Origin: Vulcanimicrobiota bacterium | GTDB lineage: Bacteria; Vulcanimicrobiota; Vulcanimicrobiia; Vulcanimicrobiales; Vulcanimicrobiaceae | Direction: 5' to 3' | DNA: 64,000 nucleotides | Assembly: GCA_027307235.1 (NCBI GenBank) | Contig: DAHUXH010000016.1 | Span: 1 to 64,000, forward strand | Shown here: positions 1 to 64,000 of the stretch, piece by piece | Numbering within the stretch: the first letter of the stretch is position 1 | How the letters are laid out: each line of letters begins with the position of its first letter | Made by a program: the position numbers and the translations under genes | The notes under the pieces: model-generated | Database searches by the model: none | The model's input: only the letters and a program-made list of their open reading frames with translations | What the model was told of the DNA's origin: nothing

Positions 1-96
1 TGGAAGGCGCATCCCGAGCGCTTCGTCCACGGTCGGCCACAACCGCCAAAGCTTACGCCGATCGTCTACATCAACCAGCCAGAGGCCGCAGCGTAA
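1..96 (+). CDS. IS3-family transposase (OrfB), C-terminal fragment
   Basis: Only the last 31 codons are in the window. The peptide contains HPERFVHGRPQPP followed by a short VYINQP segment and a TAA stop. This matches the usual tail of IS3-family OrfB transposases (HPERFVRGRP...PP...WINPP), which lies after the DDE integrase core. The reading frame is open from the first base of the window. The catalytic core cannot be seen, so whether the copy is active is unknown. It runs towards, and has cut, the minus-strand gene on its right. Confidence 0.8.
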   Translation, partial: WKAHPERFVHGRPQPPKLTPIVYINQPEAAA

Positions 97-142
97 CATT
101 TTCCAAATGCCCGTGGCCTCAAACCTATTGACACATCCCGCA
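1..142 (+). mobile_element. Right end of an IS3-family insertion sequence
   Basis: The first bases read in frame on the plus strand as the last 31 residues of an IS3-family transposase and stop at 94-96. About 45 bases later the sequence ATTGACACATCCCGCA (127-142) resembles the terminal inverted repeat of many IS3 elements, which end in CA. I place the element edge at about 142; the edge is inferred because the left end and the target duplication lie outside the window. The rest of the element is to the left. Confidence 0.72.
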
Positions 143-488
143 CGAAAGAAACTAGATAATCGCGTGTGCCCCTGGCACCGTTCGTGTTCTGCAGGAGTTT
201 CGCAATATCCGAATTGGCACCACTAAATCGCTGCTGCAGAGAGGCGGGATAAACTACATCCCTGTCGCCGTACTTTGAAGTCGCACGTAATGCTGATTTA
301 ATGTCTTCGATCACTGCCGAAGCATTAAAATAAAGAACAGAGAACGGGTATGACCTGGTGGGCAGCTTATGCTCACCTTCATACAGGGCCCAGCTCTTTC
401 CGCTCTCGGTCGCTTTCGTTTCGATTGAGGTAGTGCGCGTGAAATTTAGAAGGCGAGCAATGTCATTAAAATCCAGAACAGGTGGCAT
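143..488 (-). pseudogene. Unknown gene of the type I restriction operon, cut off by the IS element
   Basis: A minus-strand reading frame starts with ATG at 488, 16 bases after the hsdR stop, so it was probably the fourth gene of the hsdMSR operon. About 115 residues are host-derived; the frame then runs into the IS end and stops by chance at 66-68 after about 25 residues encoded by the opposite strand of the transposase tail. The remaining peptide has no motif that I recognise and looks like the start of a larger soluble protein. Base composition is lower in GC than the chromosomal core. Its position suggests an accessory defence or anti-restriction role, but that is inference only. Confidence 0.6.
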
Positions 489-504
489 TTCGACTATCTC
501 CGTG

Positions 505-3500
505 CTATGCAGCGACTTGGCAAAGAAGTTCGGCTTGTTCTAAGACTTGCTTGGCAGCGCTCTCCATTGCGTCCGGAGGGTAGCCATGCTTGCGCAGCAA
601 CTTCTTGATTTTTAGCCTGATCCCAGCGCGAACGCTTTCGCGCAGGTTCCAGTCAATAGTGGCGCTTTCGTGAACGCTCTTGACCAGGTCACGGGCGATA
701 ACCCGCAGTCGCTCGTCGCCCAGCACTTCGACTGCGCTCTTGCTCTGCGCTAAGGCATCATAGAAGGCGAGTTCGTCATCGGACAAGCCCATCTGTTCGG
801 CGCGCTTCGGCTCGTCACGGAGCTCCTTTGCAAACTCGATAAGATGTTCGATGAGCTGCATTGTCGTGAGCGAGCGGCTCTCGTACTTGTTGATTGCCTC
901 AGCCAGCATATCCGAAAACTTTCGCGCCTGAACTGCGTTCTGCCGAGATCGAACCTTGATCTCGTCGCGTAGAAGGCGTTCGAGCATCTCGCGCGCGAGG
1001 TTTCGCTGCTCGATGCCGGCGAGTTCCGCCAGAAACTCGTTGGAGAAGACGGAGATGTCGGGCCGTTGTATCCCGGCTTGTTCCAGGACGTCGACGATGC
1101 CGCGTGAGCCGACCGCCTCAGAAACAAGCTGTTGAAGCGCGAGATCGATCTCCTCAAGGCTTTGGCCTCCGGCCGGCGAGATCTTGACGATAGTCGCTCG
1201 TACGCCCTTGAAAAAGGCTACCTCATCAGCAATCCCGCGCGCGTAATCGGACGTCGACGCGAGCGAAAACGCTTTCGCTAGACTAGCGCAGCTTCGAAGA
1301 TATCGCTTCTTCCCTTCGTCAAGGCCCAGGATATGATCCGTGCCTTTCGTGAGGCCGAGCATCTTCTGCGCAGTGTCACCGTCGAGGTACGCCTGATACG
1401 GAAAGCCGTGGAACATGCCGCGGACGATCTCATAATCGCGCTGCAGCACGGCAACGGCGTCCCGCTCGTCCAGCACCGGCTCGCCGGTTCCACCAGAATC
1501 AATATAAGTCGCGAGCGCGCGCTTCAAGTCGTCCGCGATACCGAAATAGTCCACCACGAGGCCACCAGCCTTGGTTTTGAAGACGCGATTGACCCGCGCG
1601 ATCGCCTGGACGAGGCTATGGCCTTTCATCGGCTTGTCGACGTACATCGTGTGCAGCGACGGCACATCGAAGCCAGTGAGCCACATATCCCGTACGATCA
1701 CCAGTTTGAGCGGATCGCTCGGATCCTTGAAGCGCTTCTCGATCGAGCGACGGCGCGGTTTATTGCGGATGTGCGGCTGAAGGAGCATTTCATCCGCCGC
1801 GCTGCCGGTGATGACCACCTTAATAGCGCCCCTTTCATCGGCGTCGTCGTGCCACTGAGGACGCAAAGCAATGATGGCCTCATAGAGCCGCGCGCAGATG
1901 CGCCGACTCATGCAGACGACCATCGCCTTGCCTTCGAACTCGAAGCCCTTCTGGCGCCGCTCGAAGTGCTCAACGAGGTCGCGCGCGATCTCTTCGATAC
2001 GGGCCTCGGTGCCGACGAGGGCTTCGATCTGCGACCAGCGGCTTGCGCTGCGGCGCTTGTCGTCGTCCTCTTGGCCCTCGGTGATCTCCTCGAACTCCTC
2101 GTCGAGATACGAGACTTTCACTGGGTCTAACTCAACCTTGACGACACGTGCCTCGTAGTAGATCGGCACCGTCGCGCCGTCCTCGACGGCGCGGCGCACA
2201 TCGTAAACGTCGATGTAATCGCCGAAGACGCTGCGCGTATTGCGGTCGGTGAGTTCGACCGGGGTCCCAGTAAAACCGATGAACGATGCGTTCGGGAGCG
2301 CGTCGCGGAGGTGCCGTGCAAAGCCATAGGCCATCTCGCCGGTCTCATCATTGAGCTTACCGCCGAAGCCGTATTGACTGCGGTGCGCCTCATCCGCAAT
2401 GACGATGACGTTGCGCCGATCCGTCAGTGCGGGATACCGTCCGCCGTTCTCTTCGGGCAAGAACTTCTGAATGGTCGTAAAGACGATGTGGCCGGAGGCG
2501 ACCGCGAGCGCCTGGCGCAGGTCCTCGCGGCTTTCGGCTTGCTCCGGTGTTTGGCGCAGAAACTCCGTACAGCGCATGAACTGCCCGAAAAGCTGATCGT
2601 CGAGGTCGTTGCGATCGGTCAGCACGACGAGGGTCGGGTTCGCGAGCTGCGGTTGCTGCGCGATTTTTGACGCGTAGAAGGTCATCGAGAGGCTCTTGCC
2701 GCTGCCCTGCGTGTGCCAGAAAACCCCGATACGGCGGTCTCCGCCCTCAGCCGTTGCCGCGATGGTGCGGTCGATCGCCTTGTTTACGCCGTAGTACTGG
2801 TGATAGGCCGCGAGAATCTTGTTCGGCGGCATCGTCGCCTCGAACAGGATGAAGTGGCGAAGGGTGTCGAGCAGCCGACGCTTTTCGAAAACCTCATTTA
2901 CGAGCGGTTCGATCTCAACCGGAACCTTAGCGCCGTCCTCGCGCTTCCAGGTGCTGAAGCGCTCCCAATCGGCGGTGAGCGAGCCCATCTTTGCCTGCGT
3001 ACCGTCGGCGACGATCAAGAGCTCGTTATACGCGAGCAAGCCGGGGAGGTCGCGTTTGTAGGTCTGCGTTTGGCGGAAGGCGCTGAGGATGGTGGCCTTC
3101 TCGTCCATCGGGTTTTTGAACTCGAAGAGCGCAATCGGCAGGCCGTTGATGAATACGAGCAGATCGGGGCGCCGCTCACTGGCGTCTTCTTTGATCGTGA
3201 ATTGATTGACTGCTAGCCAATCGTTGGCATCGGGGTTCTCGAAGTCGACGATTCGTGCTTTGGCATAGCGGACGCCACCGGCGCCGTCGCTGTACTCAAC
3301 GTCGACGCCTTCGATGAGGAACTTGTGGAAGCGCTGGTTGTTCAGAACGAGGTCGGTCGTCTCGTGAACCTTGACCTTGCGCGTCGCATCGTCGCGCGCG
3401 GACGGCGGGAGCAACGGGTTGAGACGAGCAATCGCGGAACGAAGCCGCTCGACGAGGACGGCGTCTTTGAACGACTTGCGCTCTTCTCGAGCGCCGTCCA

Positions 3501-3597
3501 GCGCGATGTCTGCACCAGGTAGGTAGGCGTAACCTAGGCCCTTGAGCAGCTCGATCGCATACTGCTCGACCGCGTCCTCGTTAAGGTAGCCGGACAT
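505..3597 (-). CDS. hsdR: Type I restriction enzyme, R (motor/nuclease) subunit
   Basis: This 1030-residue protein is the DNA-translocating and cutting subunit of a type I restriction-modification complex (R2M2S). The N-terminal nuclease has a PD-(D/E)xK layout with D145, E159 and K161. It is followed by a superfamily 2 helicase motor with Walker A TQGSGKS (296-302), DEAH (402-405), an FTGTP motif and the helicase motif VI region with QAIARVNR. The C-terminal helical part that docks on the methylase is present. The ATG at 3597 directly abuts the hsdS stop codon, so the gene is cotranscribed with hsdS and hsdM. The length is normal and no frameshift is visible, so it should be functional. Confidence 0.96.
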
Positions 3598-4908
3598 CTA
3601 GGCGGATTGCTCCACCAGGCGTTCCGCGCCCGTCACGCGGATTTCGCCGGAGATGAGCTTCGGGAGCAGTGTGTCACGAAGCTCAACGATGGTGCGCGAC
3701 TGGTGGATTGCGCTGACCATCCGTTCCATCATTTGAGCGATAGTCGTTGTAAAAAGGCGTGCAATGGAGATGGGCGGTAGGGCCACTTCGTAGCGAGCGA
3801 TGTGCTCCCAAGACGCGCGCGGCATCTTAGTTCCAGTTGAACACCGATCCGTGTGGGCCACCAGCTCATCGCTGCTGAGATGCAGAACAACATACGCAGC
3901 CCAGTCTGCAGAGGAGGGCGAAACAACAAGGATGTCCGTCGAACAAACCCCATCAACCGGCGCTATACCTACTTTGTGAAAGTACGGGCGCAATTTTCCG
4001 AAGAGGAACTCTCCCCGCCTAAATTGCGATTTGTTGCTTTCCAGTTGCGCGGCATGCTCCCAGCGATCCAATGCGATGTTCCGGCGTGGCATATGCTCAA
4101 GCCCTATGTAGGGCGTTTCGTCAAGGATGTCAGCATGTAAAATCGCGCGGCGCTGATTCTTCGCGACTTCGCCAAGCGCCCCGACCCTCCATCCCTTTGG
4201 GATTTCTCCTAACTCAGAATCCTCGAATGAATCAGGGAAGAGCGCGGCGATCGCCGGTGGGAGGCCGGTGTCGCGGCCTTTGGCTTTTGCGCGGACGGGG
4301 TCGAAGTCGACGAACCACGATTTGAACAGCGCGCGCGCCATCGCCTCAAGCGTCGCGCTCATTTTGCGATTCAATTCGATCTTGTCATCGAGCGCGCCAA
4401 GGATGGACGCGATCGCGCGTTGCTCATCAAGAGGCGGAAATGCGAAGCGCAGCGACTTTATCGTTGCCGCGCTTAGGTTCTGCTGAGCTGCCCCAACTGC
4501 AAGGTTGACCAGTTTTGGACGGGCATTTAGGAGAGCGTAATAGATGAACCGGTAGTTTGCCATAGCATCGTCAGCGATAAGCGCGCAGCACGCCTGATTG
4601 CACGTCATCTCACGAGAAAGAATGGCAAGCTTTCCGACCGTTGCCCCGTACATCGCTAACAGAACGGTGTTTGTAGGCAATACCTTAGCAGAAGAGCGTT
4701 GCACCGCTTCTTCGGTAATTTGCTCTTCGGTATCTCGCAACCAGCCGTCTCGGAGCTCTTGAGTCTTCACCCATGGCCAAACGCCATCGGCATAGAATGC
4801 AGGCGTTTTGCGGCTTGGAGTGCCACCGCTTGTGACACGCTGGCAGACATCATCAATCGAGCGCAGATGCCATCCTTGGTGGAGGACTTCGGAATCGCTA
4901 AGATTCAT
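3598..4908 (-). CDS. hsdS: Type I restriction enzyme, S (specificity) subunit
   Basis: This 436-residue protein sets the DNA target of the type I complex. It has the usual two half-repeats: a first target-recognition domain (about 10-165) ending in [21 protein letters not shown], which leads into a conserved helix, then a second domain (about 230-385) ending in a similar helix with [16 protein letters not shown]. The second half lacks the exact PPL-EQ signature and has [11 protein letters not shown] instead. The start overlaps the end of hsdM by 11 bases and the stop abuts hsdR, so the three subunits form one operon. The recognised bipartite sequence cannot be predicted from sequence alone. 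Confidence 0.93.
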
Positions 4909-6478
4909 AGCCGAGCTGCGCCAGCGCCGCAGTTATCGAAGCGTCGAGATTCAACGCCTCTCGCTGTTGCACGCGCAGAAGCGACGTCAGGCGCGTCATC
5001 TTATCGGCAAATGGTTCGTTGTCGTCTTCCGGTTCTTCGGTGCCGACGTAGCGGCCAGGCGTGAGCACGTGCCCGTGCTTCCGTACCTCGTCGAGTGGTG
5101 CGGCCTTGCAAAAGCCGGGAACGTCTTTGTAACCGCCGTCCTTGCCGCGCCAGGCATGGTAGGCGCTGGCGATATTGGCGATGTCTTCGTCAGGCAGAGC
5201 CCGATGCGTGCGGTCCGTCATCTCGCCCATCTTGCGGGCGTCAATGAACAGAATTTCGCCGCTGCGATCGCGGAACTTGTGGTTGCGTCGGTCGCGCGCG
5301 AGAATCCACACGCAGACCGGAATCGGCGTCGTGTAAAAAAGTTGGCCTGGCAACGCAATCACGCAGTCGACAAGCCCGCCGTGCTCCGCCTCGATGAGGT
5401 TCTTGCGAATCTCGCCCTCGCCGCTTTGATTAGACGACATCGAACCGTTCGCCATGACGAACGCCGCAACACCAGTCGGCGCCAGGTGATAGACGAAGTG
5501 CTGAACCCAGGCGTAGTTTGAGTTTCCCGCCGGTGGGACGCCGTAGCGCCAGCGTGGGTCGTTACGCAGCCCCTGGCCGCCCCATTCGCTGTCGTTGAAC
5601 GGCGGATTGGCGAGAATGAAGTCGGCCTTCAGGTCCGGGTACGCATCCTGGAGGAACGAGCCACCCTCGTTCCAGGTGATGTCCGCTTCGATCCCGCGAA
5701 TCGCGAGGTTCATCATTGCAAGACGCCAGGTCGTGTGATTCGACTCCTGGCCATAGATCGAGACGTCGCCGATCTTCCCGCCATGAGCGAGAACAAACTG
5801 CTCGGACTGCACGAACATGCCGCCCGAACCGCAGCACGGGTCGAAGACGCGCCCTTTGTACGGTTCGATCATCTCGACCATGAGCCGCACAACTGAACGC
5901 GGCGTATAAAACTCGCCGCCCGCCTTTCCCGCGGCGTTTGCGAATCGCCCGAGGAAGTACTCATAGACACGCCCGATGACGTCGTGCTTGCGCGCCTCCG
6001 CGTCACCCAGGCCGATGCCGTTCACGAGATCGACGAGCTGACCGAGCCGCGTCGATCCGAGCGACGGCTTCGCATATTCCTTCGGAAGCACACCGCGCAG
6101 GCGAGGGTTCTCGTGTTCGATCGCTATCATCGCCTTGTCGACGATCTCGACAATCTGCGGCGACTTCGCTTGCGCCGCGATCTGCGACCAGCGCGCCGCC
6201 GGCGGCACCCAGAACACGTTGCACGCTTTGTACTCGTCGCGATCCTCGGGGTCCGCCTCACGATCGGCAGCGAGTTGCACGTGCAACTCCTCGAATGCGT
6301 CGGAGATGTACTTGAGGAAAATCAGGCCCAGAACAGGATGCTTGTATTCTGAGGCATCCATCGAGCCGCGCAGCGTATCTGCAGCAGACCAAAGAGTCGC
6401 TTCGAAACCTAGCTCGCCATTCTTCTCTCTTGCCTTCGGCGACGACGCCGACCCGTTCGCCTTCCGCCCGCGCGGCAT
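4898..6478 (-). CDS. hsdM: Type I restriction enzyme, M (N6-adenine methylase) subunit
   Basis: This 526-residue protein is the adenine methyltransferase subunit. It contains the HsdM N-terminal helical domain, the [10 protein letters not shown] segment, the SAM-binding motif [11 protein letters not shown] (about 212-222) and the catalytic NPPF (about 291-294). I chose ATG 6478 (MPRGRK...) rather than the longer frame from 6511 because family members begin near this point and a purine-rich GGGGAGGGA lies 10-12 bases upstream. It is the first gene of the hsdM-hsdS-hsdR operon. The operon is transcribed away from the tRNA-Glu gene, about 100 bases upstream. Confidence 0.95.
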
Positions 6479-6579
6479 TGCCCTAAGTCCCTCCCCGCAA
6501 AGCACCTGCAAAGCAATTCGAAGCTACTACGTCAATAATCGCCCAGCGACGCGGAATCCTCGAAACCAAGGGCTCGATG

Positions 6580-6654
6580 TGGTAGCGCCAACGGGAATCG
6601 AACCCGTCTTTCCGCCTTGAAAGGGCGATGTCCTAACCGATAGACGATGGCGCC
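6580..6654 (-). tRNA. tRNA-Glu (UUC)
   Basis: On the minus strand this 75-nt sequence folds as a complete tRNA with an encoded CCA end. The acceptor stem GGCGCCA pairs with TGGCGCT. The anticodon stem TCGCC/GGCGG encloses the loop CTTTCAA with anticodon TTC, and the T arm ACGGG/CCCGT holds the loop TTCGATT. The 3' end faces the restriction island, the usual orientation when an island has integrated at a tRNA 3' end. Confidence 0.96.
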
Positions 6655-6731
6655 GCAGGACCCCCGCTATTTGACTATGGAACGGGTGCCCCTGTCAATT
6701 TGATCGGTCGGCGTGCGGGACGGGGTCGTGA

Positions 6732-6806
6732 TGGTGGGCCCGGTAGGATTCGAACCTACGCGCAACCAGTTATGAGCCGGCCGCTCTACCGCTGAGCTAC
6801 GGGCCC
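6732..6806 (-). tRNA. tRNA-Met (CAU), elongator type
   Basis: The minus strand gives a 75-nt tRNA with acceptor stem GGGCCCG paired to CGGGCCC, encoded CCA, anticodon loop CTCATAA (anticodon CAT) and T loop TTCGAAT. The first base pair is intact and the anticodon stem lacks the three G:C pairs of initiator tRNA, so it is an elongator Met tRNA; a tRNA-Ile2 with modified CAU cannot be fully excluded. Confidence 0.93.
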
Positions 6807-6878
6807 GCGCACGCACGCTCGCCCGGGGGCGAACGTGCGTGATGGGTTCGTTCCGGCCTTTCGATACCCTAGAGGCGG

Positions 6879-8969
6879 CTATACACCCGACGGCGTCAGC
6901 GCGAGCTTCCCGAACGTCGAACTCGACAATTCGCCGCTCGGCCGCTGTCCGCGCGGAAGTTCCTCGGTGTGCGTGCCTTCGCCGACCGTGAAGGTTCCAA
7001 CCATCTGCGTCAGCTCTTGGCCGTCGTCGCGCAGCGCCGTGACGGTCCCCGCGAGTTGCGAGACCTGCGCGGCCAGTTCCGACACGGATGCCGAGACCTG
7101 TTCGGCGGCGGCGGATTGCTCCTCGGACGCGACCGCGATCAACGCGATCGTATCGTTGACCTCTTGCGTGGTGGCGCTCATCTGCCGGGCCGCGGCCGCG
7201 TTCTCTTCGATCACTTGCGACACGTCCATGACGTGCTGCGAAACGTTCTGACTGCCCGCACTCATGCGCTTTGCTCGCTCCTGCATCTCGCGTGCCGCGC
7301 CGTGCGCTTGATTCACGACTTCCTCGAGATGTTTGAGCGCGTCGGACGCGGTGACCGCGAGGTCGAGCCCCTGACGCGTCGCCGACGACGAGCTTTTCAT
7401 TGCGGCTTCTGCTTCCACCGTCTCCGCGCGAATCGCCGAGAGAATGTCGCTGATCTCGCGCGTGGAAATCGCCGAGCGCTCGGCGAGCTTGCGCACTTCC
7501 GCGGCGACGACCGCGAAACCGCGACCGTGCTCACCGGCGCGTGCCGCTTCGATGGCGGCGTTGAGCGCAAGCAGATTGGTCTGGTCCGCGATGTCGCCGA
7601 TCGTCGAGATGATCTCGCCGACGGCGAGCGACCGCGACGCGAGCGAACTCATGCGCGCGGCCGCGACATCGGCGTCGTCGCGAATCTTACCCATCGCTTG
7701 GGTCGTCTTCGCAACGGCATCGAATCCGGTCGCCGCTTCGTGCATCGAGCGTTCCGACGACTCGCCGAGCGTGGCGGCAAACGTCATCGTTTCGCCGATC
7801 TCGGCGCTCAGATTTGAAATGACGTCGACCGCTTGACGAATGGACGTGGCTTGCTCGACCGCGCCGCTCGCGATCTGCGTCGATGCGCTCGCCAGTTCTT
7901 CGAGCGCACGGCTGACGTTGCGCGTCCGTTCGGCCTGATCGCGCGCACCGTTGGCAACTTCGGAGATCGCCTCTGAAATTTCGCGCACGGCGATCGACGA
8001 CTGCGCCATCGACGCCGACATCTCTTCGCTCGCGATGCCCAGTCGCATCGCGGCGCGCGCAACCGCACCGATGACTTGGCGCAAGCGCGCCGATGATGCT
8101 GAAAACGCATTGCCCATCTTCGAAAGACCGGCGGCTAATGCGTTGTAACCTTTGCGCAACGTCCCGACCTCGTCGGCACGCGCGTCATCCAAATGCGAAC
8201 GGTCGGACGAAAACGTTCTCGTGAGATCACCGCTCGAGAGGGCGCCGAACGCGTCGGTGAGCCGGAAGAAATCCGCGGTGACGACGTCGTTGAGCGCCTC
8301 GGCGACTTGCCCGATGCTGCGCGCGAGCGACCGTCCGAAGACAACCGCGATCAGGATGCCGATCGCGATTGCGACCGCGCCGAGCGCGATACCGAGCACG
8401 AGCGCCAACAGCTCCAGTTGCGTCGTCTTCGCTTGAGCGAGCGTAATCTGCTGATCGACATATGCGCGGTACTGCTCGATGGCCGTCAAGCTCGACTCGT
8501 ACGGCACGCCGACATACGCCGCGGCCGCCTTGTCGAACTGATGCGCAACGCGCATCGCGAAGGCTTGCTCGTTGCCGGCTTGATACGTCTTCCAGAAGGT
8601 CGCAAACTGCGACAGATCCGCGCGCTGCGCATCAGTGTCGGCATACGAATTGGCAAGCGCCAGATAGCGATCGACTTGCTGCACTTCGCCGCGATACTTC
8701 GGCATCTCGGTGCCTTTGGCGCGACCGTCGTCGTGATCCATGACGTACCACGCGCCGTCGTCGTCAGCGCTGCGTAATCCGATGACGATGTTGAGTGCGG
8801 CGTTCTGCGCGGGCACCAGCCGCTGCGCGACGAAGTTCGTCGAGTTGGTTTGGTCGCGCACGACGACCAGCGTCACGGAAAGCGCGATCGCGAAGACCGC
8901 GAGTACCGCACCGAATGAAACAATGAGCTTCCGTCCGATGTGAAGGTTCGACCACAGACCCGAAAACAT
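6879..8969 (-). CDS. Methyl-accepting chemotaxis protein
   Basis: This 696-residue transmembrane chemoreceptor has an N-terminal membrane helix (about 13-35), a periplasmic helical domain of about 150 residues resembling a four-helix-bundle ligand domain, and a second membrane helix (about 183-212). A HAMP-like linker and a long cytoplasmic coiled coil follow. The hairpin tip carries the signature [19 protein letters not shown], which binds CheA and CheW. A good ribosome site (AAAGGGAG) precedes the ATG at 8969. It lies alone between the tRNAs and eno, and no che kinase genes are in the window. The ligand is unknown. Confidence 0.93.
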
Positions 8970-9026
8970 GGCTCCCTTTCCTAAGTCAACGCAACGAGCG
9001 TAAAAAGAGGCGCCACCCGGTCGGTC

Positions 9027-9068
9027 GCCGGAGGAGCGTGCGAATGGCCGCCCACTTCCTCCTCCGGC
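9027..9068 (-). other. Hairpin downstream of eno, possible terminator
   Basis: GCCGGAGGAG (9027-9036) is exactly complementary to CTCCTCCGGC (9059-9068), with a 22-nt loop. Read on the minus strand it follows the eno stop, but the nearest T run (TCTTTTTA) lies about 18 nt beyond the stem, so it is a weak intrinsic terminator at best. It could also be part of the leader of the downstream chemoreceptor gene. Confidence 0.35.
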
Positions 9069-9095
9069 ATTCTGCCATACGGTGGGCCTTTTTGA

Positions 9096-10872
<1,777 letters not shown>

Positions 10873-10903
10873 AGCCCGGCCGGAATACGGCAATCAAGCG
10901 CGT

Positions 10904-11704
10904 ATGCCTGTCGTGATGACCGCCGGCTCCCTGCCGTCACACCCCTACCTGCGCACCGCCCAGGCGCTCGCGGGCTCGCGCTTCGCGACGATACGCTATT
11001 GCGAGCGAACCGCCAGCACCAACGAGGACGCGGTCGCGCTCCTCGGTGACGCCGCGTCGGCGGGGACCACGCTCGTCGCCGAAACGCAAGACCGGGGCAC
11101 CGGGCGCAAAGGGCGCAGTTGGATCGCGCATCCGGGAACCGCGCTGCTCTTCACCACCATCCTTCCCGAGCCGGTCGCAACCGATGCGCTGTGGGCGACC
11201 ACACTGTGGAGCGCGCTCGCGGTTCGGAGTGCGCTGCACGACCACGGCGTGAACGTCGATCTGCAATGGCCCAACGATCTGCTGCTGCATGGAAAGAAGC
11301 TCTGCGGCATCCTGTGCGTATCGCGCATCGTCAACCGGCTCGCCTGGGTGGGGTGCGGCATCGGCATCAACGTCACGCGCACGCCCGGCGCGGCCGACGG
11401 CATCGAACCGCCGCCGTCATTTTGCAGCGACGCCGCGCCCGTCGAGCGCGACGCGTTGCTTGCGTCAATACTGCACTCGTTCGACGCGAATGGCGCATTG
11501 CTGAAGACGCCGCGCGCGATCGCGCAACGTTGGGAGCGGGAAGCAGGGTTGCCGGGAAAACGCTACCGCATCCTGCGCGACGGCGATGAGCGCGCCTTCG
11601 ACGCCATTGCTCTCGCCCTCACCGGCGACGGTTCACTGCTCGTGGAGACGCACGAGGGCGATCGACACACGATCGCCCTCGCCGACGCACGGATCTTGCG
11701 TTAG
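10904..11704 (+). CDS. birA: Biotin--[acetyl-CoA-carboxylase] ligase
   Basis: This 266-residue enzyme activates biotin as biotinyl-AMP and attaches it to the lysine of a carrier protein. The nucleotide/biotin loop DRGTGRKGRSW and the segment QWPNDLLLHGKKLCGIL are diagnostic. A small C-terminal domain (about 215-266) is present. There is no N-terminal helix-turn-helix, so it is a monofunctional ligase and not the BirA repressor type. ATG 10904 is chosen because the upstream frame runs antisense through ndk. It converges on the DUF3343 gene with a 1-base gap. Confidence 0.93.
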   Translation: MPVVMTAGSLPSHPYLRTAQALAGSRFATIRYCERTASTNEDAVALLGDAASAGTTLVAETQDRGTGRKGRSWIAHPGTALLFTTILPEPVATDALWATTLWSALAVRSALHDHGVNVDLQWPNDLLLHGKKLCGILCVSRIVNRLAWVGCGIGINVTRTPGAADGIEPPPSFCSDAAPVERDALLASILHSFDANGALLKTPRAIAQRWEREAGLPGKRYRILRDGDERAFDAIALALTGDGSLLVETHEGDRHTIALADARILR

Positions 11705-11705
11705 G

Positions 11706-11921
11706 TTATTTCAGAACGCCGCCGAGCGCGACGCCGGAGCCGGCAATGGCTGCGGTCGCCTGAGTTTCCGCGCCGGCGTCGATGCTCAAGCAGAGATTCG
11801 ACGCTGTCGTCACGCTGGCCGGTTTGGGAATCATCTTCGCGGTAACACCGGCATCTTTGAGCGCCTTGGTGGCGATCATGGTGTCGGCATTACTCGCGAA
11901 GAACAAGATGACGTCTGCCAT
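11706..11921 (-). CDS. DUF3343-like small protein (putative Se/S carrier family)
   Basis: This 71-residue protein resembles DUF3343 (PF11823): an N-terminal strand ADVILFFASN, a helix, then GVTAKMIPKP and a second strand. Family members usually carry a Cys-Gly pair after the helix; here the region reads TASNLCLSI, so a single cysteine (C44) sits one or two positions away and the glycine is missing. I chose ATG 11921 because a strong GAGGGAGG ribosome site lies just upstream. It is the third gene of the split chemoreceptor operon, 10 bases after the Cache sensor. Its function is unknown; family assignment is moderate. Confidence 0.65.
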   Translation of the reverse strand: MADVILFFASNADTMIATKALKDAGVTAKMIPKPASVTTASNLCLSIDAGAETQATAAIAGSGVALGGVLK

Positions 11922-11931
11922 ACTGCCTCCC

Positions 11932-13266
11932 TCAATTCGCCTCACCGGTTACTAGGGCGTTCAGGGCTCCGGCTACGTCGTTGAGTTCATGCACGCGGTC
12001 GACGGCCTGTTGCATGCGCGTGCTCATCTCTTGCGAGAGCGTGTCGATGACGATCACGTCGTTGCTCAATTCGTCGTTGAGCCCCTTGAGCTGCGCGACC
12101 TTTCCGGTCGGGTCGCCGGCCTTGGCCAGTTCGTCGATGATCGCACCGCTTTGCTCGACGACGTTCTTGGTCATCGCGACGTGGTCGCCCGAAACCTCGC
12201 TGCCGACCATGACGACGCCCAGTTCCTTGGCGGCGCGGCGCACTTGGATCGAGCGTTCCGCGAGCATCTTGGAAAGACGCCGCACGATCGGGATGGAGAA
12301 CACGAGTGCGAGCAGCGCGGCGACGATGCCCCAGAGAACCAACGTTCGCGTCGTGTTGTTGATGATGTCGTCGATGCGTGCCTTCGGCACGCCGTACCAC
12401 TGGGCGCCGATGACTTTATTTTGATCGTCCACAATCGGCTCGATGTGGACGAGGTAGGCGGTTCCGCCTTGCGTGTCGGTACCGTCGAACGGTTTGTTCT
12501 GCGCGACCGTCGCGAACGGTGCGACGGTACGATCGACCAGACGTGTGCCGTCGCCGGGCGACGGAATACTGCTCGCGATGATCGCGTCGCCTTCGAGCAG
12601 CGCAGCCTGACCGCCGAGCGCCGCCGACGCTTCATCGACGATGTCGTAGACATGGTTCATCAGGACGCCGCCATACACGGCGCCGATCGTGCGCTGGTTT
12701 TGATCGGCAATCGGCGCGGCCGCGATCAAACTCAAACCGCTCGTGACATGCTCGACCGTCGAGCCGTCGGGACCTTTCACGTCCGACGCCGCCTGGTCGG
12801 CCAGCCCCTCTCCGGCAAGTTCCGTTGACGGAAGACTGGCGGCCACGCTCACCGTCTTGCCGGTCAGCGCGAGCGCCACGAACCGGTTCTGCGCGAGCGA
12901 ACCCGGCGTCGTCCCGGTGGCGCGCGCGATCACCTTGCCTTTGGGATCGACGATCGTCAACCACGACAGGCCGGACTTGCGCGCGTCGTTGGCAACTTCG
13001 TCCTGCAGCGCTTGCAGATTCCCGCTCACCAAGTCCTTGCGAATCTCGGTCGACAGTGCGTCTTGCGCCACCAAGAGCTTGATTTGATCTTGATGGGAAG
13101 TCCAATACCCGCCGAACGCGTGTGATCCGTTGGTGACCTCCTGCGCGCCGAGCGTGCCGAGGTCGTTTTGCATCGTGATGCGCGCGGCGATCACGCTGAT
13201 CAAAAAGAAGACGACGATCGCTGCAATGATCGTGCCCAGGAGCCTGGTCTGTAGCGACATTTTCAT
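11932..13266 (-). CDS. Cache-domain membrane sensor without a signalling domain
   Basis: This 444-residue protein has a membrane helix near the N-terminus (about 8-30), a periplasmic region of about 260 residues that looks like a double Cache ligand domain (segments such as [18 protein letters not shown] and [18 protein letters not shown]), and a second membrane helix (about 305-330). The roughly 110-residue cytoplasmic tail is predicted helical. The tail has no MCP signalling tip, histidine kinase, GGDEF or HAMP signature. Its ATG overlaps the TGA of the upstream chemoreceptor gene (ATGA at 13263-13266), so the two are translationally coupled. It probably supplies ligand sensing to that protein; this partnership is inference. 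Confidence 0.8.
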
Positions 13267-14942
13267 TCGTTGACGTCCTCCGTGCCGGAATCGCTTGCTT
13301 TGAAGTGTGCCAAACGGTCGTCGATCCGAGCGGCAAGATCGTTCATCTGACCGACGGAGTCGAGCATGCGTCTGGCCGCGTCGCTGACCTCTTTGTTCAC
13401 GTAGGTCAGCACTTCGACCGAGGACGCGTTCTGGTGTGAGATCGACGAGATGTCACCGAAGGCCCGGTTCACTTCGTCGGAGTGGCGGTTCATCGACTGC
13501 GTTGCGGTCAAGTTCAGTCCCACCGAACGCGTGATCTCCTCGATCGAGCGGACGACTTGATATGAGTTGGAACTCATCTCTCGCGTCATGCCGCTGATCT
13601 CGAGGATCTGGCTATTGGCGGTCAAGACAGCTTGCACGATCTCGTTGAGCGCGACCGATGCCGAACTCGTGCTCGACACGCTCTCCTCGACGCGCTGCGT
13701 CAGGCGCTCCATCGCCTCGACGACTTCGGCGATCACCGTTTGCGTGGAGGTGATGTGCCCGGCGATTTCTTTGGTCGCGGAGACGCTGCCGTCTGCGAGC
13801 TTGCGAATTTCGCTTGCGACGACCGCGAACCCACGCCCGTGTTCGCCGGCGCGCGCGGCTTCGATGGCCGCATTGAGCGCCAGCAAATTTGTCTGTTCGG
13901 CGATGCGGTCGATGACTTTGACGATGTCGCCGATCTGTTCGGAATTCGAACCGAGTTGCCGGATGTCGCCGGCCAGTTCGTTGATGGTCTGACGGATGGT
14001 GTCCATGCCGGCGACGATCGTGTTGATCGCCGTGCCGCCGCGCTCGGCGGTTCGCGAGGTCTCGGTCGAGATCGTCGAGAGTGAGTCGATCTGCGCCGTC
14101 ACTTCGTCGATGGAACTCGCCATGGTGGAGACCGAGAGCGCGGTCTCATCCAGGCTGCGCGTCTGTTCTTCAGCGGCGGCGGCGATCGAGGCGATGGCGT
14201 CGGTCAGCGAACGGACCTTCAGCGTGCCTTCATCGATGATCCGCGACTGCTCCCTGGTTCCTTCGTCGAGCTGTCCTTGCGCGACCGAGGCGCCTTCGAT
14301 GACGGCCAGCGCAGTGGAGGCAGTGCTCTGCAGATCACCGCCCGCGCTTCCCAGATTGCGGGCGCTCTCGAGCATGTTCGAGAGAAACTCGCGCATGCCG
14401 AAGATCAACTTGTTGAGCGCGATGGCAAGCTCTTGCAGCGAGCCTTCCGATACGGCGATGTTTTTGGTGAAATCGCCTTGCGCGACGTCGCGCACACCGG
14501 CGGCAAGCTGCGCGATACCTGACTGTATGGACGGGGCACCGTCACCGCGCGGCAGCGCGGCACGACCGCCCGCGCGCACGACCAGAATGCCGGGACCGTC
14601 CTCGGCCGCCTCGATGGCCGGCACGCCCCCGGCAAAGAGGCTGGCCGCTGCGATTGCGCCGATCGCCGTCAAGACCGCGCCCCACAGCGCGGCAGCCGGA
14701 GACGATGCGTTCTTGGCCGCGAAGTCGAGAGCGGCGACCGCGATCGCGGCCACGGCCCCAATCGGAAAGCCGGCGACGGCGGCGACGACGGCCACGATTG
14801 CGACCATCACGGCTTCGATCGCCGGGACCGGCGGAACCACCCACGCGAGCACGCCGCACACGACAACGCCCGCGAGCGCGAGAAGGGCGCGAGCAACGAT
14901 TCCGGCGCGTAAACGAACTCCGGCAAGATAGGCTTGAATCAC
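13263..14942 (-). CDS. Chemoreceptor signalling protein with a membrane anchor but no ligand domain
   Basis: This 559-residue protein carries three or four hydrophobic helices in its first 130 residues with only short loops, so there is no periplasmic ligand domain. A HAMP-like stretch (about 150-200) leads into a complete MCP signalling domain with the hairpin signature [19 protein letters not shown]. The ORF can start at TTG 14969, but GTG 14942 has a GAGGGG ribosome site at a good distance and is preferred. It is the first gene of an operon with the Cache sensor (ATGA overlap) and a DUF3343 protein. No methylesterase or kinase genes are nearby. Confidence 0.88.
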
Positions 14943-15070
14943 GGCGGCCCCTCTATGTCTTCCGGTCAAACTACAAAGTCGTGGTCGTCCGAGACATCCG
15001 CTTAGTCGCTTCTTAGATTTCCCCTGGAAAGCCTACCGATCCGCCCAGAGAATGCCGGGGGGCGGGCGCC

Positions 15071-15607
15071 CTAGTTGCGGGCGCGCGTGATGCGCTTGTC
15101 GCAAACTTCACAAAAGTACGACATCTTGTTGTCGGTCTCGAAGATGGAATGCGAATAATACATCGCACACCGCACGTTGTAGCAGTGTTTCAACCCCAGT
15201 GAATGCCCGAGCTCGTGCACGCATTCTTTGAGCGCGCGTTGAAACAGCAGATTCGAGTCGGGATCTTCACCGTAAAACTCAGAACGCAACCGGTGCAGCG
15301 AGACCGCGGCCATGCGCTGTTGTTCGTCGGCATCGCCGAAGATAAAACGGTGCGAGGTCTTGTAGAGGTCGAAATCGGTGACGGCCAGCAACGTTCCGCC
15401 GTCGTCCGGGAACGCGCGCGCGACCCGGGTCGTGAGCGTGTTGAGAAAGAGCTGCGCACGCGTGTTGTTGAGCGCGCTGCGCGGAACGGCAAGCGCGCGT
15501 TCGACGCGGGCGGACATGAGGAACCGCTCTTCAAGACAGATCGCGAGACGGTCAAGAAAGATCCCGTCCAATGCGTTGATCGGCACGATGCGAATGCGCG
15601 ACTCCAT
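15071..15607 (-). CDS. Archaemetzincin-family zinc metallopeptidase
   Basis: The protein has the archaemetzincin signature HELGHSLGLKHC (H131, E132, H135, H141), followed by CAMYYSHS with the Met-turn and a downstream FCEVC pair. The four cysteines form the second, structural zinc site of the family. At 178 residues from ATG 15607 it has the usual length. The longer frame from 15682 would overlap the divergent acpS start and adds a non-conserved segment. Archaemetzincins (AMZ) are common in archaea and vertebrates and patchy in bacteria; substrates are unknown. Confidence 0.9.
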   Translation of the reverse strand: MESRIRIVPINALDGIFLDRLAICLEERFLMSARVERALAVPRSALNNTRAQLFLNTLTTRVARAFPDDGGTLLAVTDFDLYKTSHRFIFGDADEQQRMAAVSLHRLRSEFYGEDPDSNLLFQRALKECVHELGHSLGLKHCYNVRCAMYYSHSIFETDNKMSYFCEVCDKRITRARN

Positions 15608-15668
15608 CGGGGAGGCATATTTCGACACCGCAGCCGGAAAACTTGTCACGTGCTGCGAAGGTCGCACC

Positions 15669-16027
15669 ATGATCGTCGGCATCGGCCTCGACCTCGCCGA
15701 AGTGCGGCGGTACCGCTTCGACGAACGGCGTCTGGCCTGGTTCGCGCGCAGAGTCTACACTGACGAAGAGATGGCCTACGCGATGGGCAAGCGGCACTGG
15801 CCCGAACGCCTGGCGGGATTCTTCGCCGCGAAGGAGGCCGCGCGCAAAGCCTTCGGCCAAGCAATTCCTTGGCGGGCCGTCGGCGTCACGCACGAACGTA
15901 CCGGAAAGCCCGCGCTGCATTTCTTTGGCCGGTACACCGAACTGACGCGCGAACGCGGCGTTCGCATCGTTCACGTCACGATCACCCACACGGAGACGAC
16001 CGCCGCTGCGCTGGTCGTTCTCGAATC

Positions 16028-16031
<4 letters not shown>
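15669..16031 (+). CDS. acpS: Holo-[acyl-carrier-protein] synthase
   Basis: This 120-residue enzyme transfers 4'-phosphopantetheine from CoA to the serine of acyl carrier protein. The metal-binding GIGLDLAEVRR at the N-terminus and FAAKEAARKAFG in the middle are diagnostic. ATG 15669 is the natural start although the reading frame is open upstream. Its TGA overlaps the ATG of nnrD (ATGA), so both are translated from one message, an arrangement common in bacteria. Confidence 0.95.
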
Positions 16032-19493
<3,462 letters not shown>

Positions 19494-19503
19494 TTACGTG
19501 AAG

Positions 19504-19866
19504 CTAGCGGCGGCGAGTTTTGGGAGTCGCCACCTGGACGGGATAGCCGTCGGGATCACCGATGATCGCCATCCGCCCGAACGGTTCGTCGAACGGGTCC
19601 TGGAAGACGGGGACCCCCATCTGCGCGCAATCGGAGACGAACGTGTCGACGTTCTCCACCCAAAAACCCAGTTGCAGCGATCCAGGTCGCACGTGCAGCA
19701 CTTCGGATTTCGGGTGCAAACCCAGCAACGCCCCGCCGCCGAGGTCGAAGTCGACCCAGTGCGGCGGCTGATCGGTTTTGATCTTGAGTCCGAGCACGTC
19801 TTTATAAAATTCTCGCGAGCGCACGAGGTCAGAACACACGAGCGTCGCAACCGAAAATTTTGCCAT
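19504..19866 (-). CDS. VOC/glyoxalase-family protein
   Basis: This 120-residue protein has the two babab repeats of the vicinal-oxygen-chelate fold: KFSVATLVCSDLVRSREFY at the start, LGFWVENVD in the middle and MAIIGDPDGYPVQV at the end. Members bind a metal and range from glyoxalases to dioxygenases and antibiotic-binding proteins; the substrate cannot be told here. It lies between uvrA and ligA on the same strand with short gaps. Confidence 0.8.
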   Translation of the reverse strand: MAKFSVATLVCSDLVRSREFYKDVLGLKIKTDQPPHWVDFDLGGGALLGLHPKSEVLHVRPGSLQLGFWVENVDTFVSDCAQMGVPVFQDPFDEPFGRMAIIGDPDGYPVQVATPKTRRR

Positions 19867-19909
19867 AATTCGCAGCTAGCCTTCGACGGCAATGCGCGCT
19901 ACCTCCCGT

Positions 19910-22873
<2,964 letters not shown>

Positions 22874-22879
22874 ACTCTT

Positions 22880-23623
22880 TTAGACCGCCCGGCCGCCTGG
22901 TGCGGTGCGCAGCTTCAGAAACTCGCCGGTCACGACCAGCATCGCGTACGCGACCACCACCTGCTCGACCACCAGCGAGATGAAGGCGGCGCCCAGCGGC
23001 GAGAACGCGCTCACGGCGTTGGCGAGCGCGCCGCTCAACCACGCGAGCAGGGCGATGATCGCCACCACCGCGACCGTCGGCAGCAGATTGCCGAGCGCAA
23101 GCCTGCACGATTCGGCGATCCCGGCGACGGGATCGTCGCCGCCGATGATGACGGCCGGCATCGTATAGATGATGAAGACGACATACGCGATCAGGGTGAG
23201 CAGGAAGGTCACGGGCGCGAAGGCCGCCGCCACGAGCCCGATGAGCAGCATCAGCGCCATCGCGAGCAGCGTCTGCACGCCGCGGCGAGCAAACGCTTGC
23301 CAGCCGTCGCGCAGGGTCGCGCGGCCGCGTTCCCACGCGGCGCCGGCCATGCCGGTCACGAACGAGACCTGTGCGATGTAGACGACCATCGCAAACGCCA
23401 GGTAGAGTGCGCTTTCTACCGAGCGAGCCGCCAGGCCCACGTTCGCGTCGCCGCTGGTGGACGTGATCGCGATGCTCGACGCCCACGGCGCGAACACGTA
23501 GGACTCGACGGCGGCCGCGACGATCGCGACGATGAGTCCGGGAAGCATGACGATCGGATTGGCGAGCAGCAACTGCCACGCGCGGAGAAACGTGCTTTCA
23601 AGGTCGCGGGCGCTCTGCGTCAT
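22880..23623 (-). CDS. Multi-pass membrane protein of unknown function
   Basis: From ATG 23623 ([12 protein letters not shown]...) this is a 247-residue protein with about six hydrophobic helices. The layout resembles the DUF975/glycerophosphoryl-permease-like group: an N-terminal amphipathic helix, [17 protein letters not shown], and repeated long helices. The family call is weak. The longer frame to 23947 is antisense to other genes and is rejected. The gene is 6 bases upstream of uvrA and probably cotranscribed. It has no catalytic motif. Confidence 0.7.
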
Positions 23624-23716
23624 CGTCCCGCCTAGATTCCGCGCGCGTGAGGCAAGCCCTAGAGTTGGAGACAACGCAGGGAGCGCACGGTATGCCAAGT
23701 AACTGCCTGGTGCCTC

Positions 23717-23920
23717 ATGCTGCTCAACCTCGGCTGGGCCTTTTTCGGAACGATCGGCTTCGCCGTCTACGTCCTGCCGAGCGCTATCGGCGTGCTCCGC
23801 AAGAAAATCGACCTCCCCGAGCTCGGCGCGGTGAACCTGCTTCTGGGCTGGACACTCGCGGGCTGGGTGGTGGCGCTCGTTTGGTCGCTGAGCAACGACC
23901 CCATCACGCCGGACCAATGA
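23717..23920 (+). CDS. Superinfection-immunity-like small membrane protein
   Basis: This 67-residue protein has two membrane helices. The second contains NLLLGWTLAGWVVALVWSL, the hallmark of the superinfection immunity protein family (PF14373, named after phage T4 Imm). Members block phage DNA entry in T4, but many chromosomal homologues have no known role. It is a single plus-strand gene among minus-strand genes. Its last 17 bases overlap the end of the convergent HAD gene. The ribosome site is weak. Confidence 0.75.
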   Translation: MLLNLGWAFFGTIGFAVYVLPSAIGVLRKKIDLPELGAVNLLLGWTLAGWVVALVWSLSNDPITPDQ

Positions 23921-24623
23921 GCACGCGGCGCACGCCGCCGAGATCATCGACGGTCGCGTCGGGTGCGATCGCTCCGGGCGGCACCGATTCGCCGCGAATA
24001 TTCAGCCACACCGCGAAGAGACCGGCCTCTTTCGCACCGCGGATGTCGCGGTCGTAGCGGTCGCCGACCATCGCGCTACGACTGGGCGCGCGTTCGAGCT
24101 TCGTGCATGCGTGCGCGAACAGCAGCGGATCGGGTTTGACGAGACCAGTTTCATCGGGAAAGAACAAGGCGTCGAAGACGTCGGCTAATTGCAAGAGCGC
24201 GATCTTCTCGCGATGCGTCTGCGCGAAGCCGTTGGTCACGAGCCCCAACTTCACGCCGTCCGCGCGCAGTGTACGCAGCAGATCGAGCGCACCGGGGAAG
24301 AGCGTAAAATACTTCTTGCGGTAAGCATTGTAGTTGTCGGCGCTGCGCCGCACCAGATCATCGTCGGCGATGCCGAATCCGCCGAGTGCCGAGCGCCACA
24401 TCTGCGTACGCACGTCGGACAGCCGCTCCTTGAGCATCTCGGGCGAAAGCCGCTGCCAGAATCCCATCGCCTCGGCGATGTACGCGTCCTTGAGCGCGAG
24501 CACGTCGATCTCGTGCTCGGCCGCGATCTCGCGCGCGACCTCCTCCACCGCGCTGTGCATGGCGAAGTCGTCGTCGTGGAGCGTGTCGTCCAGATCGAAA
24601 AGAACGGCGTCGAATCTCGGCAT
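23904..24623 (-). CDS. HAD-family hydrolase
   Basis: This 239-residue protein has motif I FDLDDTL (aspartate nucleophile and acid/base), motif II LVTNGF, a lysine in the GLVKPDP loop and motif IV MVGDRYDRDI. The helical cap after motif I points to subfamily IA, in the YjjG-type nucleotidase/phosphatase group. The substrate is not predictable. It lies 4 bases downstream of uvrB and is probably cotranscribed, which would suit a nucleotide house-cleaning role. Confidence 0.9.
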   Translation of the reverse strand: MPRFDAVLFDLDDTLHDDDFAMHSAVEEVAREIAAEHEIDVLALKDAYIAEAMGFWQRLSPEMLKERLSDVRTQMWRSALGGFGIADDDLVRRSADNYNAYRKKYFTLFPGALDLLRTLRADGVKLGLVTNGFAQTHREKIALLQLADVFDALFFPDETGLVKPDPLLFAHACTKLERAPSRSAMVGDRYDRDIRGAKEAGLFAVWLNIRGESVPPGAIAPDATVDDLGGVRRVLIGPA

Positions 24624-24627
24624 CCGG

Positions 24628-26661
24628 CTAGCCTACGACGCTGGGCTCGAATATCTTGGGTGCCTTGCCACCGAAGAGCAGCGACTCGGTGCCGCCGATC
24701 TGTTTGCGCAACTCGACCAATTCGTCGCGCAGCGCTGCCGCTTTTTCAAATTCCAGCTTGGCGGCGCATTCACGCATCTTCTTCTCGAGATCGGCGGCCA
24801 TCTTCATCGCGATGTCACGCGGAATCTTCTCGCGCTTGATCTTCAGCGCCGGTTCCTCGCCCGCACCGATCATGCTTAGGATGTCGTGGATCTCCTTGCG
24901 AATCGTTTTCGGCTCGATGCCGTGCTCGCGATTGAAGGTGACTTGGGCTTCGCGGCGCCGCTTCGTTTCGCCGATGGCGCGCGCCATCGACTCGGTCACC
25001 ACATCCGCGTACATGATCACTTTTCCGTCCACGTTGCGCGCGGCGCGCCCGATGGTTTGAATCAACGACGTTTCGCTGCGCAGATACCCCTCTTTGTCGG
25101 CGTCGAGAATGCCGACCAGCGAGACCTCGGGCAGATCGAGTCCCTCGCGCAGCAGATTGATGCCGACCAGCACGTCGAAGACGCCCATGCGCAGATCGCG
25201 CAGGATCGCGACGCGTTCGAGCGTGTCGACCTCGCTGTGCAGATAGCGAACCTTCAAACCGTTTTCCAGGAGAAAGTCGGTGAGGTCTTCGGCCATCTTC
25301 TTGGTGAGGGTCGTCACCAGCACGCGTTCCTTGCGCTCGGCGCGCACGCGAATCTCTTCCATGAGATCGTCGACCTGATTGCGCGTCGGACGCACCTCGA
25401 CTTCGGGATCGACGAGGCCGGTGGGTCGAATGATCATCTCCGCCACCTGCGCGCTGCGCCCGATTTCGTACGATCCGGGCGTCGCCGAGACGTAGACGAC
25501 CTGCTCGACGTGGCGGTCGAACTCGTCGTAGGTTAGCGGGCGGTTGTCGAGCGCGCTCGGCAGCCGAAACCCGTGTTCGACTAAAACCTGCTTGCGCGAG
25601 CGGTCGCCGGCGTACATGCCGCGCACCTGCGGCAGCGTCACGTGCGACTCGTCGATGAAGAGCAGCCAATCTTTCGGGAAGAAATCGAGCAGACACCACG
25701 GCGTCGAGCCTGCTTCGCGCCCGGTGAGGTGACGCGAGTAGTTCTCGATCCCGTTGCAGTAGCCGACCTCGCGCAGCATGTCCAGGTCGTAGCGCGTGCG
25801 CTGTTCCAAGCGCTGCGCTTCGAGCAGCTTTCCGTGCGTGCGAAAGAGCGCCAGGCGTTCTTCCAGTTCGCTTTCGATGGAGTCGATCGCGCGCCGCAGC
25901 TTTTCATCGGGCGTGATGAAGTGCTTGGCCGGGAAGATCGTCAATTCGTCCTTGCTCTCGACATACTCGCCGGTCAGCAGGTTCACCACGTTGATCGCCT
26001 CGATCTCGTCGCCGAAGAACTCGATGCGATGCACCAGTTCTTCCTCGACGCCGACGAATTCGAGCGTGTCGCCGCGCGCGCGGAAGGTGCCGCGCACGAG
26101 GTTGAGATCGTTGCGACGGTACTGCATGTCGACCAATTTGCGCAACAGTTGGTCGCGGTCAATCTCGCTGCCGACGGCGATTCTTGCCGACATCTCCATG
26201 TAGTCAGACGGCGAACCCAAGCCGTAGATGCACGAGACCGAGGCCACCACGAGCGTGTCGCGCCGCGTGAGGATCGACTGGGTGGCGGAATGCCGCAGGC
26301 GCTCGATCTCGTCGTTGATAGACGAGTCCTTTTCGATGTACGTATCGGTCGAGGGCACGTACGCTTCGGGCTGGTAGTAATCGAAGTACGAGACGAAGTA
26401 CTCGACGGCGTTGTTCGGAAAGAAATCGCGGAACTCGGCGCAGAGTTGCGCCGCCAACGTCTTGTTGTGGCACAGCACCAGCGTCGGCTTCTGCACGAGT
26501 TCGATCACGCGCGCCATCGCCATGGTCTTGCCGCTCCCGGTCACCCCGAGGAGCGTTTGCGTTCGTTCGCCGCGCACGACCCCGGCGGCAAGCGTGTCGG
26601 TTGCTTTGGGCTGGTCACCGGCGAGCGCGTACGGTGAGATCAGTTGGAATTGCTGGGCCAT
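24628..26661 (-). CDS. uvrB: Excinuclease ABC subunit B
   Basis: This 677-residue helicase-like protein receives damaged DNA from UvrA and positions UvrC. It has Walker A GVTGSGKT near residue 40, a beta-hairpin rich in tyrosines ([16 protein letters not shown]), the DESH box ([10 protein letters not shown]), motif [11 protein letters not shown], and a C-terminal UVR coiled coil (about 625-660). ATG 26661 (MAQQFQL...) is preferred because the 45 extra residues upstream are not family-like. It is divergent from prs. Confidence 0.97.
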
Positions 26662-26798
26662 CGTCGCATCCTTCGACAGGGAGGGACCGCATTCGGGTTG
26701 CTCCGGCGAGGAAAGGCAACAACCCGCTCGGAACCATGTGCTTCCGCCTGTCTCGCGCATTTGCGTGGGGCAGGGCATCGATCCGGGGGAGCCCACCG

Positions 26799-27830
26799 TT
26801 GAGCCATAACCCTCTTATCTTCTGCGGCAACTCAAATCCGCAGCTTGCCGAGGAGATCGCCAAGCGGCTGAAGCTGCACGTCAGCAAAGCGCTGGTGACG
26901 AAGTTCAAGAACGAGGAGACGCGCGTCGAGATCGGCGAGAACGTGCGCGGCTCCGAGGTCTTCGTCATTCAATCGATCTGCAAAGGCCCCACCGGCATCG
27001 GCGTCAACGACTCGCTCATGGAGCTGCTGCTGATGATCGACGCGCTGCGCCGGGCATCGGCAGCGCGCATCACCGCGGTGATGCCGTACTACGGCTATGC
27101 GAAGCAAGACAAGAAGACCAAGCCGCGCGAGCCGATCTCCGCGAAAGTGATCGCCAACCTGCTCAAGGTCACCGGCGCCAAGCGCATCGTCACGATGGAC
27201 TTGCACGCCGCGCAGATTCAGGGTTTCTTCGATCTCCCGGTCGACAATCTGTTTGCGATGCCGACGCTGTGCAACTACCTGAAAAAGGAAGGGTTGTGCG
27301 ACGATAAGATCGTCGTCGTCTCACCCGACGCGGGCGGCGTTCATCGCGCCGAGATGTTCGCCAAGCGACTCAACAGTTCGCTTGCCATCGTGTTCAAGCG
27401 CCGTCCGCGGCCGGACGTCTCCGAAGTCACGGACATCGTCGGCAACGTCAGCGGCAAGATCGCGGTCATCGTGGACGACATGATCTCCACCGGCGGCACG
27501 CTGGCGAAGGCCGCCGAAGCGATCAGGGAGCGCGGCGCGACCAAGGTCTACACGCTCGCCACGCACGGCATCTTCGCCGGCGAGGCCATCGACGTGCTCG
27601 AAAACTCGCAGATCGAGAAGGTCATCGTGACCAACACCATCCCGTTCCCGACCGTCGACGACCATCCGAAGTTCGTGCAGCTCTCGATCGCGCAGATCTT
27701 CGCGGAGACGATCAGCCGCATCACGACCAACCGCTCGGTTTCTGAGCTCTTCAACATCGAGGAGCCGTCCGCCGAAGCGGGCGCAACCGCACCCATCATC
27801 CTTCCGGAACCCGCCGGCGTTCCATTGTAA
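26799..27830 (+). CDS. prs: Ribose-phosphate pyrophosphokinase
   Basis: This 343-residue enzyme makes PRPP from ribose 5-phosphate and ATP for nucleotide, histidine and tryptophan synthesis. It has the family start [11 protein letters not shown], the ATP loop, the metal-binding [26 protein letters not shown] and the PRPP loop [13 protein letters not shown]. The likely start is TTG 26799, preceded by GGGGGAG at 8 bases. The C-terminus has about 25 residues beyond the core. It leads the prs-rplY-pth operon, a common bacterial order. Confidence 0.95.
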
Positions 27831-27842
27831 GGAGTTGTATTC

Positions 27843-28484
27843 ATGACGACCACACTCACCCTCGACGCGGAACTTCGCGAACGCGTCGGCACAACCGAGG
27901 CGCAACGTCTGCGCGCGGCAGGCAAGATTCCGGCGGTCGTCTACGGACACGGCGCGCCCGCGCAACACGTCGCGCTCGACGCCAGGCGCTTCGAAGAACT
28001 CCTGACGCGCATCGGCCGCAATGCGATCATCGCGTTGACGATCGACGGGAAAAAGGAGACCGCGCTCGTGCGCGATCTGCGGCAACACGAAGTGTCGCGC
28101 AAAATTCTGCATGTCGACTTGCTGCGCGTTTCGGCGAAGGAGCACATCCATGCGAAGGCGCCGGTCGTCACCACCGGGGTCGCGCGCGGCGTCAAGGAGT
28201 TCGGCGGCGTGATGGACGTGGTCGTTCACGAACTCGAAATCGAAGGCCCGGCCGACGAGTTTCCCGATCACATCGAAGTGGACGTGAGCGACCTCGGACT
28301 CCACCAGCACATCGTCGCCGGCGACGTGAAGGTCCCGAAAGGTTTCAAGATACGCACTCCCGCCGACACGATCGTCGTTTCAATTGAAGCGTCGAAGACG
28401 TCGCAGCAACTTGAGGAAGTGCCGGCAGCGCCCGTGCAGGCTGAACCTGAGGTCATCGGTCAGAAGGCCGAGACCACCGAGTAA
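27843..28484 (+). CDS. rplY: 50S ribosomal protein L25 (Ctc type)
   Basis: This 213-residue protein binds 5S rRNA. It is the long form: an N-terminal L25 domain (about 1-90, with GKIPAVVYGHG) and a C-terminal beta domain (TL5/Ctc). An AAGGAG site lies just before the ATG. It lies 12 bases after prs and its stop abuts the TTG start of pth, so the three genes form one operon. The last 30 residues are acidic and low in complexity. Confidence 0.95.
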   Translation: MTTTLTLDAELRERVGTTEAQRLRAAGKIPAVVYGHGAPAQHVALDARRFEELLTRIGRNAIIALTIDGKKETALVRDLRQHEVSRKILHVDLLRVSAKEHIHAKAPVVTTGVARGVKEFGGVMDVVVHELEIEGPADEFPDHIEVDVSDLGLHQHIVAGDVKVPKGFKIRTPADTIVVSIEASKTSQQLEEVPAAPVQAEPEVIGQKAETTE

Positions 28485-29054
28485 TTGGCGCAGCAGGTCG
28501 CGCCGCGCATCGTCGTCGGCCTCGGGAACCCCGGAAACGAATATTCGAACACGCGCCACAACGTCGGCTTCATGGTCGTCGACGAAGTGGCGCGCCGTTT
28601 TGGCATCGAGAGTTTCAAGAAGAAAGATAACGCGCTGCAAGCCTACGATGCGCAGCGGCGTCTCGTGCTGGTTAAACCGCTCTCGTTCATGAATCTCAGC
28701 GGCGCGCCCGTGCGCCTGATCGCGTCCTGGTACCGCACGCCGCCCGAAGACCTCCTGGTCGTCTATGACGACATGGACATCGCCTTCGGCACGCTGCGCA
28801 TGCGCGCATTCGGCGGCCACGGCGGCCACAACGGCATGCGCTCCGTCATCGCCACGATGGGCGACCGCTTCCCGCGCCTGCGAGTCGGCGTCGGGCGCCC
28901 GGAACGCGAGAGCATCGACCACGTGCTCAGCCCATTTTCAACCACCGAACGCGATCGACTGCCAGTCATCATCGCCGCCGCATCCGACGGCACCGAACTA
29001 CTGCTCAACGACGGCATCGAACGCGCCATGCAATTCATCAACACCTGGTCTTAA
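28485..29054 (+). CDS. pth: Peptidyl-tRNA hydrolase
   Basis: This 189-residue esterase recycles peptidyl-tRNA released by stalled ribosomes. It has GLGNPGNEYSNTRHNVGFMVVD with the catalytic His, PLSFMNLSG, VYDDMDIAFG with the catalytic Asp and GGHGGHNGMRS. The start is TTG directly after the rplY stop codon. It is the last gene of the operon; the AT-rich insertion with the SRA-HNH gene begins immediately downstream. Confidence 0.96.
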   Translation: MAQQVAPRIVVGLGNPGNEYSNTRHNVGFMVVDEVARRFGIESFKKKDNALQAYDAQRRLVLVKPLSFMNLSGAPVRLIASWYRTPPEDLLVVYDDMDIAFGTLRMRAFGGHGGHNGMRSVIATMGDRFPRLRVGVGRPERESIDHVLSPFSTTERDRLPVIIAAASDGTELLLNDGIERAMQFINTWS

Positions 29055-29107
29055 TTCGTACTTGCCCTAACCAATCACCGAGCCGCCAAAAAAGCGAACG
29101 GTTGGCT

Positions 29108-29821
29108 TCATTCTATCTTCGCGCTTTTCTGTAAATTGTGTTTGCTGCAAAGAAGTCTAATATTTTCAGGCGTCAAAGACGAGCCACCCCGAGAGAATGG
29201 CAAATCATGGTCGTAATGTAAATGTTCCTTGGAATCGCAGAGAACGCATTTGCCCTGGTCCCGTTTATACACGTGAAGCTTCACCCATGACGGTATGAGC
29301 CGACGGTGGGCGGCCTCTGTATCCGAGGGCGCGTCGAAATCTTCTTCGCTCTCCACTGCCACCAATTTGAACTTAAGAACCTTACGATGGCCGTTATCCT
29401 GTATCCACGCATCGACTAAGTGAAAGACACCATTGTACGACCAAATATTTGGCTTGATTTTCTCGTAGACTCGAACACGGCGCGGGTGCGCTTTACCGTT
29501 CACAAATGCTTTAGCAGCAGCATAGAATTTTCCATTTTCAGTGGCCCCACCGGATGAACGAGCCAAGGGCTGGTCAACCGTCTTTGGGTTGACTTCACCG
29601 CTCTTCGGCACGTCATGACCCTCGTAAATTATCGTGCTACCGTCGTCCAATGCTTCATCTTCGTATGGCGCATTGGGCCTCAGTGACATTAGAATTACCG
29701 AGTGGTTACCATGAACCTGATAATTCATCCCTTGCTGCAGATTTCGACCTTCACGATGGCACATCTCTGAATGCGAAAGAATATCAAGCATGTCAACTTC
29801 AACACCCAACGTGGCGAGCAT
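29108..29821 (-). CDS. SRA-like/HNH endonuclease, probably modification-dependent
   Basis: This 237-residue protein joins two domains. Residues about 5-150 resemble the SRA (YDG) fold that flips modified cytosine: GNHSVILMSL, an acidic DDGSTIIYEGHD strand, LARSSGGATENG and RRVRVYEKIK...WSYNGVFHLVDAW. The C-terminal HNH nuclease has CVLC, YDHDLPFSRGG and LLCSKHN. Such SRA-HNH proteins cut DNA with 5-methylcytosine or 5-hydroxymethylcytosine (established for related families). ATG 29821 is preferred; the frame can also start at TTG 29902. The segment is clearly AT-richer than both neighbours, so recent transfer is likely. Confidence 0.82.
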   Translation of the reverse strand: MLATLGVEVDMLDILSHSEMCHREGRNLQQGMNYQVHGNHSVILMSLRPNAPYEDEALDDGSTIIYEGHDVPKSGEVNPKTVDQPLARSSGGATENGKFYAAAKAFVNGKAHPRRVRVYEKIKPNIWSYNGVFHLVDAWIQDNGHRKVLKFKLVAVESEEDFDAPSDTEAAHRRLIPSWVKLHVYKRDQGKCVLCDSKEHLHYDHDLPFSRGGSSLTPENIRLLCSKHNLQKSAKIE

Positions 29822-30005
29822 CCGATTGTCGTTGTGATAACTGCACACGAAAGCACGCGCTTGCGATGGCCCGAGCAAACGCAACCGCCAGCAATTTTGC
29901 AAGAAGCGCCATCAACGTCAGGCTCCGCCAACTCTTTTTGGCAAGAAAAGAACCGCCACCTTTCTTTATGAGATTGGTAAAGAACGCAACTTCTTCCCGC
30001 TTGAT

Positions 30006-30851
30006 TTAAACGTCGCGGGTGGCAAAATTGCGGGAGGCGATGGCGATGACGGCGGCAATCCATAGGAGCGTCCATGCGTCCATCGCGGGCGGCGGCGGCG
30101 CTTCCACGAAGAATGGGCCAGGCCAGGTTCTTCCGTGCAGCGCGGCCACCATCGCGACCGGTTCGAGGCGGTAGTTCGCGGCGCGCCACATTGCGTCCGA
30201 TGGAAAGATCAGTTGCGAGATTGTGCCGACGTTCTGCAGCCAGCCGGTGTGATAGTAGTTGCCCAAACTGCTCGCCACCCCGCTGATGCGGGCGAGCGCG
30301 AAACATCCGATCGCGATCACGCTGCTCGCGATCATCGATAAGCGCGAACTCAATGCCAGCGCAAGCACCAGCACCGCGACCGTCGAAAGCGCGAGATAGA
30401 TCACCACGAGAAACGGATGCGGCGGGATGTATCCGGTCGCCCAGCGCACGACGACGAACTCGAGCCCTGCCGCGAATCCCGCATAAGCGCACATCAGCAC
30501 GATCAGACCGAGCGCCTTGCCCACGACCACCGACGTGCGCGAGATTGGGCGCGTGAGGACCGGCAACAAAACGCCCGACTCCACATCGCTCGCAAGTGAC
30601 GGCGCGGCGATCAGCGTCGCGGCGAATGCCAGGACGAAGCTGAACATGTAGGCGATCAAAATTACCAACACCGACGCGATCGATTTCACCTCGACGGTCG
30701 AGATGAGATGATGATGGCGATCGGTGAGGAAGGGCAGCCGGAAGAATCCCCAGCCGGTGAGCGCCACCAGCGCTAGTGTCGCGAGGATCGCGGCGAGCAC
30801 GAAACGCCGCCGCACCAATTCGCGCAACGTGAGCAACACGATCTCGGTCAT
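30006..30851 (-). CDS. ABC-2 type transporter permease
   Basis: This 281-residue protein has six hydrophobic helices in the ABC-2 pattern: an N-terminal helix (RRRFVLAAILATLALVALTG), then the segment LASDVESGVLLPVLTRPISR, which couples the permease to its ATPase, then further helices. The ATG overlaps the stop of the ATPase gene (ATGA at 30848-30851). Together they form an exporter of unknown cargo, placed at the end of the sigma/anti-sigma operon. The longer frame to 31154 is antisense-like and rejected. Confidence 0.9.
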   Translation of the reverse strand: MTEIVLLTLRELVRRRFVLAAILATLALVALTGWGFFRLPFLTDRHHHLISTVEVKSIASVLVILIAYMFSFVLAFAATLIAAPSLASDVESGVLLPVLTRPISRTSVVVGKALGLIVLMCAYAGFAAGLEFVVVRWATGYIPPHPFLVVIYLALSTVAVLVLALALSSRLSMIASSVIAIGCFALARISGVASSLGNYYHTGWLQNVGTISQLIFPSDAMWRAANYRLEPVAMVAALHGRTWPGPFFVEAPPPPAMDAWTLLWIAAVIAIASRNFATRDV

Positions 30852-31759
30852 GACTCCTCGACCATCTCCAAAAAGCGTTCTTCGAGCGTCTGCGCGATCG
30901 GCTCGACGGCGTAGATACGCGCGCCGGAATCGGCGAGCGCCCACACGAGGTCGGGAATGCGGTCGCGATCGACGCCGAACACGACAATTGCACCGGTCTC
31001 TTCGCGAAGTTCTCCAAACGGTGCGAGCGTGGCCGTCAGCGCGATACCGTCCGCGACGGCACGGATACGCACGCCGACCTCCGCTCCGGCGATCTGCGCG
31101 AGCGATCCGTCCGCGATCACGCGACCTTTGCGGACGATCGCCACGCGATCGCACACCTGCTCCACCTCGGTGAGCAGATGCGAGTTCAAAAACACGGTGG
31201 TGCCGCGTTCCTTGAGACGGCGCATCAACGCACGAACGTCATGGCGTCCGACCGGATCGAGCGCGGACGTGGGTTCGTCGAGAATCACGAGTTCCGGATC
31301 GCCAAGCAGCGCCACGCCGATGCCCAGGCGTTGCTGCATGCCTTTTGAATAGGTTGCCACGCGATCGTCGGCACGTTCGGTCAAACCGACCAGGTCGAGC
31401 ACGCGCGCGATCTCCGCTTCCCGCTCGCTGCGCGGCATGCCCATGAGGCTCGTGTGAACGCCGAGGACTTCGCGTGCGGACAACCATTCTTGATACCGAA
31501 ACAACTCGGGCAGATAACCGACGCGACGGCGCGCCGCACGATCGCCGAGCGGCATGCCGAGCAGCGTTCCCTGACCGCCGCTCGGATGCACCAGCCCGAC
31601 GAGCATCTTGACCGACGTGGTCTTCCCCGCCCCGTTGGGGCCCAAAAAGCCGAAGATCTCCCCGCGCTCGACTCGCAGCGACAGATCGGCGAGCGCGGTT
31701 ACATCACCGAAGCGTTTTGCGAGATGCGAAACCTCGATGGCGGCGTTACTTGAGATCAT
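30848..31759 (-). CDS. ABC transporter ATP-binding protein
   Basis: This 303-residue ATPase has Walker A GPNGAGKTT (about 40-48), a Q loop, signature YSKGMQQRLG, Walker B LVILDEPTSALDP and the switch His in LNSHLL. The C-terminal 80 residues form a small regulatory domain of the CcmA/NatA type. It overlaps the anti-sigma gene upstream by 14 bases and the permease downstream by 4, so the four genes sigma, anti-sigma, ATPase and permease are one transcription unit. Confidence 0.94.
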   Translation of the reverse strand: MISSNAAIEVSHLAKRFGDVTALADLSLRVERGEIFGFLGPNGAGKTTSVKMLVGLVHPSGGQGTLLGMPLGDRAARRRVGYLPELFRYQEWLSAREVLGVHTSLMGMPRSEREAEIARVLDLVGLTERADDRVATYSKGMQQRLGIGVALLGDPELVILDEPTSALDPVGRHDVRALMRRLKERGTTVFLNSHLLTEVEQVCDRVAIVRKGRVIADGSLAQIAGAEVGVRIRAVADGIALTATLAPFGELREETGAIVVFGVDRDRIPDLVWALADSGARIYAVEPIAQTLEERFLEMVEES

Positions 31760-32753
31760 TGGCCAACGCGAGAATCGCAGACTCCGTCATCGGACCGCCG
31801 AGCATGTAGAGCATGCCGTTCTTCTGCCAGATCACTCCGGCACCGAGCCCGGTTTGATCGCCGACCGCAAGTCCTTGCACCCCATCGACCTGGACTTTCG
31901 TCGCCGTCTCCTTGTTGATCTGCACCGGAATCGGCAATGTTTGCGACGGATCGCTGAGCGCGCGAATCTGCACGGCGAGGTCGGCCGGAACGTTCGGCAG
32001 CGCGAGCAGGTAGTTCTCAACGTCTGCCACGCTCGCTCCGTTCGACGTCATCTTGGGTGCTTTCACCTGCGCGAACACGAGGGCGTTCTTCAGCGCCGGT
32101 CCGTCTTTTTCGTCCTTCGATTGCTGCGGCAAGCTGCCGAACACGGTCACTAATCCTGGACCAACGATCGCGTGAATCGTCGTTCCATCCAATCCGGCCG
32201 GCATCGGCGGCAAGTGCCGATGGAAGCGCTTTTCGAACGCGGCGGCTTTCGCCGCGCTGAACCGGAACGACGAGTCGGCGAGCGGGATCACGCGGTAGTG
32301 AGCCTGCGATTGCAGCCCATCCGGCACATGCGTGATCATGCGCGGCGCGAAACCGATCATCGATTGCGCTTGCTGCACGCTTGCCACGTTCACGGCGCCC
32401 CGTTTCCGATACACGTGAATGGAACCGAAGTCGTTGGCGTGAGGCATCAGGCGCATCTGCTCTTGATCAATGCTGGTCACCGCAATCGGCGCGACGTCCT
32501 TGGCTTGGAAGATCGTCAGCAACTGCCGCGCGAAACCGCCGAGCGGCGTGAAGACGATCAGCGCCGCCACCGCAGCAGCGCACGTAAGGCCCACCAAGCC
32601 TGAATAGATCGAACGCCTGCGCGTGGCGGTATCCCCATCGATGCGCGCGTGAACGCGCAGCAACGCCGCATCGACGTCGAGCGGTCCAGGATCGCCCCCG
32701 AGCAGCCGCTCGACGAGCGGATCGGCATTCCCACGATCATGATTGAATGGCAC
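31746..32753 (-). CDS. Membrane-anchored anti-sigma-like protein
   Basis: From GTG 32753 (strong AAGGAGAT ribosome site) this is 335 residues: a cytoplasmic N-terminus of about 45 residues, one membrane helix (about 55-75, GLVGLTCAAAVAALIVFTPLG) and a 250-residue outer domain without catalytic motif. The start overlaps the sigma factor gene by 17 bases. Position and topology suggest it holds the ECF sigma at the membrane, but no zinc-binding anti-sigma motif (HxxxCxxC) is visible, so this is inference. The outer domain may sense an envelope or substrate signal. Confidence 0.7.
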   Translation of the reverse strand: MPFNHDRGNADPLVERLLGGDPGPLDVDAALLRVHARIDGDTATRRRSIYSGLVGLTCAAAVAALIVFTPLGGFARQLLTIFQAKDVAPIAVTSIDQEQMRLMPHANDFGSIHVYRKRGAVNVASVQQAQSMIGFAPRMITHVPDGLQSQAHYRVIPLADSSFRFSAAKAAAFEKRFHRHLPPMPAGLDGTTIHAIVGPGLVTVFGSLPQQSKDEKDGPALKNALVFAQVKAPKMTSNGASVADVENYLLALPNVPADLAVQIRALSDPSQTLPIPVQINKETATKVQVDGVQGLAVGDQTGLGAGVIWQKNGMLYMLGGPMTESAILALANDLK

Positions 32754-33273
32754 GTTCGATCTCCTTCTTGAAAGCATGTCTCGCGCGAGCGAGCCGCATT
32801 CCGATCTGCGCATCGTCGATGTTTAGCGTTTGCGCGATTTCTTGATAGGTGGCGCCTCCGTACCGCAGCGCAAGCAACTCGGCATCTCGCGTCGCAAGCC
32901 GCGACATCGCGACGCGCACCAACAGCCGCTCGTGCGCGTGATCGAGCGCAACGGAAGGATCGGAAAGCGACGCATCGTTTGCGCGCAGTGCATGCGCGAG
33001 CCGGAAGTCCATCAATTCCCGCTCGATGCGGCGGCGACGCGAACGAACGACGTTGAGCGCGCGATGCACCGCCGCGACGTGCAGCCATCCGGACGCACCC
33101 GGCCGTTCGTGACGGCGGGCTCGCGCGCACTGCGCGAACACGTCCTGAGCGACGTCCTCGGCCTCGTTGCGATCGCCGAGCACACGATACGCAGCCGACA
33201 CCACCCGGCGGTACTCGGTCGCGAAGAGCAGGTCGAAGGGCTGCGGTGCGATGGCGACGGCTACTGCGGCCAT
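32737..33273 (-). CDS. ECF-type RNA polymerase sigma factor
   Basis: This protein of about 178 residues has region 2 (FDLLFATEYRRVVSAAYRVLGDRNEAEDVAQDVF) and region 4 (a helix-turn-helix with LALRYGGATYQEIAQTLNI and a following RLARAR). There is no region 1 or 3, so it is an extracytoplasmic function sigma factor. I prefer ATG 33273; ATG 33315 would add 14 residues. It leads the operon with the anti-sigma-like protein and an ABC exporter, a usual way to autoregulate such a module. Confidence 0.88.
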   Translation of the reverse strand: MAAVAVAIAPQPFDLLFATEYRRVVSAAYRVLGDRNEAEDVAQDVFAQCARARRHERPGASGWLHVAAVHRALNVVRSRRRRIERELMDFRLAHALRANDASLSDPSVALDHAHERLLVRVAMSRLATRDAELLALRYGGATYQEIAQTLNIDDAQIGMRLARARHAFKKEIERAIQS

Positions 33274-33373
33274 CGGAGGCTTTCTCTCCGGTCCATGTTC
33301 ACTCTGCACCGCCATGAGACAAAATGTAACATGCCCGGCGTTATTGGATGAGAAAGGCCACCCGAATACCAAG

Positions 33374-34069
33374 ATGGAGAAGATGCTTCGAGCAGCGGAT
33401 TTCAGCGGAAAATCGTTCGTCCTGCGGATCGACGAGCCGGCGGTCAGTGACAGCGCGTCGACCCTGGTCGAAGACCTGCGCATGCTGATGGACGCAGGCG
33501 TGCGGCCGGTCGTCGTCGCGCCGACCCACGAGTGCGCCCGCGCGCTCGTTCGCGCCGTCAACCGGACCGACAACCGCGCCGTCGGGCTCTCCGGCGCCGA
33601 CGCGGCGCTGCTCCCCGGAACGCCGGCTGGCATCGCGACCGTCCAAGCCGGGATCCTCGACACGCTAGCCGACGCGGGCTATGTCCCCGTCGTCGAGCCC
33701 ACCGCCTTTTCAGCGTTCGGCGCCGCCGACTATGCGATCGTGGCTGACGACGTCGCCTGCGCGATCGCGGCCGCGACCTCCGCGGTGCGCGCACTCTTCT
33801 TCGACGCGCACGGCGGCGTCGTCGATCCCGATTCACACGCCGTATTCGATGAACTCACGCCCGCCGAAGCCCTGACGCTCGCGCAGGACGCCCGCATTCC
33901 GTTCGACCTGCGCGCAACCGCGCGGGCGGCGGCACTCGGTGTTCGTCGCGGCGTCACCGCCGCGCAGATCGTCAGCGGGCGCGTGGCACATGTGGCAGTA
34001 GTAGAACTGATGACGGCGCGGCATCTGGGCACGCAGATCAGTTCTTCGCTGCGTCTGCTCCCGAACTGA
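33374..34069 (+). CDS. Amino-acid-kinase-like protein lacking phosphate-binding motifs
   Basis: This 231-residue protein follows the acetylglutamate kinase fold: two early strands, the segment GLSGADAALL, then LADAGYVPVVEP, a DYAIVADDVACAIAAA helix and LFFDAHGGV. In active kinases the first strand ends in KxGG and the second in GGG or HGGG; here they read LRIDEP and VVVAPTHE, so both glycine-rich phosphate loops are missing. It is probably inactive or regulatory. ATG 33374 is used; it is divergent from the sigma operon. Family assignment is from the middle segment and is moderate. Confidence 0.65.
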   Translation: MEKMLRAADFSGKSFVLRIDEPAVSDSASTLVEDLRMLMDAGVRPVVVAPTHECARALVRAVNRTDNRAVGLSGADAALLPGTPAGIATVQAGILDTLADAGYVPVVEPTAFSAFGAADYAIVADDVACAIAAATSAVRALFFDAHGGVVDPDSHAVFDELTPAEALTLAQDARIPFDLRATARAAALGVRRGVTAAQIVSGRVAHVAVVELMTARHLGTQISSSLRLLPN

Positions 34070-35336
34070 CGCACGCCGCTCGCACGCCGCCGGCATCGGC
34101 GATGCGCTGTGCGATCGACTGCGTGTGCAGCAAGAACACCCGTTCAAACCATCCTGGACACACCGACTCGAGCGATTGATCCGCCGTGCGAACGGCAAGG
34201 CGAACGGCCGCAGCGCGATCGCCGCTCATGCGTAACGCATAGGCGTTGGCCTCCGCGTCGAGTTTGCGCGAATACCAGGCGTCGCCGGGTTCGACGACCA
34301 GATAGAATATCGCCAACAGCGCGCCGACCATCGCAAGGCGCGAGAGCGCGTCGTCGTCCCGGCGAAACCCGACGCGATCGGCGACGAACACCGCCAGCGC
34401 CGCGCCGACGATCACCAAAAGCGCATCCATCAGCGCGCGCCGCTCGATCGCGTTCACGGCAAACATGCCGAAGTCGTGGGCCAGCGCGAAGACGACTTCG
34501 CCGGGCGTGGCGGCCGCGAGCATCGTGTCCGAAACGATCGCACGCCGCGTTGCGCCGATGCCGTCGGCGTACGCGATGTCGGCAGTCGAGCGCGCCGCCC
34601 GCGCCTCAACATAGATGGGAATGTTGGAAAATCCGGCACGTTGCGTGAGCGCAGCGACGCGCGTCTCGAGCGACGTGTCGAACGCTATCGTGCTAAAGCG
34701 CGTCATGACCGGCGCGAACACCGCCGGATTCATCCAGGCGATCAGCAGATAGACCGCCACGACGGATGCGGCGGTGTAGACGTACCACAGCCGCGTGCGA
34801 TCGACCAGCCACAGCACGACCGTGCAGACGATCGCCATGACGAGCATCGCGGCCAGCATCTGCACGAACCAATCGAACACCCATGACGGCGCGCGCTGCG
34901 TCGACAATTCCATGACCCGCGTGACGCGGTACTCGTAGAAATACGCGGGCAGTGCGGCGCATTTCGCGATGGCAGCAAGCGAAGCGCCGAAGATCGGACG
35001 GACGAGCGCCTCTCGTTTCAGGCGGCCGCGCAGACGATCGCGCCAGCGAGCGGCTCCACCGGAGCGCCAGAACCACAGCAGCGCTCCCGCCTCGAACAGC
35101 ACGCCAAGCAGCCAGCCCGGTCCGCTCCAACCCACAAAACGCGCGGCGGCGGCCTGACGGTCGGCATCGACGAGCACGTCCGGCGCGGTCGTGAGCAGAT
35201 GCGCGGCGGGCATCCGCGTGACGATGCGATCCAGCGCGTTGGGACGATCGGCTGCGCGCGCGAATGCCGGCGGTGCCGCAAGCAGTATCGCACATGCGAG
35301 GAGCGCGCGAAAAAAGAGCGCCGCGCTGCGCGTCAT
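34038..35336 (-). CDS. M48/Ste24-like membrane protein with a degenerate zinc site
   Basis: This 432-residue protein has a signal-like N-terminal helix and then the layout of CAAX-protease-type M48 peptidases, with four or more membrane helices. The site that should be HExxH reads HDFGM (287-291), and the usual glutamate ligand segment reads RKLDAEANAYAL, so all three zinc ligands except the first His are changed. It is most likely a pseudo-peptidase. The ATG overlaps the thyX stop (ATGA). Its 3' end overlaps the convergent kinase-like gene by 32 bases. Confidence 0.8.
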   Translation of the reverse strand: MTRSAALFFRALLACAILLAAPPAFARAADRPNALDRIVTRMPAAHLLTTAPDVLVDADRQAAAARFVGWSGPGWLLGVLFEAGALLWFWRSGGAARWRDRLRGRLKREALVRPIFGASLAAIAKCAALPAYFYEYRVTRVMELSTQRAPSWVFDWFVQMLAAMLVMAIVCTVVLWLVDRTRLWYVYTAASVVAVYLLIAWMNPAVFAPVMTRFSTIAFDTSLETRVAALTQRAGFSNIPIYVEARAARSTADIAYADGIGATRRAIVSDTMLAAATPGEVVFALAHDFGMFAVNAIERRALMDALLVIVGAALAVFVADRVGFRRDDDALSRLAMVGALLAIFYLVVEPGDAWYSRKLDAEANAYALRMSGDRAAAVRLAVRTADQSLESVCPGWFERVFLLHTQSIAQRIADAGGVRAACVSSGADAAKN

Positions 35337-35986
35337 GCAGGCGGTGACGCCGGCGCGTCGGATCGCCGCCAGTCCATCGCCTCGGCCACCAGCGGCAGCT
35401 GCTCGATGAAGATGTCGCGGATTTCTTGCGCGATCTGACGATGCTCCAGCTGCGTTCCGGGATCGGTGCGCAAATTGATGTAGTGAATCCAATCGCGCAC
35501 GGTGCCCTTCATGTAGATGGTCGTGCTCGATGCCATCGGGAGCAGAAACCGCGCTGATTCCTTTGCGATGCCGCGTTCCAAAGCTTCATCGTAATACTGC
35601 TGCGCGCGCCCGAATACGTCGTCCTGAGCGTGCATGAACCAGTCGATCGTCTCTTGCGGGAGATCGTCATGCGAAGACTGGCGGTTCTTCAGATCTTGCC
35701 GGCGCGGATGCACACGTTCGACTTCTTGCACCGCCGCGTAGCGCTGGCTGAATTCCTGAAAGTGAAACGACCGATGACGAATGATCTGCGCGCTGATGCC
35801 GCGCGTCGTCTTGATCTCCACGCACATGTCGGCCATCTCGAAGACCGACCAGTGCCCGTTGCGCAGACAGAAACGCAGCAACCCGGCGACGCTGGGGTTT
35901 TCCTGATTCTGCGGATTGCTCACACGCGCGCAAAAGCCCATGATGCGCTCGGCGTCGGGCGTTATCCAAACGAGTCGAACGGCCAT
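35333..35986 (-). CDS. thyX: FAD-dependent thymidylate synthase
   Basis: This 217-residue enzyme makes dTMP from dUMP with FAD, NADPH and methylene-tetrahydrofolate. The ThyX motif RHRSFHFQEFSQR (70-82) and SARFLLPMASST are diagnostic; the domain fills the protein. ATG 35986 (MAVRLVWI...) is preferred over the longer frame. No thyA is in the window. The stop overlaps the start of the M48-like gene. Confidence 0.95.
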   Translation of the reverse strand: MAVRLVWITPDAERIMGFCARVSNPQNQENPSVAGLLRFCLRNGHWSVFEMADMCVEIKTTRGISAQIIRHRSFHFQEFSQRYAAVQEVERVHPRRQDLKNRQSSHDDLPQETIDWFMHAQDDVFGRAQQYYDEALERGIAKESARFLLPMASSTTIYMKGTVRDWIHYINLRTDPGTQLEHRQIAQEIRDIFIEQLPLVAEAMDWRRSDAPASPPA

Positions 35987-36041
35987 GCGCCATTCTTCGC
36001 GACCGGCGGGCGAATCGCTTTTCTCCGGCCGCCGTATGCCG

Positions 36042-37148
36042 TCACGAATAGACGGCGAAGGTCCCCGGGTCGAGCGCAAAGGAGACACGGTCGCGTCCTG
36101 AGCGTTTGCTGTGATACATCGCGGCGTCGGCGAGTTCGAGCAATTCGCTCGCGCTGCGTGCATCGAAGGGGAACGCGGCGACACCCACGCTGGCGCTGAC
36201 CGCCGCATCGACGCCGAAATCGCATGCCCGTACCGCTTTGCAAAACGCCTGCGCGCGTTCGATCGCCACGCTCTTGGGAACATCGCGCACAATCGCGCAG
36301 AACTCGTCACCGCCGTTGCGTCCGACCAGATCGACGCCCGCGACGGTGTGCTCACTCAACAGCCGGGCCATGCGCTGTAACACCGCATCGCCGGCCGCAT
36401 GCCCGAACGTGTCGTTGACGCGCTTGAAGTGATCGGTGTCGATGAACCACAAGCACGCCATGAGGCTTGGCGAAAAGCGCGCCGCGGCGATCAGTTCGTG
36501 CAAGCGCTCGCGGAATGCGCGCGGCGTCAAGAGACCGGTGAGCGCGTCGAAGGTCGCCCGCCGCCGGTCGCGCTCGCGTTCGCGTGCCAGCGCCAGCGGC
36601 TCGGTCGCGTGCTCGACCAGCCGCACGACCTCTTCGACGTCGGCGACCGCACCGCTCGATGCCGCCAGATACACGACAGCGCACACGCCATCGGCATCGG
36701 CGAGCGGCACCGCGAGCGCGAAGCGATCGGTGGGCAACAGTGCCCGCGCGCCCTCCAAGCCGGCACGGCATCCGCGCGCCGCCGCGAGCGCCGGTATGGA
36801 GCGCGTCTCGGCGCGGTGCACGCGCATTCCGGCGCAGTGTTCGCCGCGCCCACCGCTCGTGAACGCGCAGCGCAGCTCATCGCCCTCCACCTCGAAGACC
36901 AGCATCGCATCGATGCCGGGTGCGATCGCCTGCAGCGAGCGCGCCAACGCCGCGTGCACAGCCTCGCACGATTCCATCGACGCACGCGTCAGGGCACGCA
37001 CAGCCGCGAGGATCGCCGCGTCGCCGCGTTCCAACTGCCGCGCGCGGGTGCGCTCGGCGCGCAGCCGGGAGCGCATGCGCGCCCCCCAAGCCGCCGCGAC
37101 GGCCGTGGATGTTCCGCCCATGCACGCCGCGATCCACCAGGTCTCCAT
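36042..37148 (-). CDS. Diguanylate cyclase with GAF-like domain
   Basis: From ATG 37148 this is 368 residues: one N-terminal membrane helix (about 4-22), a coiled linker, a GAF-like domain (about 45-185) and a GGDEF domain with NGGDEF (278-283) and DTDHFKRVNDTFGH. All catalytic positions are intact, so it should make cyclic di-GMP. No RxxD inhibitory site is seen before the GGDEF motif, so product feedback is probably absent. It is divergent from the TPR/ATP-grasp gene. Confidence 0.9.
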   Translation of the reverse strand: METWWIAACMGGTSTAVAAAWGARMRSRLRAERTRARQLERGDAAILAAVRALTRASMESCEAVHAALARSLQAIAPGIDAMLVFEVEGDELRCAFTSGGRGEHCAGMRVHRAETRSIPALAAARGCRAGLEGARALLPTDRFALAVPLADADGVCAVVYLAASSGAVADVEEVVRLVEHATEPLALARERERDRRRATFDALTGLLTPRAFRERLHELIAAARFSPSLMACLWFIDTDHFKRVNDTFGHAAGDAVLQRMARLLSEHTVAGVDLVGRNGGDEFCAIVRDVPKSVAIERAQAFCKAVRACDFGVDAAVSASVGVAAFPFDARSASELLELADAAMYHSKRSGRDRVSFALDPGTFAVYS

Positions 37149-37204
37149 CGTCAACCCGCTTATTCCCCCGCTCTGCGCAAATCGTGACATGTCGCGCGAG
37201 GGAA

Positions 37205-38452
37205 ATGCCGTCTATGTCCCCAATCGTCTGCCTCGCCGTGAACACCGATGACCCGCTGCACCACGCGCTCGCGGCCTTCGAGCGCGCATTACTCATCGAC
37301 CCCGCTAACAAGTTCGCGCGCAGCGGCCGCGCAAACGTGCTGTTTCGGCTCGGACATCTCGACGAAGCCGAGCGCGCGTTTCTGCACTTGCTGCAAGACG
37401 AACCCGACGATGCCGGCGCGAACATCGCGATGTTCGAAATTGCCCACTATCGCGGCGACCTCGAACGCGCGCTCTTCCATCAAGCCCGCGCGATCGCGAA
37501 GCAGCGCGTATTCTCGCGCATCGCGCGCAATCAGCGCCGCCGCGTGCTGGCACTCTTCGGTGCCGGCGATTGGCAAGCCAACACGCCGCTCGATTTTCTG
37601 ATCGACGAGCGCACCACCACGCTGCACAAGCTCTATCTTCTCCCTGGCGACGCGCCCGGCGATCTTCAGCTGCCTGAATTCGACGTCGTTTTCAATGCCA
37701 TCGGCGAATCGGAAGCGGCCACCGCGACGCTGCACACGGCGTCCGATTTCTTGCGCGAACGCAACGTGCGCTGCATCAATCGTCCCGAGGCGGTGCTCAA
37801 CACCAATCGCGTGCGCATCGTCGAGAAACTCGCCGGGTTGGATTCGTGTCACGCGCCGGCTGTCGTACGTATCGAACGCGATGCTCTCGACGCACGCACC
37901 GTGCCGGTGGCGTTTCCGATCGTGATCCGGCCGATCGGCTCGCACGGCGGACGTGCCTTCGAGCGTTGCGAGGACCCCGCTGCGCTGGGCGCCTATCGCG
38001 ACGCAACGCCGGCCGATGCCTATTTCGTGAGCCCGTTCATCGACTATCGCAACGACGACGGCTACTTCCGCAAGTACCGGATCATCATCGTCGACGGCGA
38101 AGTGTTCCCGTATCACTTGGCGATCTCACCGAACTGGATGGTTCACTACTACAATGCGCCGATGACCGAACAAGCCTGGATGCGAGAGGAAGAAGAGCGC
38201 TTTCTCGCCGATTGTCCCACGGTGTTCGGACAATTGATGGATACGCTGCGCGCGATCGCGCGGCGGCTCGAACTCGACTATGTCGGCGTCGACTGCAGCA
38301 TCGATCGCGATGGCCGCTTGCTGCTCTTCGAGGCAGACCCGGCGATGATCGTCCACCTGCGCGACCCCGAAGAACTCTTCCCGTACAAGCATCGGTACGT
38401 CCCGAGGATATTCTCCGCCGTCGAACGGCTGCTGGACGCGCATCGTGCTTGA
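37205..38452 (+). CDS. TPR/ATP-grasp ligase
   Basis: This protein of about 415 residues has two or three TPR helices at the N-terminus (about 15-100; ALAAFERALLIDPANKFAR and LGHLDEAERAFLHL) and an ATP-grasp domain (about 200-410). The latter shows FPIVIRPIGSHGG (phosphate loop), the segment YRIIIVDGEVFPYHLA and the metal-binding end LLLFEADPAMIVH, as in RimK or glutathione-synthetase relatives. The substrate is unknown; such enzymes usually join an amine to a carboxylate. Start ATG 37205 or 37214. Its end overlaps the PLP decarboxylase by 8 bases, so the two act together. Confidence 0.8.
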   Translation: MPSMSPIVCLAVNTDDPLHHALAAFERALLIDPANKFARSGRANVLFRLGHLDEAERAFLHLLQDEPDDAGANIAMFEIAHYRGDLERALFHQARAIAKQRVFSRIARNQRRRVLALFGAGDWQANTPLDFLIDERTTTLHKLYLLPGDAPGDLQLPEFDVVFNAIGESEAATATLHTASDFLRERNVRCINRPEAVLNTNRVRIVEKLAGLDSCHAPAVVRIERDALDARTVPVAFPIVIRPIGSHGGRAFERCEDPAALGAYRDATPADAYFVSPFIDYRNDDGYFRKYRIIIVDGEVFPYHLAISPNWMVHYYNAPMTEQAWMREEEERFLADCPTVFGQLMDTLRAIARRLELDYVGVDCSIDRDGRLLLFEADPAMIVHLRDPEELFPYKHRYVPRIFSAVERLLDAHRA

Positions 38453-39893
38453 TCCGGCCGACTGGGAGGCCTTCCGCGCGCAGAGTCATCGCATGCTCGA
38501 CGACGCGCTCGATTTCATCTCGAGCGTTCGCGAGCGCAACGTGTGGACGGCAGTGCCGGACGACGTTCGCGAACGCCTCTCGACACCGATGCCGCAGGAC
38601 GAATCGAGCCTCGACGCCGTTTACGACGAATTCGCACGCGACGTGATGCCGTATGTGACCGGCAACATTCATCCGCGGTTCTTCGGTTGGGTCCATGGGA
38701 GCGGCACACCGACCGGCGCGATCGCCGACTTTCTGGCGGCAATCATGAACTCCAACGTCGGCGGGCGCAATCATGGCGCGGTCTACGTCGAACGCGCAGT
38801 GATCGCATGGTTCCGCGATCTCTTTCAATTTCCGCAGACCGCCAGCGGCGTGCTCGTGACCGGCACGTCGGAAGCCAATCTCATCGCTGTGTTGGTGGCG
38901 CGCACCAAAGCGGCGGGGACGAGCGTGCGTGAGACCGGACTCGGTGCCATGCGCGAGCGCCTCGTCGGCTATGCTTCGCGCGGAACGCACGGCTGCGTGC
39001 GCAAAGCCTTCGAGATCGCGGGTCTGGGCTCATCGGCGCTGCGTGTTCTGCCCACCGACGAGCGTCATCGCATCGACCCGGCGATGCTCGCTCGTGCAAT
39101 CGCTCAAGACCGCAGCGACGGATTCGCACCGTTCTTGATCGTCGGGAACGCGGGCACCGTCGACGTCGGCGCGATCGACCCGCTCGACGACCTCGCGACG
39201 CTGGCGCAACGCGAAGGCATCTGGTTCCACGTTGACGGAGCCTTCGGCGCACTGGCAATGCTGGCGCCGTCGGTGCGACCGCTCTTGCGCGGCCTCGAAC
39301 GTGCCGACTCCATCGCGTTTGACTTTCATAAATGGCTGCACGTTCCGTACGACGCCGGGTGCGTGATCGTGCGCGACGGCGAGATGCATCGCGCGACGTT
39401 CGCCTCCGAAGGCCCCTACATCACCCGCATGCCGCGCGGACTCGCGAGTGCGACGCCGTGGTTCACCGATTTCACCATCGATCTCTCACGCGGTTTTCGG
39501 GCGCTCAAGGTGTGGTTCACGATAAAGCAGTTTGGTGCGAAGCGGATCGGCGAAGCGATCGAACGCAACGTCGCGCAAGCGCATCGGCTCGGCGCGTCGA
39601 TCGCGGCCGACTCGTCATTCGAACTCATGACGCCCGTGCAGCTCAACATCGTTTGTTTTCGCTGCACGCCGGCGGGGCTCGACGACGACGCTCTCGATCG
39701 CTTCAACGACGAGGTGGTCATTCGCGTGCAGGAGAGCGGCGAGGCGGTCACGTCATCAACGACGATCGGCGGACGCCGTGCGATTCGCGTCAACATCACC
39801 AACCATCGCACCGAAGACCGCGACCTCGACGTGCTTCTGGCCGCGATCCGGCGCACCGCCCAGGCCATGCAGCGCGAAGGCTTCGGCCGTTAG
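38445..39893 (+). CDS. Pyridoxal-phosphate amino acid decarboxylase (group II)
   Basis: This 482-residue enzyme has the aromatic-L-amino-acid/glutamate decarboxylase fold: N-terminal HPRFFGWVHGSGTP, VTGTSEANL for cofactor contact, WFHVDGAFGA, and the Schiff-base lysine K296 in FDFHKWLHVPYD. It likely removes the carboxyl group of an aromatic or other amino acid to give an amine; the substrate is not known. GTG 38445 overlaps the ATP-grasp gene, so the amine could feed the ligase. Its 3' end overlaps the convergent glmU gene by 4 bases. Confidence 0.88.
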   Translation: MLDPADWEAFRAQSHRMLDDALDFISSVRERNVWTAVPDDVRERLSTPMPQDESSLDAVYDEFARDVMPYVTGNIHPRFFGWVHGSGTPTGAIADFLAAIMNSNVGGRNHGAVYVERAVIAWFRDLFQFPQTASGVLVTGTSEANLIAVLVARTKAAGTSVRETGLGAMRERLVGYASRGTHGCVRKAFEIAGLGSSALRVLPTDERHRIDPAMLARAIAQDRSDGFAPFLIVGNAGTVDVGAIDPLDDLATLAQREGIWFHVDGAFGALAMLAPSVRPLLRGLERADSIAFDFHKWLHVPYDAGCVIVRDGEMHRATFASEGPYITRMPRGLASATPWFTDFTIDLSRGFRALKVWFTIKQFGAKRIGEAIERNVAQAHRLGASIAADSSFELMTPVQLNIVCFRCTPAGLDDDALDRFNDEVVIRVQESGEAVTSSTTIGGRRAIRVNITNHRTEDRDLDVLLAAIRRTAQAMQREGFGR

Positions 39894-41245
39894 GATCCCT
39901 TAGCGCTCGGCTTCTTCGGCAGCGGTCTGGCCGGATTTCCTGCGACGCGCTCACCGGCGGGCACGTCCTTGGTCACGACTGCACCCGCGCCCGTCAAGGC
40001 ACGATCGCCGATCGTCACCGGGGCCACCAGCGACGAGTTCGATCCGATGAACGCTCCGCGACCGATGATGGTCACGTTCTTCTTCTCACCGTCGTAGTTG
40101 CACGTGATCGTGCCCGCGCCGACGTTGGTGTCCTCGCCGACGATCGCGTCACCCAAGTACGTCAAGTGCCCGGCTTTCACGCCGCTTGCGAGCTTGGACT
40201 TCTTGACTTCGACGAAGTTCCCGATGTGCACGTCGTCCGCGAGCACCGCGTTGCCGCGCAGGTGCGCGAACGGACCGATGCTCACGCCGCTGCCGACAAG
40301 TGAGTCGACGACGACGCTCTCGCGAATCGTCACGGTGTCGCCGAGCGTCGCATTCGACAAGCGTACGTTCGGTCCGACCACGCAGTCCGCGCCGATCTTC
40401 GAGTGCCGCCCGATCGACGTGTTGGGATGGATGACGGTGTCCAGACCGATGACGAGTTCCGGCTCCAGGTAGGTCGTGTCCGGATCGATGATCGTGACGC
40501 CCGCACGCATGTGCTGCTCGCAGAGGCGCTCGTTCAACACCTTGCGCGCCTGCGCAAGCTCGACGCGGTCGTTGATACCAAGCACGAGCCGGTGATCGGC
40601 GATCAACGGCGTGACGCGATTCCCGCGCGAAACGAGATATTCGACCGTGTCGGTCAGATAATACTCACCTTGAGCGTTGTCACTGCGCAGATGACCGATC
40701 GCTTCGCGCAGATGCGATTCGTCGAAGGCGTAGATGCCGGCGTTCATTTCGTCGACGGCCGCTTGTTCGGGCGTGGCGTCGCGCAGTTCGACGATGCGCT
40801 CGACGGCATCGCCCCGCCGCAGCACGCGACCGAAATTCGAAGGAAGCGGCATCTTCGCGGTCACCAGCGCAAGCGCGGCTCGCGTTTGGCCGAGCGTGTC
40901 GAGCACCGAACGAAACAATGCGGAAGGCACGAGCGGCATGTCGCCGCTTGCGATCAGGACATGCGCGTCAGGCATCGGAGCGAGAGCGTCGAGCGCCACC
41001 TTCACCGCATGTCCGGTTCCGAGTTGCTCGGCTTGCACGACGGTGGTGATGCCATCGCTCGTTATCCGCGCGTCGAGTTCGGGGTTGGTCACCACCACAA
41101 CGTCGTCGATTCCGGCCTCGCGCAGCGCGGTGAGGACATACCACAGCATCGCGCGCCCGCAGATGTCGTGCAGCACCTTGGGACGCCCGCTCTTCATGCG
41201 GGTGCCCTTCCCGGCCGCGAGCACAATCGCGCGCACCGCGCTCAT
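39890..41245 (-). CDS. glmU: Bifunctional GlcNAc-1-P uridyltransferase/GlcN-1-P acetyltransferase
   Basis: This 451-residue enzyme makes UDP-GlcNAc for peptidoglycan. The N-terminal pyrophosphorylase has LAAGKGTRMKSGRPKVLH and GTGHAV. The C-terminal left-handed beta helix (about 245-440) has hexapeptide repeats and GHLTYLGDAIVGEDTNVGAG for acetyl transfer. ATG 41245 overlaps the gltX stop (ATGA), so it is cotranscribed with gltX. Confidence 0.96.
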   Translation of the reverse strand: MSAVRAIVLAAGKGTRMKSGRPKVLHDICGRAMLWYVLTALREAGIDDVVVVTNPELDARITSDGITTVVQAEQLGTGHAVKVALDALAPMPDAHVLIASGDMPLVPSALFRSVLDTLGQTRAALALVTAKMPLPSNFGRVLRRGDAVERIVELRDATPEQAAVDEMNAGIYAFDESHLREAIGHLRSDNAQGEYYLTDTVEYLVSRGNRVTPLIADHRLVLGINDRVELAQARKVLNERLCEQHMRAGVTIIDPDTTYLEPELVIGLDTVIHPNTSIGRHSKIGADCVVGPNVRLSNATLGDTVTIRESVVVDSLVGSGVSIGPFAHLRGNAVLADDVHIGNFVEVKKSKLASGVKAGHLTYLGDAIVGEDTNVGAGTITCNYDGEKKNVTIIGRGAFIGSNSSLVAPVTIGDRALTGAGAVVTKDVPAGERVAGNPARPLPKKPSAKGS

Positions 41246-42744
41246 GAGAGCGCCTCGGCGCGTTCGCCCGCGCCGGCGATCAACGACTTCCACGCGTTTT
41301 GTTCTTTGTTGCTTGCACCACCGAGCGTGTCGAGCGCGACACGCAACCGCTCGCGCACGATGTCGCGGCCGATGATCGCCATGGCGTCGTAGAGCGGCAC
41401 CGAGGTCGGGCTCCCGGTGACGGCAAGATAGAACGGGCGAGCGACGTCGCGGAACTTCTTGCCCAACGCGTCGGCCACGCGCTTAAGCGCGCCTTCGACG
41501 CTGGATACGTTCCAGTCGCGCAGCCCATCGATCTCCCACAGCGAGAGCTGAAAAGCTTTTCGCAAGTTCTCGTCGTCGAGTTTGCCGTCGCGCAACTCAT
41601 CGGCCCGCACGCTCACACGGCCTTGGAAGAAGAACGCGATGAGCGAACCCAGATCGCTCAAGCGTTCGATGCGCGCTTGCGCGAGCGTGAGAATGTTCGC
41701 GAGTTTCGCTTCGTCGCCGGCCCACGCTTCAACACGCTTGATGAACGACGGCACATCGAGCATCTCGCGGATGTAGCGGCCGTTGAGCCAGTTGAGTTTG
41801 GGCACGTCGAACACCGGACCGCCGAGCGAGATGTGCTCGAATTCAAAGCGGCCGATTAATTCGTGAAGGTCCATGATCTCGTTGCCGTCGGCCGAATTCA
41901 CGGTGAGCAAACCTAAGAAATTCAGCAGCGCTTCGGGTAAGTACCCCATGCGCTGGTAAAACAAGATGCTGGTCGGGTTTTTGCGCTTGGAGAGCTTGCT
42001 CTTGTCGGGGTTGCGCAATAGCGGCAGGTGCATCAGCTTGGGCATCTCCCAGCCGAAATACCGGTAGAGCAAGATGTGCTTGGGTGCGCTCGACACCCAC
42101 TCTTCACCGCGAATGACGTGCGTGATCTCCATGAGGTGATCATCGACGACATTGGCGAGATGATACGTGGGCATGCCGTCGGACTTCATCAGCACTTGCA
42201 TGTCGACGGTCTTCCACTCGAACTCGATCGCGCCGCGCCGCAGGTCTTCCACGACGCAGACGCCCTCGCCCGGCACACGCATCCGCACCACGTACGGCTC
42301 GCCCGCAGCTTCGCGCCGCGCGATCTCCTCGCGATCGTACGTCAAGCAGAGGCCGTCGTAGCGAGGCGGCTGCGCCGCCGCGCGCTGCGCGACGCGCATC
42401 TCTTCCAAGCGTTCGGGCGTGCAAAAGCACTTGAAGGCGTGTCCGGCATCGAGCAGCATTTGGATGTGCTCGCGGTAGATCGCGCCGCGCTCGCTCTGGC
42501 GGTATGGCCCGTGCGGTCCGCCGACATCCGGCCCTTCGTCCCACGACAGCCCAAGCCAATGCAGCGAGTCCAAGATGGCGCGTTCACTCTCGCTGGTGCT
42601 GCGCGCGCGATCCGTGTCCTCGATACGCAACAGGAATTGCCCGCCGTGCTTCTTGGCAAAGCAGTAATTCACCAATGCGACATACGCGGTACCGACGTGT
42701 GGATCGCCCGTCGGCGACGGCGCGATCCGAGTTCTAACGGTCAC
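41242..42744 (-). CDS. gltX: Glutamyl-tRNA synthetase
   Basis: This 500-residue class I synthetase charges tRNA-Glu. It has the HIGH-type motif PSPTGDPHVGTAY and KMSKS-type DKSKLSKRK. The zinc-binding cysteines typical of some forms are not complete (only CFC near residue 110). The start is uncertain; GTG 42744 is preferred since family members begin just before RTRIAPSPTG. Whether it is discriminating cannot be told. It lies 14 bases after the B12-binding subunit. Confidence 0.95.
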   Translation of the reverse strand: MTVRTRIAPSPTGDPHVGTAYVALVNYCFAKKHGGQFLLRIEDTDRARSTSESERAILDSLHWLGLSWDEGPDVGGPHGPYRQSERGAIYREHIQMLLDAGHAFKCFCTPERLEEMRVAQRAAAQPPRYDGLCLTYDREEIARREAAGEPYVVRMRVPGEGVCVVEDLRRGAIEFEWKTVDMQVLMKSDGMPTYHLANVVDDHLMEITHVIRGEEWVSSAPKHILLYRYFGWEMPKLMHLPLLRNPDKSKLSKRKNPTSILFYQRMGYLPEALLNFLGLLTVNSADGNEIMDLHELIGRFEFEHISLGGPVFDVPKLNWLNGRYIREMLDVPSFIKRVEAWAGDEAKLANILTLAQARIERLSDLGSLIAFFFQGRVSVRADELRDGKLDDENLRKAFQLSLWEIDGLRDWNVSSVEGALKRVADALGKKFRDVARPFYLAVTGSPTSVPLYDAMAIIGRDIVRERLRVALDTLGGASNKEQNAWKSLIAGAGERAEALS

Positions 42745-42758
42745 GGACGCTCTGATCC

Positions 42759-43175
42759 CTAACCAACTTTCTCCCTGCGTTTTCCGCACTCGCGTTGAAC
42801 GAACTCGATGATCTCGCTCAACGGCGCGCCGGGCGTGAAGATTTCGCGAACGCCGGCCTTCTTGAGCGCCTCGGTGTCATCCGGCGGAATCGTGCCGCCG
42901 CCGAAAAAGACGATGTCGTCGGCGCCTTGCGCCTTGAGCTGTTCGGTGACGAGCGGAAACAGCGTCATGTGCGCGCCCGAGAGAATCGAGAGCCCGATGC
43001 CGTCGGCGTCTTCCTGAATCGCAGTCTGCACGATCTGCTCGGGTGTTTGAAACAGCCCGGTGTAGATCACTTCCATTCCGGCGTCGCGCAGCGCGCGGGC
43101 GATCACTTTCGCACCGCGGTCGTGGCCGTCCAATCCGGCCTTCGCGACGATGATGCGTAGGGGTCTATTTGCCAT
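42759..43175 (-). CDS. Acyl-CoA mutase, B12-binding small subunit
   Basis: This 138-residue protein is the cobalamin-binding half of a two-subunit carbon-skeleton mutase. It has the DxHxxG base-off motif with D16, H18 and G21 (GLDGHDRG), and the Rossmann-like GLSILSGAHM and FFGGGTIPPDD that hold the nucleotide tail. It lacks a catalytic barrel and must pair with the large subunit upstream. The start overlaps the small 42-residue ORF by 11 bases. Confidence 0.93.
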   Translation of the reverse strand: MANRPLRIIVAKAGLDGHDRGAKVIARALRDAGMEVIYTGLFQTPEQIVQTAIQEDADGIGLSILSGAHMTLFPLVTEQLKAQGADDIVFFGGGTIPPDDTEALKKAGVREIFTPGAPLSEIIEFVQRECGKRREKVG

Positions 43176-43293
43176 CCTTGTCCTTCATACGATCTGCGAG
43201 ATGCAGCGCTTCTTCGAGTTTGCGCTTGACTTCGCCGAGGGTCTGCTCCGCATGGATGCGGTCGCGCTCGGTGTCGACCTTTAGGGCAGCCAT
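43165..43293 (-). CDS. Small ORF between the two mutase subunits
   Basis: This 42-residue ORF starts at ATG 43293, which shares one base with the mutase stop (TGATG), and ends 11 bases inside the next gene. The peptide is a charged, mostly helical segment (for example EVKRKLEEALHLADRM) with no motif. The tight overlaps on both sides suggest it is translated by coupling. I do not recognise the family; a role in holding the large and small subunits together is inference. Confidence 0.55.
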   Translation of the reverse strand: MAALKVDTERDRIHAEQTLGEVKRKLEEALHLADRMKDKDGK

Positions 43294-45005
43294 CAGAAGA
43301 CCGAGCGTTCCACGTACCGGCCGAAGACTTCGACCATGGAATCGACGATCTCGCCCTCGGTGCAATAGGCGTTGACGCACTCGATCAGGTGCGGCATCAC
43401 GTTGTCCTTCGGGTCGCGGCAGGCTTGCTGCAAGCGTGCCAGTTTCGCCGCCACCGCGCTCTGATCACGGTGGGCGCGCACCTCTTGCACGGAACGCGCC
43501 TGCGCGCGCTCAACCTCTTCGGTGATCCGCAGCAACTCGATGCCGGCGAGGTTCTCTTCCTTCTGAAACGCGTTGACGCCGACGATGACGCGGTCCTTGG
43601 TCTCGATCGAACGCTGGTAGCGATACGACGCCTCAGCGATCTCTTTCTGGAAGAACCCGGCTTCGATCGCCTCAACCACGCCGCCGTACTCTTCGATCTG
43701 CGCGAAGTACGCTTCAGCCTGGCGCTCCATCTCGTCGGTGAGCGCTTCGACGTAGTACGAGCCGCCGAGCGGATCGACGACGTTTGTCACGTTGGTTTCA
43801 AACGCCAGCACTTGCTGCGTGCGCAGCGCGATCTCGACGGACTTTTCCGTCGGCAGCGCGAGCACTTCGTCCATCGAGTTGGTGTGCAGCGACTGCGTCC
43901 CGCCCAATGCCGCCGCCATCGCCTCGAAAGCGACACGCACGATGTTGTTTTCGGGCTGTTGCGCGGTCGCGCTGCAGCCGGCCGTCTGCGTGTGGAAACG
44001 CAGCTGCCACGACTTCGGATCCTTGGCGCCGTATTTCTCGCGCATGTGGCGCGCGTAGATGCGCCGCGCGGCGCGGAACTTCGCGATCTCTTCGAAGAAA
44101 TCGATGTGCGAGTTGAAAAAGTACGACAGACGCGGCGCGAACGAGTCGACGTCCATGCCTGCTTTCATGCAGGCTTCAACGTATGCAAAGCCGTCGGCGA
44201 GCGTGAAGGCGAGTTCTTGCGCGGCGGTCGATCCGGCTTCACGAATATGGTAGCCGGAGATCGAAATGGTATTCCACTTCGGCATCTCGTTCGTGCAGAA
44301 CTCGATCATGTCGACGATGATGCGCATGTGCGGGCGCGGCGGAAAGATCCATTCCTTCTGCGCGATGTACTCTTTGAGAATGTCGGCCTGCACGGTGCCG
44401 CCGAGCAGCTTGCGCGAGATGCCCTTCTTCTCGGCCGCCGCGACGTATTGTGCGAGCGCGATCGCAGCCGGACCGTTGATCGTCATCGAGGTGGTGATCG
44501 CGCCCATGTCGATGCCGTCGAAGAGCACTTCCATGTCGGCGAGCGAGTCGATCGCGACGCCGCACTTGCCGACTTCGCCGCGAGCCTGCGCCGCATCGGA
44601 GTCGTACCCCATTAGCGTCGGCATGTCGAAGGCCACCGAGAGACCCATCTGCCCTTGGGAGAGCAGGAAGTGGTAGCGCTCGTTCGTCTGCTTGGCGTTG
44701 CCGAACCCGGCGAACTGGCGCATGGTCCAGAGCCGGTCGCGGTAGCCGTTGGGGTGGATGCCGCGTGTATACGGGTACTGCCCCGGCCACGCGAGGTCCC
44801 GGGCGAGGTCCAGCTGCGCGACGTCCTCGGGTCCGTAGACGGTTTTGAGCGGAACGTCGGAGATGGTGCGATCGACCGCACCCGAACCGGCGCCGGTGCG
44901 CGGCTTTCCGGCGGCGGAGGCCTGCTCCCAGGTCCGCTTCTGCTCTTCAAATTCGGGGGTCGGTTGCGCGCCCAGCCCACTGGGACGATCGATCATCTTG
45001 GCCAT
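43293..45005 (-). CDS. B12-dependent acyl-CoA mutase, large subunit
   Basis: This 570-residue protein is the catalytic barrel of a methylmalonyl-CoA-mutase-type enzyme: [49 protein letters not shown] and [15 protein letters not shown]. The family splits by substrate: methylmalonyl-CoA forms have Tyr and Arg contacting the free carboxylate, isobutyryl-CoA forms have Phe and Gln. Here the matching positions appear to be H84 (RGIH) and Q216 (KEYIAQKEW), so it may act on a branched acyl-CoA without the carboxylate. ATG 45005 is used for its AGGAGAG ribosome site. It is followed by a 42-residue ORF and the B12 subunit. Confidence 0.93.
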
Positions 45006-45084
45006 GTTCTCTCCTGGTTCGACGTTCCTACCGGAGTCTCCCAAAGGAACAACCCCGAGCGCAAGACGTCCGGTCGCACCCTCG

Positions 45085-46263
45085 TTACGCCGGCAGCGCC
45101 TGTTCGACGTCGGCCAGCAGATCGCGCGTCGATTCGATGCCGCACGCCAGGCGCACCAGACCCGCGTCGATGCCGCGCTGCGCGAGTACTTCCTCCGATT
45201 CATAGGCGGCGAACATCGAGGCCGGATGCGTGACCAGGGTCTCGACCCCGCCCAGGCTCGGCGCTCGAGCCGCATGGCGCAGCTTGCCGACGAAGGCATC
45301 GGCCGCGGCATAGCCGCCTTTGAACCGGAAACTCAGCAAGCCGCCGAAGCCGGTCATCTGAGCCCGGGCGAGGTCGTGCTGCGGATGCGAGGGGAGGCCC
45401 GGATAGTTGACGCGGTCGATCGCCGGATGCGTTGCGAGAAACTCTGCGACGGCTTGTGCGTTGGCGTTGTGCTGCTTCATCCGCAGCGGGAGCGTGCGCA
45501 TGCCGCGCAGCGCCAGCCACGCCTCGAACGGAGCCAGCGCCGAGCCGAGCAACACGGACGCGTGCCAGATGCGCTCGATGAGATCATTGCTCCCCGAGAT
45601 CGCGCCGGCGATCAGATCGGAGTGACCGCCGTGGTACTTGGTCGCGCTGTACATCACCAGATCGATGCCGAGCGCGAGCGGCTGCGCGTTGATCGGCGAC
45701 GCAAGCGTGTTGTCGACGATCGTCAATGCGCCGTGGCTGCGCGCGAGCGCCGCGACTGCAGGCAGATCGGTGATGCCGAGCAACGGGTTGGACGGGGATT
45801 CGAGGACGACGAGCTTCGTGCGCGCGTCGATCTCGCGCGCGAATGCATCGGTATCCGCTTGATCGACGAACGCAACGTCGATGCCGAACCACTCCGGTGC
45901 GCGCTGCAAGAATCCGCCGACGCCCGGATAGAGCTGACGCTGCGCGACGATGCGCTCGCCATGGCGAACGCATGCCAGGATCGCGGTCGTCATCGCGGCC
46001 ATTCCCGATGCGAACAGCATCGCGCGCTCCGCACCGTCGAGCGCCGCCACGACCGCCTCCGCCTGCGCGCGGGTCGGATTACCGTAGCGCGTATAGAAGC
46101 GCTCGTGCATCGGCACCGAGGCCATCGCCGCGAACTCGAGCGCGTCGCTTGCCTTGAACGTTGACGTTTGGTACAGCGGCGCCGCCACCGCATGCGCATC
46201 GGCCAACGCCTCATCGGCGTGAATCGCGCGCGTTTCCATGTCGAGATCGCGAGATGACGACAT
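45085..46263 (-). CDS. Cys/Met-metabolism PLP enzyme (cystathionine or methionine gamma-lyase type)
   Basis: This 392-residue PLP enzyme has [11 protein letters not shown] near residue 60, FASGMAAMT, the aspartate in IVDNTLASP and the Schiff-base lysine K209 in [11 protein letters not shown]. The family covers cystathionine gamma-synthase, beta- and gamma-lyases and methionine gamma-lyase, which cannot be separated by eye. A gamma-lyase would give 2-oxobutyrate and thus propionyl-CoA, which would suit its place between meaB and the mutase. It starts 4 bases after the meaB stop. Confidence 0.88.
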
Positions 46264-46267
46264 ACCG

Positions 46268-47254
46268 TTACATCAATCCCTTCACGCTCGCGCGCGGATG
46301 CGCCGCGGTCGAGATGTCTTCTTCGACCTCGCCGTGCACGCCGAAGCGGCTCAAGATGCGGTCGGCGAGCGCGTAGGGATCGAGACCGCCGGGTGACTCG
46401 ACCCGCAGGTCGTGTTCGAGCCGTTTCTGTAATTTGCCCATCGCGAGTTGCCGCACTTGATGCGCGAACGCCTCGCGCCGCCGCGTCTCGATCTCACCGG
46501 TCTCGTTGAGATACGCGGTGTGTTTTTCGATCGCGTCCCAGAGTGCGTCGATCCCTTCGCCGGTGGTCGCTTGCGTGGTCACGAGTTCGGGCACCCAGCC
46601 AGCGAAATCGAGCATCTCCATCATCGAGCGAATCTCGCGGCGTAATTGATTGGCCATCGGGTGGTCGGCCTTGTTGACGACGAAGATGTCCGCGATCTCC
46701 ATGATGCCCGCTTTGATCACTTGAATCGAATCGCCGCTGCCGGGTTGCAGCGCGACCAGCGTCGTCTGCGCCAGTTCCGCGATCTCGATCTCGCTCTGCC
46801 CGACACCGACGGTCTCGATCAGCACCACGTCCAATCCAAAAGCATCCATGAGCGCCACCGCGTCGGCGGTCGCGCCGGAAAGTCCGCCGAGATGCCCGCG
46901 GCTGGCCATCGAGCGGATGAAAACATCGGGGTCCGTGAAGTGTTCGGTGAGACGAATGCGATCGCCGAGCAAAGCACCGTGCGAAAACGGCGACGACGGA
47001 TCGACCGAGATCACGCCCACGCTCTTGTGCAGCGAACGTGCCTTCTTCACCAATGCCGACGAGAGCGTCGACTTTCCGACACCCGGCGGACCGGTCAGAC
47101 CGATCGTCATCGCACGCCCGGTTCGCGCATACAGATGGCGGATGAGCGCGGCGCCGTGGCCGGATTCGGAGAGCGAGATGGCGCGGGCCAGCGCGCGCGG
47201 ACGTTTGGCCTCAAAATCGCGCAGCAGCGCGTCGAGCGTGGATTCGTTGATCAA
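46268..47254 (-). CDS. meaB: MeaB/ArgK-family GTPase, mutase chaperone
   Basis: This 328-residue G3E-type GTPase protects and reloads B12-dependent mutases. It has Walker A GPPGVGKST, switch segments SVDPSSPFSHGALLGDR and ETVGVGQSE, and the guanine motif NKAD. The C-terminal helices form the dimer arm. It leads the mutase operon. The start used is TTG 47254, which overlaps the possible start of the divergent serine hydrolase; an internal start is possible. Confidence 0.94.
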   Translation of the reverse strand: MINESTLDALLRDFEAKRPRALARAISLSESGHGAALIRHLYARTGRAMTIGLTGPPGVGKSTLSSALVKKARSLHKSVGVISVDPSSPFSHGALLGDRIRLTEHFTDPDVFIRSMASRGHLGGLSGATADAVALMDAFGLDVVLIETVGVGQSEIEIAELAQTTLVALQPGSGDSIQVIKAGIMEIADIFVVNKADHPMANQLRREIRSMMEMLDFAGWVPELVTTQATTGEGIDALWDAIEKHTAYLNETGEIETRRREAFAHQVRQLAMGKLQKRLEHDLRVESPGGLDPYALADRILSRFGVHGEVEEDISTAAHPRASVKGLM

Positions 47255-48308
47255 AGCACCGAAGGATTGCGACCCTCCCCGTGGCGGACCTCCCCGCCGG
47301 CGTGCTTTGGCCGCCGTCTGGGTACCGCTCGCACTGCTCGCGGCATGCGCGTCGCTCGCGCCCGCCTACGCGCGGTCGATCACACCGAGCCAAGCCGCGC
47401 GCGTGGACGCGATCGTCCGCTACGTCATGCGCGACCGCGCGATCCCCGGCGCCGCGGTCGGCATCGCGACGCGCGACGGCACGATCTTCATGCGCGGCTA
47501 CGGCGCGCACGTCACCGCGCGCACCGTCTTCGCGGTCGGATCGCTCACCAAACTCTTCACCAGTGCGCTCGTCGAGCGGCTCGTCGCGCGTGGACTGCTG
47601 CACCGCACGGATACGGTCGGCATGTTCGAACCGCAGTTCCTTGCGTGGCGCGCGATCACGATCGCGCAGTTACTCGAACAGACCAGCGGCATACCCGACT
47701 ACGCGCAGCTTGCGTCGTTCAACCGATCGCGGCGCGTGCCGATCGCGCCCGATGCGCTCTTGGCATCGGTGGCGTCGCTGCCGCTCGACCAAACGCCCGG
47801 ATCGGCCCTCGATTACTCGAATACCAACGACGTGCTGCTGGCCGTGATCGCGCAGCGCGTGACGCATGTGCCGTACCAAGCGCTGCTGCAACGGACGCTG
47901 CTGCGCCCGCTGCAGCTGAATCGCACGCACGTCGCATACCCGTATCTCTTGCCGGCCGGCGCCGCCGTCAGCGCCGTGCCGCCCGGTTCGCCGACGCTTG
48001 CATTCGGCGCGGCCGATCTGGCGTCAAACGTTCCCGACCTGCTCGCGTTCATCACCCTGCGTCTGCACGATCCACAGTTCTTACGAGGCAATGCGAGGGC
48101 CGGATATGAAGACGGGCTGATGCTCGGAACGCTCTGGGGGCGGCGGGTCGCCTACGCGAGCGGTTACGTCGCCGGTTTCTCCGCGTATGCGTTCGTTGAA
48201 CCGCGCGCGCGACTCGCGGTGGTGGTGCTCGCCGATGCGGATGCCGTCGATCTCGGTCCGCTCGCGCAAAGCGTCGCGGCCATCGCGTTGGGGATCCCCG
48301 ACGCGTGA
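47247..48308 (+). CDS. Serine hydrolase, beta-lactamase class C/EstB type
   Basis: This protein of up to 353 residues has a signal peptide (RRR, then a hydrophobic stretch ending APAYA) and the class C serine hydrolase motifs GSLTKLF (SxxK with catalytic Ser and Lys) and YSNTND (YxN). The C-terminal H/KxG motif reads about SGYVAGF and is uncertain. Likely a secreted peptidase, esterase or D-aminoacylase rather than a resistance enzyme. The start is uncertain (TTG 47247 or TTG 47307). It overlaps the GH125 gene by 4 bases (GTGA). Confidence 0.85.
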   Translation: MIKAPKDCDPPRGGPPRRRALAAVWVPLALLAACASLAPAYARSITPSQAARVDAIVRYVMRDRAIPGAAVGIATRDGTIFMRGYGAHVTARTVFAVGSLTKLFTSALVERLVARGLLHRTDTVGMFEPQFLAWRAITIAQLLEQTSGIPDYAQLASFNRSRRVPIAPDALLASVASLPLDQTPGSALDYSNTNDVLLAVIAQRVTHVPYQALLQRTLLRPLQLNRTHVAYPYLLPAGAAVSAVPPGSPTLAFGAADLASNVPDLLAFITLRLHDPQFLRGNARAGYEDGLMLGTLWGRRVAYASGYVAGFSAYAFVEPRARLAVVVLADADAVDLGPLAQSVAAIALGIPDA

Positions 48309-49696
48309 ACGCGCGGTTGCGCGTTCCGGGGGTCGCGGCGCTGATTGTCCTGGTCGTCTTCGGATGCGCGCTGCGGGCCGGCGCGCAGAGTCTATGGCTT
48401 CCGCTCACCGGCCATCGCATCCGGCCGATCGATCCGGAGGCGCTCTTTCACACGCTCTTCCACGACGTCTTCCTCGAAAGCGACGGCACGACGTACGTGC
48501 AGACCGGCGATATCCCGGCGATGTGGCTGCGTGACTCGTCGCAGCAAATGCTGCCGTACGTGCGCTTTCAAAGCATCTACCCGAGTTTGCGGCCGCGCTT
48601 CACCGGCGTCATCGAGCGCAATGCCCGCAACATTCTGCTCGACTCTTACGCCAACGCCTTCCAAGAGAGCGGGCACGTTTGGGAACGCAAATGGGAGCCG
48701 GATTCGCTTGCGTGGCCGGTACTGCTCGCCTCAGTCTACTGGAGAACGGCGCGCGATCGCTCGATCTTCACCGGCACGCTGCACAAAGCGCTCGCGACGA
48801 TCGTCGACACGTATGCCTGCGAGCAACACCATTCGTCCTGCGGACGCTACGCATATTCGTACCATGTCTCGACGCACGAGGAATACAACGAACGCACCGG
48901 ATTGATCTGGAGCGGTTTTCGTCCATCGGATGACCCGGTCGCGTATCGTTTCAACATCCCGCAAAACATGATCGCGGTCGTCGGGCTGCGCGCCATCGCA
49001 TCGCTTGCCGTCGACGGCTATGGCGACACCGGCCTTGCGCAACGCGCGTCGGACGTGGCGAGGAGTGTTTATCTCGGCATCGCGACGTACGGCCGCATGT
49101 ACGACGCGAAACGGAAGTACGCGATCTATGCATATGAGGTCGACGGATACGGCGGTGCGAAGGCGATGGACGACGCCAACATTCCCAACTTGCTCACGCT
49201 GCCGTACATCGGCTGGTGCTCTGCATACGATCCGTTGTACTTGCAGACGCGAGCGTTCGTGTTGAGTCACGACAACCCGTATTATTTCTCCGGCCGTTAC
49301 GCGGCGGGTCTGGGCAGTCCGCACACGCCGGCGGGATACGTGTGGCCGCTCGGGATCATCGGCCGCGCGCTGACGTCGACGTCGTCGGCCGAGATCAGCG
49401 AAGCGTTGACGGAATTGGACGAAACGCAAGCCGGCAGCACGCTCTTCCACGAGAGCTTCAACCCCGATGCGTTCTGGAAATTCACGCGACCGGAATTCGG
49501 TTGGGCCGACGCTCTCGGCGCGGAGTTGCTCTTTCGCACCCTGGCGGGGTACGAGACCGATCCATTCATCGACGGGACGATCGTGCCGTTCGAGCAGTAC
49601 TATCGGACGCCGGCGCTGGCCGGCCCCGAGACGCAGTTGGAGAATCGCGCGCTCGTGATCGCCGCCCTCGGCCGCCTCTTGAGCGAAAACCGCTAG
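48305..49696 (+). CDS. GH125-family exo-alpha-1,6-mannosidase, secreted
   Basis: This 463-residue protein begins with GTG, a signal peptide (VPGVAALIVLVVFGCALRAGAQ) and then the GH125 domain. Conserved segments are QTGDIPAMWLRDSSQQMLPY (the acid), MDDANIPNLLTLPYIGW and GPETQLEN. GH125 enzymes remove alpha-1,6-linked mannose from the non-reducing end without a metal. It is cotranslated with the serine hydrolase and precedes tricorn, suggesting a glycan or glycoprotein degradation set. Confidence 0.88.
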   Translation: MNARLRVPGVAALIVLVVFGCALRAGAQSLWLPLTGHRIRPIDPEALFHTLFHDVFLESDGTTYVQTGDIPAMWLRDSSQQMLPYVRFQSIYPSLRPRFTGVIERNARNILLDSYANAFQESGHVWERKWEPDSLAWPVLLASVYWRTARDRSIFTGTLHKALATIVDTYACEQHHSSCGRYAYSYHVSTHEEYNERTGLIWSGFRPSDDPVAYRFNIPQNMIAVVGLRAIASLAVDGYGDTGLAQRASDVARSVYLGIATYGRMYDAKRKYAIYAYEVDGYGGAKAMDDANIPNLLTLPYIGWCSAYDPLYLQTRAFVLSHDNPYYFSGRYAAGLGSPHTPAGYVWPLGIIGRALTSTSSAEISEALTELDETQAGSTLFHESFNPDAFWKFTRPEFGWADALGAELLFRTLAGYETDPFIDGTIVPFEQYYRTPALAGPETQLENRALVIAALGRLLSENR

Positions 49697-49752
49697 CAGC
49701 CGGAGCAAGCGGGCGGAACGCCTTAGGCTCCGCCCGAATCACGGGGACCGTG

Positions 49753-52700
49753 ATGAATGAAGGCTACTACCGCCATCCGGCAATCGCGGGCGACCGCATC
49801 GTGTTCGTCTGCGAAGACGACCTCTGGAGCGTCTCGGCCAACGGCGGTACGGCGACGCGCCTGACGGCCAGCTTCGGCTCCTGTTCATCGCCGCGTCTCT
49901 CACCGGACGGGCGGACCATCGCATTCATCTCCACCGACGACGGCAATCCGGAACTTTATGTGATGCCGAGCGACGGTGGTGTGCCGGTGCGCCTGAGCTT
50001 TCTCGGATCGACCCTCGCGAGTACCGTTGGGTGGAGCATCGACGGTGAGACGATTTTCTTCGTCGCCAACGCGAACGTCTGGTACGAACGCGAAACACGC
50101 GGCTTTGCCGTCTCACGTCGCGGCGGCGAACCGCGCGAACTCAATCTCGGCCACATGAAGTCGTTTTCGTTTGGACCCAACGGTGCGATGGTGATCGGCC
50201 GCAATGCCGAGGACCCGGCCCGCTGGAAACGCTATCGCGGGGGTACTGCCGGCGAAGTGTGGATCGACGTCGCGGGACGCGGCGAGTTCGAGCGCATGCG
50301 GCTGCCTGACGGCAACCCGGTGCTGCCGATGTGGATCGGCGAACGCATCTTCTTCCAGAGCGACCACGAAGGAATATCCAATCTCTATTCGTGCGCCTAC
50401 GATGCGAGCGACGTGCACCGTCATACGCACGAGAGCGACTACTACGCGCGTCACGCCTCCACCGACGGATCGCGCATCGTGTATTCGGCCGGCGGGCGGA
50501 TCGTGCTCTACGACGTCGCGAGCGACACCGCGCGCGACGTGATGATCGCGGCGCCATCGGCCGCGCCGCAGACGGCGCGCCGCTTCGTCGAGGCCGGTGA
50601 CGACCTCGAGGATTTCGCTCCCAGTCCGGACGGCACGCTGCTGGCGTTGATCGCGCGCGGACAGCCGTATACGATGCCGCTGTTCGATGGCGCGGTCGTG
50701 CACCACGGCATCGGCAGCCGCGCGCGCTATCGTTTGGCGCAATGGCTGCGCGACGGCAAGCACTTCGCCTGTGTCACCGACATCAACGGTTTCGAGCAGA
50801 TCGCGCTGCACAGCGCCGACGCGAGCGAAGCACCGCGGCTGATTACGTCCGGCGACATCGGTCGCGTCACCGAACTCGTCGTCTCGCCCACGGACGACGT
50901 CATCGCCTTCGCGAATCACCGTCATGAATTATGCGCGCTCGATCTGGAGGACGGCCGCGTCCGCGTGCTCGACCGCAGCGACGCGCACCGGATTCTCGAC
51001 ATCACGTTCTCACCTGACGGCCGCTTCATCGCCTACGTGTGGTGGCCGCGCGAAGGCACGTCGATCGTGCGCGTAGCCAAGCTCAAGTCGGGCAAAGTGC
51101 ATGACGTGACCCCGCCGCTGCGCACCGATTCTTCGCCCGCATGGGATCCCGATGGAAAGTATCTGTACTTTCTTTCGACGCGGGATTTCAATCCGGTCTA
51201 CGACGCGCTGCAGTTCGACCTCAGCTTTCCGCAGGCGACCCGGCCGTTCGTCGTCACGCTGCGCTCCGATGTGCCTTCACCGTTCGTCCCCGAAATCAAG
51301 CCGATTCATCGCGATCACGACCACGACCGCGATCGCGACGACGAAAAACCGAAGAAGAGCGCCGACCTCGTCATCGACTTCGACGGCATCGCCGGACGCG
51401 TGCTCGGTTTTCCCGTCGAGGAAGGCGAGTACGGTCAACTGGTCGCCGCGAAAGGGCGCGTGCTGTTCACGCGCTTTCCGGTGCACGGCATCAAGCCGGC
51501 CGATCGCTCCTGGGACGAAGAGGAAGAGCTCGGCACGCTGCTCGCCTACGATTTCGAACAGCAACGCTGCGCAACCGTCGCGCAGGACGTCGGCACGATC
51601 TGCATGGGCGCCGACGGCCACACGCTGATCTACTCCTCGCACGATCGTCTGCGCGCGATCGACGCACTTGCCGACATCCCCGAGGAAGGCGAAGAGCACA
51701 AGCCGTCGCACGAAGCCGGCCGCAAGAGCGGATTCATCGACCTTGGGCGCGTGGCGATCGAAGTGACGCCGCGCGACGAATGGGCTCAGATGTACCGCGA
51801 AGCCTGGCGCTTGCAGACCGAGCAGTTCTGGGTCGAGGACATGAGCGACATCGACTGGGATCGCGTCTACGACCGGTATAAGTTGGTGCTCGAACGCGTA
51901 CGCACACGCGCGGAACTCTCCGACCTGATCTGGGAGATGCAGGGCGAACTCGGCACCTCGCATGCGTACGAATTCGGCGGCGATCTGCGCGTGCCGCCGC
52001 AGTATCAGTCCGGTTTTCTCGGCGCCGATCTGCGGTACGACGCCGACGGCGACGTGTGGCGGATCGATCGTATCTATCGAGGCGACTCATGGAATCGCGA
52101 GAGCGATTCGCCGCTAGCCGAACCGGGTCTCGACATTCATGAAGGCGATGCCATCTGCGCGATCGGAGGCAAACGTCTCTCACGCGACGATTCGCCCGGA
52201 CGCGCGCTCGTCAATGCCGCCAGCAAGCCGATCGGCATCACGGTGAAGTCGCGCAAAGGCACCGAACGCACGGTACTCGTGACCGCGCTGCGCAGCGAGT
52301 CAGCGCTGCGCTATCGCGCGTGGGTCGAGGAACATCGCCGCTACGTCCACGAGCGCACCAACGGCCAGGTCGGCTACGTGCACGTTCCCGACATGGGGCC
52401 GTGGGGCTTCGCCGAGTTTCACCGCGGATTTCTAACGGAGTTCGACCGCAAGGGACTGATCGTCGACGTACGCTACAATCGCGGCGGTCACGTCTCGCCG
52501 CTCTTGCTCGAGAAGCTGGCGCGTAAACGCGTGGGCTACGACGTGCCGCGCTACGGCCGTCCGATTCCGTACCCGCCCGAATCCGTCGGCGGACCGATCG
52601 TTGCCTTGACCAATCAGTTCGCCGGCTCCGACGGTGACATTTTCAGCCACTGCTTCAAGCTCTACAAGATCGGGCCGCTGGTCGGGAAACGCACCTGGGG

Positions 52701-52980
52701 CGGCGTGATCGGCATCAGCCCCTATCACCGGCTGGTCGACGGCGCGATCACCACCCAGCCGGAGTACTCGTTCTGGTTTGCCGACGCCGGCTGGAAGGTC
52801 GAGAACTACGGCACCGATCCCGACTACGACGTCGATATCGCTCCGCACGACTATCGCGACGGCAAGGACCCGCAGATCGAATTCGCCCTGCGTCTGATGG
52901 GCCGAGCCTTGGAAGAACATGCGCCGCCGATGCCCGACCTGTCAACGAAGCCCTCGCTGCCTCTGCCGACGCTCGTGTAG
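49753..52980 (+). CDS. Tricorn protease homologue
   Basis: This 1075-residue protein has the full tricorn layout: a six-blade and a seven-blade beta propeller (about 1-640), a C1 helical domain, a PDZ-like domain (about 740-840) and a C2 catalytic domain. The Thermoplasma tetrad is matched: S736 and H737 (GTSHAY), nucleophile S959 (GSDGD), and E1017, at the same 58-residue spacing as in the archaeal enzyme. The start is ATG 49753 with ACGGGGA upstream. A His/Asp-rich stretch of about 20 residues near 515-540 is unusual. It likely cuts proteasome- or protease-derived peptides in the cytoplasm; no signal peptide is seen. Confidence 0.94.
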   Translation: MNEGYYRHPAIAGDRIVFVCEDDLWSVSANGGTATRLTASFGSCSSPRLSPDGRTIAFISTDDGNPELYVMPSDGGVPVRLSFLGSTLASTVGWSIDGETIFFVANANVWYERETRGFAVSRRGGEPRELNLGHMKSFSFGPNGAMVIGRNAEDPARWKRYRGGTAGEVWIDVAGRGEFERMRLPDGNPVLPMWIGERIFFQSDHEGISNLYSCAYDASDVHRHTHESDYYARHASTDGSRIVYSAGGRIVLYDVASDTARDVMIAAPSAAPQTARRFVEAGDDLEDFAPSPDGTLLALIARGQPYTMPLFDGAVVHHGIGSRARYRLAQWLRDGKHFACVTDINGFEQIALHSADASEAPRLITSGDIGRVTELVVSPTDDVIAFANHRHELCALDLEDGRVRVLDRSDAHRILDITFSPDGRFIAYVWWPREGTSIVRVAKLKSGKVHDVTPPLRTDSSPAWDPDGKYLYFLSTRDFNPVYDALQFDLSFPQATRPFVVTLRSDVPSPFVPEIKPIHRDHDHDRDRDDEKPKKSADLVIDFDGIAGRVLGFPVEEGEYGQLVAAKGRVLFTRFPVHGIKPADRSWDEEEELGTLLAYDFEQQRCATVAQDVGTICMGADGHTLIYSSHDRLRAIDALADIPEEGEEHKPSHEAGRKSGFIDLGRVAIEVTPRDEWAQMYREAWRLQTEQFWVEDMSDIDWDRVYDRYKLVLERVRTRAELSDLIWEMQGELGTSHAYEFGGDLRVPPQYQSGFLGADLRYDADGDVWRIDRIYRGDSWNRESDSPLAEPGLDIHEGDAICAIGGKRLSRDDSPGRALVNAASKPIGITVKSRKGTERTVLVTALRSESALRYRAWVEEHRRYVHERTNGQVGYVHVPDMGPWGFAEFHRGFLTEFDRKGLIVDVRYNRGGHVSPLLLEKLARKRVGYDVPRYGRPIPYPPESVGGPIVALTNQFAGSDGDIFSHCFKLYKIGPLVGKRTWGGVIGISPYHRLVDGAITTQPEYSFWFADAGWKVENYGTDPDYDVDIAPHDYRDGKDPQIEFALRLMGRALEEHAPPMPDLSTKPSLPLPTLV

Positions 52981-53028
52981 CCGCTTCGCCCCGCGCATAT
53001 CCCGCTCGTCACCGGCGCGTTGACGGCG

Positions 53029-54135
53029 ATGCGTGCGGAGCGTTATGACGAGGGAGTGAAACACCGTCGTTTTGCAACCGGGCTTACGCTCTTCGCGCTC
53101 TTCACGGCGATCGGGCTGCTGCTCACCGTCTCAGGATACTTGGCCGACCTCGCGCAGCAGCATTACGGAACGATGGCGTTGCGCCTGACGGAGGAGATGG
53201 TCGGGTCGTACACGGCGCTTGCGCTGCTGCCGTTCATCATCTGGTTCGCCCGCCGATTTCGGTTGCGCGCCGAGAACTGGGTGTCGATACTCGCCTTGAC
53301 GATTGCCGCCGCTCTGCTCTACTCGGGCGTCCACACGACGATTAACGCGCTCGGCCGCGACCTCGTGTCACGGCTGACAGGGCAAGGTCCCTATGACTAT
53401 GGGATCATGTTCTATCGCTATCCGATGGAAGCAGCCAAGGACGTCCTGTACTTCACCATCTTCGTCATGAGCATCAATTTCATTGACGGTCTGAAAACTG
53501 CGCGCCAGGCCGAGATCGCCGCCGCCGAACTACAAACCAAGCTGGCCGACGCCAAGATCGAAAATCTCCAGCTCCAACTGCATCCGCATTTCTTGTTCAA
53601 CACACTCAACGCGATCTCGTCGGTGATGTATGAAGATGTGCCAAAAGCCGATGAGATGCTATCGAAATTAAGCGACTTCTTGCGCACGGTCCTCGGGTCG
53701 AGCGGCGTTCACGAAGTTCCGCTCGCGCAAGAACTGGCCGTCGAACACATGTATGTCGACATCATGAAGACGCGACTTGAGCGCAATCTCGCGCTTGACG
53801 TTCACGTCGACGAAGCGGCGCAGGGCGCGCTCGTGCCGTTCATGCTGCTGCAACCGCTCCTCGAAAACAGCATCCGTCACGGTATGGCGGATGCCCGTTC
53901 ATCGATCGCGCTGGATATTGCGGTGCAGCGCCGCAACGGATCGCTCGTCATCGAACTCTGCGACGACGGCTGCGGCTTCACGTCGGCGAAGACGGGCGGA
54001 ATCGGCTTGCGCAACGTCGCCTCACGGCTCGAACACCTCTACGGCGACGGCGCGTATTTCAGCATTGAACCGCGCTATGAAGGCGGCACCCGGGCGACCA
54101 TGATCTTCCCGTTTGCCGGGGGAAGCCCGGCATGA
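53029..54135 (+). CDS. LytS-type membrane histidine kinase
   Basis: This protein of about 368 residues has four hydrophobic helices at the N-terminus (about 15-150) and a C-terminal kinase of the His_kinase family (PF06580): QLHPHFLFNTLNAIS with the phospho-acceptor His, LENSIRHG (N box), DDGCGF and GIGLRN. There is no separate ligand domain, so the membrane part senses the signal. ATG 53029 is used. Its stop overlaps the response regulator ATG. Confidence 0.92.
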   Translation: MRAERYDEGVKHRRFATGLTLFALFTAIGLLLTVSGYLADLAQQHYGTMALRLTEEMVGSYTALALLPFIIWFARRFRLRAENWVSILALTIAAALLYSGVHTTINALGRDLVSRLTGQGPYDYGIMFYRYPMEAAKDVLYFTIFVMSINFIDGLKTARQAEIAAAELQTKLADAKIENLQLQLHPHFLFNTLNAISSVMYEDVPKADEMLSKLSDFLRTVLGSSGVHEVPLAQELAVEHMYVDIMKTRLERNLALDVHVDEAAQGALVPFMLLQPLLENSIRHGMADARSSIALDIAVQRRNGSLVIELCDDGCGFTSAKTGGIGLRNVASRLEHLYGDGAYFSIEPRYEGGTRATMIFPFAGGSPA

Positions 54136-54884
54136 ACATCTCTGTCCTGGTCGCCGACGATGAAGCTCCCGCGCGGCGCAAGCTGCTGAGATTTCTCCGC
54201 GAACACGATGACATCACCGTCGTCGCCGAAGCGAGCAACGGCATCGATGCAATCGACTTGATCGCGATGACCAAGCCGCAGATCGTCTTTCTCGACATCC
54301 ACATGCCCGATCTCGACGGACTCGGCGTCGCGCAGACGCTCGTGAACTCGGAGAACCCGCCCTCGATCGTGTTCGTCACCGCCTACGATCAGTATGCGAT
54401 CAAAGCGTTCGAAGTGAGCGCGCTCGACTATCTTCTCAAGCCCTATGACCACGAGCGCTTCGAGCGCGCGCTCGCGCGGGCACGCACTTTCGTTCAACAG
54501 GCGCCGAACACCGAGCACCTGGCGACCATGCTCTCCGCGCTTCGCCACGACGAAAAATACGTGCGTCGACTCCTGATTCCGAACGAAGGACGCTCGTTTT
54601 TCGTTTCGACGCAAGACATCATACGTTTGGAATCGGATGGCAACAACGTCTCCGTCCACACCGCACGTGGCAGCTACTCGCTGCGCGCGACGCTGGAGTC
54701 GATCGAATCACGACTCGATCCGGCGGTGTTCGCTCGCGTCCACCGCTCGCACGTCGTGAACATCGACCACATCGCCGAGATCCATCCGTGGTTCCACGGC
54801 GACTACAAGATCTTGATGCGCGATCGCACCGAGATCGCCTGGAGCCGCCGCTATGCGGTCAAACGTCCCGACCTCCTGAAATAA
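54132..54884 (+). CDS. LytTR-type response regulator
   Basis: This 250-residue protein has a receiver domain (about 4-120; phospho-acceptor Asp in LDIHMPDLDG, with TAYD and LLKPYD) and a LytTR DNA-binding domain (about 150-248; VHRSHVVNIDHI). It pairs with the LytS-type kinase upstream through an ATGA overlap. Target genes are not known. Its end abuts the convergent hydrolase gene. Confidence 0.94.
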   Translation: MNISVLVADDEAPARRKLLRFLREHDDITVVAEASNGIDAIDLIAMTKPQIVFLDIHMPDLDGLGVAQTLVNSENPPSIVFVTAYDQYAIKAFEVSALDYLLKPYDHERFERALARARTFVQQAPNTEHLATMLSALRHDEKYVRRLLIPNEGRSFFVSTQDIIRLESDGNNVSVHTARGSYSLRATLESIESRLDPAVFARVHRSHVVNIDHIAEIHPWFHGDYKILMRDRTEIAWSRRYAVKRPDLLK

Positions 54885-55772
54885 TTACGGCGGCGAAAAC
54901 AGCTGGTCGAGCAATACCGGGTAGACGCGCTCGGTACGCGCCAGCGGATTGTCGGGTTCGATGATGTCGTGGTTGACGGGGAGATCGCGAAATTCGAAGT
55001 ACCCCACTTTCATCGTCCGCCAGACCGATAGCTCGCTCGCGAAGCGATGCGTCTCCCGATTGTTCACGGCCGGATCGGCGCGATTGGTGATGAACCACAT
55101 CGCGCCGGCCGTCGGCGCCTCTGTGCGCGCCGCCGCGTAATCCTCGAACGCGATGCTCATGATCGCGGCGAGCCCGCGCGTGGAAAAACGCGGATATGCG
55201 CTCATGGGGTACATCTTCATGCGCGCGCGCGGGTCCCACCAGAGAAACAGATTCGGAATGCGGGATGCGAGCGCCATGATCGCTCGCGTGGTCGGCACCG
55301 AAAAGTGCAAGAGCCCGAAAGCCGGCGCGACCGGGATGCCGACCGCGACGTCGGGCCGGTTCACGGCAAGGTGGACGGCAAGATTCGCGCCCGAGGAGAT
55401 CCCGAGAACGGCGACCCGTTTCCCAAGACCGCAGGCGATGTCGACGGCTTCGTTCGCGCGGGCGAGCAGCGCGTCGGCCGTTAGGCGCAAAAGACGCGTC
55501 GTCATGCGGTCGATGTCGCCGTGCCCGGGCATGCGCGGCACGACGACGTTCGCGCCGCGCGCATGAATCAGCGGCGCGAGTTCGCGGAACTGTCCCGGAT
55601 GATTGGTGTAGCCGTGCAGCAGCACAACGGCAAGATCACCGGGAGCGCCATGATCGAGCAGCAGCGTGCGCGCTTGCGGACGGATGGAGTCATCGTCGAG
55701 TGCGCGCAAGGCGCTCGCTCGCGCGAGCGCTTCGGTGTAATCGCGCGCCGGGCCCTTAGCTGCGATCGGCAC
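54885..55772 (-). CDS. Alpha/beta hydrolase, copy 1
   Basis: This 295-residue protein has an alpha/beta hydrolase fold: oxyanion region LLHGYTNHPGQF, nucleophile elbow GISSGAN and a late His in LPVNHDIIEP. It is related in sequence to the hydrolase on the other side of tag (shared H-G-T-x-P-G-Q-F, MTxx, SRxFxxL and D-L-P-x-x-H-D-I). The substrate is unknown. The end of tag overlaps its start by 17 bases, so it is in one operon with tag and the second hydrolase. Confidence 0.82.
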   Translation of the reverse strand: MPIAAKGPARDYTEALARASALRALDDDSIRPQARTLLLDHGAPGDLAVVLLHGYTNHPGQFRELAPLIHARGANVVVPRMPGHGDIDRMTTRLLRLTADALLARANEAVDIACGLGKRVAVLGISSGANLAVHLAVNRPDVAVGIPVAPAFGLLHFSVPTTRAIMALASRIPNLFLWWDPRARMKMYPMSAYPRFSTRGLAAIMSIAFEDYAAARTEAPTAGAMWFITNRADPAVNNRETHRFASELSVWRTMKVGYFEFRDLPVNHDIIEPDNPLARTERVYPVLLDQLFSPP

Positions 55773-56316
55773 TGCGCACGCAACCGACGAGATGATCGTC
55801 GACGACGCCCACTGCTTGCAAGAACGAGTAGCAGATCGTCGTTCCGACGAACGTGAAACCGCGTTTCTTGAGATCCTTGCTCAGCGCGTCGGAGAGCGGC
55901 GTCGAACTCGGAACGTCACTCGGTCGCCGGCGGCGCGTTCGGATCGGACGACCATCGACGTAGTTCCACAAGAAGGCATCGAACGAGCCGCAGGCGTCCC
56001 GCAACGTCAGGAATGCGCGCGCGTTGCCGATCGCCGACTCGATCTTCAACCGGTTGCGAACGATGCCCGCGTCGTTCATCAAGCGCGTCGCGTCATGCGC
56101 GGTGAAGCCGGCGACGCGCTCCGGATCGAAGTCGGCGAAGGCATCGCGGTAGGCGTCGCGCTTGCGGAGAATCGTCTCCCACGACAGACCGGCCTGTGCG
56201 CCTTCGAGGATCAAGAATTCGAAGAGCACGCGATCGTCGTGCTGCGGCACGCCCCATTCGCGATCGTGGTACGCAATCGCGAGATCGCTGATCGCCCACG
56301 CGCAACGCTTAACCAT
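55756..56316 (-). CDS. tag: DNA-3-methyladenine glycosylase I
   Basis: This 186-residue enzyme removes 3-methyladenine from DNA. It has RCAWAISDLAIAYHDREWGVP at the start, the glutamate-rich LFEFLILEGAQAGLSWETIL that recognises the base, and the conserved FVGTTICYSFLQAVGVVDDH at the end. Zinc ligands (Cys5, His and Cys near the end) appear conserved. It overlaps both flanking hydrolase genes, 17 bases on one side and 8 on the other. Confidence 0.95.
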   Translation of the reverse strand: MVKRCAWAISDLAIAYHDREWGVPQHDDRVLFEFLILEGAQAGLSWETILRKRDAYRDAFADFDPERVAGFTAHDATRLMNDAGIVRNRLKIESAIGNARAFLTLRDACGSFDAFLWNYVDGRPIRTRRRRPSDVPSSTPLSDALSKDLKKRGFTFVGTTICYSFLQAVGVVDDHLVGCVRSADRS

Positions 56317-57163
56317 CGATTGCCGCCAGCAGCCGCGGCAAGACGCGCTTGGCTAAGCGGGAATTGGCGAGCGGCTCAACGATGTCGTGCGAGATCGGCA
56401 AGTCACTGAGCACGACATGCTCAACGCTGCCGCCATGTTCGCGCCACATCGCCGCCAGACGGCGTGCGGCACGATTGTTGACGGCGGCTTCGCGGGCGTT
56501 GGTGATCATCACGATGCGTCGCGCATGCGGTGCGCGCACATGCGCGTCGGCGAAGAGCCGGTGTGCTATGCGATATGCATGTGCCAGCGCATGCGTGCTG
56601 TAACGCGGATAGCCGTGCGCAGGCATGAGCTTTTCCCGCCGCAACGGATTCCACCACGCGAAGTAGTTCGGCACGGTCAACAGCCACTCAAACGTCCGGC
56701 TCGCGAAACGGATCGGAAGCCAGGCGACGCCGAGAAACGGCGCAATCGGCACCACGCGCTCCACCTGCTCATGTTGCGCGATGTGCGCGGCCAGCAGACC
56801 GCCCAGCGAAAATCCCGCGACCACAACCTTCGGTGCAAGGTCGCGCGCGATCGCGAGCGACTCGGCGGAGGCGGCGAGCAGTGCTTCCGAGGTGAGCGTA
56901 GCGAGCGCTTGTGTCATGCGGTCGCTGTGGCCGTGACGCGGAAGGCGCGGGACGAATACGTTGTATCCGCGCTCGTGCAAACCGGCCGCGACGTCGGCGA
57001 ACTGCCCCGGGCTCGCCGTCAGGCCATGAATGAGCAGCGCCGCCCGCTCAACCGGCCGATCGTGCAGCAATGCGAAACTCCGCGCGGCACCGGCAACGTG
57101 CTCGCGGTCGCGTGCGAGAAATGCGTCCAGCCGATCGCGGGACATCGGGTTCGAATACTGCAT
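56309..57163 (-). CDS. Alpha/beta hydrolase, copy 2
   Basis: This 284-residue protein has the same alpha/beta hydrolase plan as copy 1: LIHGLTASPGQF, the nucleophile elbow GFSLGG, a lid segment with PNYFAWWNPLRR, and LPISHDIVEP near the C-terminus. The catalytic Ser, Asp and His appear present. It leads the operon and overlaps tag by 8 bases. The pair probably arose by duplication, with tag placed between them. Confidence 0.84.
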   Translation of the reverse strand: MQYSNPMSRDRLDAFLARDREHVAGAARSFALLHDRPVERAALLIHGLTASPGQFADVAAGLHERGYNVFVPRLPRHGHSDRMTQALATLTSEALLAASAESLAIARDLAPKVVVAGFSLGGLLAAHIAQHEQVERVVPIAPFLGVAWLPIRFASRTFEWLLTVPNYFAWWNPLRREKLMPAHGYPRYSTHALAHAYRIAHRLFADAHVRAPHARRIVMITNAREAAVNNRAARRLAAMWREHGGSVEHVVLSDLPISHDIVEPLANSRLAKRVLPRLLAAIDG

Positions 57164-57286
57164 AAGAGGTGTCGTCCGCCGGCGTCCTTAAGTGAGACGG
57201 GCAAGTGTTCCTCGAACGCCGGCCTTCGCGCCCCGGCGGTCCCAGGGAGCGATCCCCGGTAAACACGCGCGGCGCCGCTTGAGAAC

Positions 57287-58495
57287 ATGCACGGAACCTC
57301 TACTTCGTCACATGCGCTCGCCGAGATCGAGGAGCGCTATGGCGCGCATAACTATGCCCCCCTTGACCTGGTGGTCGAGCATGCCGAAGGCGCGTGGCTG
57401 TGGGACGTCGAGGGAAAGAAATACCTCGACTGCATCAGCGCGTATTCGGCAGTCAATCAGGGCCACTGTCACCCGCGCATCCATGCCGCGCTGCTCGAAC
57501 AAGCTCGGCGCGTCACACTCACCTCGCGCGCTATGCGCAACGATCGCTTGCCCGGCTTCCTCGAAAAACTCACGTCGCTGACCGGATACGACATGGCGCT
57601 ACCGATGAATACCGGCGCGGAAGCGGTCGAGACGGCGATCAAACTCGCACGCCGCTGGGGATACGAACGCAAAGGTATCCCCGACAACCGTGCCGAGATG
57701 ATCGTCTTCTCCAATAATTTCCACGGGCGTACGACGACGATCATCAGCGCGAGCGCAACGCCGGACTATCGCCGCCACTTCGGTCCATACACGCCGGGCT
57801 TCGTGTTTGCTCCGTTCGGTGATGCCGACGCGCTCGAACGCGCGTTCAACGAACACACGTGCGCAATTCTCATCGAGCCGATACAAGGCGAGGGCGGCGT
57901 CAACGTGCCACCCGAGGGATACATCAAGCGCGCTTGGGCGCTCTGCAAGGAGCACAACGCGCTCTTCATTGCCGATGAAATTCAAACCGGACTCGGCCGC
58001 ACCGGCGATCTTTTCGCCTGCGATTACGACGCGGTGAAACCCGACATTCTCATTGTCGGCAAAGCGCTCGGCGGCGGGTTCTATCCGGTCTCGGCGGCAT
58101 TGGCAAACCGGCCGCTCATGGAGTTGTTCGCGCCGGGCGACCACGGCAGCACGTTCGGCGGCAATCCGCTCGGCGCGGCGGTGGCGATCGCCTCGCTCGA
58201 TGTGATCGTTGAAGAGAACCTCCCCGCACGTGCGCGCAACGCGGGCGCCAAGATCCTCAACGGTTTGCGCGCCACACGATCACCGCTCATTGCCGGCATC
58301 CGCGGTCGCGGCTTGATGATCGGCATCGAACTGACCATCGATGCCAGCCGGCTCTCCGACGCACTGCTCGAACGCGGCGTCGCCGCCAAGGATACACAAG
58401 CCCGCGTCCTACGTATCGCCCCACCCCTGATCATCGACGACCACGCAATCAACTTCTTCCTAGAAGCCTTCAACTCCGCAATCTCATCACTCTAA
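57287..58495 (+). CDS. rocD: Ornithine aminotransferase
   Basis: This 402-residue class III aminotransferase moves the delta-amino group of ornithine to 2-oxoglutarate. It matches the ornithine type closely: YGAHNYAPLDLVVEHAEGAW, NTGAEAVETAIKLAR, EPIQGEGGV, and the PLP lysine K259 in VGKALGGGFYP. ATG 57287 is used. It is followed by a bidirectional terminator. Confidence 0.94.
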   Translation: MHGTSTSSHALAEIEERYGAHNYAPLDLVVEHAEGAWLWDVEGKKYLDCISAYSAVNQGHCHPRIHAALLEQARRVTLTSRAMRNDRLPGFLEKLTSLTGYDMALPMNTGAEAVETAIKLARRWGYERKGIPDNRAEMIVFSNNFHGRTTTIISASATPDYRRHFGPYTPGFVFAPFGDADALERAFNEHTCAILIEPIQGEGGVNVPPEGYIKRAWALCKEHNALFIADEIQTGLGRTGDLFACDYDAVKPDILIVGKALGGGFYPVSAALANRPLMELFAPGDHGSTFGGNPLGAAVAIASLDVIVEENLPARARNAGAKILNGLRATRSPLIAGIRGRGLMIGIELTIDASRLSDALLERGVAAKDTQARVLRIAPPLIIDDHAINFFLEAFNSAISSL

Positions 58496-58515
58496 CCCCA
58501 TTCACCGCCCATCCC

Positions 58516-58558
58516 CCAATAAAGAAAAAGCCCCATTCGAGGGCTTTTTCTTTATTGG
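58516..58558. terminator. Bidirectional intrinsic terminator after rocD and the M61 peptidase
   Basis: An 18-base-pair perfect stem (CCAATAAAGAAAAAGCCC, 58516-58533, with its complement 58541-58558) encloses a 7-nt loop. The A run on one arm and the T run on the other place T tracts after the GC-rich core in both directions. It ends rocD on the plus strand and, beyond the 104-nt palindrome, could end the M61 gene on the minus strand. Confidence 0.85.
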
Positions 58559-58570
58559 AACTATCGCTAG

Positions 58571-58674
58571 CGGGAAGTGCTGATTTTCGTCAGGCCGAGG
58601 CGAGGAGAGGCGAAGTGTACTACGGTACACGAGCCTCTCCTCAACGAAGGCCTGGCGGAAATCAGCACTTGCCG
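58571..58674. repeat. 104-nt near-palindromic element
   Basis: Two 50-nt arms flank the tetraloop TACG (58621-58624). The outer 26 bp pair with three mismatches, then a 5/6-nt internal loop, a perfect 10-bp stem GAGGAGAGGC/GCCTCTCCTC, a 3/2-nt internal loop and a 6-bp stem GTGTAC/GTACAC. It abuts the M61 stop codon. Only one copy is visible. It resembles the palindromic intergenic elements (REP/MITE-like) found in many bacteria; as RNA it would form a long rod. Confidence 0.75.
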
Positions 58675-60546
58675 TTAGGTGCGAGGTTTGGGAACTTCCA
58701 TGAGCCGATCCGGCATGCCGTCCTGGCGAACCAGGTGCGGGTAGCGCGGACCGCCGTGATAGTCGATCGTCACGGTGCGATAGTCGAGCGTGCGCTCCAC
58801 CAGCAGCGTGATCGGCTGCGTCGTTCCCTTGGCGTTCTTGACCGCTTGATAGAGCAAGTCGGGCGAGAATTCGCGTCCGTTGACGGCAACGATCTTCTGA
58901 TTGATGCCGAGATCGGCTTTGAACGCGGGCGAACCGAACGCGACGTCACCGATCGTTCCGTCTTGGCCGACGGCCAGACCCAGTGAGTACACGAAATTGT
59001 TGCGCGGCACGTCGTGCGAGGGCTGGTCGGTGTACACCAGCTTGTAGCCCTCGTCGCTGAATCCGTCCGGCGGATGCACGGCGATGTCGTCAACCCATTT
59101 GGTGAAGAATCCGTCCCAATCGTAGGGAACGAGTTTGTTCAACCCGGCCACGACGTCGGCACGGGTGTAGGTGACCACGTCCGGCCCTGTGTTCTGCCCT
59201 CCGAAGAACGCGCGGGAGAAGTCGTCGAGCGACATCTTGTCGTTGGTCTTGTCGCGGATGATGCTGTCGACCTTGAGCCACAGCAGTTCGCCCTCGGCAT
59301 AGAAATCGACGCCGCGGCGCTCCAGACCGTAGCCGAACGGTGCGTAGTAGAGGAATGGTCCCGACGTCGCGGTGTCGCCGAGCGAGCGCCACAGGCGTCC
59401 CGGCTGGTTGTCGTAGTGTGCGTAGATCGCCGCGATGTGATCCGGGAAGTACTTCTGTTCGCGCAAGCCGTCGCGGAACGACATGACGTCGCCGTAGTAT
59501 TGCGTCATGCCTTCGTAGACCCAGAGCAGATAGTCGTCGTAGGCCGTGTTGAGGTTGCTCGGATAGAGCCCGGCCGGCATGCGGTACTTGCCGTCCCACG
59601 AGTGGTTGAATTCGTGCGAGAGCAAATCGGCGCCGCGCTCCAGCGCGACCGGATTGGTGAGATAGTCGGCCCGGCCGCCGTCATCGCTTGACTCGTGGTG
59701 TTCGATGCCTTCGCCGGGGATGACGTCGGAGACGGTGAGCAAGAAGTTGTAGTTGCGCCAGTGACGGGCACCGTACATCGCGATCATCTCGCGGACGAGC
59801 TTGCCGTAGTGTCCGACCACGTCGCTCGAAACGTCCACGTCCTGCGGCTGGTCGCCGATGACGTTCAGGTACGCATGCGCCGCGCCGTCCGACCAGATGT
59901 CCCAGCGGTGGAAGTTGATACCGGCGTCGAGCGGCGAGTCGATCAGGTGCTCGAGCGAGGTGTCATCCCACGTCACCGTGTTGCCGGCGCGCTTGGCACC
60001 GGTGACGGCCGTCGCGAACTGCCAGTTGCTCCCCGGCAGAATCATCGTCGGTTTGATGATGGTGTCCTGAATGGTTCCCGTCGAGGGATAGAAGAGATTC
60101 TGATTCCAGGTGATCACGTACATGTTCGACGAGCCCAGACGCGCCGACGAGTAGCGTCCCGTCGTCGCCCCGAGGTAGGTGAAGTCGACCTCCATCGAGG
60201 TGGCGCCCGCGGGCACCGTGAGGTCGAACGCGAACATGTTGGTCGCTTCGCGGCGCCACGGGATCGTCTGGCCGTTGGCCTTGATCACGAGAGCGGCCAC
60301 GTTGAAGATGGGTCCGACGGCGGCATGCTCGCCCGGAATCCACTCCGGGTAGTAGAGCGTCATCGCCCCGGGCTTGACCGGGATGGTCTCCCGAGTGATC
60401 GCGATGTTCTGCGTCGGGATCTTCGAGCAGTCGATGAGCAGCGAGATCGGCTCAGCAGCCGAGGCGCGCGGAGCCGCAATGGCAAGCGCACCCAACGAGA
60501 AGGCCGCCACGAACGCTATTCGGGCAGCGAATGCACAGAAATTCAT
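58675..60546 (-). CDS. M61-family metallopeptidase with PDZ domain, secreted
   Basis: This 623-residue protein has a signal peptide (cleavage near ASA-AEP), a beta-sandwich N-domain, a thermolysin-like catalytic domain with HEFNH (H311-H315) and the downstream ligand E345 in YEGMTQYYG, and a C-terminal PDZ domain (about 525-610). This is the glycyl aminopeptidase family, M61. It is a single gene transcribed away from infC; the palindrome and terminator lie just downstream. Confidence 0.92.
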   Translation of the reverse strand: MNFCAFAARIAFVAAFSLGALAIAAPRASAAEPISLLIDCSKIPTQNIAITRETIPVKPGAMTLYYPEWIPGEHAAVGPIFNVAALVIKANGQTIPWRREATNMFAFDLTVPAGATSMEVDFTYLGATTGRYSSARLGSSNMYVITWNQNLFYPSTGTIQDTIIKPTMILPGSNWQFATAVTGAKRAGNTVTWDDTSLEHLIDSPLDAGINFHRWDIWSDGAAHAYLNVIGDQPQDVDVSSDVVGHYGKLVREMIAMYGARHWRNYNFLLTVSDVIPGEGIEHHESSDDGGRADYLTNPVALERGADLLSHEFNHSWDGKYRMPAGLYPSNLNTAYDDYLLWVYEGMTQYYGDVMSFRDGLREQKYFPDHIAAIYAHYDNQPGRLWRSLGDTATSGPFLYYAPFGYGLERRGVDFYAEGELLWLKVDSIIRDKTNDKMSLDDFSRAFFGGQNTGPDVVTYTRADVVAGLNKLVPYDWDGFFTKWVDDIAVHPPDGFSDEGYKLVYTDQPSHDVPRNNFVYSLGLAVGQDGTIGDVAFGSPAFKADLGINQKIVAVNGREFSPDLLYQAVKNAKGTTQPITLLVERTLDYRTVTIDYHGGPRYPHLVRQDGMPDRLMEVPKPRT

Positions 60547-60620
60547 GCAGCGGTCGCTACGCGACCAAGGAAGCGGGTCCTCTCCCGCATCCCTCAGAGT
60601 TTCATCAAATGGGGCTCACG

Positions 60621-60651
60621 TTGACAGGACCCCGGGCGGGCGTGGTATCCT
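60621..60651 (+). promoter_or_regulatory. Candidate sigma-70-type promoter of infC-rpmI-rplT
   Basis: TTGACA (60621-60626) is a perfect -35 box; TATCCT (60646-60651) is a plausible -10 box at a spacing of 19 (a shifted GTATCC would give 18). It lies between the divergent M61 gene and the infC leader. The spacing is longer than ideal. Confidence 0.55.
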
Positions 60652-60817
60652 GCGCAGGCCGAAGCAGTGTTTCTCGAGAGATTGAGAAGCCTCACCGGAT
60701 GCCTGCGGGCGATCCGGTCTTCACCCAAGGGGCCGACGGTAGGTTCCATTGCGTGGGGTCGCTTCGGCGACGCCATGTTTTTGTTTTGGGGGGAATCCCC
60801 CGCAGGAGATCATCGCC
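60652..60817 (+). promoter_or_regulatory. Structured leader of infC
   Basis: The leader contains several hairpins: TTCTC/GAGAA (60670-60687), ACCGGAT/ATCCGGT (60694-60718), GTCGC-TTCG-GCGAC (about 60758-60772) and GGGGG/CCCCC (60788-60801). The last ends three bases before the AGGAG ribosome site of infC (60804-60808). infC leaders in other bacteria are controlled by IF3 itself through the start codon and by L20; control of this kind is inferred here. Confidence 0.5.
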
Positions 60818-61519
60818 ATAGCAAGACCGCTTCGAGTCAACGATCAGATCCGAATTCGCACCGTGCGCGTCATCGACGACGCCGGCGAACAGCTCGGCAT
60901 CATGCCGACCGAGGAGGCACTCGCGCGTGCCCGGACGGCCGGACTCGATCTGATCGAAATATCGCCGACGGCACAGCCGCCGGTGTGCAAGATCGGAGAC
61001 TACGGTAAGCTCAAGTACGAGCAGTCCAAGAAAGACAAAGAAGGCCGCAAGAAGCACAAGCAGTTCGAACTGAAAGAAGTCAAACTGCGGCCGAAGATCG
61101 AGACGCACGACTACGAGACCAAGGCCCGTATGGCCGAACGTCTGTTGCTCGACGGCAGCAAAGTCAAAGTAACGATCATGTTTCGCGGACGCGAGATCAC
61201 CTATACGAGTTTCGGAAAGCGATTGCTCGATCGCATGTCCGAAGACATGGCACCTCTCGCTATCGTCGAGCGCGAGCCGCGTCTCGAGGGTCGCAACATG
61301 TTTATGATTTTAGCGCCGCGTGCGGTACCTGCGGGTCCGCCGAAATTTATGAGCGTTAAGACAAAGGAGCAAACCAGTGCCAAAGATTCGGACCCATCGG
61401 GGAACAGCAAAGCGAGTGAAGGTGACGGCGACGGGCAAAGTCCTGCATCGCCACCAGTTCAGCGGGTGCGGTCACATTCTGAGCAAGAAGACGCGCAAGC
61501 GCAAACGCAAGTTCCGTAA
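60818..61519 (+). CDS. infC: Translation initiation factor IF-3
   Basis: IF3 checks the start codon and keeps ribosomal subunits apart. It has the N-domain RVNDQIRIRTVRVIDDAGEQ, the LGIMPTEEAL segment, the linker KKDKEGRKKHKQ and the C-domain KEVKLRPKIETHDYETK. No ATG or GTG fits; an AGGAG site at 60804-60808 points to ATA 60818 or ATC 60812. Unusual starts (AUU, AUA, AUC) are normal for infC and serve autoregulation. The C-terminus is about 50 residues longer than usual because there is no stop before it runs 143 nt into rpmI in another frame. Confidence 0.9.
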   Translation: MARPLRVNDQIRIRTVRVIDDAGEQLGIMPTEEALARARTAGLDLIEISPTAQPPVCKIGDYGKLKYEQSKKDKEGRKKHKQFELKEVKLRPKIETHDYETKARMAERLLLDGSKVKVTIMFRGREITYTSFGKRLLDRMSEDMAPLAIVEREPRLEGRNMFMILAPRAVPAGPPKFMSVKTKEQTSAKDSDPSGNSKASEGDGDGQSPASPPVQRVRSHSEQEDAQAQTQVP

Positions 61520-61583
61520 GGATCAATCGACGTTCAAGGGCGATTTGAAACGCTTGGCGCCGACGATTCCGTATTTGGTGTAG
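61377..61583 (+). CDS. rpmI: 50S ribosomal protein L35
   Basis: This 68-residue basic protein has MPKIRTHRGTAKRVKVTATG at its start and FKGDLKRLAPTIPYL at its end, as in L35. The start is GTG 61377, preceded by AAAGGAG at about 7 bases. Its first 143 bases overlap the end of infC in a different frame. The order infC-rpmI-rplT is the classical one. Confidence 0.96.
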   Translation: MPKIRTHRGTAKRVKVTATGKVLHRHQFSGCGHILSKKTRKRKRKFRKDQSTFKGDLKRLAPTIPYLV

Positions 61584-61598
61584 GGAGGGTTCGCAGAA

Positions 61599-61958
61599 AT
61601 GGCACGTATTAAACGGGGAGTTTCCGGACTCAAGCATCGCCGCAAGGTGATGAAGCTCGTCAAGGGCTTCCGCGCCGCGCGCCGTCGCAACTACCGCGTC
61701 GCGAACGAAGCGCTGCTCAAATCACTGGCCTACGCCTTCCGCGATCGCCGCGTGCGCAAGCGCGACTTCCGCTCGCTGTGGATCAGCCGCATCAACGCGG
61801 CGGTGCGCCGTGAGGGCATGTCGTATTCGGTGTTCATGAACGGACTCAAGAAGTCGGGCGTCACGCTCAACCGCAAGGCGCTCGCCGAACTCGCGATCAG
61901 CGACAGCAAAGCCTTCGGCTCGCTGCTCTCGCTTGCGAAACAAGCCGTCGGCAAATAG
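61599..61958 (+). CDS. rplT: 50S ribosomal protein L20
   Basis: This 119-residue protein starts with ARIKRGVSGLKHRRKVMKLV and has the conserved GFRAARRRNYR and SLWISRINAA segments. L20 is an assembly protein of the large subunit and a translational repressor of this operon in other bacteria. It lies 15 bases after rpmI and is followed by a strong terminator. Confidence 0.97.
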   Translation: MARIKRGVSGLKHRRKVMKLVKGFRAARRRNYRVANEALLKSLAYAFRDRRVRKRDFRSLWISRINAAVRREGMSYSVFMNGLKKSGVTLNRKALAELAISDSKAFGSLLSLAKQAVGK

Positions 61959-61978
61959 TCTTCACGCAAAGAAACGCG

Positions 61979-62020
61979 AAAGACGGAAGGCGGGGCATGA
62001 CGCCCCGCCTTCCGTCTTTT
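61979..62020 (+). terminator. Intrinsic terminator after rplT
   Basis: An 18-bp perfect stem, AAAGACGGAAGGCGGGGC (61979-61996) with its complement (62002-62019), encloses the loop ATGAC and ends in TTTT. It lies 20 bases after the rplT stop. The A run on the other side makes it usable on the minus strand as well, ending the 62052-62908 pair. Confidence 0.9.
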
Positions 62021-62051
62021 GTGTGCTGCGACGGTTGAACCGCCGCTCCGG

Positions 62052-62360
62052 TCAATCGTCGCCGTTGGCCATGCGACGGCCGAGAACTTCGACGACTTTT
62101 CCAAGCATCGTCACCGCTTCCGACCGCGTAGCGGCGGTGAACATATACCGTAAACGCTCGTCCTCTTCTTCGACGATGATGATGGCTTTGCGGCCCGCCC
62201 GTACCGCGTTGACGAGTGCATTGAGATACGACTCGTCGTCGGCGCTGAGCGTTGAACCGCTCGCTTGTATGTCGCGGAGCAAGCGCTGCAAGACCATGTC
62301 AAGATCACGGGGTGTTTCCACGTGCGGCCCTCCAAATGATTTCCATTGAGGTATCGTCAC
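62052..62360 (-). CDS. Small protein of unknown function coupled to a nudix hydrolase
   Basis: This 102-residue protein starts at GTG 62360, which overlaps the nudix stop as GTGA. The sequence is soluble and helix-rich, with an acidic stretch IIIVEEEDERLRY. There is no motif that I recognise. The overlap suggests translation by coupling and a link to the nudix enzyme. Confidence 0.65.
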   Translation of the reverse strand: MTIPQWKSFGGPHVETPRDLDMVLQRLLRDIQASGSTLSADDESYLNALVNAVRAGRKAIIIVEEEDERLRYMFTAATRSEAVTMLGKVVEVLGRRMANGDD

Positions 62361-62908
62361 GTCAGACCCGGGAGTTGATGTTTCGGCAAGTCAGAAAAAG
62401 CAAGAGATAGTAATGTTTTCGCATCCGCGATCTCGCCGCGCCCGGCAAGCAACCATGCTTCTTCGATTGTAAAGATTCGAACATCGATGCGTTCATCGTC
62501 ATCGAGCTGTTGCTCTCCGGCGATCAAGCCCTCGGCAAAGAAAAAGTGCAAGCGCTCGTCGCAAAAACCCGGCGTCATCCACATCGACGTCATATAGGTC
62601 ATGCGCAGCGCATTATACCCCGTCTCCTCGCGCAATTCGCGACGCGCGCCGGCGGCCAAATCTTCATTGTCCTCACATCGGCCGGCGGGAATTTCCCACA
62701 GCGATCGCCCGGCAGCATGCCGGTACTGGCGAACGAGAACGATTTCGCGCGGCGAGGGTTTGGCGATGACCGCATAGGATCCGGGATGCTCGATGACGTC
62801 GAGCCGGTAGGTGTGTCCGTCAGGGTACCGTACCTCATCGGTGCGCACACGAAAGACGCGGCCGTCGAAGGCGACGCGCGACGACAAGACTTCGGGCTGC
62901 ATGTCCAT
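62357..62908 (-). CDS. Nudix hydrolase, ADP-ribose pyrophosphatase type
   Basis: This 183-residue protein has a complete nudix box starting at GRCEDNEDLAAGARRELREE and followed by TGY, with the catalytic REx2EE. The N-terminal strand pattern and YPDGHTYRLDVIEHPGSYAV, with a proline about 16 residues after the box, match the ADP-ribose pyrophosphatase (NudF) group. It overlaps the downstream 102-residue gene by 4 bases. Confidence 0.9.
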   Translation of the reverse strand: MDMQPEVLSSRVAFDGRVFRVRTDEVRYPDGHTYRLDVIEHPGSYAVIAKPSPREIVLVRQYRHAAGRSLWEIPAGRCEDNEDLAAGARRELREETGYNALRMTYMTSMWMTPGFCDERLHFFFAEGLIAGEQQLDDDERIDVRIFTIEEAWLLAGRGEIADAKTLLSLAFSDLPKHQLPGLT

Positions 62909-62956
62909 GCGAGGGAATTAACGGAATACCGCGCGCTCGCCTCGTAATCGTGGAGG

Positions 62957-63151
62957 GTGACATCCCCATCTCCGGCCATCGTCGAAATCGCCTGGCTCGC
63001 GATGTTTCTCGTCGCCTTCGTGCTGCTCGTCGTCATCATGAATCTGACCGTCGTGCGGCACGGCTTCAACGCGAAGATCGCAATCGTGCTCGCGGGCGTC
63101 CTCGCCGCCGTCTTCTATACCGTGGTGCGTGGAGCGACTCGCCGCCGCTAA
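62957..63151 (+). CDS. Small two-helix membrane protein
   Basis: This 64-residue protein has two hydrophobic helices (about 10-30 and 40-58). The start is GTG 62957, with a GGAG only one base upstream, so the start is uncertain. It overlaps the SpoU gene by 23 bases. No family is recognised. Confidence 0.5.
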   Translation: MTSPSPAIVEIAWLAMFLVAFVLLVVIMNLTVVRHGFNAKIAIVLAGVLAAVFYTVVRGATRRR

Positions 63152-63911
63152 TCCGCGCGTGCGCGCGGTGCGCGACCTCAAGACGCGTCAGGGGCGCGAA
63201 GCCTCCGGACGCTTCGCGATCGAGGGACCGACGTTGCTCGAAGAAGCCATCGCGCAGGGGCTCGAACCGCTCGACGTCTTCGTGACGCCGGAAGGCGGCG
63301 AGCGCTTCGCGTTGGTTGCGACCCTCGCCGCCGCCGGCGTGCCGATCGCCGTCGTCGACGAAAAGACGTTTGCGCGCATCTCCGACATGGAGAGCCCCGC
63401 CGGCATCCTGGCGGTGCTGGCGCTCCCCGCGCTGACCTTCGAGCGCGCGTTCGCGGGCGGTGGCACCATGCTGCTGCTCGCCGATCTCAACGATCCCGGC
63501 AACGCCGGCACCCTGCTGCGGGCGGCCGATGCCTTCGGAGCAACCGGAGCCGTCTTCGGCGACCTGGGGGTCGACCCGCTCCACCCCAAGGTCGTGCGCT
63601 CCGCCATGGGCTCGAGCTTCCGCATTCCGATGGCGGTGGGGGCACCCCACGCCGTCGCTGCCGAGGCAAGGCGCGCCGGATACGTCGCCGTTGGATTGAC
63701 GGCGAGCGGAGATCCGATCGACCTCGCCGCAGCCGCCTTTCCGGCCAAGACGATGCTGGTGGTCGGACACGAGCGGCACGGATTGGGTCGCTGGGAGCAT
63801 CTCTGCCAAGCCCGGGTCGCGATCCGCATGACCGGGCGTGCCGAGAGCCTGAACGCAGCAGTCGCCGGCTCGATTGCTCTCTACGAAAGCAGCATTCGCC
63901 GCTCGTCGTGA
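63129..63911 (+). CDS. SpoU/TrmH-family RNA methyltransferase
   Basis: This 260-residue protein has a short N-terminal substrate-binding domain (about 10-100) and the SPOUT knot: motif 1 DPGNAGTLLRAADAFG, motif 2 VVGHERHGL and motif 3 MTGRAESLNAAVAGSI. It methylates the 2'-O of a ribose in rRNA or tRNA (RlmB-like); the exact nucleotide is not known. The start is GTG 63129. A terminator lies just downstream. Confidence 0.92.
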   Translation: MERLAAANPRVRAVRDLKTRQGREASGRFAIEGPTLLEEAIAQGLEPLDVFVTPEGGERFALVATLAAAGVPIAVVDEKTFARISDMESPAGILAVLALPALTFERAFAGGGTMLLLADLNDPGNAGTLLRAADAFGATGAVFGDLGVDPLHPKVVRSAMGSSFRIPMAVGAPHAVAAEARRAGYVAVGLTASGDPIDLAAAAFPAKTMLVVGHERHGLGRWEHLCQARVAIRMTGRAESLNAAVAGSIALYESSIRRSS

Positions 63912-63929
63912 GGGATGGACGTCCTCTTT

Positions 63930-63967
63930 GAAACGCCTGTCAAGGCAGCGTTTCGCTCTTTTTTTGT
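63930..63967 (+). terminator. Intrinsic terminator after the SpoU gene
   Basis: GAAACGC (63930-63936) pairs with GCGTTTC (63948-63954) around an 11-nt loop, followed within a few bases by a run of T (about 63959-63965). It lies 18 bases after the stop codon of the methyltransferase gene. Confidence 0.65.
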
Positions 63968-64000
63968 CAAGACTACCGCCGCGAAAAGTCGCATGCTACT

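Follow-up and report, generated by a model that had tools for sequence, protein, structure and literature searches.

A conserved gene set in Candidatus Eremiobacterota that probably encodes a chemoreceptor of separate sensor and transducer chains

Introduction

Nearly all bacterial chemoreceptors are single chains. What does it mean, then, when a transducer without a sensor and a sensor without an output are encoded side by side? Such a division is seen in the sensory rhodopsin-Htr systems of haloarchaea, in which a separate membrane-embedded receptor and an MCP-like transducer form one complex, with a retinal-binding seven-helix photoreceptor that has no sequence relation to the proteins described here. 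The question is raised by a locus of uncultured bacteria of the Candidatus Eremiobacterota, found in a 64,000-nucleotide stretch of DNA (the window). An original prediction had read positions 11706-14942 of the window as two genes, one for a methyl-accepting chemotaxis protein (MCP) and one for a Cache protein. We retain this pair and add a third gene (11921-11706) that lies within the same range and had been overlooked.

A sensor-less MCP beside an output-less Cache protein

Three minus-strand genes lie in series: the MCP gene (14942-13263), the Cache gene (13266-11932) and, 10 nt beyond its end, a gene for a 71-aa protein (11921-11706). An M54 metalloprotease gene (15071-15682) is the upstream neighbour and a convergent biotin-ligase gene, birA (10802-11704), the downstream one. 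The features of the first two genes are as follows.

13263..14942, minus strand: transducer MCP lacking a sensor domain, 559 aa, starting at GTG (PF00015, E 1.5e-44)
14622..14900, minus strand: MCP membrane region of about four helices, residues 15-107 (hydropathy and alignment of orthologues)
14373..14519, minus strand: HAMP-like segment, MCP residues about 142-190 (PF00672 below threshold; conserved in the orthologue alignment)
13791..13898, minus strand: MCP signalling tip, residues 349-384 (36 residues), nearly invariant (conservation 0.98-1.00)
13263..13266, minus strand: 4-nt overlap, ATGA, between the stop of the MCP gene and the start of the Cache gene (sequence)
11932..13266, minus strand: Cache sensor subunit, 444 aa, ATG start, no output domain (PF17202, PF17203; AF2 model)
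12352..13176, minus strand: periplasmic Cache domain, residues 31-305 (profile matches and AF2 model)
11935..12282, minus strand: cytoplasmic helical tail of the Cache protein, residues 329-444 (115 residues; AF2 and alignment)

Elsewhere the window carries Type I restriction-modification genes (hsdR, hsdS and hsdM, 505-6511, minus strand) and, across eno, a second MCP, of the ordinary one-chain type with HAMP and a four-helix-bundle sensor (6879-8969, minus strand).

The first gene of the set encodes a chemoreceptor transducer. Its PF00015 match spans residues 291-472 in the family profile search, with the signalling hairpin and conserved tip that mark this family, and its signalling and methylation layout matches that of the genome's other MCPs in alignment. 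Methylation helices, named from the E/Q-pair consensus that we take to define them, are present as two orthologue-consensus stretches of 15 and 12 residues that align with the matching helices of those other MCPs. We had considered the 12-residue block, whose conservation (0.99) equals that of the tip, as a docking patch for a partner, and rejected this because in ordinary MCPs it corresponds by alignment to the second methylation helix. The HAMP profile PF00672 matches residues 142-177 below threshold (12 bits against a cut-off of 25). The loops between the membrane helices in residues 15-107 are short by hydropathy and therefore leave no room for a periplasmic sensor, and the family profile search found no periplasmic or sensor domain family in 13263-14942; a sensor domain of its own, which is usual in MCPs and not required, is absent. 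The membrane region is also the least conserved part of the protein (mean distance 0.68), and two of its helices are missing from three orthologues in the alignment.

The second gene supplies a sensor and nothing that resembles an output. The protein matches PF17202 (sCache_3_3, E 1e-12) and PF17203 (sCache_3_2, E 3.8e-10), and it has the arrangement of a single Cache sensor, with the Cache domain between two membrane helices (residues 9-27 and 310-328 by hydropathy). The AF2 model (mean pLDDT 83.6) shows a confident Cache fold with Foldseek matches to LuxQ, DctB and 8py1, and the best PDB sequence match of the domain is the formate-bound chemoreceptor sensor 8py1 (E 7e-4). From these nearest relatives we would guess at a small carboxylate such as formate as the class of ligand. 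Single-chain sCache chemoreceptors, including 8py1 and 8py0 as well as L134 and L138 of the same bacteria, which carry a related sensor, share this sensor fold and two-helix topology; unlike here, the same chain runs on from the second membrane helix through HAMP to the signalling hairpin.

In the model, the tail of the Cache protein continues a helix of residues 295-382, with a weak hinge at 353-358 that is followed in the alignment by a conserved VGSEVSGDH, and ends in a second helix (389-440). The original prediction had allowed that the tail might turn out to match another output module, and profile searches found no Pfam or NCBIfam domain over it. Nor does the tail look like a hidden HAMP or MCP remnant, an idea that we rejected when profile comparison with the MCP or its HAMP gave only 3-6% probability; a match to BM2 protein was set aside as chance similarity between helices. 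A likeness of 14 residues between the end of the tail and the second HAMP helix is treated as a lead and not as evidence. No such tail was found in a search of plasmids, and no fused MCP bearing a tail of this type was found. Both proteins are thus much as the original prediction had them: an MCP of 559 residues with membrane helices and a full signalling tip but no periplasmic domain, overlapped at ATGA by a gene for a Cache protein with two membrane helices and an output-less helical tail. This clean division of sensor and output between two chains supports a receptor made of separate chains.

Such a receptor would have a pathway to act on. About nine MCP signalling domains in this genome share a single CheA and a single CheW, both encoded in a chemotaxis cluster with the order flhB, flhA, a PilZ protein gene, cheY, cheC, cheA, cheW (flhB, flhA, pilZ, cheY and cheC were named by inspecting translations).

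A third gene with a DUF3343-like product

The unit does not end with the Cache gene.

11921-11706, minus strand: 71-aa protein of the DUF3343/Se_S_carrier fold, third gene of the unit (PF11823, 28 bits; AF2)

Its match to PF11823 (Se_S_carrier) exceeds the curated cut-off of 25 bits, as do those of most, not all, of its orthologues, and it is the best conserved of the three genes (61-87%). The AF2 prediction is a ferredoxin-like beta-alpha-beta-beta-alpha-beta fold, so that the protein resembles the Se_S_carrier/DUF3343 family in both profile match and predicted structure. It differs from the canonical PF11823 members of the phylum, whose SCG/ACG motif we read from L142, L146 and L148: the cysteine of this motif, presumably the carrier residue of the family, is absent from all 22 copies compared, which have S/A-N instead. 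A PII- or ACT-like identity was rejected, since the matches are weak (best E of 0.017, VIA Z no higher than 7.6) and reflect only the common ferredoxin-like arrangement. In the open-access literature we found no relevant paper linking DUF3343 with chemotaxis.

A further DUF3343-like copy is found in one genus directly behind a different sensor-only protein, with no adjoining MCP. This multi-helix membrane protein has about 220 aa, no Pfam match and a short helical tail. The loci are:

L083, 6839-7710: second DUF3343 with multi-helix sensor
L084, 6800-7677: the same
L087, about 6400-7338: the same
L088, about 1240-2111: the same

The small protein is thereby tied to output-less sensors a second time.

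Distribution, co-inheritance and joint loss

The original prediction had proposed a search for the same gene pair in other genomes, and this search shows the pair to be conserved, co-inherited and lost as a unit, so that the ground for refutation named there, a pair that is not conserved, does not hold. MCP and Cache homologues occur in 45 of the 99 genomes of the family, the Cache gene adjoining the MCP gene wherever the contig permits, with 44-65% Cache identity and intact reading frames over dozens of genomes; the three-gene set is limited to this one family of one phylum. The -4 overlap is kept in all 31 loci that contain the junction (28 ATGA, 3 GTGA, with starts taken as the codon nearest the homologous position), and the order M54-MCP-Cache-DUF3343-birA is constant across loci.

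Co-inheritance is strict. Among the 55 high-quality genomes (completeness of 90% or more, contamination of 5% or less), MCP and Cache occur jointly in 25, are both missing from 30 and never occur singly (Fisher P 3e-16, a value that ignores relatedness). Where the full set of 99 genomes shows discordances, a contig end or a paralogue accounts for them. The presence of DUF3343 agrees with that of MCP and Cache except in G094, which has only a DUF3343 paralogue and whose locus falls at a contig end.

Eight negative genomes have a clean empty site, with M54 directly beside birA. On a FastTree phylogeny of six neighbouring genes, in which some deep branches are weak, negatives fall at three or more separate places among the positives (L172, L180 and L181; L173 and L177; L175; L178 or L182 near the base). 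This scatter indicates repeated joint loss of the three genes, apparently as one block on three or more occasions. Genomes in which the region lies at contig ends or is missing from the assembly (G029, G031, G032, G036, G042, G049, G055 and G094) were not scored as losses, and no partial state of the set was found among the genomes examined. Because one deletion can remove three neighbours, joint loss supports joint function without proving it.

The two larger proteins also diverge in parallel. Divergence of the MCP (HAMP and signalling parts) and of the Cache protein (sensor and tail) correlates at r 0.83-0.90, and at 0.69-0.75 after correction, whereas either protein follows the flanking genes more loosely (r 0.45-0.73).

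Additional Cache subunits

Some loci have more than one Cache gene. In G001, G056, G064 and G042 a second, divergent Cache-only protein is encoded just upstream of the sensor-less MCP; in G066 only a fragment of this upstream gene is left, of which the start and tail remain. One genus has the Cache-DUF3343 pair twice behind a single MCP, in full in G024 and, in G023, as two DUF3343 copies that each stand behind a Cache end.

L043, 5885-7129: second Cache-only protein upstream of the MCP
L046, 9738-11012: the same
L053, 9982-11238: the same
L067, 2738-4018: the same
L052, 2679-5249: repeated Cache-DUF3343 unit
L129, 3-2701: the same
L130, 6-383: the same

In G001, G056 and G064, where both copies are comparable, the paired Cache proteins share 27-31% identity in the sensor and 42-49% in the C-terminal tail. 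Conservation of the tail over the sensor is the pattern expected if the tail must fit the transducer while sensors diverge, and may reflect this; alternatively, coiled parts may simply evolve slowly.

Genomes that have, or have had, the upstream Cache gene also carry a gene between DUF3343 and birA whose product is serine carboxypeptidase-like by its motifs GGPGCAS and GESYGT.

L043, 10476-12104: carboxypeptidase-like gene
L046, 4894-6414: the same
L053, 4957-6579: the same
L050, 8717-10294: the same

Discussion

We think it probable that these genes encode a chemoreceptor of separate chains, in which a Cache sensor, a sensor-less MCP transducer and a small third partner work together. The two-subunit receptor of the original prediction thus stands as the best reading of sensor and transducer, given their conservation and co-inheritance, and has to be widened by a third protein that belongs to the unit. 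How might the chains be coupled? We infer a route in which the Cache subunit, probably a homodimer, would bind, in the periplasm, a small ligand from outside the cell, and binding would shift its second membrane helix. The cytoplasmic tail would pack on the HAMP-like and upper coiled-coil parts of the MCP dimer, and the MCP would relay the change to the cell's only CheA-CheW pair and on to the flagellum. The DUF3343-like protein may bind at or near the Cache tail and aid assembly or coupling.

Some findings speak against this reading: the set is limited to one family, no fused MCP bearing such a tail was found, and in profile comparison the tail shows no resemblance to the MCP or its HAMP. Other explanations have to be weighed as well. 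The MCP could be an ordinary sensor-less or membrane-sensing receptor that merely shares an operon with a separate Cache-DUF3343 signalling unit, for instance one regulating an unlinked partner; a sensor with DUF3343 and without an adjacent MCP does exist in one genus, and the part repeated in tandem is the Cache-DUF3343 pair. We regard this as unlikely, since every high-quality genome with the Cache gene has the MCP gene too. Moreover, the one part of the MCP that might serve as a sensor of its own, the membrane region, is less well conserved than any other, and three orthologues lack two of its helices. Lower still is the probability that the Cache protein is a modulating partner and not a dedicated sensor, joining this MCP and others of the array in mixed bundles and tuning how they signal. 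That one MCP can be accompanied by two different Cache subunits, and that about nine MCP signalling domains use one CheA and CheW in common, would suit such a role, but the protein is strictly coupled to one MCP orthologue and diverges in parallel with it. That mutation or misassembly has broken up an ordinary one-chain receptor can practically be dismissed: in a normal Cache receptor the domains come in the opposite order to these genes, and the conservation of the split, with frames intact over dozens of genomes at Cache identities of 44-65%, already refutes it.

The separate-chain receptor could go further than one fixed set. Tentatively, and with the odds against it, we can imagine a plug-in receptor in which one sensor-less MCP serves several interchangeable transmembrane sensors with a common docking tail, and a repurposed DUF3343-fold protein couples these tails to it; the unrelated multi-helix sensor that precedes the second DUF3343 copy would be coupled in this way too.

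The original prediction saw a two-chain receptor as an unusual departure, and here it has to be corrected, since bipartite receptors are already known. CetA/CetB of Campylobacter jejuni pairs an MCP with a cytoplasmic PAS sensor (PMC2628428), and in CetBA2 of Magnetospirillum gryphiswaldense, whose sensor CetB2 is an FAD-binding PAS protein, the genes overlap, the proteins interact and the single deletions look alike (PMC12442639). In principle the present set would work in the same way: as in both, sensor and MCP transducer are separate proteins of adjacent genes, overlapping in CetBA2 and here, and the MCP, like CetA, which has HAMP, combines membrane helices and a signalling hairpin with no sensor domain. 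The present set thus has a sensor-less MCP gene beside a gene for a sensor-only protein, as CetA/CetB does; it is not filed with CetA/CetB because its sensor, in place of a cytoplasmic PAS protein, is a transmembrane chain whose sCache domain is periplasmic and whose helical tail is long. A further difference is the DUF3343-like protein, the third member of the unit. The co-component systems VtrA/VtrC, whose genes overlap, and ToxR/ToxS likewise build one transmembrane sensor from two proteins (PMC9214523), with DNA-binding output instead of chemotaxis and domains unrelated to those here. We found no report of a separate transmembrane Cache-only receptor subunit in the open-access literature, and what appears new here, judged from sequence, is this subunit and the third partner.

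If this reading is true, nature separates transmembrane sensor and transducer as receptor engineers do in chimeras, and signalling across subunits would be needed. One could then ask whether a foreign helical tail packed on HAMP and the upper bundle drives a chemoreceptor, and whether sensors can be exchanged on a single transducer. A DUF3343-fold protein would gain a role in signalling as well.

Follow-up and report, generated by a model that had tools for sequence, protein, structure and literature searches.

Long overlaps between two genes of one strand have been described as phase-1 overlaps, and the excerpted texts of PMC3887535 and PMC2542354 give the nearest background. In the simulations excerpted from PMC3887535, overlaps arise more often by 3′ extension of the upstream gene than when the downstream gene is extended at its 5′ end. 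The excerpt of PMC2542354 ascribes the surplus of long phase-1 overlaps to downstream 5′ extension, which is another route than the one seen here. In both excerpts long phase-1 overlaps become scarcer as GC rises, and long overlaps are held there to be selected against, more strongly at high GC. The falling frequency with GC argues, as far as these excerpts go, for some selection and against full neutrality.

For short overlaps, the excerpted PMC10666635 lists −8 nt as the third commonest spacing. The gene order infC-rpmI-rplT, examined below, is also that of the E. coli operon, and translational coupling in that operon is the title subject of two papers cited in the excerpt of PMC12548453. 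Among the matches listed in our literature search, judged by title or start of abstract, none was a paper on the infC/rpmI overlap reported here.

We analysed an infC-rpmI-rplT cluster lying on the + strand near the end of the window, that is, of the whole 64,000-nt stretch of DNA. Its parts are as follows.

60818 to 61519, + strand: infC, translation initiation factor IF3 (233 aa; Pfam IF3_N and IF3_C, TIGR00168)
61363 to 61369, + strand: Shine-Dalgarno-like AAAGGAG of rpmI, inside the infC tail (from sequence)
61377 to 61583, + strand: rpmI, ribosomal protein L35 (68 aa), GTG start (Pfam L35p, TIGR00001)
61377 to 61519, + strand: infC/rpmI overlap of 143 nt, rpmI in the +1 frame of infC (from sequence)
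61380 to 61382, + strand: rpmI codon 2, CCA (Pro); CCT in 67/67 family rows with the 8-nt overlap
61382 to 61384, + strand: place of the family's usual infC stop (TAA), AAA in the window (alignment with relatives)
61382 to 61516, + strand: 45 IF3 residues past the old stop site, probably disordered (pLDDT, charge)
61460 to 61462, + strand: 86-nt infC stop site of long-overlap rows, CAG in the window (from sequence)
61599 to 61958, + strand: rplT, ribosomal protein L20, third gene of the cluster (Pfam, TIGR01032)

The preliminary description had reported a 143-nt overlap of the two genes in different frames with 47 shared IF3 residues, and this is confirmed. The infC frame is open to the TAA at 61517-61519, rpmI starts with GTG at 61377, and the shared stretch counts the infC stop. 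The window IF3 scores 209.1 bits with TIGR00168 against a curated cut-off of 60, and L35 scores 56.4 bits with Pfam L35p and 56.5 bits with TIGR00001. Each of infC and rpmI has a single match in the window's genome, with no second copy of either seen.

The pair fits a long unidirectional overlap, with one strand, different frames, at least 7 nt shared and an earlier in-frame stop in relatives. It belongs to the described long overlaps, being long for them and lying between two translation genes. Like the long phase-1 overlaps in the excerpts of PMC3887535 and PMC2542354, it has lost the upstream stop and uses the next out-of-frame one. Its 143 nt, however, exceeds the 60-nt limit of one simulation scenario in the excerpted PMC3887535. 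Moreover, unlike the long phase-1 overlaps as those excerpts present them, its lost stop lay inside the downstream gene. Since the infC stop was already within rpmI, its loss could be silent there.

Beyond the three genes, a 19-pair inverted repeat lies 3′ of rplT at 61979-62019, with a terminator-like score on the − strand only. Known structured RNA was sought with Rfam; the 10 matches all stay below the gathering score and all fall over this repeat.

The junction was read in relatives, taking one locus from each of the 87 of 99 genomes of the window's family (its own counted) that matched IF3; the other 12 had no IF3 match. Three loci were left out, L087 for having no IF3 part and L081 and L084 for an interrupted IF3, leaving 84 readable rows. 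In 67 of these the overlap is 8 nt, with the infC TAA at bases 6-8 of rpmI, and the 143 nt of the window is thus longer than usual, as the preliminary description had supposed. Thirteen rows overlap by more than 8 nt, namely by 23 nt (one row), 86 nt (ten), 143 nt (one) and 161 nt (one). In the remaining four the two genes are apart.

The usual form is shared with all 3 rows of the sister family and with 4 of 14 in the third family of the class. Outside the class, 32 loci came from 31 of 32 genomes (G120 left out) and five of them gave no L35; among the 27 readable loci in this rest of the phylum, one has the 8-nt form and one, L217, a 32-nt overlap. From this spread we infer that the 8-nt form is ancestral. 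With respect to the −8 nt spacing in the excerpt of PMC10666635, the window has lost what is its family's usual infC-rpmI arrangement.

A normal IF3 end near 61330 had been proposed for this locus. The TIGR00168 match does end about there, but the family's IF3s go further, and their usual end corresponds to 61382-61384, inside rpmI. A stop ahead of rpmI in relatives had been put forward as evidence against the overlap; it is found in four of the 84 rows, while 67 stop five bases into rpmI. With the infC stop at the 8-nt place or before rpmI in 71 of 84 rows, the long form is scattered stop loss and not the arrangement of the family.

The downstream start is unchanged, as the rpmI start and Shine-Dalgarno motif of the window align with those of relatives. 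The motif recurs 5′ of rpmI in 82 of 84 family rows, including all 13 with a long overlap, and in the window its AAGGAG encodes the KE of the IF3 tail ...TKEQTSA. In short-overlap relatives the ribosome-binding site and start of rpmI (61364-61381) encode the C-terminal end of IF3, often as ...KE-x-x-SA, and 59 of 67 of these rows end in -SA.

The state of the junction goes with codon 2 of rpmI. The usual infC stop is made of the T of rpmI Pro2 and the AA of Lys3 (GTG CCT AAR), and all 70 rows with the 8-nt form (67 of the family and 3 of the sister family) have CCT as codon 2, as does none of the 17 other family rows. It is CCA in ten, CCC in two and CCG in one of the 13 long rows, and CCG in the four rows with the genes apart. 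The rows left out read CCT in L081 and L084 and CCA in L087, like its genus g11. In the 36 long ORFs mechanically chosen from the window, CCT makes up only 54 of 821 Pro codons, yet it is always there with the 8-nt overlap; the infC stop therefore seems to hold a disfavoured codon in place.

In the window codon 2 is CCA, which is silent in L35, and the infC frame reads AAA instead of TAA. The third base of Pro2 would thus have turned to A, removing the infC stop and leaving L35 unaltered. IF3 would then be read on for 45 codons in the other frame. The next stop used in the family, the 86-nt one (TAG in nine and TGA in one of ten rows), is open in the window as CAG because L35 Phe28 is TTC. The frame finally ends at the out-of-frame TAA where the L35 Arg codon CGT meets Lys AAG. 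The added residues would lengthen an IF3 tail that already varies in the family, and they are probably tolerated rather than selected.

Hence, our main reading, to which we give a probability of about 0.86, is a recurrent and probably near-neutral stop loss by silent change of rpmI codon 2, lengthening a disordered IF3 tail. The same stop has been lost in six further lineages (L004, L005, L039, L042, L086 and g11). In g11 the 86-nt overlap is in all seven readable rows of ten genomes (L037, L049, L050, L052, L055, L058 and L083). The g11 rpmI starts with ATG, and most family rows have GTG.

A sequencing or assembly error would leave the true base 61382 as T and the overlap at the usual 8 nt. 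The window differs by only one base from the state usual in the family, its genome is alone in its genus and the draft assembly has 20 contigs. Against that, the same stop is lost in the six lineages above, and the 86-nt site is open too, as a real overlap requires. Such an error could, moreover, only be a substitution; the indel that had been suggested for 61320 to 61377 is unsupported, since the tail of IF3 aligns in frame with relatives as far as the old stop site (…TKEQTSA). We consider an error very unlikely.

To count the recurrence, 87 rows (84 of the family and 3 of the sister family) were placed on a tree built from the DNA of the IF3 core and L35 with rpmI codons 1-3 omitted. The long-overlap state needs six changes, gains or losses (bootstrap 5-95%: 6-7), and well-supported branches force five of them. 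The window's own place on this tree is poorly supported. L079, L080 and L063, all of short overlap, have long branches and unsure places.

Once the usual stop is lost, the length of the overlap is not beyond chance and is unremarkable. Synonymous codings of the window L35, drawn by codon usage with codon 2 not CCT, gave a median overlap of 122 nt and a probability of 0.36 for at least 143 nt with the usage of 36 window ORFs; with codon usage taken from the three cluster genes, this probability was 0.28. The relatives' own sequences agree. A further stop was located in 66 short-overlap relatives; without the usual stop, 29 of these would overlap by 143 nt or more, 9 of them by exactly 143 nt. 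A surprising length is thus supported on neither count. As codons ending in T are few here, stops out of frame are rare, and overlaps of such size are a usual outcome.

As for the tail itself, IF3 tails beyond about core residue 168 range over 17-91 residues with a median of 38 in the 84 rows. The predicted structure of the window IF3 has a confident core and a pLDDT below 50 over residues 180-231, which is partly due to an alignment without rows for the tail. The 45 extra residues carry a net charge of −4, but the same frame with stops removed has a median of +1 in the 84 family rows. An acidic tail dictated by the L35 frame, as claimed before, is accordingly not general.

An out-of-frame tail that has gained an IF3 function, with the overlap held by selection, would have a precedent in Myxococcus xanthus. 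Its InfC (Dsg) has a 66-residue C-terminal extension that is essential for development and not for translation, according to the excerpt of PMC2129111. The window shares the long extension with it but shows no sign of function. Because third positions of L35 codons are first positions of the IF3 codons, constraint on the tail would be expected to hold L35 synonymous sites fixed. Between the window and its short-overlap relatives the ratio of L35 synonymous difference inside to beyond the overlap is 1.12, equal to that of 67 short-overlap relatives treated alike (mean 1.16, sd 0.19), although the comparison rests on one gene with controls related to each other and has little power.

Thus, no excess constraint on the window tail is seen in L35 synonymous divergence relative to the 67 related controls. 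Five other long-overlap rows also fall within the control spread, with ratios of 0.93 (L005), 1.14 (L004), 1.41 (L039), 1.69 (L042) and 1.37 (L037), and with 30, 13, 64, 96 and 55% of controls, respectively, at or below them. In g11, where every readable genome has the overlap, synonymously variable codons are 3 of 25 inside and 9 of 40 beyond it (ratio 0.53, Fisher p=0.34). This deficit is the one hint of constraint, weak and non-significant; four other genera, of which two contain a small number of rows lacking the 8-nt form, have ratios of 0.93-1.65. Within the g11 overlap, all three variable sites alter the IF3 residue, and the long-overlap lineages end at differing points (23, 86, 143 and 161 nt). 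Selection for a functional tail is therefore a very improbable account of the overlap. The window tail is presumably translated and probably near-neutral.

A regulatory account is unlikely as well, though less so. A distant infC stop would end termination-reinitiation coupling and untie L35 output from IF3 translation. The excerpted PMC10666635 treats a spacing between −8 and +10 nt as a predictor of such coupling, and the family's usual one is −8. The window, with its infC stop ending 143 nt into rpmI, is outside this coupled-pair range. However, with the Shine-Dalgarno-like motif kept in 13 of 13 long rows, rpmI can probably start alone. Loss of coupling may follow from the overlap as its consequence.

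The +1 relation of rpmI to infC and the AAAGGAG 5′ of it would suit an IF3-L35 fusion made by ribosomes that translate IF3 and shift by +1 within the overlap. The same motif and frame relation are present in the 8-nt relatives, where infC stops, and the chance of such a fusion is close to negligible. More broadly, repeated silent changes in the rpmI-embedded infC stop might act as an evolutionary switch that uncouples L35 (and L20) synthesis from IF3 and gives IF3 tails read out of frame, some of them functional, perhaps in g11. We regard this broader reading as very unlikely.

Under near-neutral stop loss, the window overlap neatly illustrates, in an otherwise ordinary case, how genes come to overlap at length. 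It shows how a gene can be lengthened by a change that leaves the protein of its neighbour unaltered. The family is a clean natural series, from 8 nt in 67 of 84 rows to 23, 86, 143 and 161 nt in 13, and could serve to test the strength of selection against long overlaps between essential genes. For annotators, the length of IF3 in this group can differ for a trivial reason.

The 5′ end of infC is set here most likely at ATA 60818 and not at TTG 60749 of the mechanical ORF list. ATA stands at this place in 79 of the 81 readable family rows (of 86) and ATC in one; the remaining row, L064, was read one codon off. An in-frame ATG, GTG or TTG before the upstream stop is absent in 24 of the 81 rows and present in 28, and in the other 29 the locus ends before that stop is reached. 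The E. coli operon, of the same gene order, starts infC with AUU, and the window with AUA. The AUA start would fit the use of a rare start codon for IF3 autoregulation.
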